DNA of 64,000 bases, from contig NZ_JH806633.1 in NCBI RefSeq assembly GCF_000295095.1, positions 533,424 through 597,423 of the forward strand. The letters run 5' to 3'. The DNA comes from Actinomyces timonensis DSM 23838. GTDB lineage: Bacteria; Actinomycetota; Actinomycetes; Actinomycetales; Actinomycetaceae. Both the position numbers and the translations under genes were made by a program. Position 1 is the stretch's first letter, and the number at the start of each line of letters is the position of its first letter. This document shows positions 1 to 64,000 of this stretch, piece after piece. The notes beneath the pieces were generated by a model that did no database searches, was not told the origin of the DNA, and was given only the letters and a program-made list of their open reading frames with translations.

Positions 1-1
1 C

Positions 2-763
2 TACAAGTACGCGATGACGTCGAACGCGGACAACCTGGGCGCGGCGCCGTCGGCCCGGATCTCGGGCTGGTTCGCCGCCTCCGGCGCCCCCTACGCCCCG
101 GAGATGTGCCGGCGCACCCCGGCGGACGTCAAGGGCGGGCACCTGGCGGTGCGCAAGGCGGATGGGCGCATCATCCTGCGCGACACCGCGCAGACTCCCG
201 CCGACGAGATGCACTACTTCACCGACCAGTTCCGCCACCCCTTCTTCCACACGAACAACCTCTGGTTCGACCTGGAGGTCCTGCGCGCCACGCTCACCGA
301 GCGCAATGGGATCCTCGGCCTTCCGCTCATCCGCAACGAGAAGACCGTGGACCCGTCGGACAGCTCCTCGACGCCGGTTTACCAGCTGGAGACGGCCATG
401 GGCGCGGCGGTCGAGGCCTTCGAGGGTGCCACCGCCGTGGAGGTGCCGCGCAGCCGCTTCCTGCCGGTCAAGACGACGAACGACCTCCTCCTCGTGCGCT
501 CCGACGTGTACGAGGTGGATGAGGACGGCCTGCTGCAGATGGTCTCCGAGACCTCCTGCACCGTGGACCTCGACCCGCGCTACTACAAGAAGATCCAGGA
601 CTTCGAGGCGCGATTCCCGGCGGGGGTGCCCTCGATCCGGGGCGCCCGCACGCTGACGGTGCGCGGCGACTGGACCTTCGGCGACGGCGTCGTGGTCAGT
701 GGCGACGCCGTCGTGGAGGAGGCCGGCTCGCCCGGCACCGTCGCCGACGGCGCCCGCCTCTGA
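2..763 (+). CDS. UTP-glucose-1-phosphate uridylyltransferase, UDPGP family (5'-truncated by window)
   Basis: This is the C-terminal part of a UDPGP-type (eukaryote-like) uridylyltransferase, which makes UDP-glucose from UTP and glucose 1-phosphate. The frame is already open at base 2, so the gene starts outside the window. The diagnostic stretch is SNADNLGA near the left edge, the nucleotide/sugar-binding motif of UDPGP enzymes. It is followed by the conserved FHTNNLWFDL segment and a C-terminal segment of the kind that forms a left-handed beta-helix. Actinomyces and Bifidobacterium carry this family. The product would supply UDP-glucose for glycans or the Leloir pathway. About 250 residues are visible. 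Family call is firm; the exact start is not visible. Confidence 0.85.
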   Translation, partial: YKYAMTSNADNLGAAPSARISGWFAASGAPYAPEMCRRTPADVKGGHLAVRKADGRIILRDTAQTPADEMHYFTDQFRHPFFHTNNLWFDLEVLRATLTERNGILGLPLIRNEKTVDPSDSSSTPVYQLETAMGAAVEAFEGATAVEVPRSRFLPVKTTNDLLLVRSDVYEVDEDGLLQMVSETSCTVDLDPRYYKKIQDFEARFPAGVPSIRGARTLTVRGDWTFGDGVVVSGDAVVEEAGSPGTVADGARL

Positions 764-824
764 GAGCGGAGCGGGGGAGAGGCAGGGGCCTGGCTTCTAG
801 GGTGGGCCTTCTGGTGAGGATGCG

Positions 825-944
825 TGTCAATTCTGCTGCCGTCGGCGAGGGACGCTTGAGGTGCTCCGTTGAGGATCGTTGGAATACCAACGATCGCTTT
901 GGCGGCTCTCACTTCATCACGTGCCCACGGCCGCAGAATTGACA
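825..944. repeat. 120-bp MITE-like element with terminal inverted repeats
   Basis: The ends at 825-843 and 926-944 are inverted copies of each other (TGTCAATTCTGC followed by T/G then GCCGT), matching at 17 of 19 positions. In the middle a perfect 9-bp hairpin, gatcgttgg/ccaacgatc, lies at 874-895 with loop aata. No protein is encoded and I see no clear target-site duplication. The shape suits a non-autonomous mobile element or a structured transcript. Nature unknown. Confidence 0.5.
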
Positions 945-1381
945 GTCCGGGCCGAGTTGCCGGAGAAGAATGCATAGCCGGAGCTCGATGGCGGCGGGCC
1001 CCACTCGTACCTCCCGATCCCGCCCGTGCCGCCTGTGGTGCCTGATCCTGGATGACCGCTGGGGTGCGGGACTCCGATACGAACCCAGGTGGGCCGTCTC
1101 CTGATAGGTCGCCGTCGTGGCCCTCTGGACGGGGGTTCAGCCATCTGGCCGGGGTTTTCCCCTTCAGGACGGGGTCGCGACCCCCGGCCTGTGCCTTGAA
1201 ACCGCGTCTTGCTGCCCGAACCCCCGTACAGACAGAAGGGCGGAGCGCGACGCGGGAGTCGCCGACGACGTCGCGCCGCCGGCACAGCACCTGGAGACCG
1301 CCGGGGCTCGCGTGGGGACGTCTTGGGAAGCGCTGGGCGGTCGCGAGCGGCCCCGCCAGCGCCCGGCACCCAGGAACAGCA

Positions 1382-1413
1382 TTGGGGCCCGGACTTCTCA
1401 GTCCGGGCCCCAA
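1382..1413 (-). terminator. hairpin terminator of tRNA-Val(CAC)
   Basis: A perfect 14-bp stem (1382-1395 with 1400-1413) and a 4-nt loop lie immediately 3' of the minus-strand tRNA-Val gene. No long U tract follows, as is common in high-GC actinobacteria. Confidence 0.7.
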
Positions 1414-1421
1414 CGCGGTAG

Positions 1422-1494
1422 TGGGCGATACTGGAATCGAACCAGTGACCTCCTCGGTGTGAACGAGGCGCTCTAACCCCTGAGCCAATCGCCC
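1422..1494 (-). tRNA. tRNA-Val (anticodon CAC)
   Basis: Read on the minus strand, the gene folds into a full cloverleaf. The acceptor stem is GGGCGAT/ATCGCCC with discriminator A, the anticodon stem is CCTCG/CGAGG, and the loop TTCACAC gives anticodon CAC (reads GUG). The T arm has GGTTCGATTCC. CCA is not encoded. It faces away from the three plus-strand tRNA genes. Confidence 0.93.
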
Positions 1495-1652
1495 GATGCC
1501 CGCACAGAGTAGCCAGAACCGGCCTCGCCCGGCAAACGGGGGTCCGGTGAGGTGAGTCACCGCCATGTCATTTGCGCGCTCGCCGAGGAGGGGTGATATG
1601 GTTGCGCAGCACCGAGCGATCCGGCGATGAGCCGGGGAGATCGGGACAACAT

Positions 1653-1725
1653 GCGGATGTGGCTCAGTTGGTAGAGCATCACCTTGCCAAGGTGAGGGTC
1701 GCGGGTTCGAGTCCCGTCATCCGCT
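1653..1725 (+). tRNA. tRNA-Gly (anticodon GCC)
   Basis: The cloverleaf has acceptor stem GCGGATG/CATCCGC, anticodon stem CACCT/AGGTG with loop TGCC-type giving anticodon GCC, and T arm GGTTCGAGTCC. It is the first of three closely spaced plus-strand tRNA genes that were probably co-transcribed. Confidence 0.94.
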
Positions 1726-1765
1726 CCGAGGAGCCGGGCGGCCACCCAGCCCCCAGCATCTCACT

Positions 1766-1836
1766 GGTGGGTTGGCCGAGAGGCTAGGCACCGGCCTGCA
1801 AAGCCGTTTACACCGGTTCGAATCCGGTACCCACCT
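1766..1836 (+). tRNA. tRNA-Cys (anticodon GCA)
   Basis: The 71-nt cloverleaf has acceptor stem GGTGGGT/ACCCACC, anticodon loop CTGCAAA giving anticodon GCA, and T arm GGTTCGAATCC. It follows tRNA-Gly by 40 bases and precedes tRNA-Val by one base. Confidence 0.94.
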
Positions 1837-1837
1837 C

Positions 1838-1909
1838 GGGCGATTGGCGCAGCGGTAGCGCGCTTCCCTGACACGGAAGAGGTCACTGGTTCGAACCCAG
1901 TATCGCCCA
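1838..1909 (+). tRNA. tRNA-Val (anticodon GAC)
   Basis: The cloverleaf has acceptor stem GGGCGAT/ATCGCCC, anticodon stem CTTCC/GGAAG with loop CTGACAC giving anticodon GAC, and T arm GGTTCGAACCC. Its acceptor stem is identical to that of the minus-strand tRNA-Val(CAC) 340 bases to the left, so the two are likely paralogues. Confidence 0.94.
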
Positions 1910-1921
1910 CTCACAGCCCCC

Positions 1922-1947
1922 ACCCGGACCCCGCGGTCCGGGTTTTT
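1922..1947 (+). terminator. terminator of Gly-Cys-Val tRNA cluster
   Basis: A 9-bp stem (acccggacc/ggtccgggt) with a 4-nt loop is followed directly by a TTTTT run at 1943-1947. It separates the tRNA operon from uvrC. Confidence 0.85.
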
Positions 1948-1984
1948 CTGTCCGTCCCCGGGCTATGGGAGTAAGGCACCAGCC

Positions 1985-4129
1985 ATGGCAGACCCCTCGA
2001 CGTACCGCCCCGCCACAGGCGAGATCCCCACGTCGCCCGGCGTCTACCGCTTCCTCGACCCCGAGGGCCGCGTCATCTACGTCGGCAAGGCCAAGAACCT
2101 CCGCGCGCGCCTGAGCAACTACTTCCAGGATCTCGCCGCCCTCCACCCCCGCACTCAGAAGATGGTCACCACCGCCTGCGCCGTCGAGTGGACCGTCGTG
2201 GCCACCGAGGTGGAGTCCCTCGCCCTGGAGTACTCCTGGATCAAGGAGTTCAACCCGCGCTTCAACGTCATGTACAAGGACGACAAGTCCTACCCCTACC
2301 TCATGATCTCGCTCGGCGAGGAGTTCCCCCGCGCCCAGGTGGTGCGCGGCGCACGCAAGCGCGGAGCCCGCTACTTCGGCCCCTACGTCCAGGCCTGGTC
2401 CATCCGCGACACCCTCGACCAGCTCCTGCGCGTCTTCCCCGTCCGCTCCTGCTCCGCCGGCGTCTTCCAACGCGCCAAGGCCTCCGGCCGCCCCTGCCTC
2501 CTGGGCTACATCGACAAATGCTCAGCCCCCTGCGTCGGCCGCATCTCCGCCCCCGACCACCGCGCCCTCGCCGAGGACCTCTGCTCCTTCCTCGCCGGCC
2601 GCACCGGCCCGTACCTGCGCGAGGTCGAGTCCCAGATGCGCGCCGCCGCCGGCGCCCTCGACTTCGAGAAGGCCGCCCGCCTGCGCGACGACGCCGCCGC
2701 CCTGCGCAAGGTCATCGAGCGCAACGCCGTCGTCCTGCCCGACGCCACCGACGCCGACGTCTTCGGCCTCGTGCGCGACGAGCTCACCGCCGCTGTCCAG
2801 GTGTTCCACGTGCGCGGCGGGCGCATCCGCGGCCAGCGCGGCTGGGTCATCGACACCCCCGACGACGCCACCGACGCCGACCTCATCGAGCGCCTCATCC
2901 AGCAGGTCTACGCCGACCTCCCCGACCCCGGCGACGACGGCGCCCCCACCTCCGGGCCGACCACCTCCGTCGGCGTCGGCGGCCGCGCCATCGCCTCCCC
3001 GGCCCCGCGCGCCCCGCGGGAGGGCGAGGCTGCCCCCCGGCGAGCCGAGGCCGCCGCCACCAGCGTTGACGACGTCGCCCACACCGCCACCACCGCCGTT
3101 CCCCGGGAAGTGCTCGTCCCCGTCCTTCCCGACGATGCCCCCGCAGTGCGCGCCTGGCTCGCCGGACTGCGCGGCGCCGCCGTCGACCTGCGCGTCCCCG
3201 CCCGTGGCGACAAGGCCGCCCTCATGGAGACCGTCCGCAAGAACGCCGAGGAGGCCCTGCGCCTCCACAAGACACGGCGCGCCGGCGACCTCACCCAGCG
3301 CTCGGCCGCCCTCGACGAGCTCGCCGAGGCCCTCGACATGCCCGAGGCGCCCCTGCGCATCGAGTGCTACGACATCTCCCACACCCAGGGCACCCACCAG
3401 GTCGGCTCCATGGTGGTCTTCGAGGACGGCGCCCCCCGCAAATCCGACTACCGCCGTTTCATCATCCGCGGCGAGGACGGCTCCGGCGCCGCCGACGACA
3501 CCGCCGCCATGAGCGAGGTCCTCACCCGTCGCTTCAAGCGCCTCCTCGCCGAGCAGGGCCAGGGGACGGCCGAGCTATCCGCCGAGGAGACCGCCGAGCA
3601 GATCGAGGACGCCGAGGGCGTGGCCGTCGCCTCCGGCCCCATCGACCCCGAGACCGGCCGGGCCAAGCGCTTCTCCTACGCGCCCGGCCTCGTCGTCGTC
3701 GACGGCGGACTGCCGCAGGTCGGTGCCGCCCGCGCCGTCCTCGACGAGCTCGGTATCGACACGCCCATCGTCGGACTGGCCAAGCGCCTGGAGGAGATCT
3801 GGGTCCCCGGCGACGAGTTCCCCGTCATCCTGCCGCGCACTTCGCCCGCCCTCTACCTCCTCCAGCACCTGCGCGACGAGTCCCACCGCTTCGCCATCAC
3901 ACACCACCGCGCCAAGCGCTCCGCCGGCATGACCCGCTCCGTGCTCGACGACGTCCCCGGCCTCGGGCCGGCCCGTCAGGCCGCGCTGCTCAAGGCCTTC
4001 GGGTCGGTCAAGCGCATCCGTGCCGCGAGCGTCGAGCAGATCAGTGAGGTCAAGGGCATCGGCCCGGCGCTCGCCGCCACTATCCACGAGCGCCTCGGTG
4101 GCGCGAAGCCCGCGAAGCCGGAGGAATGA
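1985..4129 (+). CDS. uvrC: excinuclease ABC subunit C (UvrC)
   Basis: UvrC makes the two incisions around a lesion in UvrABC nucleotide excision repair. The 714-residue product starts with a GIY-YIG nuclease domain (SPGVYRF around 17-23, [13 protein letters not shown] around 30-42). A UVR helix-hairpin follows (about 210-245), then the RNase H-like C nuclease ([11 protein letters not shown] near 459) and tandem helix-hairpin-helix motifs at the end ([17 protein letters not shown]). It is longer than the usual 600-650 residues because of a low-complexity Ala/Pro/Arg/Gly insert at about 315-370, between the UVR region and the RNase H fold. The start has GGAGTAAGG upstream. It stands alone between the tRNA terminator and a convergent gene. 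Confidence 0.97.
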
Positions 4130-4195
4130 CGCCGGAGGAGTGACGCCGGGGGAGCGGGGCTCAGACTCCCTCAGGCCCCCAGGCCCCCAGGCCCC

Positions 4196-5044
4196 TCAGA
4201 CGAGGCCCAGCCGCTCCAACGCCCGCGCCAGGCCGTCCTCCTCCACATCCGAGGTGACCAGGTCCGCCGCCGCCTTGACGCCGTCGGAGCCATTGCCCAT
4301 GGCCACCCCGGTGCCGCAGTAGCGCAGCATGTCGATATCCACGTCCGCGTCACCGAAGGCCACCGCCTGCTCGCGTCCCGCGCCCAGGTGCGCGAGCAGG
4401 GCCTCGATCGCCTCGACCTTCGTGGAGGTCACCGGCGCCAGGTCCCCGAACAGCGCCTCATGGCCGCGCCCGCCCCAGGTCCCGGCGAGCAGGGTCGGGA
4501 ACGCGGCGCGCGCCGCCTCCATATCGGCGATGGGGTCGGCCAGGACGAAGCTGATCTTGTTGATGTCCCCGCGCACGAGGTCCTCGGTGAGGATCACATC
4601 CGGGAAGACGTCCGTGACGGTCAGGCGGGTGGCGTCGGCGCCCTTGCCCGCCATGTAGGTGCGCAGCGCTGGGAGCGCCCGCTCGACGAAATCCGGCGGG
4701 GCGTAGAGCCCCGAGTTCGCCTCCAGGTAGAAGGTGAGGCCGCGCTCGCGCAGGAAGCCGACCACCTGCCCGCACTGCTCGGCGCTCAGGTGGCTGTGGA
4801 GGACCACCTCGCCATCGTCCTCCACGTATCCGCCGTTGCCGCCGATCATGCCGTGCAGGCCCAGGCTCCACAGCGGCGGCGGCATCTCCGCCCGGGATCG
4901 GCCCGTGCAGGCATAGAGGCGGTGGCCAGCCGCCCGCGCGCGGCGCAGCGCCTGCGCCGCGGAGGCCGGGACCGTGTTCTCGTAGGTGACGAGCGTGCCG
5001 TCGACGTCGATCAGGAGGATCCTGGTCGTGGCGGGGATGCCCAT
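4196..5044 (-). CDS. HAD superfamily phosphatase, Cof/YidA-like
   Basis: This 282-residue protein is a haloacid-dehalogenase phosphatase of the Cof type, likely acting on a sugar phosphate or similar small phosphoester in the cytoplasm. Motif I is LLIDVDGTLV at the N-terminus, motif II is ACTGRS, and motif IV is AFGDADVDIDML near the C-terminus, followed by the typical GVAMGNGSDGVK segment. The start at 5044 was chosen over an upstream in-frame ATG because GGAGGAGGG lies 5 bases before it. It is transcribed away from the beta-glucoside operon and shares its upstream region, so a role in phosphosugar handling is plausible but inferred. Confidence 0.88.
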   Translation of the reverse strand: MGIPATTRILLIDVDGTLVTYENTVPASAAQALRRARAAGHRLYACTGRSRAEMPPPLWSLGLHGMIGGNGGYVEDDGEVVLHSHLSAEQCGQVVGFLRERGLTFYLEANSGLYAPPDFVERALPALRTYMAGKGADATRLTVTDVFPDVILTEDLVRGDINKISFVLADPIADMEAARAAFPTLLAGTWGGRGHEALFGDLAPVTSTKVEAIEALLAHLGAGREQAVAFGDADVDIDMLRYCGTGVAMGNGSDGVKAAADLVTSDVEEDGLARALERLGLV

Positions 5045-5142
5045 GCTTCCCTCCTCCGTAGGTGTGACGTGCAGCATACGATGGTGGTCTTGTTGTGCCA
5101 AGGGCGTTCCGCGTACCGTCATCCGTGGGCAATCGCCCACCA

Positions 5143-5169
5143 GGATTGTGACCCACCCGGGGCAAGACC
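5143..5169 (+). promoter_or_regulatory. RAT: ribonucleic antiterminator for a BglG/LicT protein
   Basis: The 27 bases begin GGATTGTGACC and end GGGGCAAGACC, a close match to the RAT consensus of BglG/LicT-controlled leaders (GGATTGTTACTG...CAGGCAAAACC). The last bases, GACC, are also the first bases of the terminator stem, so the two structures exclude each other. The cognate antiterminator is encoded at the end of the same operon. Confidence 0.85.
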
Positions 5170-5217
5170 TGAGACGCCTCACGCCGTGCTGCGTGAGAGG
5201 CGCCTCGGGTCTTTTTT
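5166..5217 (+). terminator. leader terminator controlled by the RAT
   Basis: A 15-bp stem (5166-5180 with 5197-5211, two G-U pairs) is followed by six T residues at 5212-5217, 42 bases before the PTS start codon. It overlaps the RAT by four bases, the classic mutually exclusive arrangement. Confidence 0.88.
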
Positions 5218-5258
5218 ATTTCCCCGGAGCGGATCGCGGGAAGGCAAGGAGGCTCTTC

Positions 5259-7172
5259 GTGGCAAAAGTCGACTACGCGGCAATGGCGCCGGATCTACTT
5301 CAGCGGATCGGGGGAGAGGCGAATATCTCCGCGCTCTCCCACTGCGCCACCCGTATGCGATTCGTCCTCAAGGACGAGTCCAAGGCGGATTCCGCCGCCA
5401 TCAAGGACATGGCCGGCGTCGTCACAGTGGTGCAGACCGGGGGCCAGTACCAGGTGGTCATCGGCAACGACGTCCCGCTGCTCTTCGCCGAGATGCAGGC
5501 CCTCCTGCCAGGCCTCGGCTCGGAGAAGGGCGAGGGCGAAAAGGGCGGGGCGGCGTCGCGCAACCCGTTGGACGCCTTCATCGCCCTCGTCTCCGCGATC
5601 TTCTTACCGGTGCTGTGGACCCTGGCGGGAACCGGCCTCTTCAAGGCCTTCCTCGCCATGTTCGCCACCTTCAACTGGATCGACAAGGCCTCGGACACCT
5701 ACACGGTCCTCAACGCCGCCGCCGACGCCTTCATGAATTTCCTCCCGCTCGTCCTCGCGGTGACGGCGGCACGGCATTTCAAGGCCAACCAATTCACCGC
5801 CATGGCGATCGCCGGGGCCCTCGTCTACCCCTCGATCATCGCGATGAACGACGGCGGCTCCCACAGCTTCCTCGGCATTCCGCTGGTCATCATGAGCTAC
5901 ACGTCCTCGGTGCTGCCCATCATCGTGGCTGTGTGGGTGCAGAGCTATATCGAGCGGGTCTGCAACCGGGTCTTTCCCAGCGCCTTCCGCAACTTCATGA
6001 CCCCCTGGATCACCGTGCTCATCATGGTGCCCCTCACCCTGCTGACGATCGGCCCGCTCACCACCACCGTCGCCGACGGCATCGCCTCGGGCGTCCAGTG
6101 GCTGTTCGTCCACGTCCCCCTGCTCGGCGGCATCGTCATCGGCGGATTCTGGCAGGTCTTCGTCATGTTCGGCCTCCACTGGGGGCTCGTGCCCATCATG
6201 ACCCAGGAGATCACCACCAACGGCTACTCCCTCATCTACGGGCCCATCGAGGCCGCCGTCCTCGCGCAGGCCGCCGCCGGCCTGGCCGTCATGCTCCGCA
6301 GCCGCGACGCCAAGGTCCGCGAGCTCGCCGGCCCCGCCTCGCTGTCCGGCTTCCTCGCCGGCGTGACCGAGCCGATCATCTACGGCATCAACCTGCCCCG
6401 GAAGCTCCCCTTCTACTTCGGCATCCTCGGAGGCGCCGTCGGCGGGGCCATCGGGGCGCTCGCCGGTGGGCGCGTCTCCCAGGCCGGGGTCTTCCCCTCG
6501 CTCATCGGGCTCCCGGCCTACCTCGAGACCCCGCACTTCGTCGTGTGGCTCATCGGCGTCATCGTCGGCGTCATCATCGCCTTCACCCTCACCTTCATGT
6601 TCGGCGTGAAGGACGACGCCGTCGCCGCGGGGGAGCAGGCGGGCAGTGCCGCCGGGGCCGCAAAGGCGGCAGGGGCAGCTGGCGCGGGCAGCTCGACCGC
6701 CGTCGCCGACGCCGAGCCCACCACCGCGCTCGTCGCCCCCGTCGACGGCCGCGCCCTCCCGCTCGAGCGGGTCAAGGACCCGGTCTTCTCCTCCGGCGCG
6801 CTGGGCAACGGCGTCGGGATCGTCCCGAGCGCCGGCGGCCTTGCCGCACCGGCCGCCGGAACGATCATCACCGCCATGGAGACCGGGCACGCCTTCGGCA
6901 TCAAGGCGGACGACGGCGTCGAGATCCTCATCCACGTGGGCATCGACACCGTCAACCTCAAGGGCGCCGGCTTCACCCCGCGCGTCGCCGTCGGGGACCG
7001 CGTGAGCATCGGGGACCCGCTCGTCGACGTCGACCTCGCCGCGGTGCGCGACGCCGGATACGACACCACGACGATCGTCGTCGTCACCAACACGGCCAGC
7101 CTGGGCGCCGTCGTCCCGATCATCGACGGCGAGGTGCGCGCGGGTGAGACCATCGTCGAGATCGACCACTGA
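5259..7172 (+). CDS. bglF: beta-glucoside PTS permease, EIIBCA
   Basis: This membrane permease imports and phosphorylates beta-glucosides. The 637-residue product has domains in the order B-C-A. The EIIB phosphocysteine is in SHCATRMRF (Cys29). The multi-helix EIIC spans about 105-460, with VTEPIIYGINLP and similar substrate-site signatures. An Ala/Gly linker leads to EIIA, whose phosphohistidine sits in LIHVGIDTV (His559). The GTG start at 5259 has AAGGAGG upstream and lies just after the leader terminator. The gene is first in an operon with a GH1 enzyme and a BglG-type antiterminator, whose RAT target is in the leader. Exact substrate (arbutin, salicin, cellobiose) is not readable from sequence. 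Confidence 0.94.
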   Translation: MAKVDYAAMAPDLLQRIGGEANISALSHCATRMRFVLKDESKADSAAIKDMAGVVTVVQTGGQYQVVIGNDVPLLFAEMQALLPGLGSEKGEGEKGGAASRNPLDAFIALVSAIFLPVLWTLAGTGLFKAFLAMFATFNWIDKASDTYTVLNAAADAFMNFLPLVLAVTAARHFKANQFTAMAIAGALVYPSIIAMNDGGSHSFLGIPLVIMSYTSSVLPIIVAVWVQSYIERVCNRVFPSAFRNFMTPWITVLIMVPLTLLTIGPLTTTVADGIASGVQWLFVHVPLLGGIVIGGFWQVFVMFGLHWGLVPIMTQEITTNGYSLIYGPIEAAVLAQAAAGLAVMLRSRDAKVRELAGPASLSGFLAGVTEPIIYGINLPRKLPFYFGILGGAVGGAIGALAGGRVSQAGVFPSLIGLPAYLETPHFVVWLIGVIVGVIIAFTLTFMFGVKDDAVAAGEQAGSAAGAAKAAGAAGAGSSTAVADAEPTTALVAPVDGRALPLERVKDPVFSSGALGNGVGIVPSAGGLAAPAAGTIITAMETGHAFGIKADDGVEILIHVGIDTVNLKGAGFTPRVAVGDRVSIGDPLVDVDLAAVRDAGYDTTTIVVVTNTASLGAVVPIIDGEVRAGETIVEIDH

Positions 7173-7215
7173 GAGGCCCCGGCGAGCAACTATCCATCAA
7201 CGATCAAGGAGATAA

Positions 7216-8658
<1,443 letters not shown>

Positions 8659-8696
8659 CCCCGGCGCCCCGCCTATTCATCGCTCCCTCCTATGAG

Positions 8697-8796
8697 CGAG
8701 ACCGGGCGAACAGCACCGCGAGATTCGGAATTCCCGCGTGGTTTCGCATCTCGCGGTGCTGTTCGCCCGGTCTCGGCGTGCTGATCGCCCGGTCTC
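8697..8796. repeat. inverted tandem 22-nt repeats (REP-like) between bglA and the antiterminator gene
   Basis: A perfect 27-bp inverted repeat (8697-8723 and 8749-8775) could form a very stable hairpin with a 25-nt loop. Each arm is built from a unit of the form GAGACCGGGCGA(A/T)CAG-CACCGC. On the minus strand the right arm continues into a second unit, giving a 22-nt period. The same units recur at 60613-60669, and a fragment is found at 10062-10081. It lies 38 bases after the bglA stop and may end or attenuate the upstream transcript. Confidence 0.75.
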
Positions 8797-8847
8797 GATG
8801 GGAGGGAGGGGGAAGGGTCTTGAGGTGTGGTGTGGCACACTCGGGGA

Positions 8848-9696
8848 GTGAGAATCCTGCGGGTCTTCAACAACAACGTCGTTCTGGCCCGTGATGCCCT
8901 GGGGCGGGAGGTCGTCGCCACGGGCCGCGGCCTCGCCTTCGGGCGCAAGGCCGGGCAGGACCTCGACGAATCGCTCATCGCCCGCCGCTACGTCACCGCG
9001 CAGGACGCGGGCCTCGTCGGCCAGATGCTCTCCGAGATCCCACTGGGCCGCATCGCCCTCATCGAGGAGATCTTCACCCAGGCGGTCAAGGACCTCGGCG
9101 CTACCATCACCTCCGCCGGCCTCATCGCCGTCGTCGATCACGTCCACCAGGCCCTCGAGCGCGCCCGCCGCGGAGAGCGCATGGACTACCCCCTGCGCGC
9201 CGAGGTCGCCCACCTCCACCCCGAGGAGCTGCGCCTGGCCGAGCGGATGGTGGCCGACCTTAACTCCTCCCAAGCGATCCGGCTGCCTGAGGGGGAGGCC
9301 TTCGCCCTGGCCCTCCACCTCTTCGCCGCGGCCACCGGGGCGGCCTCCATCCAGGACGCCTCGGCGCAGTCCCGGATCGTGGCCCAGGCGATCGAGCTCA
9401 TCGACGACGCCGTGCCGGGCGGGATTGACCGTGATTCCATCCACGCCGCCCGCTTCGCCACGCATCTGCGCTACTTCCTCGCCCGCGCCCGCAGCGGCGC
9501 GCAGATCGACGACGGAACCGCCGGGCTCATCGCGGAGCCCCTGAGGCGGCGCTATCCCGCGGCCTTCCGGCTCGCCGAGGACGTTGCCTCCCTCCTGGCC
9601 GAGCGGATCGGCGTCACGATCCGAGCGGACGAGACCAGCTATCTCGCGATCCACATCGCCCGGCTCCTCGATTCGAGTATCGACGGGAAGCGGTAA
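8848..9696 (+). CDS. BglG/LicT-family transcriptional antiterminator
   Basis: This RNA-binding regulator should stabilise the RAT at 5143 and allow read-through into the beta-glucoside operon when inducer is present. The 282-residue product begins with a CAT RNA-binding domain (about 1-55; MRILRVFNNNVVLARD, GRGLAFGRKAG). Two PRD domains follow with the PTS-phosphorylatable histidines (VVDHVHQAL and YPLRAEVAHLHPEE in PRD1; ATHLRYFLARA and SYLAIHIARL in PRD2). The GTG at 8848 was chosen because the CAT domain starts exactly there. The gene lies 189 bases after bglA, behind the large inverted repeat, so it may have its own regulation. Length matches LicT. Confidence 0.92.
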   Translation: MRILRVFNNNVVLARDALGREVVATGRGLAFGRKAGQDLDESLIARRYVTAQDAGLVGQMLSEIPLGRIALIEEIFTQAVKDLGATITSAGLIAVVDHVHQALERARRGERMDYPLRAEVAHLHPEELRLAERMVADLNSSQAIRLPEGEAFALALHLFAAATGAASIQDASAQSRIVAQAIELIDDAVPGGIDRDSIHAARFATHLRYFLARARSGAQIDDGTAGLIAEPLRRRYPAAFRLAEDVASLLAERIGVTIRADETSYLAIHIARLLDSSIDGKR

Positions 9697-9774
9697 CCTG
9701 CTGGCTCTGCCGGAGCGAGCGCCACTGGCTGCCCGCCCCGCTCAACATGCTCGTAGACCCTGACAGAAGGACAC

Positions 9775-9987
9775 ATGATGAAGCTCTCCGCACGCAATCA
9801 GCTCAAGGGCACGGTTGTCGCAATCGAGAAGGGCGCCGTGAACGGCGTCGTCAAGATCGAGATCGCCCCGGGCATGGTCGTCACCTCGTCGATCACCAAT
9901 GCGGCGATCGATGAGCTCGGCCTGGCCGTCGGCGCGGAGGCATACGCCGTCGTCAAGGCCTCCTCGGTGATGGTGGCCGTCGACTGA
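9775..9987 (+). CDS. molbindin-like TOBE-domain protein
   Basis: The 70-residue product is a single TOBE/Mop domain (SARNQLKGTVVAIEKGAVNGVVKIEI...VMVAVD), the oxyanion-binding fold of molbindins, which bind molybdate or tungstate in the cytoplasm. AGAAGG lies just upstream of two adjacent ATGs (9775 and 9778), and either could start the protein. No molybdate transporter is next to it: it sits between the antiterminator gene and convergent purT. It is therefore an orphan here; a storage or homeostasis role is inferred from family only. Confidence 0.85.
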   Translation: MMKLSARNQLKGTVVAIEKGAVNGVVKIEIAPGMVVTSSITNAAIDELGLAVGAEAYAVVKASSVMVAVD

Positions 9988-10061
9988 CCGTTGCCAGAGG
10001 CCGGGGCGTGGCGGTCCGCGCGCCCCGGCCTGTGGAAAACCGGCCGGTTTCGTTCCTGATT

Positions 10062-10081
10062 TCGCCCGGTCTCGATGGGAG
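10062..10081. repeat. fragment of the 22-nt repeat family
   Basis: Twenty bases here are identical to 8785-8804, the outer end of the inverted repeat beside the antiterminator gene. The fragment lies between the molbindin gene and the 3' end of purT. It shows that the unit is dispersed rather than a single local hairpin. Confidence 0.6.
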
Positions 10082-10095
10082 AGTGGGGGCTGGGG

Positions 10096-11460
10096 CTAGA
10101 GGAGGACGCGGATGGACTGGGCGGCGCGGGCGGCCCGCTGCCTCGCCTCCTCGACGCTCACGCCCTCCGCTACCGCCACCCCGAGACGGCGGCCCTCATG
10201 CGCCTCCGGCTTGCCGAAGAGCCGCGCCTCCGCGCCCGGAACGGCCAGCGCCTCGGCGACGCCGTCGAATCGCGCGCCCTGGCCCGGAGCCGACGCGCCC
10301 GGGGACTTGATGACCGCCGAGGCGCCCGGCGAGCGCAGGGCCGTGTCCACCGGCAGGCCCAGGAGCGCGCGGGCGTGCAGCTCGAACTCGGACAGCCGCT
10401 GGCTCGCCATCGTCACCATGCCCGTGTCATGCGGGCGCGGCGAGACCTCTGAGAACAGCACCTCCTGGCCGCAGATGAACAGCTCCACCCCGAACACGCC
10501 CCAGCCGCCAAGGGCCTCGGTGATCCGCCCGGCCACCTCGCGGGCGCGCTCGAGCGCCGCTGCTGGCAGCGCCTGCGGCTGCCAGGAGTCGACGTAGTCG
10601 CCGCCCGCCTGGCGGTGGCCGATCGGCTCGCAGAACGAGGTGACGGTGGCGCCCGTGAGCGCGTCACGCGAGCGCACCGTGAGCAGGGTGATCTCGGTGT
10701 CGAAGCGCACGAGGCCCTCCACGATCACCCGGCCCCGATCCACCCGGCCGTCCTCGGCCGCGTGCCGCCAGGCGGCGTCGAGCTCATCGAACGAGCGCAC
10801 CACGGACTGCCCGTGCCCCGAGGAGGACATGACCGGCTTGACGACGCAGGGCAGCCCGACCTCCTCGGCCCCGGCGCGCAGCTCGGCGGGCGAGGAGGCG
10901 AAGACATAGGGGCTCGTGGGCAGGCCCAGCTCCTCCGCGGCCAGGCGCCGGATGCCCTCGCGGTCCATCGTCAGGCGGGCGGCGCGCGCCGTCGGCACCA
11001 CCCGGACACCCTCGGCCTCCACGGCCTCGAGCGCGTCCGTCGCCAGCGCCTCGATCTCCGGGACGACGACCTGCGCCCCGCAGGAGCGGATCGCCGCGGC
11101 CAGCTCGCGCGCGTCGGACATATCGACGGTCAGCGCGCTGTGCGCCACCTGCTGGGCGGGGGCGCCGTCGTAGCGGTCGATGGCGATGACCTCTACGCCC
11201 AGGCGCGCCAGCGCGATCGCCACCTCCTTGCCGAGCTCGCCCGAGCCGAGGAGCGCCACACGGGTCGCCCCGGTGGTCCACGGGGTGCCGAGCGGCAAGA
11301 GCGGCAAGAGCGGCATGAGCGGCACGGTTGGGCCAGCCCCGTCCGTGCGCGAGCCGGCATCGACGACGGCGGAGGCACCGGAGGCGCCGGGAGTCGCGGA
11401 GGCGGGGGAGGGGAGGGAACGACCACTGGTGCGGCTGGAAGCGGCGGCGCTGGTGCTCAT
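10096..11460 (-). CDS. purT: formate-dependent phosphoribosylglycinamide formyltransferase (GART 2)
   Basis: PurT adds formate to GAR using ATP, the third step of purine synthesis. The 454-residue protein is an ATP-grasp enzyme. The N-terminal nucleotide site is [31 protein letters not shown], read here in two parts ([14 protein letters not shown] and EVIAIDRY). The central [16 protein letters not shown] is the glycine-rich ATP-grasp loop, and [17 protein letters not shown] holds the metal-binding residues. About 65 N-terminal residues before the core are low-complexity (Ser/Ala, then [11 protein letters not shown]), longer than in E. coli PurT (392 aa). The ATG at 11460 has CAGGAG upstream; a start inside the low-complexity part is possible. 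It is divergent from rapZ with 155 bases between. Confidence 0.93.
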
Positions 11461-11615
11461 GCGCGTGACTCCTGTGTGGTGGGGCCGGGAACCGCGAGCG
11501 CGCCCTGGCGGCGCAGTGCGGGGAAAGACCGAGAAGATGTCGCGGGGCTCCCCGGAGTCCGAACCCGGTGAGCAGGAGCAGGCTACAGGCCCGCCCGTCA
11601 TGCGATGCTTGACCC

Positions 11616-12617
11616 ATGGAGAACCATCGCACGACGCGGCCCCGGTCCTCCGGCCGCGAGGACGAGGCCGACGACCGGGCCACCGGGCTCCGCCAGGACA
11701 CGGTGCCCATCGAGATCCCCCGGATCGACGAGGCGGCGCCGCCCGTGGCACCGGCCACGAGCCCCCAGATGATCATCGTCACCGGCATGTCCGGGGCAGG
11801 CCGCTCCCGCGCCGCCAACGCCCTGGAGGACCTCGACTGGTACGTCGTCGACAACCTCCCGCCCCAGCTGCTGCCGGCCCTGGCGGGCATGATGACCACC
11901 GTCGGCGCGGGCGTCCATCAGCTGGCCGCCGTCGTCGATGTGCGCAGCCGGGAGTTCTTCTCCCACTTCATGCGCTACCTCGCCGAGGTCCGCGAGAGCG
12001 GGACCAACGTGCGCGTCCTCTTCCTCGACGCCTCCGACGCCGTCCTCGTGCGGCGCTTCGAGTCGTCCCGCCGCCCTCACCCGCTGCAGGGCACCTCGTC
12101 CATCCTCGACGGCATCGAGCACGAGCGCACGCTGCTGGGCGGGCTCAAGGGCACCGCTGACATGGTCATCGACACCACCGACCTGTCCGTCCACGACCTC
12201 GCCCGCCGCGTGCGCGACCTCGTGGCCACCGAGTCCGACCTCGCCCTGCGCGTCAACGTCATGAGCTTCGGCTTCAAGTACGGCCTGCCCGTCGACGCCG
12301 ACCAGGTCCTCGACGTCCGCTTCATCCCCAACCCGTACTGGGTCTCCGAGCTCCGCCACCTGACGGGGCGGGACGCTCCCGTGGCCGAGTACGTCTTCCG
12401 CCAGCCCGGCGCCGCCGCCTTCGTCGACGGCTACGCCGACCTGCTCGCGCCGGCGCTGCCGCACTACGTCGACGAGCTCAAGCCGAACGTCACGATCGCC
12501 GTGGGCTGCACTGGCGGCAAGCACCGCTCCGTGGCCTCCGCCGAGCGCATCTCGGCGCGCCTGCGCTCGCGCGGGTTCCGCGTCAACACCCAGCACCGCG
12601 ACCTCGGACGGGAGTGA
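11616..12617 (+). CDS. rapZ: RNase adapter protein RapZ
   Basis: RapZ/YvcJ is a nucleotide-binding protein; in E. coli it presents a small RNA to RNase E, and in actinobacteria its role is less clear. The 333-residue protein has a P-loop GMSGAGRS (57-64), with Arg replacing the usual Lys as in many actinobacterial members. It also has [16 protein letters not shown] and the C-terminal [15 protein letters not shown] domain that binds RNA or ligand in E. coli RapZ. The first 50 residues are a charged extension. No Shine-Dalgarno is visible: GATGCT ends seven bases before the ATG, so the mRNA may be leaderless. It heads the conserved rapZ-yvcK-whiA cluster and is four bases from yvcK. Confidence 0.95.
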
Positions 12618-12620
12618 GCC

Positions 12621-13628
12621 ATGCCGACCACCATCGACTCCGGGGGATGGCCCCGGCGCGGGGAGGAGGGCCCCGCTGTCGTCGCCCTGGGCGGCGGCCA
12701 CGGCCTGTCCGCCACCCTGCGGGCTCTGCGGCATGTGACGAGCCGGCTCACGGCGGTGGTCACCGTCGCCGACGACGGCGGCTCCTCGGGCCGTCTGCGC
12801 AAGGAGTTCGACTGCCTGCCCCCGGGCGACCTGCGCATGGCCCTGGCCTCGCTCTGCGACGAGTCGGAATGGGGCCTCACCTGGCGCGACGTCCTCCAGC
12901 ACCGTTTCTCGGGCGAAGGGGAGCTGGACAACCACGCCCTGGGCAACCTCCTCATCCTGGCGCTGTGGCAGCTGCTCGGCGACGAGGTCGAGGGCCTGAG
13001 CTGGGTGGGGCGCCTGCTGGGCATCCACGGCCGGGTCGTCCCGATGAGCGCCTCCCCGCTGGTCATCGAGGCGGACATCGTCAACGGCGAGGAGCGCGCG
13101 CGTGTGAGCGGCCAGGTGGCCGTGGCCAAGACGCGCGGCCGGCTCGAGAACGTCGCCGTCGTCCCCGAGGACGCGCAGGCCCACCCCGAGGCCATCCACG
13201 CCATCGAGGAGGCCGAGTGGGTGGTCCTGGGCCCCGGCTCCTGGTACACCTCCGTCCTGCCCCACGTCATCCTTCCCTCCCTGCGCGAGGCGCTGGTGAC
13301 CACCCGCGCCCGGCGGGCCGTCGTCCTCAACCTGACCGCGCAGAGCGGGGAGACCGATGGCATGACCTCGGCCGATCTCCTGAGGGTCCTGCGCGAGCAC
13401 GCCCCCGAGCTGCGCCTCGACGTGGTCCTCGCCGACCCCTCCACCGTCGAGGACCTCGACGATCTCGAGGAGGTCGCGGGCGCTATGGGCGCAACCGTGA
13501 TCCTCCGGCAGGTGCGCACCGGGGACTCCATGTGCAACCATGACCCCTTGCGGCTGGCCGCCGCCTTCCGGGACGCCTTCGACGGCGTGGTGGGCGATGT
13601 CGGCATCGGCGGCGCGCCGGGGGAGTGA
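12621..13628 (+). CDS. yvcK: YvcK/CofD-family protein (gluconeogenesis factor)
   Basis: The 335-residue product belongs to the YvcK (2-phospho-L-lactate transferase-like) family, which binds UDP-sugars and is needed for normal cell shape on gluconeogenic carbon sources. Family signatures are [17 protein letters not shown] near the N-terminus, [16 protein letters not shown], the DLRMALASL segment, GNLLILALW and the [14 protein letters not shown] motif. The ATG follows the rapZ stop by three bases, so the two are probably translated together. Functional detail is from homologues; nothing in the sequence is unusual. Confidence 0.94.
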
Positions 13629-13681
13629 CCCGGGGCGCGGCCCAGCCCCTCAGCCAGGCACGAGCGAGGAGAGCGGAAGGT

Positions 13682-14662
13682 ATGTCGCTGACCGTCACCG
13701 TCAAGGACGAGTTGGCGCGCGTGAGCGCGGAGAGCACCGCGCAGCGCCGCGCCCAGGTGGCATCGATGCTGAGATTCGCCGGAGGGCTCCACATCGTCTC
13801 GGGGCGCATCGTCGTCGAGGCCGAGCTCGACCACGGCGGGGCGGTGCGCCGCCTCCACCACGACCTCAAGGAGCTCTTCGGCATGGAGCCCGAGGTCATG
13901 GTCGTCCAGGGTGGATCCCTGCACCGCGGCACCCGGTACGTGCTGCGCGTGAACGAGCGCGGCAAGGAGCTCGCGCGCCTCATCGGGCTCGTCGACGGGC
14001 GCGGCCGCCCCGTGCGCGGCATGCCCGTCGCCGTCGTCCACGGCGTGCGGACCTCAGCCGCCGCGGCCTGGCGGGGCGCCTTCCTCGCCCGCGGCTCGCT
14101 GACCGAGCCGGGCCGCTCCTCCTCCCTGGAGGTCACCTGCCCGGGCTCCGAGGCCGCCCTGGCGCTCGTGGGCGCCGCCCGCCGGTTCGACGTGGCCGCC
14201 AAGGCCCGCGAGGTGCGCGGCACCGACCGCGTTGTCGTGCGCGACGGCGAGGCCATCGGCGTCCTGCTGGACCGGATGGGCGCCAAGGAGGCCTTCACGA
14301 CCTGGGGCGAGCGGCGCAGCCGCCGCGAGTCCCGCGGCACCGCCAACCGCCTGGCCAACTTCGACGACGCCAACCTGCGCCGCTCCGCCCGGGCCGCCGT
14401 CGCCTCGGGGGCGCGCGTGGAGCGGGCCTTCGAAATCCTGGGCGACGACGTCCCGGCCCATCTCATCGAGGCCGGCCGCCTGCGCATCGCCAACAAGCAG
14501 GCCAGCCTCGAGGAGCTCGGCCAGCTCTCCGACCCGCAGCTGACCAAGGACGCCGTCGCCGGGCGCATCCGCCGCCTGCTCGCCATGGCGGACAAGCGCG
14601 CCCACGACCTGGGCATCCCCGACACGGAGTCTGTCCTCACCCCGGACATGCTCGATCTGTAG
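13682..14662 (+). CDS. whiA: DNA-binding protein WhiA
   Basis: WhiA is a DNA-binding protein with a LAGLIDADG-like N-terminal fold and a C-terminal helix-turn-helix; in Streptomyces it drives sporulation septation, and elsewhere it affects division. The 326-residue product shows [13 protein letters not shown] at the start, the [13 protein letters not shown] segment, and the C-terminal helix-turn-helix region ([22 protein letters not shown], split here as [11 protein letters not shown] and [10 protein letters not shown]). The start at 13682 has GGAAGG upstream and matches family starts; an upstream in-frame ATG at 13625 gives a non-conserved tail. It is the last gene of rapZ-yvcK-whiA. Confidence 0.95.
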
Positions 14663-14898
14663 CCGCCCGGGGCGGGGAGCCGGCCGCTCGGAAGGCCGTT
14701 ACCAAAGGCGCCGCTTGGGACGTCAGTCCCCCTGCCGCGGGTATCACGAGCCGATCACGCCAGCTGCGTGGAGGCGTTCGCCGAGGGCGTGGATTTGAGT
14801 CGCGCCTCACCGTGCTGTGACGGTAGACTCGGCGAGCCGGCCCACGGATCCCTCGCGGGATCATCCGGCGGGCCGGGGCGCATCGATGGATGCGCTAG

Positions 14899-15951
<1,053 letters not shown>

Positions 15952-16019
15952 ACCAGCGCACGAGCTGAGCCAGCGATCGGGAGGCGCGGCGTGAAGAGCA
16001 CCGTGAGCACCCGATGAAC

Positions 16020-16054
16020 CGACGCCCGCGCACGCCCAGCGTGCGCGGGCGTCG
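16020..16054. terminator. perfect 15-bp hairpin between gap and pgk
   Basis: A perfect 15-bp stem (16020-16034 with 16040-16054) and a 5-nt loop lie 68 bases after the gap stop and 58 before the pgk start. No T tract follows. It could partly terminate gap transcripts or protect their 3' end, allowing different gap and pgk levels. Confidence 0.55.
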
Positions 16055-16112
16055 GCCACCCATCCTCCATCCACCGTTCACCCGAACGCCACAACACACC
16101 TTGAGAGGTTCC

Positions 16113-17306
16113 ATGAAGACCATCGAGTCCCTCGGCGACCTGGCCGGCAAGCGCGTCCTCGTCCGCTCCGACTTCAACGTCCCGCTCGACGCCGACAAGA
16201 ACATCACCGACGACGGCCGCATCCAGGCCGCCCTGCCCACCCTGCGCAAGCTCCTCGAGGCTGGCGCCAAGGTCATCATCACCGCCCACCTGGGCCGCCC
16301 CAAGGGCCAGGCCAACCCCGACTTCTCGCTGGCCCCCGTCGCCAAGCGCCTCGCCGAGGTCACCGGCGTCAAGGTCGTCCTGGCCGAGGACACCGTCGGC
16401 GAGTCCGCCAAGGCCGCCGTCGCCGCCATGAGCGCCGGCGAGATCGTCCTGCTGGAGAACGTGCGCTTCAACGCCGCCGAGACCTCCAAGGACGACGCCG
16501 AGCGCGAGGCCTTCGCCGCCCAGCTCGCCGAGCTCGCCGACGCCTTCGTCTCCGACGGCTTCGGCGTGGTCCACCGCAAGCAGGCCTCCGTCTACGACAT
16601 CGCCAAGATCCTCCCGGCCGCCGCGGGTCTGCTCGTGGTCAAGGAGATCGAGTCCCTCGGCCGCGCCGTCAACAACCCCGAGCGCCCCTACACCGTGGTG
16701 CTCGGCGGCTCCAAGGTCTCCGACAAGCTCGGCGTCATCGCCAACCTGCTGTCCAAGGCGGACCGCCTCCTCATCGGCGGTGGCATGGCCTACACCTTCC
16801 TCGTCGCCCAGGGCTACGAGGTCGGCACCTCCCTGCTGGAGAAGGACCAGGTCGAGACCGTCAAGGGCTACCTGGAGACCGCCAAGGCCAACGGCGTCGA
16901 GCTGCTCCTGCCCGTCGACACCGTCGTCGCCCCGGAGTTCAAGGCCGACGCCCCCGCGACCGTCGTGGCCGCCGACGCCATCCCGGCCGACCAGATGGGC
17001 CTCGACATCGGCCCCAAGACCGCCGAGCTCTTCGGCAAGGCGATCGCCTCGTCCAAGACCGTCGTGTGGAACGGCCCCATGGGCGTCTTCGAGTTCGAGG
17101 CCTTCGCCGCCGGAACGAAGGCCGTGGCCCAGGCCATCAGCGACTCTGACGCCTTCAGCGTCATCGGTGGCGGCGACTCCGCCGCGGCCGTGCGCACCCT
17201 CGGCTTCGACGAGACGACGTTCTCCCACATCTCCACCGGTGGCGGCGCCTCCCTGGAGCTCCTCGAGGGCAAGACCCTGCCGGGCATCGCCGTCCTCGAG
17301 GGCTGA
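16113..17306 (+). CDS. pgk: phosphoglycerate kinase
   Basis: Pgk transfers the acyl phosphate of 1,3-bisphosphoglycerate to ADP. The 397-residue protein has the N-terminal substrate site [13 protein letters not shown], the HLGRPKG loop and [11 protein letters not shown]. Its C-terminal nucleotide-binding domain carries [14 protein letters not shown] and the GGGDSAAAV glycine-rich loop. TTGAGAGG precedes the ATG at 16113; the frame extends further upstream through the hairpin region but without conservation. It lies between gap and tpiA on the same strand, with the biased codons of an abundant protein. Confidence 0.97.
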
Positions 17307-17369
17307 GCGCGGACCGCGCCGCTCCAGCCCCACCTGACCAACCCAACTGACACGAAGGACACCATCGCA

Positions 17370-18152
17370 ATGTCGAACCGCACCCCCCTCATGGCGGGCA
17401 ACTGGAAGATGAACCTGGACCACCTCGAGGCCAACCACCTCGTCCAGGGCATCGCCATGGAGCTCAAGGACGCCGGCCACGACTTCGCCAAGTGCGAGGC
17501 CGTCGTCATCCCGCCGTTCACCGACCTGCGCACCGTGCAGACCGTCGTCGACGCCGACAACCTGGAGATCAAGTACGGTGCCCAGGACGTCTCCATCCAC
17601 GACAACGGCGCCTACACCGGTGAGATCTCCACCGCCATGCTCACCAAGCTCGGCTGCTCCTACGTGGTCATGGGCCACTCCGAGCGCCGCGAGTACCACA
17701 GCGAGTCCGACGAGCTCGTCGGCGCCAAGGCCCGCAAGGCCCTCGACGCCGGCATGACGCCGATCCTGTGCTGCGGCGAGGCCCTCGAGATCCGCAAGGC
17801 CGGCACGCACGTCGAGTTCGTCCTCGGCCAGATCCGCGCCGCCCTCAAGGGCTGGAGTGCCGAGGACGTCGCCAAGATCGTCATCGCCTACGAGCCCATC
17901 TGGGCCATCGGCACCGGCGAGACCGCCACCGCCGACGACGCCCAGGAGGTCTGCGGCGCGATCCGCGCGGCCCTGCGCGAGGACTTCGGCGAGGCCACCG
18001 CTGAGGCCACCCGCGTGCTCTACGGCGGCTCCGCCAAGCCCGGCAACATCGTCGAGCTCATGGCGCAGCCCGACATCGACGGCGCCCTCATCGGCGGCGC
18101 CTCCCTCAAGGCGGACTCCTTCGCGGCCATGTGCCGCTTCTACGCCGCCTGA
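17370..18152 (+). CDS. tpiA: triosephosphate isomerase
   Basis: TpiA interconverts dihydroxyacetone phosphate and glyceraldehyde 3-phosphate. The 260-residue TIM barrel has the substrate lysine in GNWKMN, the catalytic histidine in [10 protein letters not shown], the catalytic glutamate in [11 protein letters not shown] and the phosphate-binding loop [15 protein letters not shown] is upstream of the ATG. It follows pgk by 63 bases and precedes a GC-rich hairpin. Confidence 0.97.
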
Positions 18153-18160
18153 GCCGGACC

Positions 18161-18209
18161 GGGCGCCGCGCCTCCCGCCGCCACCCATGTGGGCGGGCGG
18201 GCGGCGCCC
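18161..18209 (+). terminator. hairpin after tpiA
   Basis: A perfect 9-bp base stem (18161-18169 with 18201-18209) encloses further G/C pairing and starts 9 bases after the tpiA stop. There is no T tract. It is a plausible end for the triose operon. Confidence 0.5.
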
Positions 18210-18376
18210 GTGACGCAACAGCGACCGGGGCCAGGGCACCTCACAGGAGGCGCGCCCTGGCCCCGGCCCGCGATTCGGGTAGAGTCAGCCACGGTCATCG
18301 CCGCGCGAGCGCTCGCCAGCGGCACATCCGCTCCTGACGGATCCAGCGCGGATCCCTCCACTGAAAGGACGACGGC

Positions 18377-18619
18377 GTGGACATCCTCCGCATCATCCTC
18401 CAGGTGCTCCTCGTTATGTCGAGTTTCTTCCTCATCATGTCGATCCTCCTGCACAAGGGGAAGGGCGGCGGCCTGTCCGACATGTTCGGCGGAGGCATCT
18501 CCTCCTCGGCCGGCTCCTCCGGCGTCGCCGAGCGCAACCTCGACCGCATCACCGTGGGCGTCGGCCTCATGTGGAGCCTGACGATCATCGGCCTCGGGCT
18601 CCTGGTGAAGCTCTCCTGA
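18377..18619 (+). CDS. secG: preprotein translocase subunit SecG
   Basis: SecG is the small auxiliary subunit of the SecYEG channel. The 80-residue protein has two hydrophobic helices (about 3-23 and 57-77) joined by the conserved polar loop [16 protein letters not shown]. The GTG start has GAAAGGACG upstream. A TAGAGT hexamer at about 18278 is a possible -10 element. The position after tpiA is typical of actinobacteria. Its last bases overlap the beginning of the xerD frame. Confidence 0.95.
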
Positions 18620-19596
18620 CCGCCTCATCCAGCCGCGCAGCAGACCCGCGCGGGGACGCCCTCGAGCGATCCCTGCGCGGGTATCTTGCGCATCTGCGGG
18701 TCGAGCGGGGCCTGAGCGAGAACACCCTGGCCGCCTACCTGCGGGACCTCTCGCGGTACACCGCTTTCCTCAGGGAGCGCGGGATCACCGCGCCCGGCGC
18801 CGTCGCCGAGGAGGACGTCGCCGCCTTCTCCCAGGCCATCCGCACCGGCGAGGACGGCGGGCGGGCCCTGGCGGCCTCCTCAGCCGCGCGCACGGTCACG
18901 GCGGTGCGCGGCTGGCACCGATTCCTCCTCGATGAGGGGACCACGCCGACGGACCCCTCGGCGGCCGTCCGCCCCCCGCAGGTCGGGCGCCGCCTGCCCA
19001 AGGCCCTCAGCGTCGAGGAGGTGCGCGCGCTCCTGGAGGCGGCCGCCGTCGACGACTCGCCCGTGAGCCTGCGCGACCGCGCCCTGCTGGAGATCCTCTA
19101 CGCCACCGGGGCCCGCATCTCCGAGGCCGTCGGCCTCGTCGTCGACGACCTCGATGCGGGCAGCGGCGTCCTCCGGCTGTTCGGCAAGGGCCGTAAGGAG
19201 CGGATCGTCCCCATGGGGCAGTACGCCTGGGCGGCGCTCGACGCCTACCTCGTGCGGGGGAGGCCGAGCCTTGCCGCCAAGGGCAGGGGAGTGCCCGAGG
19301 TCTTCCTCAACACACTCGGGCGGCCCCTGTCCCGCCAGACGGCGTGGAGCATCCTCCAGCAGGCCGCCGCCCGGGCGGGCCTCACCGGCGACGGCGCTGA
19401 CGGGGGCGAGCGGCATATCTCGCCCCACACGCTGCGCCACTCCTTCGCCACCCACCTGCTCGCGGGCGGGGCGGACGTGCGCGTCGTCCAGGAGATGCTC
19501 GGGCACGCCTCGGTGACCACCACCCAGATCTACACGAAGGTGACCGTCGACCACCTCAGGGAGGTCTACGCCACGAGCCATCCCCGGGCTCACTGA
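18571..19596 (+). CDS. xerD: site-specific tyrosine recombinase XerD
   Basis: XerD acts with XerC at dif to resolve chromosome dimers. The catalytic tyrosine-recombinase residues are visible: Arg in [12 protein letters not shown], Lys in [19 protein letters not shown] (His and Arg), [12 protein letters not shown] (His and nucleophile Tyr). The SAM-like N-terminal core-binding domain begins at [18 protein letters not shown]. The start is uncertain. GTG at 18571 is the only canonical in-frame codon near the domain, but it overlaps secG by 49 bases and lacks a ribosome-binding site. CTG at 18616 makes a CTGA overlap with the secG stop and gives a 326-residue protein closer to family length. A good dif site lies at 63144-63171. 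Confidence 0.92.
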
Positions 19597-19640
19597 TGAT
19601 GCCTACTGATGATTCCAGTGCCGTCCGCTACCCTGGCCCT

Positions 19641-20504
19641 GTGAGTGACTCCAAGCAGCCCGGCCTGATCGACCTTCCCGCCCCTGAGCAGAAGGAGTTC
19701 CCCGTCCCCGCGCCCCTGGAGTCCCACGGGCCGGCACGGATCATCTCCATGTGCAACCAGAAGGGCGGCGTCGGCAAGACGACGACGACCATCAGCCTGG
19801 GGGCCTCCCTCGTGGAGTACGGGCGCAAGGTGCTCATCGTCGACTTCGACCCGCAGGGCGCCGCCTCGGCGGGCCTCGGCGTCAACGCCAACGAGCTCGA
19901 CACGACGATCTACGACCTCCTCGTGGCCGCCCGCCCGGACATCCTGCCGGTCATCCACGAGACCTCCATGCCGGGGCTCGACCTCGTGCCCGCCAACATC
20001 GACCTGTCCGCCGCGGAGGTCCAGCTCGTCAACGAGGTCGCCCGCGAGCAGGCGCTCGCCCGGGTGCTGCGCCCCGTCGTCGACGACTACGACGCCATCA
20101 TCGTGGACTGCCAGCCCTCTCTCGGCCTGCTCACGGTCAACGCGCTGACCGCCTCCCACGGCGTCATCATCCCGCTGGAGACCGAGTACTTCGCCCTGCG
20201 CGGCGTGGCCCTCCTCGTGGAGACCGTCGAGCGGATCAAGGACCGCCTCAACCCGCGCCTCGACATCGACGGCATCCTCGCCACCATGGTCGACTCCCGC
20301 ACCCTGCACTCGCGCGAGGTCCTGGAGCGACTCGAGCAGGCCTTCGGCGAGCGCCTCTTCGACACGCGGATCCGCCGCACCGTCAAGTTCCCCGACGCCT
20401 CCGTGGCCGCCGAGCCCATCAACACCTACGCCCCCACGCACGCGGGCACCGAGGCCTACCGGCGCCTGGCCCGGGAGATCATCGCTCGCGGCTGTGTCGC
20501 CTGA
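19641..20504 (+). CDS. parA: ParA-family ATPase (Soj-like, ScpA-associated)
   Basis: This is a deviant-Walker ParA ATPase, similar to the one next to scpAB in Mycobacterium (Rv1708). The signature CNQKGGVGKTTTTISLG contains both Walker A lysines; VLIVDFDPQGAASAGLG and IIVDCQPSLGLLTVNAL follow. The product is 287 residues. GTG at 19641 is preceded by TACCCT and six bases, suggesting a leaderless start. An in-frame ATG at 19596 that overlaps the xerD stop would add 15 residues and cannot be excluded. ScpA begins inside its last codons, so the two are coupled. No ParB or parS is next to it, so this is probably not the origin-proximal partition ATPase. Confidence 0.9.
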   Translation: MSDSKQPGLIDLPAPEQKEFPVPAPLESHGPARIISMCNQKGGVGKTTTTISLGASLVEYGRKVLIVDFDPQGAASAGLGVNANELDTTIYDLLVAARPDILPVIHETSMPGLDLVPANIDLSAAEVQLVNEVAREQALARVLRPVVDDYDAIIVDCQPSLGLLTVNALTASHGVIIPLETEYFALRGVALLVETVERIKDRLNPRLDIDGILATMVDSRTLHSREVLERLEQAFGERLFDTRIRRTVKFPDASVAAEPINTYAPTHAGTEAYRRLAREIIARGCVA

Positions 20505-21387
20505 CGACGCCGCAGCGCCCCGGAAAGCGGGGACGCCCGGGAGCGCTGGGGCGCCCGAGGCCGTCCGGGAGCACGAGGGCGCCGAGCAGGAGGGACCCGC
20601 GCGGCTCCCCGGCTTCTCCGTCAGCCTGCCCCAGTTCGAGGGCCCCTTCGACCTCCTTCTCAGCCTCATCGCCCGGCGCCGTCTCGACGTCACCGAGCTC
20701 GCCCTGGCCGAGGTGACCGACGAGTTCATAGCGCATATGCGCGCCGACTGGGACCTCGGGCACGCCAGCGAGTTCGTCGTCGTGGCCTCCACGCTCCTCG
20801 CCCTCAAGGCCCACCGCCTCCTGCCCCACGTGGACGGGGAGGAGGATGAGGACCTGGAGCTCCTGGAGGCCCGCGACCTCCTCTTCGCCCGGCTCCTCCA
20901 GTACCGGGCCTACAAGCGGGCCGCCGCCGCCCTGCACGAGATGTCCACCGCCGCGGCCACCGCCCACCCGCGCGTCGTCGCGCTCGCGCCCGAGCTCGCC
21001 TCCCTGCTGCCCAAGCTCGTCGCCAACGTCGGTCCCGCCGAGCTCGCCCGCATCGCCCTGGCGGCCTTCAACCGGCCCGATGCCCCCGGCGTGCAGACCG
21101 TCCACCTCCACGAGGCCGTGCCCGTCAGCGAGCAGATCACGGTGCTCGCCCTGCGGCTGCGCTCCGCCGGGACTCTCACATTCTCCGAGCTCACGGGCGA
21201 CGCGGACCGGGTGGCCGTCGTCGTCGCCCGCTTCCTGGGGCTGCTCATCCTGCACCGCCAGGGCAGCGTCGACCTGGAGCAGGGCGAGGCCATGGGGGAG
21301 ATCACGGTGTCCTGGTGCGGCGGGGACGACGATCTGACAGGCATCATGGCCCCGGATATGGAGGGTCTGGGGGAGGAGTTCTCATGA
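20494..21387 (+). CDS. scpA: segregation and condensation protein A
   Basis: ScpA is the kleisin of the Smc-ScpAB condensin. The 297-residue product has the typical N-terminal kleisin segment SLPQFEGPFDLLLSLIARRRLDV (seen as SLPQFEGPFDLLLSLIARRR), then FVVVASTLLALKAHRLLP. The C-terminal winged helix ends in RFLGLLILHRQG. A GTG at 20494 overlaps the end of parA by 11 bases. The first 45 residues are a low-complexity extension. The gene overlaps scpB by four bases (ATGA). Confidence 0.94.
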   Translation: MSPDDAAAPRKAGTPGSAGAPEAVREHEGAEQEGPARLPGFSVSLPQFEGPFDLLLSLIARRRLDVTELALAEVTDEFIAHMRADWDLGHASEFVVVASTLLALKAHRLLPHVDGEEDEDLELLEARDLLFARLLQYRAYKRAAAALHEMSTAAATAHPRVVALAPELASLLPKLVANVGPAELARIALAAFNRPDAPGVQTVHLHEAVPVSEQITVLALRLRSAGTLTFSELTGDADRVAVVVARFLGLLILHRQGSVDLEQGEAMGEITVSWCGGDDDLTGIMAPDMEGLGEEFS

Positions 21388-22082
21388 GCGCGGATGCGTC
21401 GGCGGGGCAGGCCGTCCCGGAGGCCGACGGCGAGGAGGCGCGCGCCGCAGAGGGCGCGGTTGGTGCCGTTTCGGCTGCCGCGAGCGATGAGCTCCTGGCC
21501 GCGGCAGAGGCGGTGCTCGTCGTCTCCGACGAGCCGGTGACCGCCGCCGCGCTCGGCGCCGCCCTCGGTTTGGAGGAGAAGGAGGCCGAGGCGCTGCTGG
21601 AGGCCCTGGCCGCCGAGTACCGGGGCGAGGCTGCCGCGGGGACCACGGCGGGGGCAGGCGCGGGGACGCCCGGGCGCCGTCGGGGGTTCATCCTGCGGCG
21701 CGTCGCCGGGGGATGGCGGCTCGCCTCAGCGCCCGAGCACGCCGGGATCGTGGAGAGCTTCGTCGTCGGCGGGGCCGCCGCGCGCCTGTCCCAAGCCGCC
21801 CTGGAGACCCTCGCCGTCATCGCCTACCGCCAGCCCGTCACCCGCGGGCGGATCGCCGCGATCCGCGGGGTCAACGTCGACGGCGTCGTGCGCACGCTCC
21901 ACGCCCGCGGGCTCATCGAGGAAGCCGGCAATGAGACCTCCGGCGCGATCCTCTACCGTACGACCAACGAGTTCCTCGAGTACCTCGGGATCGACAGCCT
22001 CGACGGGCTGCCGCCCCTGGCACCCCACCTCCCGGACGCCTCCCAGTTGGAGGACATCGAGCATGAGACGGAGACGCGATGA
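21384..22082 (+). CDS. scpB: segregation and condensation protein B
   Basis: ScpB dimerises and binds ScpA in the Smc condensin. The 232-residue product contains two winged-helix domains. The family signature LSQAALETLAVIAYRQPVTR, with RGVNVDGVVRTLHARGLIE after it, is clear. The start at 21384 has GGAGGAG upstream and overlaps the scpA stop. An Ala/Gly-rich linker (about 95-108) divides the first domain, which is longer than usual. It overlaps the following pseudouridine synthase gene by four bases, so the operon is translationally coupled throughout. Confidence 0.94.
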   Translation: MSADASAGQAVPEADGEEARAAEGAVGAVSAAASDELLAAAEAVLVVSDEPVTAAALGAALGLEEKEAEALLEALAAEYRGEAAAGTTAGAGAGTPGRRRGFILRRVAGGWRLASAPEHAGIVESFVVGGAAARLSQAALETLAVIAYRQPVTRGRIAAIRGVNVDGVVRTLHARGLIEEAGNETSGAILYRTTNEFLEYLGIDSLDGLPPLAPHLPDASQLEDIEHETETR

Positions 22083-23104
22083 GCACCCGCGGCCACAGCA
22101 CCGGCAGCACCGGCAGTACAGGCGCTGACGGGGTCCCCCTGGGGGACTTCGGGGCGGAGGAGTTCTACGACGAGGACGACATCGAGGAGCTCGGCGACGA
22201 AAACGCCCTCACCCCCGCCGAGCTCGCTGCCTTCGACGACGGTGCCCTGGCCGAGGAGGACGAGGCGAGGCTCGCCGATGAGCGCCGCCGGGCCTCGCGC
22301 GGCGGGGAGGACGACCCGCATGTCGAGTCCGGGCAGCGCCTCCAGAAGGTCCTCGCCCACGCGGGCGTCGCCTCCCGGCGGGCCTGCGAGGCGATCATCG
22401 CCGCGGGCCGGGTGAGCGTCGACGGCGTCGTCGTCACGGAGCCCGGGGTGCGGGTCGATCCCGTGGAGCAGGAGATCCGGGTGGACGGCTCGCGCATCCT
22501 CACCAGCCCCGACGTCCTCACCATCATGTTGCACAAGCCCGCCGGCGTGGTCACCACCATGGAGGACCCCGAGGGGCGGCCGACCGTCGCCGAGCTGGGG
22601 GAGCGGTACGTGGCCGAGCACGCCGAGGAAATCGGGCAGGGCGGTGAGGGCGGCGCGGGTGGGCGCATCCGGCTCGTCCACGTGGGCCGCCTCGACACCG
22701 AGACCGAGGGGCTGCTCCTGCTGTCCAATGACGGCGAGCTCTCCCACCGGCTCATGCACCCCAGCTATGAGATCTCAAAGACCTATGTGGCGATCGTCAA
22801 GGGACAGGTCGAGCCCTGGGTGCCCCGCAAGCTCAAGCGCGGCATCGAGCTCGACGACGGCCCCATCAGCGCCGACCGCGTCGTCATCAAGGACTCCGGG
22901 CCCGCCGGCTCGATCCTGGAGATCACCCTGCACTCCGGGCGCAACCGGATCGTGCGGCGCATGTGCGACGCCGTCGGGCACCCCGTCATCCGCCTGTCCC
23001 GCACCAAGCTCGGGCCCCTGGCCCTCGGCGGCTTGAAGCCCGGGGCGATGAGGGCGCTCACCGGCGAGCAGATCGCCGCCCTCCAGAAGGAGGTCGGGCT
23101 GTGA
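22079..23104 (+). CDS. rluB: 23S rRNA pseudouridine synthase, RsuA/RluB family
   Basis: This enzyme converts a uridine in rRNA to pseudouridine; RluB acts at the position equivalent to E. coli 2605. After an acidic N-terminal tail of about 80 residues comes an S4 domain (RLQKVLAHAGVASRRACEAI). The catalytic domain follows, with Asp in GRLDTETEGLLLLSNDGEL, SKTYVAIVKG, and the RNRIVRRMCDAVGHPV motif of the family. The start overlaps the scpB stop (ATGA). Placement after scpB is the usual order in Gram-positives. The acidic tail is longer than in E. coli. Confidence 0.92.
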   Translation: MSTRGHSTGSTGSTGADGVPLGDFGAEEFYDEDDIEELGDENALTPAELAAFDDGALAEEDEARLADERRRASRGGEDDPHVESGQRLQKVLAHAGVASRRACEAIIAAGRVSVDGVVVTEPGVRVDPVEQEIRVDGSRILTSPDVLTIMLHKPAGVVTTMEDPEGRPTVAELGERYVAEHAEEIGQGGEGGAGGRIRLVHVGRLDTETEGLLLLSNDGELSHRLMHPSYEISKTYVAIVKGQVEPWVPRKLKRGIELDDGPISADRVVIKDSGPAGSILEITLHSGRNRIVRRMCDAVGHPVIRLSRTKLGPLALGGLKPGAMRALTGEQIAALQKEVGL

Positions 23105-24285
23105 GTGGGGCGGCAGAGAGCGCCAGCCCGACCAGCGCGGCGGCGGCTCCCGCCGCCACGCGCGGCCCCGTGCTCATCATCGGGACCGGCCTGCTCGGCA
23201 CCTCACTCGCGCTCGTCCTCACCGCCGCCGGCGTGCCCGTCCAACTGCAGGACACCTCGCCCACCTCGCTCGCGCTCGCCCGCGACATGGGGGCCGGCGC
23301 CGTGAGGGCAGAGGGCGATCCCGAGCCCGCGCTCGTCGTCGTCGCCACCCCGCCGGATGTGGCAGCGCAGGTCGTCATCGGCGCGCTCGAGGCCCACCCC
23401 GCGGCGGTGGTCACCGACGTCGCCTCCGTCAAGGCGCGCGTGGGCGCCGAGGTCCGCGCCCGCGCTGGTGCCGCGGCCTCCCGCTACGTGGGCTCCCACC
23501 CCATGGCCGGCCGGGAGCGCTCGGGCGCCGGTGCCGCCGACTCCGACCTCTTCGCCGGCCGCCCCTGGGTGATCGTCGCAGACGGCGCCGAGCCCGCCGC
23601 CGAGATCGCCGTGCGCAACCTCGCGATGGACGCTGGCGCCGCGCCGCTGCGCCTGGGCGCCGCCGAGCACGACGCCGCCGTCGCCGCCGTCTCCCATATG
23701 CCGCAACTCGTCTCCTCGCTCGTGGCCGCGCGGCTCGAGGCCCTGCCGGAGACGGCGCTCGAGTTGGCCGGACAGGGCCTGCGGGATGTCACGCGCATCG
23801 CGGCCTCCGACCCGCGGCTGTGGTCCGCGATCGTCGTGGGCAACGCCGGTCCCGTGGCAGGGCTGCTGAAGGACCTGCGCGCGGACCTCGACGCGCTGAT
23901 CGCCGGGATCGAGCCGGCCGCCGTCGACGCCGGCTCCGAGGAGTACACGGCGCCGGGGCGGGCCGAGGCGATCGCCCCCGGCGCCGTCGGCGCGATCACG
24001 GATGTCATGAGCCGCGGCAACACCGGCCAGGCGCGCATCCCCGGCAAGCACGGCGGCGCGCCCAGGCGCTACGCGGTGGTGCAGGTGCTCGTGCCCGACC
24101 AGCCCGGCTACCTGGGCCGCCTCTTCACGGACATCGGCGAGGCCGGCGTGAACATCGAGGACTTCGCTATGGAGCACTCCGCCGGGCAGCGCGCGGGCCT
24201 GGCCTTGGTCTCCGTCCTGCCGAGCGCGGCCCAGCCGCTGGAGGCTGAGCTGGACGGACGCGGCTGGAGGGTCGTCGTCGCCTGA
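23101..24285 (+). CDS. tyrA: prephenate dehydrogenase with ACT domain
   Basis: TyrA oxidatively decarboxylates prephenate on the way to tyrosine. The 394-residue product has an N-terminal NAD(P) site (LIIGTGLLGTSLALVL), the GSHPMAGRERSGAGAA substrate segment and a helical dimerisation domain with AAVSHMPQLVSSL. A C-terminal ACT domain (about 320-394, VLVPDQPGYLGRLFTDIGEAG) would give feedback control by an aromatic amino acid. The GTG start overlaps the rluB stop (GTGA). Here it joins the chromosome-condensation operon, as in other actinobacteria. Confidence 0.93.
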   Translation: MSGAAESASPTSAAAAPAATRGPVLIIGTGLLGTSLALVLTAAGVPVQLQDTSPTSLALARDMGAGAVRAEGDPEPALVVVATPPDVAAQVVIGALEAHPAAVVTDVASVKARVGAEVRARAGAAASRYVGSHPMAGRERSGAGAADSDLFAGRPWVIVADGAEPAAEIAVRNLAMDAGAAPLRLGAAEHDAAVAAVSHMPQLVSSLVAARLEALPETALELAGQGLRDVTRIAASDPRLWSAIVVGNAGPVAGLLKDLRADLDALIAGIEPAAVDAGSEEYTAPGRAEAIAPGAVGAITDVMSRGNTGQARIPGKHGGAPRRYAVVQVLVPDQPGYLGRLFTDIGEAGVNIEDFAMEHSAGQRAGLALVSVLPSAAQPLEAELDGRGWRVVVA

Positions 24286-24289
24286 GGGT

Positions 24290-24395
24290 GGGTGCGCGCA
24301 GCACTGACGGGTGCGCTTGGCACTGACGGGTGCGCGCAGCACCGTCAGGTGCGGTGAGAACGCACCTCTCGGTGCTCAGCGCACCTGTCGGTGCA
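24290..24395. repeat. 19-nt tandem repeats in inverted arrangement
   Basis: Three direct copies of a 19-nt unit of the type GGGTGCGCGCAGCACTGAC lie at 24290-24308, 24309-24327 and 24328-24346. Two related units follow in the opposite orientation at about 24360-24395. The block fills the intergenic space between tyrA and the cmk-der gene. It could fold into a long hairpin that ends or attenuates transcription. Confidence 0.7.
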
Positions 24396-24486
24396 GGCGG
24401 GCGGGGTGGTTTTGGCACGGCGGCGGGCACATGTGGGACGCTTGGGCCAGTCGCGCGCCAGCGCAAAGCAGGAAGGCCGGGAGCAT

Positions 24487-26670
24487 ATGGGAATCGTCGT
24501 CGCCATCGATGGGCCGAGCGGGTCGGGCAAGTCCACCGTCGCCAAGCGGGTCGCCGCAGCGCTGGGCCTGGCCTACCTCGACACCGGTGCCATGTACCGC
24601 GCCGCCGCCTGGTGGTGCGAGCGCACCGGCATCGACCTCACCGCCGATGAGGTGGACGCCGACGCCGTCACCCGGGCCGTCCTCACCATGCCCCTCGACA
24701 TGGGCCTCGACCCCGCGGCACCCGGCGTGGCCTGCGACGGCGTCGACATCGCCGAGGCCATCCGCGACCCGCATATCGCCTCCGTCGTCTCCAAGGTCGC
24801 CACCAACCTCGACGTGCGCGCCGAGCTCGCCCGCCTCCAGCGCGAGATCATCGCCGAGGAGTCCCGCGACGCCGTCGACCTGCACCGCTCCTTCAGCACG
24901 GGGGCGGGGATCGTCGCCGAGGGCCGCGACATCACCACCGTCATCGCCCCCGACGCCGACGTCCGCCTCCTCGTCACCGCCAGCGAGGAGGCCCGCCTGG
25001 CCCGCCGCGCCGGGGACCTGGAGGCCGCGGGCAAGAGCGTCGACGCCGCCGCCCTGCGCGACCAGGTGGTGCGCCGCGACCACGACGACGCCACCGTCTC
25101 CCAGTTCCTCACCGCACCCGAGGGCGTCACCCTCGTCGACTCCTCCGACATGACGCTCGAGGAGACCGTCGACCACGTCCTCGGCCTCATCGAGGCGGCC
25201 CGCGCCGAGGCCGTCGAGCGAGACCAGGCCGACGAGCAGCGGGCCGAGGCCCTGCGCGCCGGCCTGCGGGAGTACGCGCTGGAGGACGAGGACCTGGCCC
25301 TGCTTGACGACGAGGCGGAGCTCCCCTCCGGCGAGACCGCCTTCGAGGCCGGGCTGCCCGTGCTCGCCGTCGTCGGGCGCCCGAACGTCGGCAAGTCCAC
25401 GCTCGTCAACCGGGTCCTGGGCCGCCGCGAGGCCGTCGTCCAGGACACCCCGGGAGTCACCCGGGACCGCGTCTCCTACCCCGCCGAGTGGGCGGGGCGC
25501 CGCTTCACCATCGTGGACACCGGCGGCTGGGAGGTCGACGTCGAGGGCCTGGACGCCTCGGTCGCCTCCCAGGCGGAGGTCGCCGTCGAGCTCGCCGACG
25601 CCGTCCTGCTCGTCGTCGACGCGCAGGTGGGCATCACCGAGACCGACGCCCAGGTGGTGCGCCTCCTGCGGCGCAGCGGCAAGCCCGTGGTGCTGGCCGC
25701 CAACAAGGTCGACTCCCCGGCCCAGGAGGGCGACGCCGCCTCCCTGTGGAACCTGGGGCTGGGCGAGCCCTACGCCGTCTCCGCCCTCCACGGGCGCGGC
25801 AGCGGGGAGGTCCTCGACGCCTGCATGGAGGTCCTGCCGGAGGTCTCCGCCATCGCCCCGGCCGCCCCCGAGGGGCATATGCACCGCATCGCCCTGGTGG
25901 GCCGCCCCAATGTTGGCAAGTCCTCCCTGCTCAACTCCATCGCCAGGCAGGACCGCGTGGTCGTCAACGAGCTGGCCGGCACCACCCGCGACCCCGTGGA
26001 CGAGATCATCGAGCTCGACGACCGCCAGTGGGTGTTCGTGGACACGGCCGGCATCCGCCGCCGCGTGCGCCAGTCGCGCGGAGCCGACTACTACGCGGTC
26101 CTGCGCACCCAGGGGGCGATTGAGAAGGCGGAGGTCGCCGTCGTCCTCCTGGACGCCTCCGAGCCGCTGACCGAGCAGGACGTGCGGGTCATCCAGCAGG
26201 CGGTCGACGCTGGTCGCGCGCTCGTGCTGGTCAACAACAAGTGGGACCTCGTGGACGAGGACCGCCAGAAGATGCTCAGGTGGGAGATCGAGCACGACCT
26301 CGCGCATGTGTCCTGGGCGCCGCATATCAACCTCGCTGCGGCCACCGGCTGGCACACGAACCGGCTCGTGCGCGCTCTCGACGCCGCCCTGGAGGGCTGG
26401 GGGACGCGCATCCCGACCGGCCGCCTCAATTCCTTCCTCGGGGAGCTCCAGGCGGCGACCCCGCACCCGCTGCGTGGCGGCAAGCAGCCTCGCATCCTTT
26501 TCTCCACGCAGGCGCAGGTGCGCCCGCCGCGCATCGTCATCTTCACCACCGGGTTCCTCGACGCCGGCTACCGGCGCTTCATCGAGCGCCGCCTGCGCGA
26601 GGAGTTCGGCTTCGTGGGCACCCCGATCCAGATCGGCGTGCGCGTGCGGGAGAAGCGCCAGCGGCGATGA
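24487..26670 (+). CDS. bifunctional cytidylate kinase/GTPase Der
   Basis: This 727-residue fusion joins cytidylate kinase (phosphorylates CMP and dCMP) to the ribosome-assembly GTPase Der (EngA). The Cmk part, about 1-225, has P-loop [24 protein letters not shown] and [14 protein letters not shown]-like signatures. A charged linker of about 60 residues follows. The Der part has two GTPase domains with G1 motifs [13 protein letters not shown] (near 297) and [13 protein letters not shown] (near 472), and NKVD/NKWD G4 motifs. Its C-terminal KH-like domain ends in [10 protein letters not shown]. The start has GGAAGGCCGGGAG upstream. Such fusions are known in actinobacteria. The gene's last bases are duplicated at 27919-27997. 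Confidence 0.95.
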
Positions 26671-26673
26671 GTG
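26595..26673 (+). repeat. direct repeat, copy 1 (functional der 3' end)
   Basis: This 79-base stretch encodes the last residues and stop of Der. It is repeated at 27919-27997 with three mismatches (at 26615, 26622 and 26667). The two copies bracket the ltrA gene with an offset of 1324 bases. Confidence 0.9.
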
Positions 26674-27893
26674 CCTCGCGGATGAGTGTGGGGCGGGCTC
26701 CTCGCGGCGGCGCCGAAGGGCCGGCCGACGGCGGTCGCGCTTCGGCGCCGCGGGCGCTGGATCACCGGCCGGTGGACCCGGTCATGCTCCTGTTCGACCT
26801 CGTCTACGTCTTCCTCATCACCGAGGTGAGCGGGGTCCTGCGCGGAGAGCCGGGGATGCTCGGCGTGGCGCGGGCTGGGGTCATCCTCGCGCTCGTCTAC
26901 TGGCAGTGGGTGCTCGTGTCCGTGCAGACGAGCCTGCGGGACATGTCGACGGCGCCCAACCGCTTCACGGTCATGCTCCTCATGCTCGTCGCCATGGTGA
27001 GCGCCGCGGCCGTGCCCGAGGCCTTCAACGACCGGGCGACGGTCCTGGCGGTCTCCTGCACGGCGTCCCGGTTCCTCATCACCGGCCTGCTCGCCCGCTC
27101 GGAGAACAGCCGGGCCTTCCGCATGGACCTCCTGGCCTCGCTCATCCAGGCCCCACTGCTCATCGCCGGGGCGATCGTCGGCGGCACGGCGCAACTCGTC
27201 TTGTGGGCGGGTGCCGCGCTGTATGAGATCTCCGGGCCGCTCATCCACTCGCGCACGATGCGGACCCAGAGGTACGACGTCGGCAATGTGGTGGAGCGCT
27301 TCGGGCTGCTCATTATCGTGGCACTGGGGGAGACGATCGTGTCGATCTGCACCCCGCAGGCCGAGCTGAGCGAGCTGACCACCGCGGACCTCGCGGTGCT
27401 CGTGGCGGCTTTCGTTCTGGTGGTGGGCCTGTGGTGGGCGTACTTCCACCGCGGCGCGGCGCTCATGGAGCATTACATCGCGAACGCCGCCGTGCCGTTC
27501 CTCCCGGTGCGCAATCTGCTGGCTTATGGGCATCTCGTGCTCGTGGCGGGGCTTATCGCGATCGCGGCTGGCTTCCACCATGTGGTGGCCGATCCCCATC
27601 ATCCGGCGGATGCCCGCTCGGCGGCGCTGCTCTGCGCGGGGACGATCGCCTTCCTCGCGATGTTCGCAGTCGTCCGCCTGCGCAATATCCACCGCGTCTA
27701 TGTGTCCCGGATGGTCGCGAGCGGCATCTGCCTCCTCCTCATTCCCGTGGGAATGAGGGTGAGCGGGCTCGTGCTCGTCAGCGCCCTCGCCGCCGTGGCC
27801 GCCGCGCAGTGCGCGTGGGAGACCCTCGCCCCGCGCAGCGCTGGCGCCCCCGAGCGGGACGAGCTGGCTGCCGTGGCGGCTATCCGGGGATAG
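26667..27893 (+). CDS. low temperature requirement protein A (LtrA) family membrane protein
   Basis: The 408-residue product is a polytopic membrane protein of the LtrA family, named from a Listeria cold-growth mutant; its molecular function is unknown. Family traits are the N-terminal [21 protein letters not shown] segment (here [15 protein letters not shown]), [18 protein letters not shown] in the middle and [16 protein letters not shown]. About ten to twelve hydrophobic helices cover most of the chain after a polar 35-residue N-terminus. Its ATG overlaps the der stop (ATGA). The whole gene lies between two copies of the der 3' end, which suggests it was inserted behind der. Its codon use is slightly less biased than its neighbours'. 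Confidence 0.85.
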
Positions 27894-27918
27894 GAGAGGG
27901 GAGTTAGCGAGGGACAGG

Positions 27919-27997
27919 GCGCGAGGAGTTCGGCTTCGCGGGCACACCGATCCAGATCGGCGTGCGCGTGCGGGAGAAGCGCCAGCGGCGGTGAGTG
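27919..27997 (+). repeat. direct repeat, copy 2 (der 3'-end remnant)
   Basis: This copy still reads [20 protein letters not shown] and ends with a TGA at the same place, but it is attached to no der gene. It is 96 percent identical to 26595-26673 (76 of 79). One change is V to A; the others are silent or in the overlap start. It lies 26 bases after the ltrA stop. Confidence 0.9.
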
Positions 27998-28084
27998 GGG
28001 TGGGACGCTGGCGTGCCCGCGAGTCCCCGCTTTGCTGTTCCCGAGTTCAACCCGCCCGTGACGACTCAAGGATAGGATGAGGTT

Positions 28085-28456
28085 GTGATTGATCACCTCT
28101 CGCTTGGCGTCAGCGACCCCTCTGCATCGAGTGCCTTCTACACGAGGGCGCTCGCGCCCTTGGGCTACCGGGTGCTCGCGGAGCACGGCCCGGTGATCGG
28201 GCTGGGTATCGAAAGGCGCGAGGATGGGCCGAATGCGGAGTTGTGGCTGGTTCCCGCCGACACGCCGACTGTCGTTCATCTGGCGTTGACGGCGGAGTCG
28301 ACCGAGCAGGTTGATGCCTTCTACGAGGCGGCGCTTGCCGCGGGCGGCAGCGACAACGGCTCCCCTGGGGAGCGGCCGCAGTACCATCCGGGTTACTACG
28401 GTGCCTTCGTCCTGGACCCGGACGGACACAACATCGAGGCGGTCTTTCACGGCTGA
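28085..28456 (+). CDS. VOC (glyoxalase/bleomycin-resistance fold) family protein
   Basis: The 123-residue product is a single vicinal-oxygen-chelate domain. It begins with MIDHLSLGVSD, with a metal-ligand His, has a central HLALTAEST and ends in GAFVLDPDGHNIEAVFHG, the usual Asp-Pro-Asp-Gly-Asn/His-x-Ile-Glu terminus. Members include glyoxalases, dioxygenases and antibiotic-binding proteins; the substrate cannot be told. The GTG start at 28085 is preceded by TAGGAT and six bases, so the mRNA may be leaderless. It stands between the der remnant and a convergent pentapeptide gene. Confidence 0.85.
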   Translation: MIDHLSLGVSDPSASSAFYTRALAPLGYRVLAEHGPVIGLGIERREDGPNAELWLVPADTPTVVHLALTAESTEQVDAFYEAALAAGGSDNGSPGERPQYHPGYYGAFVLDPDGHNIEAVFHG

Positions 28457-28557
28457 GCATGGCAGCGAGGGCTGTCGAGTACGACGAGTTCGTCGCCGTG
28501 GCCGCTGCCCGGTAGGCCGCGCGAGGCGGAAGTAGGTGGTGAGGGGCGCGCGGGACG

Positions 28558-30081
28558 CTACGCCTCGGGCGGCTCGCCTTCGTCGCGGATGGCGGGATTG
28601 TCATCTTCGATGGCGTAGCCGTCCTCGTCGAATTTCGCCCATCGGGCCCCCGGAGGAAGACGCACGTTAGAATCGACTTTGAGATTCACTGGGAAAGTGA
28701 TGGCACTGTTACTCGCTGTTTTCCAAGTATAGTTGAATAGTGCTCCTTCGAAATTGACGATGCCACTGAAGTCGGCGCCCTCAAAATCTGCCTTGCGCTT
28801 AAACTTCGCACTGCAAAAGTCGGTGTAGTCCATAAATTTCGCCTCACGAAAGCCGGCTCCGAAAATATAGGTTGTATACCGAAAATCGGTTCGGGCGGAA
28901 AAATACGCCTTCCAGAAGTCAGCTGTGTAAAATGTGGCTCCTGCGAAGACCGCGAAGGAGAATGAGGTTCTTCGAAAGTCGACAACAGTGAAGAACGCTC
29001 TTTCGAAATCGACTCGCTCGAAGGATGAGTTATTGAAATCTGCGATGACGAAGTTGGCCTCATTGAAAGAAATGGTGTCCGAAGATACGACGCCCGTAAA
29101 AATGGTGCTGCCACTGAATGTCGCTCGCTCGAAAGTGGTTACATCACCGAATGTGGAGTTTCGAAAATTGGAACTCTCAACGAATTCCACATTCTTGAAT
29201 CTCGTGGGTCCGACGAAGGTAGACGAGTCGAAAGTGGCGTTCGCGATGAATAGCGCGCCTTCGAAGGTCGCAGGTGTATTGAATGCTAAACCGTCGAAAG
29301 TAAGCGGTTCAACGAAGATTGCGTTGTGGAGGTCGATCGAGCAGTCGCACCAGAGTTGGTCGTCGTCGACCTCTTGAATGACCTCCTCTGAACGGTCGGT
29401 CGTGGGGCGTGCCTTCCGCAGATGCCGTGCCAAGACCTCGAGGACGGTCGACTCCACTGGCCCGTCTGTGCTCACGCACCTGCGGCCTTTGACGACGATG
29501 GCCGACTCGTCCTCGTCCCCGGTGGCGGGCTCCCACTGGCCGCGCTCGGTGCGCAGGTAGCCGCAGAGGATGTCGACGACCCGCTGCTTGTACGAACCCT
29601 TGTAGGTGTCGGCGACATCCGTCAGGGCGTAGACGCCAGCGATCCGTACCTGGGGTGAATCGCTCCCCAGTTGTTCCACGGCGGCCAGGAGCCGTGCTTC
29701 TGCATCCCGCCCTACCGACGCCTTCTCATCGCGCTCAGCGCTGGCCCGTTCCCGATACTTGATGACGAGATAGCCGACAGCGCCAATGCCACCGATCGTC
29801 GTCAACGCGACTTTGACAACCTCGATCGGAGCAACGCGGGCATGAGTGGAACCGCCGATCCACCAGCCTCGCGACCACGGGAATCCACCGCCCCAGAGCC
29901 AGACAAGCGCGGTGAACAGCAGGACCGCAAGCAGTGCCCAACCGAGGATGACCCGGAAGAGCGAGGCGCTGAACCAATCCCGCACCCGTCGCCATGCATT
30001 CCGTCGCCATGCTGCCACCGTCGTCTGCAACCGGCGTGCCAGAGGGGGCTTCTTCTCAGCCGAATCGTCAGGAGCATCCAC
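28558..30081 (-). CDS. membrane-anchored pentapeptide-repeat protein
   Basis: The 507-residue product has a basic N-terminus, two hydrophobic helices (about 40-62 and 78-98), then [28 protein letters not shown]-like helical sequence (seen as [19 protein letters not shown]). From about 230 to 470 it has pentapeptide repeats with a Phe every fifth residue ([27 protein letters not shown]). Such repeats form a right-handed quadrilateral beta-helix. The repeat half is clearly AT-richer than its surroundings, a sign of different origin. The GTG at 30081 with AGAGAGGA upstream is my choice. The frame stays open further upstream only as antisense of pgi. Function unknown; regulatory, gyrase-mimic or signalling roles are known for the family. 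Confidence 0.8.
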
Positions 30082-30249
30082 TGCGCCGGTCCTCTCTGGA
30101 ATCGGGATGACGACGCTGGGGGAGAGTGCGGCGCCGCGGACCGATCCTACCTGCGCGTTCGCCGTCGGAGGCCTGCTCCGCCTCCGCCGAGCCGAACCCC
30201 GCCCTTCCGTCCCGCCATTCGTGTCGGACCTACCCGCTACGCTTGGGGC

Positions 30250-31905
30250 ATGCAGACGCCTATCGATGCCACCGCAACGCCCTCCTGGACCCGCCTGACC
30301 GAACTGCACCTCGGCATGCGCCCTGACCTGCGCGCCTGGTTCGCGCAGGACCCAGAGCGCGCCGAGCGCTTCACCTACCAGGTCGGTGACCTCACCATCG
30401 ACCTGTCCAAGAACCTCCTCACCGATGATGTCCGTGACGCCCTCGCCTCCCTCGCCGTCGAGGTGGACGTGCCCGGGCGCCGCGACGCCATGTACTCCGG
30501 CGAGCACATCAACATCACCGAGGACCGCGCCGTCCTCCACACCGCCCTGCGCCGCCCCGCCACCGACGCCCTCATGGTGGACAACCAGGACGTCGTCACC
30601 GACGTCCACAAGGTCCTCGAGCGCGTCTACGACTTCGCCCGCCGCGTCCGCTCCGGCGAGTGGGTCGGCGTGACCGGCAAGCGCATCGAGACCGTCGTCA
30701 ACATTGGCATCGGCGGCTCCGACCTCGGCCCCGTCATGGTCTACGAGGCCCTCAAGCCCTACGTCCAGGACGGTCTGGAGTGCCGCTTCATCTCCAACAT
30801 CGACCCCAACGACTGCGCGGAGAAGGTCAAGGACCTCAACCCCGAGACCACCCTGTTCATCATCGCCTCCAAGACCTTCACCACGCTGGAGACCCTCACC
30901 AACGCGCGCATGGCCCGCGACTGGTTCCTCGCCTCCCTCGCCGAGCGCGGCATCAGCGCCGACGGCGCCATCGCCAAGCACTTCGTGGCCGTGTCCACCG
31001 CGCTCGACAAGGTCGCCGACTTCGGCATCGACCCCGCCAACGCCTTCGGCTTCTGGAACTGGGTCGGCGGGCGCTACTCCGTCGACTCCGCCGTCGGCAC
31101 CGTCCTCGCCGTCGCCATCGGCCCCGAGAACTTCGCCGACTTCCTCGCCGGCTTCCACGCCGTCGACGAGCACTTCGCCACCAAGGACCCGGCCGAGAAC
31201 GTCCCCATGCTCATGGGCCTTCTCAACGTCTGGTACGTCAACTTCTTCCACGCCGCCTCCCACGCGGTGCTGCCCTACGCCCAGTACCTGCACCGCTTCC
31301 CCGCCTACCTCCAGCAGCTCACCATGGAGTCCAACGGCAAGTCCGTGCGCTGGGACGGCTCCTCCGTCACCACCGACACCGGCGAGATCTTCTGGGGCGA
31401 GGCCGGCACCAACGGCCAGCACGCCTTCTACCAGCTCATCCACCAGGGCACCCAGCTCATCCCCGCCGACTTCATCGCCGTGGCCAACCCCGCCCACCCC
31501 GTCAAGGACGGCGGCGTCGACGTCCACGAGCTCTTCCTGTCCAACTACCTCGCCCAGACCGCCGCCCTCGCCTTCGGCAAGACCGCCGAGGAGGTGCGCG
31601 CCGAGGGCACCCCGGAGGCGATCGTCCCCGCCCGCGTCTTCGCCGGCAACAAGCCGACGACGTCGATCCTCGCCCCCGCCCTCACCCCGAGCGTCGTGGG
31701 CCAGCTCATCGCCCTCTACGAGCACATCACCTTCACGCAGGGCATCGTGTGGGGCATCGACTCCTTCGACCAGTGGGGCGTCGAGCTCGGCAAGAAGCTC
31801 GCCCTCGAGATCGCCCCCGCCGTCCAGGGCGACGCCGAGGCGCTCGCCGCGCAGGACTCCTCCACACAGGGCCTCATCCGCCGCTACCGGGAGCTGCGCC
31901 ACTGA
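30250..31905 (+). CDS. pgi: glucose-6-phosphate isomerase
   Basis: Pgi interconverts glucose 6-phosphate and fructose 6-phosphate. The 551-residue product carries the SIS folds, with [18 protein letters not shown], the first signature [13 protein letters not shown], the catalytic ESNGKSV region and the second signature [20 protein letters not shown] (in part). The ATG at 30250 is preceded by TACGCT and six bases, without a ribosome-binding site, so translation may start at the mRNA's 5' end. It is divergent from the pentapeptide gene. The next gene's frame begins at the pgi stop (CTGA). Confidence 0.96.
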
Positions 31906-33113
31906 GCACCGCACCCGCGCAGGGCCACGGCCCGGCCTCCCCGTGGGCGCCCGTCGTCGATGACGGGCGCCTGCGGGACCTCAGCGACGCCGAGCGCGCC
32001 CGGTACTCGCGCAACATGCTCGTCCCCGAGGTCGGGGTCGTCGGCCAGCAGCGCATCCGCGCCGCCCGCGTCCTCCTCATCGGCGCCGGGGGGCTCGGCG
32101 CGCCCGCCGCCCTCTACCTCGCCGCCGCCGGAGTCGGCGCACTCGGCATCGTCGACTTCGACGTCGTCGACATCTCCAACCTCCAACGCCAGATCCTCCA
32201 CACCACTGACGGCGTCGGCGTCTCGAAGGCCCAGTCGGCTGCCGCTGCGATCACCGCGCTCAACCCTGACATGGAGGTCATCCTCCACGAGGAGCGGCTC
32301 GACGCCAGCAACGCCCTGCGATTGCTGGAGGGCTGGGACGTGGTTATCGACGGCACCGACAACTTCCCCACCCGCTACCTCGTCGGCGACGCCTGCGCCA
32401 TGCTCGGCATCCCCCTCGTCCATGGCGCCGTCCTCCACTCCGCCGGCCAAGTCGGGGTCTTCGACGCCGCCCGGGGGCCCTGCCACCGCTGCCTCCACCC
32501 CGAGCCCCCGCCACCCGGCTCCGTGCCCTCCTGCGCGGAGGCCGGCGTGCTCGGCGTCCTGCCGGGCATCATCGGCACCATGCAGGCCACCGAGGCGCTC
32601 AAACTCATCATCGGGGGAGGGGAGCCCCTCATCGGAAGGCTCCTCCTCCTCGACGCCTGGGGCGCCAGCGTGCGGGAGATCCCCGTCGCCAAGCGCCCCG
32701 ACTGCCCCCTGTGCGGGCCGAGCCCCGCCATCACGAGCCTGGAGACGGTCCAGGAGACCTGCGCCGTCCCCGACACCACAGAACTGGAGAGGAACAACGC
32801 CATGAAGAGCATCACCGCCATGGACCTGCGCGCCCGCATCGCGGCGGGGGAGAGGCCCGGCGAGGCCTACACGCTCCTGGACGTGCGCGAGGCCGACGAG
32901 ATCGCCGCCATGCCCGTGCCCGGGGCCATCCACATCCCGCTCGGGGAGGTGGTCGAGCGCGCCGGGGAGCTCGATGCCGGGCGGGAGACCATCGTGACCT
33001 GTCAGGGCGGCATCCGCTCCAAGAAGGCCATCAAGGCCCTGAAGGCGGCCGGCTACACCGGTGCCCTCACGAACCTCGACGGCGGGGCCCGCGCCTGGTA
33101 CAAGTCGGCCTGA
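31902..33113 (+). CDS. MoeB/ThiF-type adenylyltransferase with C-terminal rhodanese domain (MoeZ-like)
   Basis: This E1-like enzyme adenylates the C-terminal glycine of a sulfur-carrier protein such as MoaD or ThiS and transfers sulfur to it. The first 270 residues hold the ATP loop [31 protein letters not shown], and two CxxC zinc pairs (CHRC, CPLC). A rhodanese domain follows with the persulfide cysteine in [12 protein letters not shown]. There is no ATG, GTG or TTG between the pgi stop and the conserved [17 protein letters not shown]. The likely start is CTG at 31902, overlapping the pgi TGA as CTGA with GGGAG nine bases upstream. An internal ATG at 32016 would cut into the fold. Confidence 0.87.
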
Positions 33114-33278
33114 GCCGCGGGCGGGCGGGCTGGCTGGCTGGCGCAGGCCGTCGGCGCGCCCGTGACTGGGGTCACCGCGTGCCGGTTTCGCCTGCGGGGC
33201 CACGGTGGGCTAAGGTTCTACACGTTCCGAGCGGACCCGAGCGGCGGAGGCGACTCCAGCCGCAGGGACGTGAGGCAA

Positions 33279-33352
<74 letters not shown>

Positions 33353-33372
33353 CTGATAACCGAATACCCTCA

Positions 33373-33407
33373 GCCCGCGCGACGAGTCATCGTAGCGCGG
33401 GCATTTT
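33373..33407 (+). terminator. terminator of tRNA-Pro
   Basis: A perfect 8-bp stem (gcccgcgc/gcgcgggc) with a 14-nt loop is followed by ATTTT. It lies 20 bases after the tRNA end and may also terminate the minus-strand HicB-like gene from the other side. Confidence 0.75.
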
Positions 33408-33448
33408 GCCGCCTGAGCCAGCGCGGCGAGGCGCTCAGCTGGCGTCCT

Positions 33449-33832
33449 TCACGCTGCCTTGGCGATCTGAGAGACCCTCCCCTTGGAAATCCCCATCAGG
33501 GTCGCGACGTCCTGCACGCTCAGCCCCTGTGTGAGTAGATCTGAGACCGTTCGGGCCTGCTCGGAACGTGCGCGTGCGCGGGCCTCCTCGGCGTCGCGCT
33601 GCGCCTGGTGCACGCAGGTGACCGCGTCGCGCACAGGGCCGGTCACCTCAAGTTCGACGGTAGCGTCTGCCAGAGCGGAGTCCTCCTCGGCCATGATCGA
33701 CACGACATCACGGGCCATGTCCAAAGCCTCAGCCAGGGTGCGTCCCTGGGTGTACTGGACGGTCCCCGCGCAGGGAACCTCGACGGCCCACCAGGAACCC
33801 GAGCGTGTGGCAGTGGCAGTGACGGTACTCAT
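33449..33832 (-). CDS. HicB-like antitoxin
   Basis: The 127-residue product begins with a HicB-type partial RNase H fold (SGSWWAVEVPCAGTVQYTQGRTLAEALDMARDVV, seen as WWAVEVPCAGTVQYTQG) and ends with a short helix-turn-helix (LSVQDVATLMGISKGRVSQIA) that would bind its own promoter. It overlaps the upstream HicA-like gene by four bases (ATGA), with GAGGAGA before the start. The toxin-first order is that of hicAB. Antitoxin function is inferred from pairing and fold. Confidence 0.75.
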   Translation of the reverse strand: MSTVTATATRSGSWWAVEVPCAGTVQYTQGRTLAEALDMARDVVSIMAEEDSALADATVELEVTGPVRDAVTCVHQAQRDAEEARARARSEQARTVSDLLTQGLSVQDVATLMGISKGRVSQIAKAA

Positions 33833-34020
33833 CGGTTCTCCTCGGCCTTGCGGATAATGCTCTTGGCGGTGATCTCGTTGATGTCCTTGTGTCGCGGGAC
33901 GATGAGAAGTGTGGCGCCGATGCGGGCCTTGGTGTGGTGACCTCCCTCAACGAGAGCCAGCGCCTCGCCGCGCTGCCTGGCGATGGCGGCGAGGCGCCTC
34001 AGCAAGTCGTTCCGCTTCAC
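33829..34020 (-). CDS. HicA-like mRNA interferase toxin
   Basis: The 63-residue product resembles HicA, a double-stranded-RNA-binding-fold mRNA interferase. It has KRNDLLRRLAAIARQRG, then EGGHHTKARIG with the active-site histidine of the family, and VPRHKDINEITAKSIIRKAE at the end. The usual G-S-H around the catalytic His reads G-H-H here. The GTG at 34020 lies seven bases after TAAACT, a likely -10, so the mRNA may be leaderless. A second in-frame GTG at 34047 would add nine residues. It is followed directly by its antitoxin. Confidence in family is moderate because the protein is small. Confidence 0.68.
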   Translation of the reverse strand: MKRNDLLRRLAAIARQRGEALALVEGGHHTKARIGATLLIVPRHKDINEITAKSIIRKAEENR

Positions 34021-34281
34021 GCCACAGAGTTTATCAACCCTGAACACGAGCTGTCGAGCATCGCTAAACGCGCAAGTGGAGCTATGAGAGTCTCACCTCA
34101 ACCCGGTTCTTCCGGTTTGAGGGTGTGGTTGGGGTGGTGGCGCGCGGGGGTAGAGGGGGCGTCGGGGTCTTGGCGGGCATGATGGGAGTCGCTGACTATC
34201 CTTCGCCTGCCGGAGTGCCCCGACACCCCGCCGGAACCGCTCCTACTCGTGCCCCTACCGTCTCACCTGACTCCTGACACG

Positions 34282-34524
34282 TTAGTGTGCCGGGTTGATG
34301 TCGAGGGCTGTGAGGATGTCGGTGGCTTGGGTGGTGAGCTGGGGTTGGGTGGTGAGGGTATGGCCAGCGATGGTGACCTCGACGGCCAGGCCCGCCTTGG
34401 AGTCCGTGACGAACCTGGGTCTGCGCGCTGAGGCCTCTCCAGCCATGACGGCCAGCGCCTTGTTGCGCTGGGCTGTGAGCGCGGCGTTGTCGTGGGTGAA
34501 GCGCTTGGACGAGTAGTGCCACAC
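34282..34524 (-). pseudogene. IS1634/IS1549-family transposase remnant
   Basis: The 80-residue frame starts with WHYSSKRFTHDNAALTAQRN and KALAVMAGEASARRPRFV, which matches the internal part of IS1634-type transposases. It then passes directly to VEVTIAGHTLTTQPQLT, which resembles their extreme C-terminus. Most of the DDE catalytic core between and before these parts is missing, so this is an internally deleted, dead copy. I see no terminal inverted repeats. Confidence 0.6.
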
Positions 34525-34650
34525 CTCTCGCCAGGATCCCGGGTTGTTCTGGGGGGCTCCGCGTGGCGGGTCGGTGGCAGCGCGACCGGCCCGCCTGGAC
34601 GCTGACGGCGCTTGCTCCTCGTCGGTGCTGTGGGGGGTTCGGTTGGCGGT

Positions 34651-35817
34651 TCATACGGTGGCCCACGGCGGGAGGGTCTTGGCGGGCCGGGGTCTGCCGA
34701 ATAGGTTCTTGCGTATGCGGTATTCGTGTGGCAGCCATTCGTCGCGGAGTTCTTCGCGGCGGGCTGGTGTGGGCGAGGTGCGGATTAAAGTGGCGTCTCC
34801 GTCGGCGTTGATGTTCCACGAGGGTGGGGCGGGGGTTTGCAGCCAGGGGCTCAACAGGCGTGAGTAGTCGTGTCCCAGCCACAGCCACCACACGGGATCG
34901 GGGAACAAACCGAGGAGGGTGTGGTCGCGAGAGCGGTTGATCTCCTGCCGTCGCTGAGCTTCCGTTGTGAATTCGGCGAGATCGTCTTTCGCTTTGTAGC
35001 CGTCGAGGACTTCGCATGAAGCCACTTCTGCGTGGAGTTCGCGAGCCATTCCTGTGAAGAATTCGCTCAACCGATCCATTTGCCCTCGTTCGACGACGGA
35101 ATCCAGGAGAGCGTAGCATGAGACGTCATACAGAGAGTCTTCTAACGGTTCAGCCGACTCTCGTCGTTTCGCAACAAGGGGAAGGAAGAATTGGATCCTT
35201 CCTAGTAGCGCGGAGTGCCATAGGGTGGCGGACCATTCTCGGCTGTCTGGGCTTGTGAGCCAGGCTTTTGAGCTGTCTGTGATCAAGCGTTTATCGAAAT
35301 AATCGAATCGGTCGGGCATGAAGTCTGGGAAGTGCTCTTCGCATGTTCGGATCCACTGGGCTACCGGGTGTTCGCACATGCGGAGGCGCCCGAACCAGGT
35401 CATTGCCAGTGCTCGCCCCTTCACGGGCACGGTGTCGGGGTCGGGTGGGGTGTACTCGACTTGATCGTCGGTCATATACCCTGCCCCATCCCCGCTCTCC
35501 ATTGTCACGGCAACGCCGTTCATTCTGGATGCCAACGCGGTCAGGCAGGCCCATGGCTCGTCAGTGTCGTAGCCTTCGATGTGCATCCGATAAGCCTGCG
35601 TGTACATGGGGCTGCCTTCTTGCTCGGCAACCCAGCGCATTAAGTGTGGGCTCGCGACATCAGTGGCATCGAAGAGCTCGAATGAAAATTTCTGGAATGA
35701 AACATCGAAAGCATCGGTCGCGTTCAGCGTGACGGTGCCGTCGGCGAAGGCTCGGCTGACATCGTCAAGAGTCAGCGGGCTGAATCCGTACAAATCGTAG
35801 ACAGCCGAAAAGGACAT
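34651..35817 (-). CDS. uncharacterised protein, 388 residues
   Basis: I do not recognise this protein. It has no signal peptide or membrane helix, and is rich in Trp, Asp and Glu (for example PDPVWWLWLGHDYSRLLSPWL, seen as PVWWLWLGHDYSRLL). The N-terminal MSFSAVYDLYGFSPLTLDDV is followed by mixed alpha/beta sequence. GAAAGG lies nine bases before the ATG. Codon use is less GC-biased than in neighbouring core genes, and the next features are a transposase remnant and a toxin-antitoxin pair, so acquisition is likely. The overall look recalls immunity proteins that are carried as orphans in accessory loci, but this is a guess. Confidence 0.7.
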   Translation of the reverse strand: MSFSAVYDLYGFSPLTLDDVSRAFADGTVTLNATDAFDVSFQKFSFELFDATDVASPHLMRWVAEQEGSPMYTQAYRMHIEGYDTDEPWACLTALASRMNGVAVTMESGDGAGYMTDDQVEYTPPDPDTVPVKGRALAMTWFGRLRMCEHPVAQWIRTCEEHFPDFMPDRFDYFDKRLITDSSKAWLTSPDSREWSATLWHSALLGRIQFFLPLVAKRRESAEPLEDSLYDVSCYALLDSVVERGQMDRLSEFFTGMARELHAEVASCEVLDGYKAKDDLAEFTTEAQRRQEINRSRDHTLLGLFPDPVWWLWLGHDYSRLLSPWLQTPAPPSWNINADGDATLIRTSPTPARREELRDEWLPHEYRIRKNLFGRPRPAKTLPPWATV

Positions 35818-35912
35818 GATAGAAACCTTTCATGGCTCTTCCGTTATTTGTGCCGAAATCTGAGGGTAAGGGTACGAAGTCGGTGGCAAAAGGACGAACT
35901 CGACGCTGCGGG

Positions 35913-38381
35913 TCAGGCGACCTCGGCGATGGCGGCGAGCACGGCGTCGGGGACGCCCACGGCGCGCAGGCCGCCGAGCAGCGCCCCACCGGTCGCGCCC
36001 GAGCGCACGACCTCCCAGGCGCGGTCCTTCACCATGTAGTCGATCTCCACCGGCTCCAGGATGGAGAACACCTCATCGGCCAGGCCAGGCGGCTCAGTCC
36101 GCACCCCCTCCAGCGATAGCGTCGCACCGCCGTCGGCCAGGCTCACCTCGCCCAGCGCGACGTCAAGCCCGCCGCCAAGCGTCAGGCCATCCGCGGGCCG
36201 GACGCCCACCTCCACCGGCCGCCCATCCAGGGACGCGCGCGCATCGCCCCCAACGGACAGGAGCCGCACGGTGATCTCCCGCGCCTCCGGCACAACGCCG
36301 CGCGGACCCTCCTGGGTGATCTCCAGGCGCGCGCTCCCCGCGTCCTCGTCCCAGGCGAGCGAGAAGCGCGTGCGCACCACGGCATCCGCGCCGGGCTCGG
36401 GGGAGCCGTCGTCCTCCTCCAGCACGAAGAAGCCGTCGGCCCCAGGAACCACGAGAACATCGAGGCGCCGGGGATTAGCGCCCGCCGCCTCGGACAGTTC
36501 GCCGGCCAGCACGACGACGCTGCCCGCGCGCGCCAGCACCGGCACCTGCTCCAGGCGCCGCGAGAGCGCGAGCTCGGCGCCCTCGTCGGAGGCCACCGTG
36601 TAGCGGCGTCCGGTCGGCAGATCGAACCACGTGCCCTGGGGCAGCCAGGCGCTCTCCTGGGCGAGCCCAGTGGCGTCGGCGCGGTGCACCATGGGCACCA
36701 CCACGAGGTCCCCGAACAGGAACTCCGTGTGGTGGGAATAGGCGCCCATGCGCCGGGGGTAGTCGTGGTAGAGCGGGCGGATCGGGGCGACGCCGTCTGC
36801 CGCCGCGCGCCTCGCCCACGTGTACAGGCTCGGCACCAGCCGGTGGCGCAGCCGCAGATAGGCGTTCATGGCGGCTCGGGCATTGCGCGAGTAGCGCCAC
36901 GGCTCCTTGGAATTGAACGCCGACGCCGTCGAGTGAAGACGGTTGATGGGGGAGAAGCAGCCCAACTGGACCCAGCGCGCCATCATCTCGGAGTCCTTGA
37001 CGCCGAACATGTGGCCGCCGATGTCATTCGACCACCAGAAATAGCCGATATTCGCCGCCCTCGCCGTGAACTCCGGCTGGAAGGCCAGGGAATCCCAGCT
37101 CGTCACCGTGTCACCGGAGAAGCCGATCGGCGTGCGATGGCTGGATGCGTCCGCGAAACGGGAGAAAGTAATGGGGCGCCGGCGCCCGCCCTCCCGCTCA
37201 CGCCCCGAATCCAGGAAGTGGACATGGTTGAGCATCCACAGGGGGTCGAGGCCCGGGATATCGGTGACGCCGCCCTGCTGCCAGTCGAGCCACCAGAAGT
37301 CGACGCCCTGCTCCTCCAGCGTGTGGTGGGCGTGCTCCAGGTAGGAGGCCACGAACGCCGTGTCCGCGATGTTGAAGGGGATCTCCTCACCGGAGGCGGG
37401 GTCCCGGCCGAGGTCGCGCATCATCGGGGCGTAGGCGTCCTCGTGGCGCCGGATGCCGGCCGCCGGGTGCAGGTTGAGGGTCACCTCCATGCCCCGCTCG
37501 TGGAGGGCGGCGAGGAAGCGCGCGGGGTCGGGGAAGAGGTCGGTGTTCCAGGAATAGCCGGTCCAGCCATTGCCAATGGCGGGGTCGATATCCACCCAGT
37601 GCCAATCCATGTCGAGCACCGCCACGGAGAAGGGCAGTTCCTCCGCCGCGAAGCGGTCCATGAGCTCCAGGTACTCCTCGCCGGAGTAGGAGTGGTAGCG
37701 GCTCCACCAGTTGCCCAGCAGTGCGCGGGGCACGAGCGGCGTCGGACCGGTCAGGGCGAAGAAGTCGCGCAGGGCGCCGCGGTAGTCCTGGCCATAGCCG
37801 AAGAGGTAGAGATCCTCCCCGGCTGGCGTCCCATCAACCGGGCTGGCACCTGGCCGGGGGCGCACCCACTGGTCCTCCTGGAGTAGCAGGGAGGCGGAAT
37901 CATCGACAACGGCGATCCCGTTGGTGGCGAGCAGCCCTGGCCCGAGCTCCACCCGCCCGTCGGCCTCATCCAGGGTACGGCAGGTGCCGCCAAGGTTCGT
38001 CGGGTAGCTCTCGTGGGGGTCCCAGACGTCGCCGTGGTGCCAGGTGCCGCCGTGGAGATTGAGGACGGCGGTGCGCAGGCTGACCGTCAGACCGGAGCGG
38101 GAGAAGCCGCGCGAGGGCTGGTAGCTCAGGTGGAGGTGCTCGGTGAGGATCTCCAGGCGGTCATCGCCCCGCACCACCTGGAAATCAGGCGTCGCGCCCA
38201 GGTCCCGGGTCAGGACCAGCTGGGTCGCGGCGTCGGTGAAGACGCTGTCGGGGGATTGCTCCATGCGGATGAGCCGGTCCGTGAGCACGGTGAAGCGGGC
38301 GGTGCCCGCGGTGACGACGGCGTCCGGGCGGGCGGGGGCCATGCGCGGCTCACTGGAGCCGGAGGACAGGGGTGAGGTCAT
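35913..38381 (-). CDS. glycoside hydrolase family 31 alpha-glucosidase-like enzyme
   Basis: The 822-residue product is a GH31 retaining alpha-glycosidase with an N-terminal beta-sandwich, a TIM barrel and C-terminal beta domains. The nucleophile is Asp366 in FWWLDWQQG and the acid/base Asp424 in GFSGDTVTSWDSL. SVAVLDMDWHWVD and YFWWSNDIGGHMFG are further barrel signatures. There is no signal peptide, so it probably acts in the cytoplasm on maltodextrin, isomalto- or xylo-type oligosaccharides; the specificity is not readable. The gene is single, divergent from a TetR gene; a TGTGC-GCACA palindrome at 38552-38567 lies about 170 bases upstream of its start. Confidence 0.9.
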   Translation of the reverse strand: MTSPLSSGSSEPRMAPARPDAVVTAGTARFTVLTDRLIRMEQSPDSVFTDAATQLVLTRDLGATPDFQVVRGDDRLEILTEHLHLSYQPSRGFSRSGLTVSLRTAVLNLHGGTWHHGDVWDPHESYPTNLGGTCRTLDEADGRVELGPGLLATNGIAVVDDSASLLLQEDQWVRPRPGASPVDGTPAGEDLYLFGYGQDYRGALRDFFALTGPTPLVPRALLGNWWSRYHSYSGEEYLELMDRFAAEELPFSVAVLDMDWHWVDIDPAIGNGWTGYSWNTDLFPDPARFLAALHERGMEVTLNLHPAAGIRRHEDAYAPMMRDLGRDPASGEEIPFNIADTAFVASYLEHAHHTLEEQGVDFWWLDWQQGGVTDIPGLDPLWMLNHVHFLDSGREREGGRRRPITFSRFADASSHRTPIGFSGDTVTSWDSLAFQPEFTARAANIGYFWWSNDIGGHMFGVKDSEMMARWVQLGCFSPINRLHSTASAFNSKEPWRYSRNARAAMNAYLRLRHRLVPSLYTWARRAAADGVAPIRPLYHDYPRRMGAYSHHTEFLFGDLVVVPMVHRADATGLAQESAWLPQGTWFDLPTGRRYTVASDEGAELALSRRLEQVPVLARAGSVVVLAGELSEAAGANPRRLDVLVVPGADGFFVLEEDDGSPEPGADAVVRTRFSLAWDEDAGSARLEITQEGPRGVVPEAREITVRLLSVGGDARASLDGRPVEVGVRPADGLTLGGGLDVALGEVSLADGGATLSLEGVRTEPPGLADEVFSILEPVEIDYMVKDRAWEVVRSGATGGALLGGLRAVGVPDAVLAAIAEVA

Positions 38382-38572
38382 GATCGGCCTTTGACTGGGG
38401 CGGCAGCGCCCGTGAGCAAGCGCTGGTGGACGGCATGGCGAACGGCACGGCGGGCGAGGAGCGCCCGCGGCGCCCCATCCTCCCTCATGAGCCGCCTGTC
38501 AGGTAGCCCATCTCGTGCTTTCTCCCGCGGCCCTCCCACGATCTGACGGCATGTGCCCATGAGCACACATTC

Positions 38573-38602
38573 TGCACTTGGTGCAAGGCTGCACTGGGTG
38601 CA
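38573..38602. promoter_or_regulatory. twin palindromic operators of the TetR regulator
   Basis: Two near-identical 13-bp palindromes, TGCACttgGTGCA (38573-38585) and TGCACtggGTGCA (38590-38602), are spaced 17 bases centre to centre and end 11 bases before the TetR start codon. Tandem operators of this kind bind two TetR dimers and should autorepress the tetR-efflux operon. Confidence 0.75.
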
Positions 38603-38613
38603 ATCATCGTCCT

Positions 38614-41117
<2,504 letters not shown>

Positions 41118-41158
41118 TCCATGGGCTCCGGCTGCTGTCGTGGTGAGGCGGCTCTGAC

Positions 41159-42043
41159 ATGATGAGCCCCGTGAAACGCGAACCGCTCGACGCCCGCCTG
41201 TCCGCCGCCCTGCCCGAGACCGTCGACCTCAGGCTCGTGGTCACCGATATGGACGGCACCCTCGTCGACGCAGAGAGCCGGCTGCCCGCGGGACTCGACG
41301 ACGCCGTCACCGAGATGCGCAAGCACGGCATCCTCTTCGCGCCCGCCTCCGGGCGGCAGATGGCCAACCTCCGCTCGGTGCTGGGCGCGGCCGTCGAGGA
41401 CTCGCCGCTCATCGCGGAGAACGGCTCCTTCGTCGTCCACGACGGCGTCGAGATCCACTCGGCGACCATCACCCCCGACGAGGCGCGCGCCGCCATCACG
41501 GCCGCCCACCGCCTCGCGGCCGAGGGGCGCGACCTCGGCGCCGTCGTCGCCTGCAAGGAGCGCGCCTACACCGAGCGGGACGACGCCCCCTTCGCCGCCC
41601 AGATCGGCATCTACTACACCGCCCACCAGGTGGTGGACGACCTCCTCGCCCTCCCGCTCGACACCGTCCTCAAGGTCGCCATCTTCGACTTCGACAACGT
41701 CGAGGACGGCACCGCCGAGGCCATGCGCGCGGCCGTGCCCACCGTCCAGACGGTCGTCTCCGGGAAGCATTGGGTGGACCTCATGTCCCACGGGGCGGAC
41801 AAGGGCCGCGCCGTCGGCGCCATCCAGGAGCGCCTGGGCATCACCCCCGCCCAGACCGCCGTCTTCGGCGACTACCTCAACGACCTCGGGCTCTACGACT
41901 ATTCCGAGCTCTCTTTCGCCATGGCCAACGCCCACCCCGGCATCCATGAGGTCGCCCGGTACACGGCGCCCGCCAACACCGAGGACGGCGTGCTGCGCGC
42001 CGTCGCCGCCCTCATGGAGCGCCTCCCGGCCGACCGCGCCTGA
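41159..42043 (+). CDS. HAD superfamily phosphatase, Cof-like
   Basis: The 294-residue product is a Cof-type HAD phosphatase. Motif I is LVVTDMDGTLVD, motif II is APASGRQ, and motif IV is VFGDYLNDLGLYDYSE followed by AMANAHPGI. The cap has the C2B type layout expected between motifs II and III. Likely substrates are sugar phosphates or pyridoxal phosphate. Either of the adjacent ATGs at 41159 and 41162 may start it. It follows the exporter gene by 41 bases and ends at a bidirectional hairpin. It is only distantly similar to the HAD protein at 4196-5044. Confidence 0.9.
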   Translation: MMSPVKREPLDARLSAALPETVDLRLVVTDMDGTLVDAESRLPAGLDDAVTEMRKHGILFAPASGRQMANLRSVLGAAVEDSPLIAENGSFVVHDGVEIHSATITPDEARAAITAAHRLAAEGRDLGAVVACKERAYTERDDAPFAAQIGIYYTAHQVVDDLLALPLDTVLKVAIFDFDNVEDGTAEAMRAAVPTVQTVVSGKHWVDLMSHGADKGRAVGAIQERLGITPAQTAVFGDYLNDLGLYDYSELSFAMANAHPGIHEVARYTAPANTEDGVLRAVAALMERLPADRA

Positions 42044-42049
42044 GGCCCG

Positions 42050-42095
42050 GGGCCCGCCCTCGCGAGCACCAGCGGGGCAGCGGCGAGGCGGGCCC
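42050..42095. terminator. bidirectional terminator between convergent genes
   Basis: Stem gggcccgcc (42050-42058) pairs with ggcgggccc (42087-42095), extended inward by tcgc/gcga with one bulge. It lies between the convergent HAD phosphatase and esterase genes, so it can serve both strands. Confidence 0.6.
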
Positions 42096-42110
42096 GCGTC
42101 AGCCTCCGCG

Positions 42111-43169
42111 TCAGTCGCGGCGCAGCGCCCGCCCGAGCGCGTCGATGGACTCCGCGCGGAAGTCCCGCATCGAGCGCGCCCACTGGCAGATATCCGCGCC
42201 GTGGTACATGCCCGGCTCGACGCGCAGACTCACCGGCACCCCACTGGTCTCCAAGCGCCGCGCGTACTCGACGCACTCGTCGAGGAAGAGGTCGAGGTCT
42301 CCCACGCCGATCCACGCCGGGGCCAGCCCCGCCAGGTCCTCGCGTCGGGCCGGCGCCGCCCAGAGGCGCTCCTCCGGCTCACCAGAGGGATGCGAGAGGT
42401 AGGCCTGCCAGGACTCGGCGTTCTGCCGGGCCGTCCACACGAAGTCGCCCCGGCCTGGCACATCCACGCCGCCAGACCCCGTGCGGTCATCGAGCATGGG
42501 GTAGACGAGCATCTGGAAGGCCAGGTCCACGTCCTCATCACGGCAGCGCTGGGCGAGGGCCGCCGCCAGGCCGCCCCCGGCGCTCGCGCCGCCCACGGCC
42601 AGGCGCGAGGTGTCCACCCCCAGCGCGGGGGCGCTCATGCGGATCCACTGGAGAGCGGCCCAGACGTCGTCGATGGCAGCGGGGTAGGGGTGCTCGGGGG
42701 CGAGGCGGTACTCGACGGAGACCACGAGGATGCCCGCCTCCCTGGCGATGCGCGAGCACAGGGCATGGTCCTGGGCCGCGCTTCCCGCCACGAGGCCGCC
42801 GCCGTGCATCCAGATGAGCGCGCCGGTCGGCCCAGCATCGCGCCGGGCAGAGGTCTCGTAGAGCCACAGCCGCAGGCTCCGGCCGCCCGAGTCGATCACC
42901 TGCTCGCGGCCGAGCCGGCGGGGGAAGACCCTGCCCTGGCTCGTCAGCCGCATCATGCCCGTGAAGGACTCGGGCGCGATGGGCTGCGGCGCCCCCGTGG
43001 GCCCGTGGCCGAGGACCAGCAGGGGCGCGCGCAGCTCCGAGGCGACGTCGTGGAAGGCCGGGCCCAGGTCCCGGCGCCTCGCGCCCACAGCGCCCGCGGC
43101 GACGCCGATCGCGGCGATCCCAGCCAACGCCGCGGCGCCCATGGAGGGGCGCCCAGTCAGTCCCGGCAT
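42111..43169 (-). CDS. alpha/beta hydrolase, HSL-type esterase
   Basis: The 352-residue product is a carboxylesterase/lipase of the hormone-sensitive-lipase type. The oxyanion hole is in LIWMHGGGLVAG, the nucleophile serine in VGGASAGGGL, the acid Asp in VGDLDLFLDECVEYA and the His in GMYHGADI. A hydrophobic N-terminal stretch (AALAGIAAIGVAAGAVGA) could be a membrane anchor or signal. The ATG at 43169 lies one base after the S4-protein stop with AAGGA upstream, so the pair is coupled. Substrate unknown. Confidence 0.88.
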   Translation of the reverse strand: MPGLTGRPSMGAAALAGIAAIGVAAGAVGARRRDLGPAFHDVASELRAPLLVLGHGPTGAPQPIAPESFTGMMRLTSQGRVFPRRLGREQVIDSGGRSLRLWLYETSARRDAGPTGALIWMHGGGLVAGSAAQDHALCSRIAREAGILVVSVEYRLAPEHPYPAAIDDVWAALQWIRMSAPALGVDTSRLAVGGASAGGGLAAALAQRCRDEDVDLAFQMLVYPMLDDRTGSGGVDVPGRGDFVWTARQNAESWQAYLSHPSGEPEERLWAAPARREDLAGLAPAWIGVGDLDLFLDECVEYARRLETSGVPVSLRVEPGMYHGADICQWARSMRDFRAESIDALGRALRRD

Positions 43170-43170
43170 C

Positions 43171-43698
43171 TCATTCCTTGTCATCGAAAGCCCTGGCGAG
43201 CTTGGCATCCAACTCATCGACGATCACCCGCTCGCCCGGGTCCGCCGCCCCGCCTCCCATGAGGGCGTCGAGCTGACGGCGCTCCCGCTTCGTGGGGCGG
43301 CCGGCGCCACGATCCCGGATGATCGCCGCAGGCGCGTCCAGGGGCGAGGGCCTGGGGGCGGAGAAGTCCTTGTAGGCGGTGCGCGCGATGGGCGCGCCGA
43401 CCCGTTTGACGAGGATGTGGGTCACCAGCAGCCGCCGGTCGAAGCCGTCGACCCTGTAACGGATCTCGTCACCGACCTTGACCTGCTGGGCGGGCTTGGC
43501 GGGCTCGCCGTTGACGCGCACGTGCCCGGCCTTGCAGGCGGCGGTGGCCGCCGACCGGGACTTGATCTGGCGCACGCTCCACAGCCACACGTCGACGCGC
43601 GCGCCCCTGGGCCCGGCCATGCCCTCGGCCGCCTCGATCGCGAGGCGGCGGGCGGTGTCGAGGGACTCCTGCGTCCGCGAGCCGTCGTCGGTTGCCAC
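43171..43698 (-). CDS. S4-domain RNA-binding protein (Hsp15/HslR-like)
   Basis: The 175-residue product has an S4 RNA-binding domain (about 35-100: RVDVWLWSVRQIKSRSAATAA in part, GHVRVNGEPAKPAQQVKVGD) and a basic tail with GRPTKRERRQLDAL, the arrangement of Hsp15. Hsp15 in E. coli recycles free 50S subunits carrying nascent chains. The start is a GTG. It is the first gene of a two-gene unit with the esterase. Confidence 0.88.
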   Translation of the reverse strand: MATDDGSRTQESLDTARRLAIEAAEGMAGPRGARVDVWLWSVRQIKSRSAATAACKAGHVRVNGEPAKPAQQVKVGDEIRYRVDGFDRRLLVTHILVKRVGAPIARTAYKDFSAPRPSPLDAPAAIIRDRGAGRPTKRERRQLDALMGGGAADPGERVIVDELDAKLARAFDDKE

Positions 43699-43724
43699 AG
43701 CGGCATCTTAGCCTCGCGCGGGGC

Positions 43725-44771
43725 TCAGACCCGACGCCGTCGACGGACCACCCGGCGCAGAGACCGGCGCGCCCGCGCCACGATCCCCGCCCCCAGGAGC
43801 AGCATCCCGACGATGAGCAGGGCCGCGTACCGGCGGTCCGCCAAGAGGGCTCCCGGCGTCCCGGTCACGGCGTCCCTGGTGGTCTCCAGGATGCTGGGGG
43901 CGCCATCCCCGCCCGCGGCGCAGTCCGTGAGTGTGGCGCGCAGGGCCTCGCGGTCCGCCTCCGGCAGGCCGAGCCGGTAGGCAGCGGCCACGCTCACGAA
44001 GCGCTGCGAGTAGGAGCACCGGTACGCGTTGTTCGGCGGCCACCAGCCGGGGCCCTCGGCCGTCGCCCACGTGCCGGTCTCCGTGGAGCCGATCGGGCAG
44101 GTGGCCGGGCCGCAGGCGCCTTTGGACTGGTTGGCCTGCCCCTCGACCGCAACGAGGTTGAGCGGGTCGTTGGCAACGAGCAGGCGGGTACGGGCGTCCC
44201 ATGCCCAGGCGCCATGGGCGTAGAGGTAGTTGAGGGGGACGATGTGGTCGATCTGGACGGCGTCGGAGGTCGACTGCCCGCGCTGGAAGCTCACCGCGCT
44301 GCCTGTGTAGGGGTCGTGGAGGACGCCGCTCCACACGGTGGCGTCGGGGCAGACCCCCGCCCCCTGGCCCCTGCCCTCCTCGCGGCCCTGCTGCCCGTCG
44401 GCGCGCGAGAAGTCCGCCTCGGACAGGTCCCGCGCGAGGATCTCATTGCGGGTGTCGCAGCCATCGCCGTCGACGTCCTCCCACGCCTTGCCGAACCAGC
44501 CGGTGCGGCTACCGCCCGCGCCCCAGGACTCGGCGGCCGGCTGGTCCGCCGGGAGGGCGTCCAGTGCCTCGATCGCTGCGGCGGGATCGAGGACGGCGCT
44601 CGCGCGGTCATCCCAGGCGACGCCGTCGAGCCAGGCTGGCGCGGTAGGAGCGCTGGGCGCCGTGGAGGGAACCGACGGCGCGGGCACGGCCATCGCTCCC
44701 GCCGGGGCGGCAGCCAGGAGAAAAGCGCACGCCGTCATGGCCAGCGGCAGGGCGGGGGAGATGCGGCGCAT
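43725..44771 (-). CDS. secreted, membrane-anchored HNH-type nuclease (DUF1524-like)
   Basis: The 348-residue product has a signal peptide (LPLAMTACAFLLAAAPAGAMA). A nuclease core with VQIDHIVPLNYLYAHGAW follows, with the His-His/Asn metal-finger arrangement completed by NDPLNLVAVEGQANQSKG, as in DUF1524/GmrSD-C HNH nucleases. Near the end is a hydrophobic helix (YAALLIVGMLLLGAGIVA) and a very basic tail (RRVVRRRRRV), so the enzyme is probably tethered outside the membrane. Six or more cysteines in the exported part may form disulfides. Such enzymes may degrade extracellular DNA for nutrients. No neighbour suggests a defence role. Confidence 0.85.
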   Translation of the reverse strand: MRRISPALPLAMTACAFLLAAAPAGAMAVPAPSVPSTAPSAPTAPAWLDGVAWDDRASAVLDPAAAIEALDALPADQPAAESWGAGGSRTGWFGKAWEDVDGDGCDTRNEILARDLSEADFSRADGQQGREEGRGQGAGVCPDATVWSGVLHDPYTGSAVSFQRGQSTSDAVQIDHIVPLNYLYAHGAWAWDARTRLLVANDPLNLVAVEGQANQSKGACGPATCPIGSTETGTWATAEGPGWWPPNNAYRCSYSQRFVSVAAAYRLGLPEADREALRATLTDCAAGGDGAPSILETTRDAVTGTPGALLADRRYAALLIVGMLLLGAGIVARARRSLRRVVRRRRRV

Positions 44772-44850
44772 GAGCCGACCGTACGTCGGCGGGCCATGGG
44801 TCGGGTGGAGGCCTGTGGATAGCGCGCGTCACCGCCGCCGATCCACAGGA

Positions 44851-45774
44851 TCAGGGCACGATATGCCCGGCTGCCCGGAACAGCTCGTACCACTGGGGCC
44901 GAGTCAGGGGCAGGTCGGATCCGGGGATGGAGCGGCGCAGGCGGTCCGGGCTCGTCGTCCCCAGCACCACCTGGATATCGGCAGGGTGGCGGGTGATCCA
45001 CGCGGTGGCGATCGCCTCCGGGGCCACCTGGTACTCGGCGGCCAGGCGGTCGACGACGTCGTTGAGCTCGGGGAAGCGCGCCCGGTCGCCGAGGAAGGGC
45101 CCCTCCCAGCCCGGACCGCGCATCGGCGACCACGCCTGCACGGTGGTGGCGGTGAGCCGGCAGTAGTCGAGGATGCCGCCGCTGCGGTCGATGGACTGGG
45201 CATCGGCCATGTTGAGGGCCACGCCCTCGGCGATGATCGGGGCGTGCGTGAGCGAGAGCTGGAGCTGGTTGGCCACGAGCGGCTGGCCGACCACCGAGCG
45301 CAGCAGCTCGAGCTGGCCGCGGCTGTGGTTGGACACGCCGAATGCGCGGACCTTGCCCGAGGCGGCCAGGGAGTCGAAGGCCTCCGCGATCTCCTGCGGT
45401 TCCATGAGGGCGTCGGGGCGGTGCAGGAGGAGGACGTCGAGGTAGTCGGTGCGCAGTGCCCGCAGCGTCTCATCCACTGAGGACGCGATGTGCTCCGCGG
45501 AGAAGTCGAAGTAGCCGTCGCGGATCCCGCACTTGGACTGGAGGATGACCTGCTCGCGGTCTGAGGAGGACCATCCCAGGGCGGAGCCGAATCGCTCCTC
45601 GCAGGCATGACCGCCGCCGTAGATGTCGGCGTGGTCGAACATGGTCACCCCCTCGTCGAGGGCGGTGGAGACGAGCTGGCGGATCGCAGCGTCGTCGAGG
45701 TCCTTGATGCGCATGCATCCGAGGATGATGTTGGAGGCGGGGATCTTCGAGGTGCCAAGGCTGGTGCTTCTCAT
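44851..45774 (-). CDS. aldo/keto reductase
   Basis: The 307-residue TIM-barrel oxidoreductase has the family catalytic residues: Asp in MFDHADIYGGG (with Tyr), Lys in ILQSKCGI and His in LLLHRPDALMEP. It also has FGVSNHSRGQLELL and a C-terminal NADPH-binding segment (VVLGTTSPDRL). It resembles the YdhF-like group. Upstream is a G-rich ribosome-binding site before the ATG at 45774. Substrate is not identifiable. Confidence 0.92.
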   Translation of the reverse strand: MRSTSLGTSKIPASNIILGCMRIKDLDDAAIRQLVSTALDEGVTMFDHADIYGGGHACEERFGSALGWSSSDREQVILQSKCGIRDGYFDFSAEHIASSVDETLRALRTDYLDVLLLHRPDALMEPQEIAEAFDSLAASGKVRAFGVSNHSRGQLELLRSVVGQPLVANQLQLSLTHAPIIAEGVALNMADAQSIDRSGGILDYCRLTATTVQAWSPMRGPGWEGPFLGDRARFPELNDVVDRLAAEYQVAPEAIATAWITRHPADIQVVLGTTSPDRLRRSIPGSDLPLTRPQWYELFRAAGHIVP

Positions 45775-45818
45775 CCCCCCAGCCTACGAAGGCGCGGGCC
45801 GGTGCGGGACGGGGAGAA

Positions 45819-46643
45819 CTACCTGTCCCGCGGAGCGGCACCCTCGTCGAGGAACCAGGCGGTCCTCTCGCCCCGAGCGCAGGAGATCGGGGCCCCCACC
45901 GCGTCAGGCGAGCCCAGCCCGGCGCGGGCGGCGTCGCGCTTGTCGCCCCCGAAGGCCAGGAGGACGACGAGGCGGGCGCGGTGGAGCGCTGGGAAGGTGA
46001 GGGTGGTCCGCTGGGGCGGGGGCTTGGGGGAGTTCTCGACGGCGGCCATGTCCCTCCCGGTGGTCAGCGCCACGGGGTGGCCGGGGAAGAGGGAGCACAC
46101 GTGCCCGTCTGGGCCCATACCCAGGTGGACGGCGTCGAAGCGGCCTCCAGCGGGGCCCCGGGCGGCCAGGTCGCGCTCGAGCGCCTCCGCGGCGATAAGG
46201 ATGCTGGCGGCGGCCTCGGGCCCGGCCAGGCGGTGGATGTTCTCCTCGGGCACACCAGCGGCCGCCAGCGGGGTGGCGAAGAGGTCATTGCGCTCGGCGT
46301 CGCCCGCGGGAACGAAGCGCTCATCGCCGAACCAGATATGCACCCCCCGCAGGTCCTGGGGCGAGATCCCCGCCTCGGCGAGGGCCACGGGCAGGGCGTT
46401 GGCGATGGCCTTGCCGCCGGAGCCCCCGGTCAGCGCGAGATGGGCGGCGCCCCTGGCCGACAGGGCCTCGGCGAGGGCGGCCGCGATCGCGGCGCTCGCC
46501 CGCTCGGAGGCCTCCTCTCGCGTCGGCGCGATATCGACGACGGGGGCAGGCAGTCCCTCCGCCACAGACTCGATGGTCTCGATGGCCTCAATGGCCTCGA
46601 CGGCATGGCGCGCGCCGGGACGCTCTGTGCTGGGCTCGCTCAT
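45819..46643 (-). CDS. pgl: 6-phosphogluconolactonase
   Basis: Pgl hydrolyses 6-phosphogluconolactone in the oxidative pentose phosphate pathway. The 274-residue product has LALTGGSGGKAIANAL, IWFGDERFVPAGDAERN and HLGMGPDGHVCSLFPGHP, the three signatures of DevB-type lactonases. The ATG at 46643 overlaps the opcA stop by four bases; the 45-residue N-terminal extension is Ile/Glu rich. It is the last of zwf-opcA-pgl. Confidence 0.94.
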   Translation of the reverse strand: MSEPSTERPGARHAVEAIEAIETIESVAEGLPAPVVDIAPTREEASERASAAIAAALAEALSARGAAHLALTGGSGGKAIANALPVALAEAGISPQDLRGVHIWFGDERFVPAGDAERNDLFATPLAAAGVPEENIHRLAGPEAAASILIAAEALERDLAARGPAGGRFDAVHLGMGPDGHVCSLFPGHPVALTTGRDMAAVENSPKPPPQRTTLTFPALHRARLVVLLAFGGDKRDAARAGLGSPDAVGAPISCARGERTAWFLDEGAAPRDR

Positions 46644-47641
46644 CGCGCGGCCTCCTCGGTGGGCTGGCTGTCCTGGTTCCTGGGGCCCTCGGCGAGGAAG
46701 GCCGCGAGGACCTCCCCGTAGAGGGGGTCGGGCGAGAGGCGCCGCAGCTCCTCGTCGAGGGTCGTCACCTCGCTGCGCCGCGTCATGGTGGCGATCTGGG
46801 GCTCGCGCCCATCGGGGCGGCAGATGCGCACGCGGTCGGTGTCGACGCGGGTGATCGTGATGTCGCCCTCGGGAGTGCGGGCCTGGACGGAGGCGATGCC
46901 CTTGAAGTCCTCGACGTCGCGGCGCTCCACGGGCACGCCCAGGCGCAGCCTCAGCCAGGACGTCATAAGCGCCACGGAGGCGTTGCAGCGCTCGCCCTCG
47001 ATGAGCACGGAGGTCACCCCCGACCCGCGCAGCGCGGGGGAGAGGGCGGAGGCCACCATGGCGCGCCACAGGGTGATGCGCGTCCACGCGAGGTCGATGT
47101 CCCCGCGGCGCGAGCTCGGCGCCAGGCCCCGCAGGGCGGTCTCAGGCCGCTCGAGGGCGGGGGTGTTGGTGATCCGGGCGGTGGCCAGGCGCCCGAGCGG
47201 GTCCTCGGAGGGGACGGGCGGGCAGTCGTGCGGCCACCAGACGACCACAGGTGTGTCAGGCAGGAGGAAGGGCACGACGAGCGTGTCGATGTGCTCGGCG
47301 GCCTCGCCCCAGGGGCGCAGGACGATCGTCTCGCCCGCGCCGGCGTCGTGACCGGTGCGGATCTCGGCATCGAGGTGCCCTCCGACGTCGGAGGCGACGT
47401 GCCCGTCACGGCTGCGCGGGCCTGCGGGCTCCTGCGCCTCCTCGTGCTCGGGGACGACGGCGATGATGCGGCTGGGGTGGTCGCGGCTGGCCCCGTGCGC
47501 GGCCTCCAGGGAGGCCTCGAGGTGCTCGGCGTCGCAGGCGATGAGCAGGGTCAGCACGTGCGAGCGGCCGTGGGCGCCCTCGTCGGCCAGGATCGTGGAG
47601 GTGATCCGGGCGGTGGTGGTGGCGGTGTGCGTGGTGATCAT
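46640..47641 (-). CDS. opcA: glucose-6-phosphate dehydrogenase assembly protein OpcA
   Basis: OpcA helps assemble or allosterically activate glucose-6-phosphate dehydrogenase in cyanobacteria and actinobacteria. The 333-residue product has RSHVLTLLIACDAE, a VVPFLLPDTPVVVWWPHDCP segment and WRAMVASAL, typical of the family. It overlaps zwf upstream and pgl downstream by four bases each, so the three products are made in a coupled way. Confidence 0.94.
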   Translation of the reverse strand: MITTHTATTTARITSTILADEGAHGRSHVLTLLIACDAEHLEASLEAAHGASRDHPSRIIAVVPEHEEAQEPAGPRSRDGHVASDVGGHLDAEIRTGHDAGAGETIVLRPWGEAAEHIDTLVVPFLLPDTPVVVWWPHDCPPVPSEDPLGRLATARITNTPALERPETALRGLAPSSRRGDIDLAWTRITLWRAMVASALSPALRGSGVTSVLIEGERCNASVALMTSWLRLRLGVPVERRDVEDFKGIASVQARTPEGDITITRVDTDRVRICRPDGREPQIATMTRRSEVTTLDEELRRLSPDPLYGEVLAAFLAEGPRNQDSQPTEEAAR

Positions 47642-49224
47642 GAGCGCCTCCAGGCACGGCCCTCGCGGGCGAGCAGATCGTGTGCGTCCTCGGGACCCCA
47701 GGAGCCGGGGCGGTAGTCCTTGGGCGAGCCGGCGGCCATCCAGTGCTCGATGACCGGGTCGAGGATCCTCCAGGACAGGTCCACCTCCCGCTGGTGCGGG
47801 AAGAGCGGGGCGTCCCCGAGGAGCGCGTCGAGGATGAGGCGCTCGTAGGCCTCGGGGGAGTCCTCGTTGAAGGTGGCGCCGTAGCCGAAGTCCATCGTCA
47901 CATCGCGCAGCTCCATCTGGGTGCCGGGCACCTTGGAGGCCACCCGCAGCGTCACGCCCTCGTCGGGCTGGATGCGCAGGACGATGGTGTTGGCGCCGAT
48001 CCCGGCGGTGGCGGCGGCGTCGAAGGGCAGGAAGGGCGGCTGGCGGAAGACGATGGCGACCTCGGTGACACGCCGGGCCAGGCGCTTGCCTGCCCGGAGG
48101 TAGAAGGGCACGCCCGCCCAGCGGCGGTTGGCGATCTCCAGGCGCAGCGCCGCGAAGGTCTCCGTGCTGGAGTCGGCGGCGACGCCGTCCTCCTCCAGGT
48201 AGCCCTTGACGGCGATGCCGCCCTGGTAGCCGGAGCTGTAGCGGCCCCGGGAGGTCGTGGCGTCAAGGTCGAGGACGCCGTCGCGCTCCAGGCGCACCGA
48301 GGCCAGCACCTTCTCCTTCTCCGCCCGCACGGCCGCGGCGTCCATGGAGGTCGGCTCCTCCATGGCCACGAGGGCCAGGAGCTGCAGGAGGTGGTTCTGG
48401 ATGACGTCGCGGGCAGAGCCGATGGTGTCGTAGTAGCCGGCGCGCGTGCCGATCCCGATGTCCTCGGCCATGGTGATCTGCACGTGGTCGACGTAGCGCT
48501 GGTTCCACAGGGGCTCGAACATCGTGTTGGCGAAGCGCAGCGCCAGGATGTTCTGGACCGTCTCCTTGCCCAGGTAGTGGTCCACCCGGAAGACATCGTC
48601 GGGCCGCACGATGCGCCCGATGAGCTCGTCGAGCTCGCGGGCGGAGGCCCGGTCGTGGCCGAAGGGCTTCTCGACGACGACGCGCCGCCAGGAGCGCTCG
48701 TCGCGCTCCACCAGGCCCGAGCGGGCGATGCGCTCGGTGACGGCGGGGAACCAGCCCGGGGGAATCGACAGGTAGAAGGCCCGATTGCCCGCTGTTCCGC
48801 GCGAGCCGTCGAGGTCCTCGACCACGCTGGTGAGGCGCTGGTAGGCGGCGTCGTCCTCGAAGGAGGAGAAGGTGACGAATCGCATCCCGGCGGACAGCTG
48901 CTCCCAGGTTGCGTCGCGCCACGGGGTGCGGGCACCGGCCCGGGACCATTTCTCGACGTAGTCGCGCATGGCGTCGTCGTCCCAGTCGCGGCGGCCCACG
49001 CCCACCAGGGAGAAACTGGGGGAGAGGAGGCCGCGGTTGGCCAGGTCGTAGATGGCCGGCAGCAGCTTGTTGCGGGCCAGATCGCCCGTGATGCCGAACA
49101 TGACGAGGACGCAGGGGTCGGCGATCCTGGGCAGGCGCAGATCGCGGCTGTCGAGCAGGGCCGTCGCCGAGGTCGCGCCCGGCGAGGAGGAGTGGGGCTG
49201 GGCCGGTGCTGTGGATGCTGGCAC
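47638..49224 (-). CDS. zwf: glucose-6-phosphate 1-dehydrogenase
   Basis: Zwf oxidises glucose 6-phosphate with NADP, the entry to the oxidative pentose phosphate pathway. The 528-residue protein has the coenzyme loop FGITGDLARNKLLPAIYDL, EKPFGHDRASARELD, the active-site signature RVDHYLGKETVQNIL and the C-terminal YERLILDALLGDAPLF. The GTG at 49224 has GGAAGG upstream; an ATG at 49275 in frame has no such site. It is divergent from gnd with 227 bases between, which contain a CACGTG palindrome near 49309. Confidence 0.96.
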   Translation of the reverse strand: MPASTAPAQPHSSSPGATSATALLDSRDLRLPRIADPCVLVMFGITGDLARNKLLPAIYDLANRGLLSPSFSLVGVGRRDWDDDAMRDYVEKWSRAGARTPWRDATWEQLSAGMRFVTFSSFEDDAAYQRLTSVVEDLDGSRGTAGNRAFYLSIPPGWFPAVTERIARSGLVERDERSWRRVVVEKPFGHDRASARELDELIGRIVRPDDVFRVDHYLGKETVQNILALRFANTMFEPLWNQRYVDHVQITMAEDIGIGTRAGYYDTIGSARDVIQNHLLQLLALVAMEEPTSMDAAAVRAEKEKVLASVRLERDGVLDLDATTSRGRYSSGYQGGIAVKGYLEEDGVAADSSTETFAALRLEIANRRWAGVPFYLRAGKRLARRVTEVAIVFRQPPFLPFDAAATAGIGANTIVLRIQPDEGVTLRVASKVPGTQMELRDVTMDFGYGATFNEDSPEAYERLILDALLGDAPLFPHQREVDLSWRILDPVIEHWMAAGSPKDYRPGSWGPEDAHDLLAREGRAWRRS

Positions 49225-49451
49225 GGGTGCCTTCCTGGGGTGGCAGTGGCCGCAGGGGCCTGCGGCTGGCCTCACTCTAGGCGCCCGGCGCGCGGGGCCC
49301 TCGCGCGTTTCACGTGGAGAGTAAGGAGTCGGGGCGGGTGGCGCCGCGGGCTAGTGTTGGCGGCGGCCCACGCGAAATCCCCACGCCCAGGGGAGCCGAT
49401 GGCGCCAGCCGCAACGGCCGCTCGTGCCGTGATCCACTGAAAGGCAACGCG

Positions 49452-50927
49452 ATGACCAGCTTCACCCCGGCCCCCTCAACCGCAGACCTCGGCGTCGTCG
49501 GCCTGGGGGTGATGGGAGCCAACCTCGCCCGCAACCTGGCCCGCCACGGCCACGAGGTCGCCGTCTTCAACCGGACGCTGGCCCGCACCGAGAAACTCAT
49601 GGATCGCTACGCCGACGAGGGGGCCTTCGTGCCCGCCGCCGAGCTGGCCGACTTCGTCGCCTCCCTGCGCCGCCCCCGCGTGGCCATCATCATGGTGCAG
49701 GCAGGGGCCGCCACCGAGCAGGTCATCGACGCCCTCGCCGAGCTCATGGAGCCCGGCGACATCATCGTCGACGCGGGCAACACCCTCTACACCGACACCC
49801 GCCGCCGCGAGGAGGCGCTGCGCGAGCGCGGCCTGCACTTCGTGGGCATGGGGGTCTCCGGCGGCGAGGAGGGCGCGCTGCTCGGCCCCTCGATCATGCC
49901 AGGCGGCACTGCCGAGTCCTACGACCGCCTCGGCCCCATGCTCGAGTCCATCTCCGCTCACGTCGACGGCACCCCCTGCTGCACCCATGTGGGCCCCGAC
50001 GGCGCCGGGCACTTCGTCAAGATGGTCCACAACGGCATCGAGTACGCCGACATGCAGCTCATCGCCGAGGCCTACGACCTCCTGCGCGGCGTGGCAGGCA
50101 TGAGCGTTCCCGAGATCGCCGAGGTCTTCCGCGCCTGGAAGGACTCCGAGCTCGATTCCTACCTCATCGACGTCACCACCGAGGTCCTCTCGCGCACGGA
50201 CCCCGCCACGGGCGGGCCCTTCGTCGACGCCATCGTCGACGCCGCGGGCCAGAAGGGCACCGGCGTGTGGACCACCCAGACGGCCCTCGAGCTCGGCGTG
50301 GCCGTGCCCGCCATCGCCGAGGCGACCTTCGCCCGCGCCGCCTCCTCCTCCGCCGGCGCCCGCCTGGCCGTGCGCCACGCCGCCCTCGACGCCGCCGCGC
50401 AGCCACCGGCGCTTGAGACCCCTGAGGCGCGCGAGGAGTTCGTGGCCGCCGTCAAGGACGCCCTCTACGGCTCGAAGATCGCCGCCTACGCCCAGGGCTT
50501 CGACGAGATCGCCACGGCCTCCGAGCTCTACGGCTGGGAGGTGGACCTTGGCGCCATGGCCCGCATCTGGCGCGGCGGCTGCATCATCCGCGCCCGCTTC
50601 CTCGACGACATCACCCGCGCCTACGCCGAGGAGCCGGCGCTCGGCAGCCTCCTGACCGCGCCGGTCTTCGCCTCCGCGCTGGAGGCCGCCCTGCCCGCCT
50701 GGCGCCAGATCGTCGCCACAGCGGCCCTCGCCGGCGTCCCCGCCCCCGCCTTCGCCTCCTCACTGGCCTACGTGGACCAGCTGCGCGCCGAGCGCCTGCC
50801 CGCCGCCCTCATCCAGGGCCAGCGCGACTTCTTCGGCTCGCACACCTACCACCGCGTGGACGACCCGGAGGGCACCTACCACGTCACCTGGTCCGCGTCC
50901 GAGCGCGTCGAGGAGAAGTGGGACTGA
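49452..50927 (+). CDS. gnd: 6-phosphogluconate dehydrogenase, decarboxylating
   Basis: Gnd converts 6-phosphogluconate to ribulose 5-phosphate with release of CO2. The 491-residue product has LGVVGLGVMGANLARNLARHG, GMGVSGGEEGALLGPSIMPGG and the catalytic lysine in GPDGAGHFVKMVHNGIEYAD (seen in order), and the C-terminal IQGQRDFFGSHTYHR. Its length is that of the long, NADP-type enzyme. Start at 49452 follows a weak AAAGG. It stands back to back with the zwf operon, so the complete oxidative branch lies in 5 kb. Confidence 0.96.
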   Translation: MTSFTPAPSTADLGVVGLGVMGANLARNLARHGHEVAVFNRTLARTEKLMDRYADEGAFVPAAELADFVASLRRPRVAIIMVQAGAATEQVIDALAELMEPGDIIVDAGNTLYTDTRRREEALRERGLHFVGMGVSGGEEGALLGPSIMPGGTAESYDRLGPMLESISAHVDGTPCCTHVGPDGAGHFVKMVHNGIEYADMQLIAEAYDLLRGVAGMSVPEIAEVFRAWKDSELDSYLIDVTTEVLSRTDPATGGPFVDAIVDAAGQKGTGVWTTQTALELGVAVPAIAEATFARAASSSAGARLAVRHAALDAAAQPPALETPEAREEFVAAVKDALYGSKIAAYAQGFDEIATASELYGWEVDLGAMARIWRGGCIIRARFLDDITRAYAEEPALGSLLTAPVFASALEAALPAWRQIVATAALAGVPAPAFASSLAYVDQLRAERLPAALIQGQRDFFGSHTYHRVDDPEGTYHVTWSASERVEEKWD

Positions 50928-50945
50928 GACCGGGACGGAACGAGG

Positions 50946-53690
50946 ATGCCGGATTTCAACACGCCGGAGCCGCCATCGCGCCCCGCATCGTCCACGAGTA
51001 TTGGGCGCGATGAGGCCGCCTGGCGCTCGACCGTCGTCAAACTGAAGGCACTCGGGATCAGTATTGATCTCACGGGCGCTGAGGATCCCGCCCAGCGCGC
51101 CTTTCCGGTGCGCGGCCGCCTCAGCCTCGAGCTGGGGCGGCCGGCCCGGGGCCTGTGGCTGGACTTCCAGGGCGAGGGCGTGGACTCGCTCGTCATCGAC
51201 GGAAACCCGGAGCGCGTCGAGTGGGACGGGTCCCGGATCGCGCTGCCCCGCCTGGGCGCCGGGGAGCACGACGTCGTCGTGAACGCCCGGGGGCTCTACT
51301 CCAACTCCGGGCAGGGGCTCCACCGCTTCCACGACCCCGTCGACGGCGCGACGTACCTCTACACGCATTTCGAGCCCTCCGATGCCCGGCGCGCCTGGCC
51401 GGTCATGGAGCAGCCCGACCTCAAGGCGCCGGTCTCGCTGGCCGTGGCCCACCCCGCGTCCTGGACCGTCCTGGCCAACGGCCTGCCAGAGGCCGCCGCT
51501 GAGCCGGGTGGTGCTCCCGGCGCGCTGGGGGACTGGCCCCTCGCGGCCTTGCCTGCCGGCGCCGTCGTCACCCGCTTCGCGCCCACCAGGCCGCTGCCCT
51601 CCTATCTCACGGCGCTCGCCGCGGGGCCGTGGCACCGGGCGACGGGCCAGTGGCGCAGCCCCGAGTACCCGGAGACGAAGCACGTGCCGCTGTCCTGGTG
51701 CTGCCGCGCCTCCTTGGCCGAGCACCTCGACGCCGACGAGCTCCTGGCGCTGACCCGCGACGGACTGGGCCTGTTCGAGCGGGCCTACGGCTACCCGTTC
51801 CCCTGGGGCTCCTACGACTCCGTCCTTGTTCCCGAGTACAACCTCGGGGCCATGGAGAACCCCGGCTGCGTCACCTTCAGCGAGGAGCGCTACCTGTTCC
51901 GGGGCCCTGCCACCTCGGCCCAAAGGGCGTCGAGGGCCACCACCATCCTGCACGAGATGAGCCATATGTGGTTCGGCGACCTCGTCACCCCGCGATGGTG
52001 GGAGGACACCTGGCTCAAGGAGTCCTTCGCGGACCACCAGGGCACCTGGGCTGCCAGCGCCCTGGGCTACGACGGCGCCTGGGTCTCCTTCGCCTCGACC
52101 CGCAAGGCCTGGGCCTACCTGGAGGACCAGCGCGCCGCCACGACCCACCCGATCGTCGCCACCGTCGACGACGTCGAGGCGGCCCGCCAGGTCTTCGACG
52201 GCATCAGCTACGCCAAGGGCGCGGCGGTCCTCAAACAGCTCGCCGCCTATGTGGGGGAGGAGGCCTTCTACGCCGCCGCGCACGAATGGTTCGACTCGCG
52301 CGCCTTCGCCAACGGCGCCCTCGACGACTTCCTCGACACCCTCGGCCGGGCCTCCGGGCGGGACATGCGCCCATGGGCCCAGGCGTGGCTGCGCACCTGC
52401 GGCCCCTCGATCCTCACCACCGAGATCGAGACCGAGGACGGCGCCATCACGCGGCTCGCCGTCAAGCAGGCCTGCACCGACCCGCTCACCGGCGAGCCCG
52501 TCATCCGCCCCCACAGCCTCGTCGTCGGGCTCTACTCCTTCGACTCCTCCGGCGCCCTCACCCGCACGGACCGGCTCCCAGCCCGTCTGGCCGAGGAGAT
52601 CACCGAGATCCCCGGGGCTGTGGGCCTGGACGCCCCGGACCTGGTGCTCGTCAACGACGAGGACCTCACCTACGCCGTCGTGCGCCCGGAGGCGGCATCC
52701 CTGCGCGTCATGCTCGACTCGCTCAGCGCGCTGGCCGACCCGATGGCCCGGGCCCTGGCGTGGTCGAGCCTGCACAACCTGCTGCGCGACGCCCGCCTGA
52801 GCGCGACGGACTTCGTCACGGCGGTCCTCGCCCACGCCGACGACGCCACCGAGCTCGGCACTCTCGCCACGCTGCTCTCGCAGGCCTCCCGCGCCGCGCT
52901 CACCTACGCCGAGGGGCACGAGCGCCGCGCCCTCGTGGGGCGCCTCCTCGGCGTGCCCTCGGGCGACGGCATGGCCGACTCCGGGGCCCCCGACGCCTGG
53001 GAGCGCCTGGAGCGCAGCAGGCCTGGCTCTGGCGCCCAGCTCGTCCGGCTGCGAGCCTGGCTCGCGCTGGCGGGAAACGCCTCAGTGCTGGCCGAGGACG
53101 ACGAGGACGGCCCCGCCGGGGGAGAGGGAGTCGAGGCGACGGTGGCGCGCCTGCGCTCGCTCCTCGACGCCGGCCTGCCGGGCCTGGAGATGACCGCCGA
53201 GCTGCGCTGGCAGGCCCTCGGCGCCCTCGCGCGCCTAGGAGCCCTCACCGGCGGCGACCTCGAGGCCCAGCGGCGCGCCGACCCCTCCGCCTCCGGCCGC
53301 GTCCACGCCCTCCAGGTGGCCTCGGCCGCGCCCACAGCCGAGGCCAAGCAGGAGATCCTCACCAGACTCCTGGAGGACCCCGCGCTGTCCAACGACGAGG
53401 TCGGCGCGCTCCTCAAGGCCTACTCGACCGTGGCGCACCGGCGCCTGACCGCGCCCCTGACCGGCACCTACCTCGACGCCCTGGAGCGGATCTGGTCCGA
53501 GCGCGGGCAGGAGATCGCCACGCTCATCGTACTGGGGCTCTTCCCCGCCGCGGGGGACGATGACGACCTGTCCCAGGTGGAGTCCTGGCTCGTCCACCAC
53601 GCGGGCGCCCCCGCCGCCCTGCGGCGCCTCGTGCTCAAGTCGGAGGACGACCTGGCCCGGGCGCTGCGGGCCCGCAGGGTCGTGGGCTGA
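50946..53690 (+). CDS. pepN: aminopeptidase N, M1 family
   Basis: This 914-residue zinc metallopeptidase removes N-terminal residues from peptides. The catalytic core has the exopeptidase motif GAMEN (from about 301), HEMSH at 336-340 and the third zinc ligand Glu359 in WLKESF, the standard HExxH-18-E spacing. A catalytic Tyr is in ISYAKGAAVLKQL. A long helical C-terminal domain follows (ERAP1-like). No signal peptide is present, so it acts in the cytoplasm. It lies 18 bases after gnd. Confidence 0.95.
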   Translation: MPDFNTPEPPSRPASSTSIGRDEAAWRSTVVKLKALGISIDLTGAEDPAQRAFPVRGRLSLELGRPARGLWLDFQGEGVDSLVIDGNPERVEWDGSRIALPRLGAGEHDVVVNARGLYSNSGQGLHRFHDPVDGATYLYTHFEPSDARRAWPVMEQPDLKAPVSLAVAHPASWTVLANGLPEAAAEPGGAPGALGDWPLAALPAGAVVTRFAPTRPLPSYLTALAAGPWHRATGQWRSPEYPETKHVPLSWCCRASLAEHLDADELLALTRDGLGLFERAYGYPFPWGSYDSVLVPEYNLGAMENPGCVTFSEERYLFRGPATSAQRASRATTILHEMSHMWFGDLVTPRWWEDTWLKESFADHQGTWAASALGYDGAWVSFASTRKAWAYLEDQRAATTHPIVATVDDVEAARQVFDGISYAKGAAVLKQLAAYVGEEAFYAAAHEWFDSRAFANGALDDFLDTLGRASGRDMRPWAQAWLRTCGPSILTTEIETEDGAITRLAVKQACTDPLTGEPVIRPHSLVVGLYSFDSSGALTRTDRLPARLAEEITEIPGAVGLDAPDLVLVNDEDLTYAVVRPEAASLRVMLDSLSALADPMARALAWSSLHNLLRDARLSATDFVTAVLAHADDATELGTLATLLSQASRAALTYAEGHERRALVGRLLGVPSGDGMADSGAPDAWERLERSRPGSGAQLVRLRAWLALAGNASVLAEDDEDGPAGGEGVEATVARLRSLLDAGLPGLEMTAELRWQALGALARLGALTGGDLEAQRRADPSASGRVHALQVASAAPTAEAKQEILTRLLEDPALSNDEVGALLKAYSTVAHRRLTAPLTGTYLDALERIWSERGQEIATLIVLGLFPAAGDDDDLSQVESWLVHHAGAPAALRRLVLKSEDDLARALRARRVVG

Positions 53691-53847
53691 CCGCCCGCCA
53701 TCGCCCGGTCCGATCCGCGGCCTGTGGCCGTATTCCCACGTTCGATGAGGGAGTGACGGCCCGATCGGCGCGACGATGGCGCGCGGAGACCGGTATGGTG
53801 GGGCCCATCGCGGCGCGACGAGCGCCGCCCTACCAGAGGGGGCCACG

Positions 53848-54294
53848 ATGACGAGCATTCCATCGGATTCGGACACCACGTCGACTCAGACCCTCGGCGC
53901 GATCGATTTCTCCGCCGACGTCGACGCCCAGGTCATCGGCCTCTCGGCTCAGGACCGGGCTGCGATCGCCGCCCTACCGGCGGGCACGGCGCTTCTCATC
54001 GTCCAGCACGGCCCGGTGACCGGGGCGCGATTCCTCCTGGACGCCCAGCAGACGACCGTCGGCCGCCATCCCCGCGCCGACATCTTCCTCGACGACGTGA
54101 CCGTGTCCCGCAAGCACGCGATCTTCTCCTCCGTCGACGGCGGCGGGTACGCTGTGCGCGACTCCGGCTCGCTCAACGGCACGTACGTCAACAGGGAGCG
54201 CGTGGAGCAGACCGCCCTGCGCGCCGGTGACGAGGTCCAGATCGGCAAGTTCCGGATGACCTACCACCCCGGCCCCGCCGCGCCCGCCCTGTGA
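53848..54294 (+). CDS. garA: FHA-domain regulator, GarA/OdhI-like
   Basis: GarA/OdhI is a phospho-switch that inhibits 2-oxoglutarate dehydrogenase and affects glutamate metabolism. The 148-residue product ends in an FHA domain with GRHPRADIFLDDVTVSRKHA and DSGSLNGTYVNRERV, very close to mycobacterial GarA, and LRAGDEVQIGKFRMTYH. The N-terminal tail has TTSTQTLGAIDF, the place of the ETTSVF motif in GarA; the kinase-site threonine there is less canonical. The ATG at 53848 has AGGGGGCC upstream. It heads a cluster with ftsR, a bifunctional nuclease and a second MerR gene, the same order as Rv1827-Rv1830. Confidence 0.9.
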   Translation: MTSIPSDSDTTSTQTLGAIDFSADVDAQVIGLSAQDRAAIAALPAGTALLIVQHGPVTGARFLLDAQQTTVGRHPRADIFLDDVTVSRKHAIFSSVDGGGYAVRDSGSLNGTYVNRERVEQTALRAGDEVQIGKFRMTYHPGPAAPAL

Positions 54295-55034
54295 ACCGGC
54301 CCAGTCGAGCCAGAGAGCACAGCCCCGCCCCCGTCCAGGGGGCTCTGGGGCCGTGGCCGCGCGGTGTCTCCCGCGAGGCCACGATGAAGATCAGCGAGGT
54401 CGTCGAGGCGCTGAGGGCGGAGTTCCCCGCGCTGTCGGTCTCCAAGCTGCGCTACCTGGAGACCGAGGGCCTCATCTCGCCCCACCGGATCGGCAACGGC
54501 TACCGGCGCTACTCGCAGGCCGACGTCGCCCGGCTGCGCTTCGCCTTGACCGCACAGCGCGACGAGTACCTGCCACTGGGCGTCATCCGGGAGCGCCTGG
54601 AGGACATGGACGCCTCCGCCTCCGCCCCGGATCCCGCGCCGGTGGCCCGAGTGGTCGTCTCGCAGGGGCGCGCCGTCGAGGGATCCGACATGAGCCTGGA
54701 GGACCTGCGGGCCCTCACGGGCGCCTCTGAGTCGGATATCAACGAGCTCATCTCAGCCGGGCTCATCGCCGCCGACGCGCGCGGGCGCTTCGCCCCCCAG
54801 AGCCTGCGCATCACGCGCCTCGCCCTGGAGGCGGCGCGCCTGGGGCTGCCCCTGCGCAATCTACGATCCGTGCGCACCAGCGCGGAGAGGGCCGCGGACT
54901 CCATCGACCAGGCCACGCAGTCGGCCCGGCGCCGCTCGGCCACAGCGGCCGAGGACTCCGCGACCCAGCTCGCGGGTATCGTCGGCCAGTTGCATGGGGA
55001 ACTGCTGCACCTGGCCGTGCGCGCCCTGTCCTGA
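54291..55034 (+). CDS. ftsR: MerR-family regulator, FtsR-like (Rv1828 type)
   Basis: FtsR in Corynebacterium activates ftsZ. The 247-residue product has a winged helix MerR domain from about 32 (MKISEVVEALRAEFPALSVS and KLRYLETEGLISPHRIGNGYRRYSQADV in part), a central linker and a C-terminal helical region. The GTG overlaps the garA stop (GTGA); the first 31 residues before MKISEV are not conserved, so a start at the internal ATG near 54384 is possible. Cluster order supports the call. Confidence 0.88.
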   Translation: MNRPSRAREHSPAPVQGALGPWPRGVSREATMKISEVVEALRAEFPALSVSKLRYLETEGLISPHRIGNGYRRYSQADVARLRFALTAQRDEYLPLGVIRERLEDMDASASAPDPAPVARVVVSQGRAVEGSDMSLEDLRALTGASESDINELISAGLIAADARGRFAPQSLRITRLALEAARLGLPLRNLRSVRTSAERAADSIDQATQSARRRSATAAEDSATQLAGIVGQLHGELLHLAVRALS

Positions 55035-55138
55035 GCCGCGCCACCGGTCATCAGCCCCACCCGCATCCCTGCGATCACCGGTGAGTCGGTGAGCCCATTC
55101 GCCAGACGTGGCGCCCAGCCGACCCGTAGCCTTGTGGC

Positions 55139-55618
55139 GTGCGCCCCATGCATCTCGTGGGCATCCGATCCACCGCAGCATCCACCGGACTCGTCGCCAT
55201 CCTCGTCGAGGCCGGTGGACCCGGCATGATCGCCGTGCCGGTCACCGCGCGCGAAGGGCTTGTTCTCTCCGAGCCCGATCCCTCCACGCAGCCCGCCTGG
55301 GCGGGTCTCCTGGCGCGCAGTATTCAGGCGCTGGGCGGCTCCATCCTCCAGATCCGCTTGGGTGCCGACGCCGATGCGCGCCTCGTCTGCGGGCTCGTCC
55401 TCGCCGGCAACCACGACCGCGGGGAGGTGGGGGAGATCCCCTGCGCTCCCGGCGACGCCCTTGTCCTGGCGAGCGCCTTGGACCGGCCGATCCTGGCCTC
55501 CGAGGCGCTTCTGAGGCTGCGCGGGGTGGACCTGGGCGAGCAGACCATGCACGAGAGGATGGCCCGCTGGCGCCGCAGCCTCGCCACCGCCATTCCGGAG
55601 GAACCTCCGGGCAGGTGA
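55139..55618 (+). CDS. bifunctional nuclease family protein (DUF151/BFN)
   Basis: The 159-residue product is of the BFN/DUF151 family (plant BFNs have RNase and DNase activity; bacterial roles are poorly known). It shows MHLVGIRS at the N-terminus, conserved IPVTAREG-like sequence (here AVPVTAREG) and IPCAPGDALVLASAL with the family's Ser/Asp-Ala pattern. The GTG at 55139 is preceded by TAGCCT and six bases, suggesting a leaderless mRNA; ATG at 55148 is an alternative. The position between two MerR genes matches Mycobacterium. Confidence 0.83.
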   Translation: MRPMHLVGIRSTAASTGLVAILVEAGGPGMIAVPVTAREGLVLSEPDPSTQPAWAGLLARSIQALGGSILQIRLGADADARLVCGLVLAGNHDRGEVGEIPCAPGDALVLASALDRPILASEALLRLRGVDLGEQTMHERMARWRRSLATAIPEEPPGR

Positions 55619-55923
55619 GGGCGGGATGATCACCTCGCTGGAGCGACACGCGGGACTCATGTGACAGATGTGACTACTGAGGTGATCTCCGTCACGTTCA
55701 CGGTTGACGGGGTGGCCCTGGAATCCCCGGATACCAGGCGAAACCCGACCCCTCGCCGTCGCGCATCGAGTTGAGGTTGAGATTGAGGACCAGAAGGGGC
55801 GCCTCCGTCGGCGTGCCCTTCGTTGAGCGGGGGCGGATGGCCCTCTATCGTGGGGCATGCGGTCGACGACGGAACCCCCGTCGCGATCCCATGGCCGGTA
55901 CCCGATCTGTGAGGAGCAGTCCT
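55619..55923 (+). other. intergenic region with promoter before merR
   Basis: These 305 bases hold no protein gene that I can support. They contain a good sigma-70-type promoter at 55823-55851, giving a transcript with a leader of roughly 65 bases before the second merR gene. The part at 55650-55720 has GTGAC/GTCAC-type repeats that could be regulator sites. Confidence 0.5.
55823..55851 (+). promoter_or_regulatory. promoter of second merR gene
   Basis: TTGAGC (55823-55828) and TATCGT (55846-55851) are separated by the optimal 17 bases and lie 72 bases before the GTG start. Confidence 0.6.
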
Positions 55924-56493
55924 GTGAGCGCGAACGAAGCGAGTCTTCACGCACCCGCACCGCAGCTCGCCCAGGGCATGCTCTTCGGCGACACGCTTCC
56001 GGACCTCGACACCTCCTCGGGGTACCGCGGGCCGATCGCCTGCCGCGCCGCCGGTATCACCTACCGCCAGCTGGACTACTGGGCCCGCACCGGGCTGGTC
56101 GAGCCCACGGTGCGCGGCGCCAAGGGCTCGGGCACGCAGCGCCTCTACTCCTTCCGCGACATCCTCCTGCTCAAGATCGTCAAGCGGCTGCTCGACACCG
56201 GCGTCTCCCTCCAGCAGATCCGCACCGCGGTGGACGCCCTCCACGAGCGGGGCGTCGAGGACCTCACCTCCATGACCCTCATGAGCGACGGCGCCTCCGT
56301 CTACGAGTGCACCTCCGCCGATGAGGTCATCGACCTCGTCCAGGGCGGGCAGGGCGTCTTCGGGATCGCTGTGGGCCGGGTCTGGCACGAGGTCGAGGGA
56401 TCGCTCGCCGAGCTGCCCGTCGACCACGCCGAGGCCCCCGTCGTTGAGGACGAGCTCGCCAAGCGCAGGGCCGCCAAGCGCCAGGCCGGCTGA
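55924..56493 (+). CDS. MerR-family regulator (Rv1830 type)
   Basis: The 189-residue product has one MerR helix-turn-helix domain (about 40-110: YRGPIACRAAGITYRQLDYW, ARTGLVEPTVRGAKGSGTQR in part, LYSFRDILLLKIVKRLLDTG) and a C-terminal effector part (GASVYECTSADEVIDLVQGG). The GTG at 55924 has GAGGAG upstream. It is orthologous in position and sequence type to Rv1830, which in mycobacteria is linked to cell-cycle control. It converges on the Hsp70 gene. Confidence 0.87.
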   Translation: MSANEASLHAPAPQLAQGMLFGDTLPDLDTSSGYRGPIACRAAGITYRQLDYWARTGLVEPTVRGAKGSGTQRLYSFRDILLLKIVKRLLDTGVSLQQIRTAVDALHERGVEDLTSMTLMSDGASVYECTSADEVIDLVQGGQGVFGIAVGRVWHEVEGSLAELPVDHAEAPVVEDELAKRRAAKRQAG

Positions 56494-56510
56494 ATCATCC
56501 ACTCACAACG

Positions 56511-56550
56511 ACGCCCCGCCGCCCCTGTTGCCAGGGTGCGAGCGGGGCGT
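56511..56550. terminator. bidirectional terminator between merR and Hsp70 gene
   Basis: A perfect 9-bp stem (acgccccgc 56511-56519 with gcggggcgt 56542-56550) with inner pairing lies between convergent genes. Confidence 0.65.
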
Positions 56551-56572
56551 TCGCGCGCCTCGGGGCCGGCCC

Positions 56573-58201
56573 TCAGTCGGTCTGGCGGCCCAGGACGTAG
56601 CGGCGGGAGAAGCCGTCCTCCAGGTCGGTGATCGTCACCTGGACGAGCCCGGCGGAGTCGATCTCGTAGCGCTCCTGGATGCGGCGGCCCACCCCCGTGC
56701 GCTCGACGGCGCGCCCGGCCAGGTCCTCGTCGCGCAGGGCGGGGTCGAAGGGGAAGACGATCTCCTGGTACGGGGCGAGTTCGCCGCGGGGCTCGCCGTC
56801 GGCGTCCACGCCCGCGCACTCGACGAAGCGGAAGCAGCCGATGTTGTGTACCGCCGTGTACTCGCGGGTGATGACCGTGCCCTCGCGGGTGGCGCCGGCT
56901 TGGATCGCGTCCTCGCCCAGGATCGCGTCGAAGATCGTGCGCTGGCCGCCCTCGGCCTCGCGGAACACGCCGAAGCCGCGCGAGAGGCGGTCGATGAGGT
57001 CGTAGCCGGAGTCGCGGTCCGAGGCGATGGCCAGGCCGATCGCGGTGGAGGCGCCGGGGTAGGGAGAGCGGTGGACCCGCGCGCCGAAGCGCTCGCGCAG
57101 CATCCTGGGCACGAGGGGGAGCGCGGAGCCCCCGCCGACGAGGTGGACGCCCGCGACCTCGGTGAGGTCCGGGTCGCCGTCGGCGAGCCTGCCGACGAGC
57201 GGCTCCATGAGATCCAGCGAGCGCTCCAGGAGCGGGCGGCAGGCGTCGTAGAGCTCAGCGGCCTGGATGACGATGTCCTCGCCGCGCACATCCAGGGCGA
57301 TGCGGCGCGTCTGGGGGGACAGGGCCTCCTTGGCGTCGCGGCACTGGTCGAGCAGGTCGGAGACCTCGCGGTCATCGAGGTCCTCCTCGCGCAGGCCCGC
57401 GCGCTCGAGCGCGAACTGGGCCAGGAGGAGGTCGACGTCGTCGCCGCCGAGGTCTCCCAGGCCGCGCGAGGCGAGCACCTCGTGGGCGATGCCGCGCACG
57501 TCGACGAGCGAGGTGTCGAACGTGCCCCCACCGAGGTCGTAGACCAGCACACGGGTGCGCTTGGAGGAGACAGTGCGGGCCTTGCGGTGGGTGTACTCGA
57601 AGCCGGCCGCGCTGGGCTCGTTGAGCATGGCGATGACGTTGAATCCGGCGTCGCCGAAGGCCTCCAACGTCAGGAGGCGCTGGGCGCCGAAGGCGTGGGC
57701 CGGCACAGCGACGGCCACCGACACGCGCGATCCCCGCGCGCCGGGGTCCGTGCCATCCATGCCGGGGGCCGCCTTGAGCTGAGCGCGCAGGTGGCGCAGG
57801 TAGTCGGTGAGGATCTCCAGGACGGTGAAGCGCTGGCCGCCGAGGTCGACCTCGGCGGCCGGGGTGATGCGCGGGCTCGACAGGCGACGCTTGAGGCTGC
57901 GCAGCAGGGGAGCGCCCTCACGGGCCGCGGCCCGGGCGGCGAAGCCGTGGACGAGGCCGTCGGGGGTCAGGGCGGTGAGCGAGGGCAGGTACTCCTGGAT
58001 ATCGCCGTGCTCATCGGTGAAGGTGACCACCGGGTAGTTCCCACGGTCGACGCGGGCCACCACGGTGCGCGTGGTACCCAGGTCGATGCCGAGCGAGGGG
58101 CCGGGCTGGTTGTCGGGGGCGGCAGGGGCCTTGACTCGGCGGCGGCCGCTGGAAGAGGAGGCGGGCAGGGTCCCTGGGGTGCGCGGGCGCTCAACTGTCA
58201 T
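56573..58201 (-). CDS. Hsp70-family protein (short DnaK paralogue)
   Basis: The 542-residue product has the actin-like ATPase fold of Hsp70: SLGIDLGTTRTVVARV (about 38-53), VAVPAHAFGAQR, VLVYDLGGGTFDTSLVDV and VHLVGGGSALPLVPRML. It is about 80 residues shorter than DnaK. The beta-sandwich substrate domain is present but the helical lid is essentially absent. The start at 58201 lies on a poor ribosome-binding site; the first 35 residues are low-complexity. No dnaJ or grpE neighbours it, so it is a specialised paralogue with unknown client. Confidence 0.9.
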   Translation of the reverse strand: MTVERPRTPGTLPASSSSGRRRVKAPAAPDNQPGPSLGIDLGTTRTVVARVDRGNYPVVTFTDEHGDIQEYLPSLTALTPDGLVHGFAARAAAREGAPLLRSLKRRLSSPRITPAAEVDLGGQRFTVLEILTDYLRHLRAQLKAAPGMDGTDPGARGSRVSVAVAVPAHAFGAQRLLTLEAFGDAGFNVIAMLNEPSAAGFEYTHRKARTVSSKRTRVLVYDLGGGTFDTSLVDVRGIAHEVLASRGLGDLGGDDVDLLLAQFALERAGLREEDLDDREVSDLLDQCRDAKEALSPQTRRIALDVRGEDIVIQAAELYDACRPLLERSLDLMEPLVGRLADGDPDLTEVAGVHLVGGGSALPLVPRMLRERFGARVHRSPYPGASTAIGLAIASDRDSGYDLIDRLSRGFGVFREAEGGQRTIFDAILGEDAIQAGATREGTVITREYTAVHNIGCFRFVECAGVDADGEPRGELAPYQEIVFPFDPALRDEDLAGRAVERTGVGRRIQERYEIDSAGLVQVTITDLEDGFSRRYVLGRQTD

Positions 58202-58511
58202 GGTGGAGAGCCTAGCGGGGCGCGGGCGGATCGGGCCGAGCCCCACCGAAGGATGAGCGAATTAGGGTGCCGCCCGCTCGACGGAACCGCGGGAGGCACT
58301 GGCGAAGGCCCCGCCCGACAGACAGACGGGCCTTGCCCGGGCACGGTCGCGACGGTACTGTGACCTACGTTTGACACAGGCTCTGCCAGGGGGATCATCG
58401 ACGACCCCGTGGCGCCTCATCCCACCCCAGGATCCCCATCTCGCGGTCTGCCGCGCCCGGTGACTGAGTGGATGGCGCCTGGCAGTGCCGACCACTGAGA
58501 GGAGGCACCGG
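58202..58511. other. divergent promoter region of Hsp70 and sucrose-type PTS genes
   Basis: These 310 bases carry no gene that I can support. A perfect -35 hexamer TTGACA lies at 58371-58376, about 135 bases before the PTS start; the -10 region 17 bases on (ATCATC) is weak. An imperfect GGTC-GACC palindrome at 58346-58366, just upstream of the hexamer, could be an activator or LacI-type site. Confidence 0.45.
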
Positions 58512-60539
58512 GTGGCAATGGATCACGCCCGGGTGGCGACCGACGTCCTGACCTACGTCGGCGGCGCGGAGAACATCACGGCGGCCGCGCACTGCGCGAC
58601 CCGCCTGCGCCTTGTCCTTGCGGACTTGGACAAGGTCGATCAGAAGGCGCTCGACAAGGACCCCGATATCAAGGGGACCTTCATCGCCGGAGGCATGTAC
58701 CAGATCATCGTCGGCCCCGGCGATGTCGACCAGGTCTTCGATCGCATGATCGCGACCGGCGGGGTCAAGGAGGTCTCGAAGGACGAGGCCAAGCAGGTCG
58801 CCGCGCAGTCCGGCAACCTCGTCTCGCGCTTCATCAAGATGATCGCAGACATCTTCGTCCCGATCCTCCCCGCCCTCATCGCCGGCGGTCTCATGATGGC
58901 GATCAACAACGTCCTGACGGCCGAGGGCCTCTTCGGCGACATGTCGCTCAAGGAGCGCTGGACCTGGCTCGGCGACTACGCCGACCTCATCAACCTCATC
59001 TCCTCGGCGGCCTTCGCCTTCCTGCCCGTGCTCGTGGGCTTCTCCGCGGCCAAGCGCTTCGGCGGCAACGTCTACCTCGGCGGGGCCATGGGCGCCGCCA
59101 TGGTCTCCAGCTCCCTGCTGAGCGCCTACGACATGTCCAAGCCCGAGGCGGCCGCGAAGTTCTGGGAGTTCACCGGGGCCGCCTCCAGCTGGCACCTGTT
59201 CGGCCTGGAGGTCCAGAAGATCGGCTACCAGGCGATGGTCATCCCGATCATCTGCGTCGCCTACCTCATGTCGGTCATCGAGAAGCGACTGCACAAGCGC
59301 CTGTCCGGCACGGCTGACTTCCTCCTCACTCCGCTCATCACCCTGCTGGGAACCGGCTTCCTCACCTTCGTCGTCATCGGCCCGATCACGCGCCAGCTCT
59401 CGATCTGGATCACCGACGGCCTGGACTGGACCTACAACACGCTCGGCCCGCTGGGTGGCGCGCTGTTCGGCCTCGTGTACTCGCCGATCGTCGTCACCGG
59501 TCTCCACCAGTCCTTCCCGGCCGTCGAGATCCCGCTGATCTCTGACATCGCCAACACGGGCGGCTCCTTCATCTTCCCGATCGCCTCCATGGCGAATGTC
59601 GCCCAGGGCGCCGTCGCCATCGCGGTGTTCTTCCGCGCCAGGGACGCCAAGATGAAGGGCCTGGCCGGCGCCGGAGGTGTCTCGGCGCTCCTGGGCATCA
59701 CCGAGCCCGCCATCTTCGGTGTCAACCTGCGCCTGCGCTGGCCGTTCTTCATCGGCATGGGCTCGGCCGCCATTGGCGCCGCGCTCGTGGCCGTGTTCAA
59801 TGTGCGCAGCCAGGCTCTCGGTGCCGCGGGATTCGTCGGCTTCGTGTCGATGGTCCCCAAGCACATCCCGGCCTACCTCGCCCTGGAGGTCCTCGTCGCG
59901 GCGATCGCCTTCAGCGGCGCGTACTTCTACTCGCGCACGGCCAAGGGGGCCGCCTCCCTCGCCGACGGCGATGTCGAGGATGAGGCCGCGCTCGAGGCCG
60001 AGGCGGAGGCCGCCCACGAGCACACCGCCGAGGACGCTCCCCACGAGGCCGTCAAGGCCGAGCTCCCAGCGGAGGCCGCCGAGGACTACTCCGTTACCTC
60101 GCCCATCGAGGGGCGCGTGGTGCCGCTGTCCGAGGTCGAGGACGCCGTCTTCTCCCAGGGCCTGCTCGGCCCGGGCCTTGCCGTGGTCCCGTCCACGGGC
60201 CCGGTGGTCTCACCGGTCGACGGCGAGGTCATCGTCGCCTTCCCGTCCGGCCACGCCTACGGCATCCGCGCCGCCAGCGGCGTGGAGATCCTCATCCACG
60301 TCGGCATGGACACCGTCCAGCTCGACGGCAAGCACTTCAGCCCGAAGGTCCACCAGGGCGACGTCATCCGCCGCGGCACGCCGCTGGTGGAGGTCGACTG
60401 GGACGCGGTCAAGAAGGCCGGGTACCAGATCGTCACGCCGATCGTCGTGTCGAACGGGGACAAGTTCTCCGGGATCTCCGAGGCTGGCACCCGGGACGCC
60501 TCGCGTGGTGACGCGCTGTTCAGCGTCAACCACGACTGA
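58512..60539 (+). CDS. PTS permease EIIBCA, sucrose/glucoside class
   Basis: The 675-residue membrane protein has order B-C-A. The EIIB phosphocysteine is in AAHCATRLRLVL (Cys28). EIIC follows with IPALIAGGLMMAINNVL-type helices, PIVVTGLHQSFPAVE and LGITEPAIFGVNLR, closest to sucrose/trehalose-type EIIC. A long acidic Ala/Glu linker leads to EIIA with its phosphohistidine in ILIHVGMDTV (His596). The GTG at 58512 has GAGGAGG seven bases upstream. Downstream on the opposite strand is a LacI regulator. No sucrase is next to it, so the assignment to sucrose (ScrA) is likely but not certain. Confidence 0.9.
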   Translation: MAMDHARVATDVLTYVGGAENITAAAHCATRLRLVLADLDKVDQKALDKDPDIKGTFIAGGMYQIIVGPGDVDQVFDRMIATGGVKEVSKDEAKQVAAQSGNLVSRFIKMIADIFVPILPALIAGGLMMAINNVLTAEGLFGDMSLKERWTWLGDYADLINLISSAAFAFLPVLVGFSAAKRFGGNVYLGGAMGAAMVSSSLLSAYDMSKPEAAAKFWEFTGAASSWHLFGLEVQKIGYQAMVIPIICVAYLMSVIEKRLHKRLSGTADFLLTPLITLLGTGFLTFVVIGPITRQLSIWITDGLDWTYNTLGPLGGALFGLVYSPIVVTGLHQSFPAVEIPLISDIANTGGSFIFPIASMANVAQGAVAIAVFFRARDAKMKGLAGAGGVSALLGITEPAIFGVNLRLRWPFFIGMGSAAIGAALVAVFNVRSQALGAAGFVGFVSMVPKHIPAYLALEVLVAAIAFSGAYFYSRTAKGAASLADGDVEDEAALEAEAEAAHEHTAEDAPHEAVKAELPAEAAEDYSVTSPIEGRVVPLSEVEDAVFSQGLLGPGLAVVPSTGPVVSPVDGEVIVAFPSGHAYGIRAASGVEILIHVGMDTVQLDGKHFSPKVHQGDVIRRGTPLVEVDWDAVKKAGYQIVTPIVVSNGDKFSGISEAGTRDASRGDALFSVNHD

Positions 60540-60564
60540 GCGCGCCCAGCGCATCCACTTCAAC

Positions 60565-60606
60565 GGAGCCGGGCCCCATCGCGAGAGCGCGGTGGGGCCC
60601 GGCTCC
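60565..60606 (+). terminator. strong terminator after PTS gene
   Basis: A 19-bp stem (60565-60583 with 60588-60606, one G-U pair) with loop AGAG lies 25 bases after the stop codon. Only two T residues follow. Confidence 0.8.
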
Positions 60607-60612
60607 TTCGCC

Positions 60613-60669
60613 GAGACCGGGCGATCAGCACCGCGAAACCGGGCGAACAGCACCGCGAGACCGGTCCGG
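60613..60669. repeat. 22-nt tandem repeats (same family as 8697-8796)
   Basis: Two complete 22-nt units of the form GAGACCGGGCGA(T/A)CAG-CACCGC, at 60613-60634 and 60635-60656, are followed by the start of a third. The order of variants (GATCAG unit then GAACAG unit) is the same as on the minus strand beside the BglG-type gene. Confidence 0.75.
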
Positions 60670-60692
60670 GGAATACGTGGCGGCAGCGCGGC

Positions 60693-61700
60693 TCAGGTCG
60701 TCCGGCCGACGACGAGCTCGACGGGGAGCTCCATCGGTGCGGTCTCCCGCTCCCGCAGCTCGACGCCGTCGTGAACCGCCTCGATCTGGGCGAGCAGCTC
60801 GGCGACGGCGCGGCGCGCGATCTGGTCGATGGGCTGGCGGATGGTGGTCAGGCCCGGCATGGCCTGGCGGACGGCCTGCGTGCCGTCGAAGCCGATGACC
60901 CGCAGGTCCTCGGGAACGCGCATGCCCGCCAGGCGCGCCCATTCCACGACGCCGGCGGCGGTGAGGTCATCGGTGGCGAATACGGCGTCGAAATGGCCGA
61001 TGCGATTGGTCAGCTCCTCGGCGATGCGCTGGGTGCGCTCCGGCTCAGGGGTGTTGAAGACGACGGCGACGATCTGGGGCTCGATGCCGGAGCGGGCCAG
61101 CGCGGCGCGGTAGCCGGCCTCGCGGCCGTTGCGGCTTCCCGTGCGCGAGGTGAGGAGCAGCGGGCGGCGCGACCCGCGCGCCAGGAGGTGCTCGGTGGCG
61201 AGGACGCCTCCCCGGGCGTTGTCGCAGCGGATATTGGGGATGGTGGGGGAGAGGTCGCGGTCGATCATGACCAGCGGCATCCTCACCGTGCCGTAGTCGG
61301 CGAGGTCCTCGTTGTGAGCCGAGGAGATGATGCCGTCCACCCTGTGGGAGACGAGCAGGTCGAGGTACTCGCGCTCGCGCTCGGCGCGCCCCTGGGAATT
61401 GCAGACGAGGATGCGGTAGCCGTGCTCCGCGAGGGCGACCTCGAGCCGTGCGGCGAGCTCGCCGAAGAAGGGAAGGGCGACCGTCGGCACGATGACGCCG
61501 ATGCTCTGGGTGGCCATGCCGTGGAGGGCGCGCGCGATCTGGTTCGGCCGGTAGTTGAGCTCCGCGATGGCGGCGCCGACCCTCTCCTTCGTCGTCTCGC
61601 TGAGGTACCCGCGGTTGTTGAGAACCCGAGACACCGTGGTCAGCGAGACACCCGCGAGCTCGGCGACGTCGGCGAGCGTCGGCTCTCGGCGCTGAGGCAC
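60693..61700 (-). CDS. LacI-family transcriptional regulator
   Basis: The 335-residue product has the LacI helix-turn-helix (TLADVAELAGVSLTTVSRVL) and hinge (NYRPNQIARALHG), then a periplasmic-binding-like sugar domain (SIGVIVPTVALPFFGEL; DAVFATDDLTAAGVVEWAR). It is convergent with the PTS EIIBCA gene and probably represses it in the absence of a sugar. The GTG start has AGGAG upstream. A TTGAG-CTCAA palindrome lies just upstream and may be its own operator. Confidence 0.92.
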   Translation of the reverse strand: MPQRREPTLADVAELAGVSLTTVSRVLNNRGYLSETTKERVGAAIAELNYRPNQIARALHGMATQSIGVIVPTVALPFFGELAARLEVALAEHGYRILVCNSQGRAEREREYLDLLVSHRVDGIISSAHNEDLADYGTVRMPLVMIDRDLSPTIPNIRCDNARGGVLATEHLLARGSRRPLLLTSRTGSRNGREAGYRAALARSGIEPQIVAVVFNTPEPERTQRIAEELTNRIGHFDAVFATDDLTAAGVVEWARLAGMRVPEDLRVIGFDGTQAVRQAMPGLTTIRQPIDQIARRAVAELLAQIEAVHDGVELRERETAPMELPVELVVGRTT

Positions 61701-61715
61701 AGCAACTCCTATGTC

Positions 61716-61732
61716 TTGAGGTCAGGACTCAA
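61716..61732. promoter_or_regulatory. candidate LacI-type operator
   Basis: TTGAG-gtcagga-CTCAA is a 17-bp palindrome centred 24 bases upstream of the LacI-family start codon. A second, unrelated hairpin (CGCGGGCA/TGCCCGCG, 61734-61755) next to it probably ends the upstream SGNH hydrolase transcript. Confidence 0.45.
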
Positions 61733-61767
61733 CCGCGGGCAAGCCTATGCCCGCGCGCGGCGCGCTG

Positions 61768-62475
61768 CTACAGCGGGACGCCGCCGTCCGACGGCGCGGC
61801 AGAGGATGGGGGAGAGGGGGCCAGATCTGGGACCATCTCGCGATAGACAGTGATCATGGCGCGGGCAATCGCCGCGTGACCGGCGTCGTTGGGGTGGATG
61901 CCGTCGATCGCGAGCTTGTTCTCATCGCCGTCGATCGCCATGCTCATGGCGTCAGTAGAGGCCAGGCCGAGGCCGGTGGCGTGGTCATGGACGAGCCGGT
62001 GGATGATGCTGAATCGCGGCCCGACGCCGAGCGCCGGGAAGTAGGGGGCGACGATCGTGGGGACGCCCGGAAGCCGCTCGGCGAGGAACGAGAGGTCATG
62101 CTCGATGGCCTGCTCGACGAGGTCGCGCTGGGAGGGCAGGAGGGCGGCGTCATTGAGGCCCAGGCAGACGGTGACCACGTCGGGCTCGGCGCGCAGGACC
62201 GTCTCGAGCCAGGTGGTGTCCCGGCACGAGGGGGAGCGGCCGCCCCCGGGCAGCTTCCCGCCGCGCCGGCAGAAGAAGCCGATGCCGTCGGCGGCCAGGC
62301 TCGCCTCGCGCCAGCGCAGGTGCTCGCAGACAAGTGACGAGAAGCGGTTGCGGGGGTGGCTGACCGATCTCCACCCCGTGACGATGGAGTCGCCGAGGAA
62401 GACGGCGGTGGGGTGGGGTGTCAATTGGGGGACCGTTGGGCCATCCGGTCCCGCTGGCGGGTCTGTGGGTGCCAT
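61768..62475 (-). CDS. SGNH/GDSL-type hydrolase
   Basis: The 235-residue product is an esterase/lipase of the SGNH fold: block I AVFLGDSIVTGW with the nucleophile Ser, block III CLGLNDAALLP with Asn, and block V DGIHPNDAGHAAIA with the catalytic Asp and His. No signal peptide is visible, so it is likely cytoplasmic. The Pro-rich ends are not conserved. Substrate unknown. It lies upstream of the LacI gene on the same strand. Confidence 0.9.
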   Translation of the reverse strand: MAPTDPPAGPDGPTVPQLTPHPTAVFLGDSIVTGWRSVSHPRNRFSSLVCEHLRWREASLAADGIGFFCRRGGKLPGGGRSPSCRDTTWLETVLRAEPDVVTVCLGLNDAALLPSQRDLVEQAIEHDLSFLAERLPGVPTIVAPYFPALGVGPRFSIIHRLVHDHATGLGLASTDAMSMAIDGDENKLAIDGIHPNDAGHAAIARAMITVYREMVPDLAPSPPSSAAPSDGGVPL

Positions 62476-62707
62476 ACGGCGAGCCTAGGCCCGCTGAGCA
62501 CGACGGCGCAGGTCGATGGGGGCGCGCGCGTGACCGCGCACTTGTGAGCGGGGCTGGACGGCTGGGCCGGGCGGTTGGATCGGGCGACGGGAAAGGAAAA
62601 ACGAGCCGCGAACACACTTATGTCATTTCGCGGCAAAGCGCCCGACTACCAGCCTCCTCTCAGGTTGCTCAGGGCTTCGACGAAGGTCGCGGTCCTAGCG
62701 TCCCATC

Positions 62708-63076
62708 ATGGCCGGAAGTAGTTCCGCTGAGACAGGGACAGGGATGTCGGAGACGATCTACATCGATGAGTCGGGAGCGCCGATCGAGGCGCCGCACGAC
62801 CGCTTCGGCGAGCTCTCGGGCGCCTTCGGTGAGGGAGTCCCGGGATCCTTGAGCCGCAGCGTCCTGGCGCCCGTGTGGCGCACCGGCATCTGCGCGGGAG
62901 CCATCCTGGCCTGCGTCGGGCTGCTCGCGATCATCCTCGGGCGCGGAGCGGCCGCGCTCGTGCTGTGGCCGCTGGGCGCCTTCGGGCTGGTCGTGGGAAC
63001 GACGATCATGATGGTGACCTTCCGGGCGCGCCGGCTGGTGCTCGCCATGGCGAGCACGGAGGAGGGGCCCGTCTGA
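62708..63076 (+). CDS. small membrane protein, two helices
   Basis: The 122-residue protein has a polar N-terminus of about 60 residues, then two hydrophobic helices (GICAGAILACVGLLAIILG and ALVLWPLGAFGLVVGTTIM) and a short basic end. I recognise no family. The ATG at 62708 has TAGCGT and six bases before it, suggesting a leaderless mRNA; ATG at 62744 with GGGACAGGG upstream is an alternative. It lies just left of the dif site. Confidence 0.7.
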   Translation: MAGSSSAETGTGMSETIYIDESGAPIEAPHDRFGELSGAFGEGVPGSLSRSVLAPVWRTGICAGAILACVGLLAIILGRGAAALVLWPLGAFGLVVGTTIMMVTFRARRLVLAMASTEEGPV

Positions 63077-63143
63077 GACGGACGGGCGAGCGGCGCCAGT
63101 CCTGGACAAGCCCGGGCAAGTGTGGCATCGCCACTCCCACCGA

Positions 63144-63171
63144 AAATGACATAATGTCCATTATCGGCGTT
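63144..63171 (-). other. dif: chromosomal dif site (XerCD recombination site)
   Basis: On the minus strand the 28 bases read as a XerC arm AACGCCGATAA, a 6-bp centre TGGACA and a XerD arm TTATGTCATTT. Both inner half-arms (GATAA and TTATGTCA) and the 11-6-11 layout match bacterial dif sites, and the core CCGATAAT...ACATTATGTCA agrees with what I recall of the actinobacterial consensus. It is AT-rich in GC-rich surroundings and intergenic. XerD is encoded at 18571-19596. Confidence 0.82.
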
Positions 63172-63246
63172 AGGTGAGTGGGTTTGGCTTCTCAGCACGA
63201 TGCTTGTTGCGGCCTCAGTGCGACGCCGTCCGGCACAATCGTGTGC

Positions 63247-63384
63247 GTGACTGATGGAAGGACTGATGCACAGACCGCCGCTGACAAGCACGACGTCATT
63301 CCCATGCGCAGGCTGACAGTGTTCACCGGAACACCGAATCTCGCCCGGTACGTCAAGCAGGAGGACGACCATGCCCTCTCCTGA
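63247..63384 (+). CDS. possible 45-residue protein or leader ORF before GNAT gene
   Basis: A GTG at 63247 follows CACAAT and seven bases, a possible leaderless start. The frame reads to a TGA that lies 14 bases inside the GNAT gene, so it could couple translation to it. No family is recognised and chance is possible. Confidence 0.25.
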   Translation: MTDGRTDAQTAADKHDVIPMRRLTVFTGTPNLARYVKQEDDHALS

Positions 63385-64000
63385 GACCAAGGGCCATGGA
63401 CGCTCCGAAGCGGTACAGACCTACGGGATCCGCCCGGCGACCATGTCGGACTCCCCCGCGATCCGCCAGATCCGCAACGCCGCCGTGCGGGAGTCCCTGG
63501 CCATCTGGACCAGCGTCGAGCAGGATCCCACTGGCGCCGAGGCCTGGCTGGCCCCCATGGTGCGGCGCGGAACGGCTCTTGTCGCCCATGTCACCGGGAG
63601 GCCGCAGGACGTCGTCGGCTTCGCGGTGGCCGGACCCTGGCACTCCTACGAGGGCTACGCCCGCACAGTCGAGGACTCGATCTACCTCAGCCCGGCCGCT
63701 CAAGGCAAAGGGCTCGGTGCCAGGCTCCTTGCCGCCCTGATCGAAGCCTCACAAAGGGCCGGAGACCGCACCATGATCGCCCTCATCGAGGCGGGTAACG
63801 TGACCTCGGTGCACCTGCACGAGCGCTATGGTTTCACCACTGTCGGCACTATCCCGCAGGCCGGCGAGAAGCACGGTCAGGTCCTCGACCTGACCCTCAT
63901 GAGCCGTTACCTGAAAGGACCCACCATGTGCGGCAGCCAGAACAAGCCCATCGACGGCGACAGCCTCCGATGTGTTGACGCCGACCAGTCCATCGAGCTC
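63371..64000 (+). CDS. GNAT-family N-acetyltransferase (3'-truncated by window)
   Basis: The frame starts at ATG 63371 with CAGGAGGACG upstream and is still open at the last base (210 codons). Residues about 18-180 form a GNAT acetyltransferase of the phosphinothricin acetyltransferase type: IRPATMSDSPAIRQIRNAAV, then SIYLSPAAQGKGLGARLLAAL (acetyl-CoA loop, in part) and VTSVHLHERYGFTTVGTIPQ. Such proteins normally stop after a segment like LDLTLMSRYL. Here the frame runs on into GPTMCGSQNKPIDGDSLRCV, so it is either a fusion with a second domain or there is read-through of a missing stop. The internal ATG of that part has GAAAGGA upstream. Confidence 0.85.
   Translation, partial: MPSPETKGHGRSEAVQTYGIRPATMSDSPAIRQIRNAAVRESLAIWTSVEQDPTGAEAWLAPMVRRGTALVAHVTGRPQDVVGFAVAGPWHSYEGYARTVEDSIYLSPAAQGKGLGARLLAALIEASQRAGDRTMIALIEAGNVTSVHLHERYGFTTVGTIPQAGEKHGQVLDLTLMSRYLKGPTMCGSQNKPIDGDSLRCVDADQSIEL

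Follow-up and report, generated by a model that had tools for sequence, protein, structure and literature searches.

Near the right end of the window, as we call the whole stretch of 64,000 nucleotides from Actinomyces timonensis DSM 23838 analyzed here, a dif site is accompanied by a second, solitary copy of its XerD arm. In Bacillus subtilis, SMC unloading uses XerD-only sites apart from dif. Could the lone half-site be a site of this kind, or does it assist dimer resolution, belong to another regulator, mark a past integration, or merely reflect chance or common ancestry?

The dif site and the replication terminus

On the minus strand, 63144-63171 is AACGCCGATAA-TGGACA-TTATGTCATTT (XerC arm, centre, XerD arm), identical to the arms and the 11-6-11 geometry given for dif in the preliminary description.

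63144..63171, minus strand: dif (XerC arm 63161-63171, centre 63155-63160, XerD arm 63144-63154)
62230..62236, plus strand: innermost left GGGGGAG, KOPS-like, pointing toward dif
63451..63457, minus strand: innermost right GGGGGAG, KOPS-like, pointing toward dif

Searched with an actinobacterial dif pattern at up to three mismatches, the window contained one match (mean of 0.00 in 100 shuffles). At the same threshold, this was the sole dif-like match in the 2.93-Mb genome (four contigs); the site is single copy, as had been supposed, and no equally good site stands elsewhere in the genome to speak against it. A dif-like core was present in 75 of 79 genomes searched, this one counted (up to two mismatches), and the dif type of this window was found in 17 of the 158 genomes of a phylum-level draw. 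At locus L109, from the non-actinobacterial Cognatishimia, dif is identical to the actinobacterial core. As suggested beforehand, the genes adjoining dif differ between relatives; no dif-integrated element was noticed in these comparisons.

Polar motifs on both sides of dif had been proposed as a check. Across the window plus 26.6 kb beyond it, GGGGGAG points toward dif in 29 of 29 cases on the left and 13 of 13 on the right, and its orientation switches between 62230 and 63451. This switch at dif supports the earlier claim that the window reaches the replication terminus. A wider scan took in 463 kb of contig C2 (20 stretches together with the window as far as 63130); here, the octamer CGGGGGAG showed the strongest two-sided pointing toward dif (69 versus 3 on the left, 47 versus 0 on the right). 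Taken as a whole, GC skew changes sign at dif as expected, from -0.030 on the left to +0.023 on the right, yet single stretches scatter: on this contig, the 15 left stretches include nine with negative and five with positive skew, while the eight right stretches are split into four positive and four negative. The initiator gene dnaA lies on contig C1 and dif on contig C2. The latter contig also holds 20 kb with a G+C content of 0.558 (G000:C2:138001-158000, G000 being this genome), most of the contig being near 0.71; this stretch is perhaps a mobile element.

The gene xerD lies 43.5 kb from dif, matching the approximately 44 kb first reported, and four consecutive genes occupy 18571-22082 on the plus strand:

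18571..19596, plus strand: xerD (TIGR02225, 333.4 bits, cut-off 329.6)
19596..20504, plus strand: ParA-like ATPase (family-level matches, each below the model cut-off)
20494..21387, plus strand: ScpA-like segregation/condensation protein A (best match 101.6 bits, below the model cut-offs)
21315..22082, plus strand: scpB (TIGR00281, 95.7 bits, cut-off 89.2)

FtsK-gamma is also encoded in the genome, as is a XerC-like protein that scores 304 bits against a model cut-off of 335, a cut-off reached by just two of 14 control genomes. With XerD, the set of dif partners is complete, the XerC-like protein being below its cut-off. The SMC model matches G000:C1:189940-194062 (minus strand) as two pieces in different open frames of 997 and 854 aa; either a disrupted frame or a misassembly could explain this. 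We conclude that 63144-63171 is almost certainly the chromosomal dif, where XerC and XerD would resolve dimers after GGGGGAG has guided FtsK inward, and that it is ordinary for its kind.

A lone XerD half-site beside dif

62618..62628, plus strand: TTATGTCATTT, a XerD half-site standing alone, with C before it at 62617 and pointing toward dif
62708..63076, plus strand: ORF of 122 aa between half-site and dif, with homologues adjoining dif in several Actinomyces

Exact copies of TTATGTCATTT number two in the 2.93-Mb genome, namely, the one in dif and the half-site; at up to one mismatch, the window holds two matches to the XerD arm against 0.02 expected. The half-site lies 515 bp from the XerD arm of dif, in the opposite orientation to that copy, between the innermost left KOPS-like motif and dif and 79 bp upstream of the 122-aa ORF. 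By eye, the product of this ORF is probably a small membrane protein; searches of Pfam and NCBIfam returned no match. Four related Actinomyces strongly conserve the block at 62640-62690, which lies upstream of the ORF and is perhaps its promoter or leader, and an Rfam search of 61500-64000 found no structural RNA. This genome does carry a lone half-site, which recurs, in a polar manner, beside dif in part of the actinobacteria.

Recurrence and polarity near dif in other loci

In a pool of 223 non-redundant dif loci that share the same XerD core, the 8-base core TTATGTCA occurs within 1 kb of dif 40 times pointing toward it and three times pointing away. Farther out in the same loci, 11 copies are spread over 1.76 Mb and both strands, the near flank amounting to 0.42 Mb. 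The distance of the sites from dif ranges from 222 to 994 bp. Of the 40 pointing toward it, 28 are on its XerC side and 12 on its XerD side. Sites are present in 38 of the 223 loci, spanning 30 groups of unrelated flanks; counted by flank group, 23 fall on the XerC side and seven on the XerD side, and the latter side, with seven groups toward and one away, is weak taken alone. The element is patchy across dif loci, with no exact TTATGTCA within 1 kb of dif in 185 of the 223.

Among 48 Actinomyces dif loci, our own counted, TTATGTCA is found 17 times within 1 kb, 16 of these toward dif, and twice at 1 to 8 kb. A scan of named genomes gave at least 119 loci, of which 80 made up a first sample; 69 of these formed the set not taken as Actinomyces, which contains one A. 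urinae as well as L109. This set holds 12 copies within 1 kb, 11 toward dif (six on the XerC side, five on the XerD side) and one away, and three farther out. The remaining 39 loci (30 fresh, nine duplicates) served as a held-out set, whose fresh loci gave one copy toward, none away, and three far, which is no excess by itself. An order-level draw of 100 regions, 96 of them new, comprised 68 loci with the same XerD core (11 toward, one away, four far) and 28 with other cores (one toward, four away). Three sets of loci outside the discovery genus together show 24 copies toward dif versus two away (2/0 in L084-095, from the order; 11/1 in L096-175, from named genomes; and 11/1 in L236-335, again from the order).

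Polarity is absent from the 30 other-core loci when pooled (two toward, four away, three far), and in the 28 that were tested for covariation, the locus's own XerD core did not recur near dif. Loci L266, L268, and L330, with TTATGTTA or TTATGTAA as the XerD core of dif, hold four near-dif copies of TTATGTCA, all pointing away. The one-mismatch core TTATGACA was counted four times toward and never away in 127 loci, twice toward and once away in the order-level draw (its 68 loci with the same core), and never toward and twice away in 12 loci with the dif core TTATGTTA. In E. coli K-12 (one genome), TTATGTTA is absent within 1 kb of dif, the nearest copy being 3.15 kb away.

When all 8-mers in the 127 loci were counted without bias, TTATGTCA ranked first of 16,183 (29 toward, two away). 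TTATGTC ranked first among 7-mers, and CTCGTTGGA and CTTATGTCA ranked first and second among 9-mers; words like TCGTTGGA probably reflect homologous genes adjoining dif. The 840 letter orderings of TTATGTCA have a mean toward count of 1.33, with runners-up at 13, 13, 11, and 10, followed by 9, and the orderings with these four highest scores are words that overlap TTATGTCA with a shift of 1 or 2 bases. Cores with one mismatch show little polarity near dif.

Anatomy and coding context of the half-sites

Beside 32 aligned half-sites, the XerC arm left no signal at any offset, and XerC-arm words were not enriched near dif in the 48 Actinomyces loci, on which grounds we reject a degenerate second dif. 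Just past the core, the 32 sites lean mildly to A/T, with 0.23, 0.59, and 0.31 bits at the three following positions, as does the XerD arm; unrelated positions score 0.33 to 0.42 bits in a few cases. In five Actinomyces of one clade with the dif centre GG (G000, G004, G017, G033, and G036), the 11 bases CTTATGTCATT are identical, and in four of them the flanks align yet differ. The fifth, at locus L052, has the site, and the 16 kb examined there contain nothing that matches the 122-aa gene.

Some sites lie within genes, which we named uvrA-like and GNAT by the look of their translations. In two relatives, the site is inside the uvrA-like gene, reads GAC ATA AGG, and changes a residue, the same position being GAT ATC AAC and GAC ATC GAC in two other relatives; here, the site bends a coding sequence. 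In five relatives, it lies inside the GNAT gene as ACT or GCT followed by TAT GTC A, and these five may owe it to common ancestry together with protein constraint. Among eight genes of the window, ATA encodes 1 of 149 Ile, TAT 2 of 59 Tyr, ACT 7 of 168 Thr, and AGG 13 of 232 Arg codons.

Copies away from dif

Across 21 Actinomyces genomes, we counted 48 copies of CTTATGTCA and 24 of the control word, its reversal; seven of the 48 are within 1 kb of dif. On 20 Actinomyces chromosomes (45 copies in all), those more than 1 kb from dif point toward it in 12 cases and away in 27, many of the latter being a copy in the ftsZ promoter, as seen in 13 genomes examined. Namely, AATGACATAAG, the XerD-arm 11-mer on the other strand, stands just upstream of ftsZ in all 13, which were chosen after a hint of a common copy and whose loci were located through nine of the 11 bases. 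The FtsZ model TIGR00065 matches in the three of these loci that were tested.

G000:C1:76037-76045, plus strand: ftsZ-upstream copy in this genome, from the AATGACATAAG search
L342, L345, L347, L348, L350, L351, L354, L356, L357, L359, L362, L363, L365: ftsZ-upstream AATGACATAAG loci

Next to AATGACATAAG, all 13 genomes have an inverted repeat resembling the FtsR operator, for which excerpts of PMC6683498 served as the comparison. Rfam detected no structural RNA in five loci around far copies. The copy upstream of ftsZ may be bound by XerD too, or it may be the site of another protein or a promoter element sharing the sequence.

Possible roles of the half-site

We put the chance that the lone half-site is a functional polar XerD-only site at about even. 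XerD would bind the half-site without XerC and, once bound, would halt or unload a motor coming into the terminus, possibly SMC-ScpAB, in a direction-dependent way. This reading is favored by the rarity of the 11-mer, its recurrence near dif, the fixed direction, the missing XerC arm, and conservation amid diverged flanks; it is weakened by the patchy distribution, by the held-out set with its weak result, by the excess of sites on the XerC side, and by the lack of covariation in other-core loci. SMC would account for roughly half of the credence given to such a site: unloading of SMC appears to be the likeliest role because xerD adjoins the scpA-like gene and scpB, and the action of XerD in B. 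subtilis makes SMC-ScpAB, by analogy, the likeliest motor. A symmetric SMC model does not predict the lean of 28 versus 12.

Second to a polar XerD-only site acting on SMC, we rank an accessory role in dimer resolution, in which bound XerD would contact FtsK-gamma or the XerCD-dif synapse and thereby pause FtsK or filter recombination. The genome does encode FtsK-gamma, the half-sites are within hundreds of bases of dif, ours is flanked by the innermost KOPS-like motif on one side and dif on the other, and the XerC-side lean suits a partner that is itself asymmetric. Yet the sites are missing from most loci (185 of 223), their distance from dif is anything from 222 to 994 bp, and the accessory sequences of the plasmid type are, according to excerpts of PMC5357621, approximately 180 bp long and involve other proteins. 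On balance, we regard this role as unlikely.

Actinomyces ftsZ promoters carry this 11-mer as a fixed feature, and another protein could therefore be the binder. The half-site would then be a site for another regulator, or a promoter element, that shares the XerD arm, has ftsZ as its main target, and here regulates the 122-aa gene. While the FtsR-like inverted repeat next to AATGACATAAG in 13 of 13 genomes and the position of our half-site 79 bp upstream of the ORF agree with this, regulation of the 122-aa gene is weakened by L052, which has the site without the gene, and by five loci (L056, L059, L071, L074, and L076) with the gene beside dif and no site upstream. Sites also occur inside the uvrA-like and GNAT genes, most sites outside Actinomyces lack the C found before the core at ftsZ, and the closeness to dif and the polarity are left unexplained. 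We consider this explanation improbable as well.

Far less probable is a scar of a Xer-integrated element, in which the half-site would be the remnant of another dif: the sites on the XerC side, 28 in number, are indeed direct repeats of the dif XerD arm, but direct copies are expected around such an insert, and the copy is inverted relative to dif in the window and in 12 of the 40 pooled cases; moreover, the uvrA-like and GNAT frames run through the site, and no XerC-arm remnant was found at any offset. Equally remote is chance, or common descent within a small number of lineages that sampling caused to seem general; this reading suits the lack of excess in the held-out set alone and in other-core loci but not the 30 flank groups, the 24 toward versus two away in three sets of loci outside the discovery genus, or the average of 1.33 and maximum of 13 for composition-matched words.

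A polar XerD-only site would have wider consequences. If XerD binds, dedicated XerD-only terminus sites would be suggested outside Bacillota, the fixed direction would mean one-way action of XerD on incoming motors, and SMC unloading in actinobacteria would become testable. A more ambitious version is quite doubtful: an actinobacterial class of such sites would face dif from either side and stop or unload SMC, FtsK, or replication forks, and the ftsZ-promoter copy in Actinomyces would make XerD a regulator tying terminus processing to division. In the portions of the open-licence literature available to us, we found no description of lone XerD half-sites near dif in actinobacteria.

Comparison with known systems

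Like Tus-Ter, the half-sites are polar and face the terminus; unlike it, their motif is the XerD arm, and they lie within 1 kb of dif. We reject a Tus-Ter fork trap, since a PF05472 search of this genome gave no match to the Tus family, the model detecting E. coli among 14 controls.

The KOPS of E. coli is GGGNAGGG, as quoted in an excerpt of PMC13342612. GGGGGAG resembles it in being G rich and polar, in pointing toward dif on both arms, and in switching there; it differs in sequence and is a candidate FtsK motif here. The dif itself shares the 11-6-11 layout and a near-identical core with chromosomal dif sites of XerCD systems, including the actinobacterial dif suggested for Frankia alni in excerpts of PMC3025954. 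A single copy and polar G-rich motifs that switch at the site are further common traits, and there is no essential difference, the dif of the window being known from its sequence.

The closest parallel to the half-sites comes from B. subtilis, where XerD unloads SMC near the terminus (Karaboja 2021, as reported in excerpts of papers citing it). As with the XerD sites of that species, the half-sites carry the XerD half without the XerC half (32 sites here) and are located in the terminus region, in our case within 1 kb of dif. We also count the position of xerD beside SMC-complex genes as a likeness to SMC unloading in B. subtilis. The fixed direction and the distance of less than 1 kb from dif set the half-sites, which are known from sequence alone, apart from the B. 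subtilis case.
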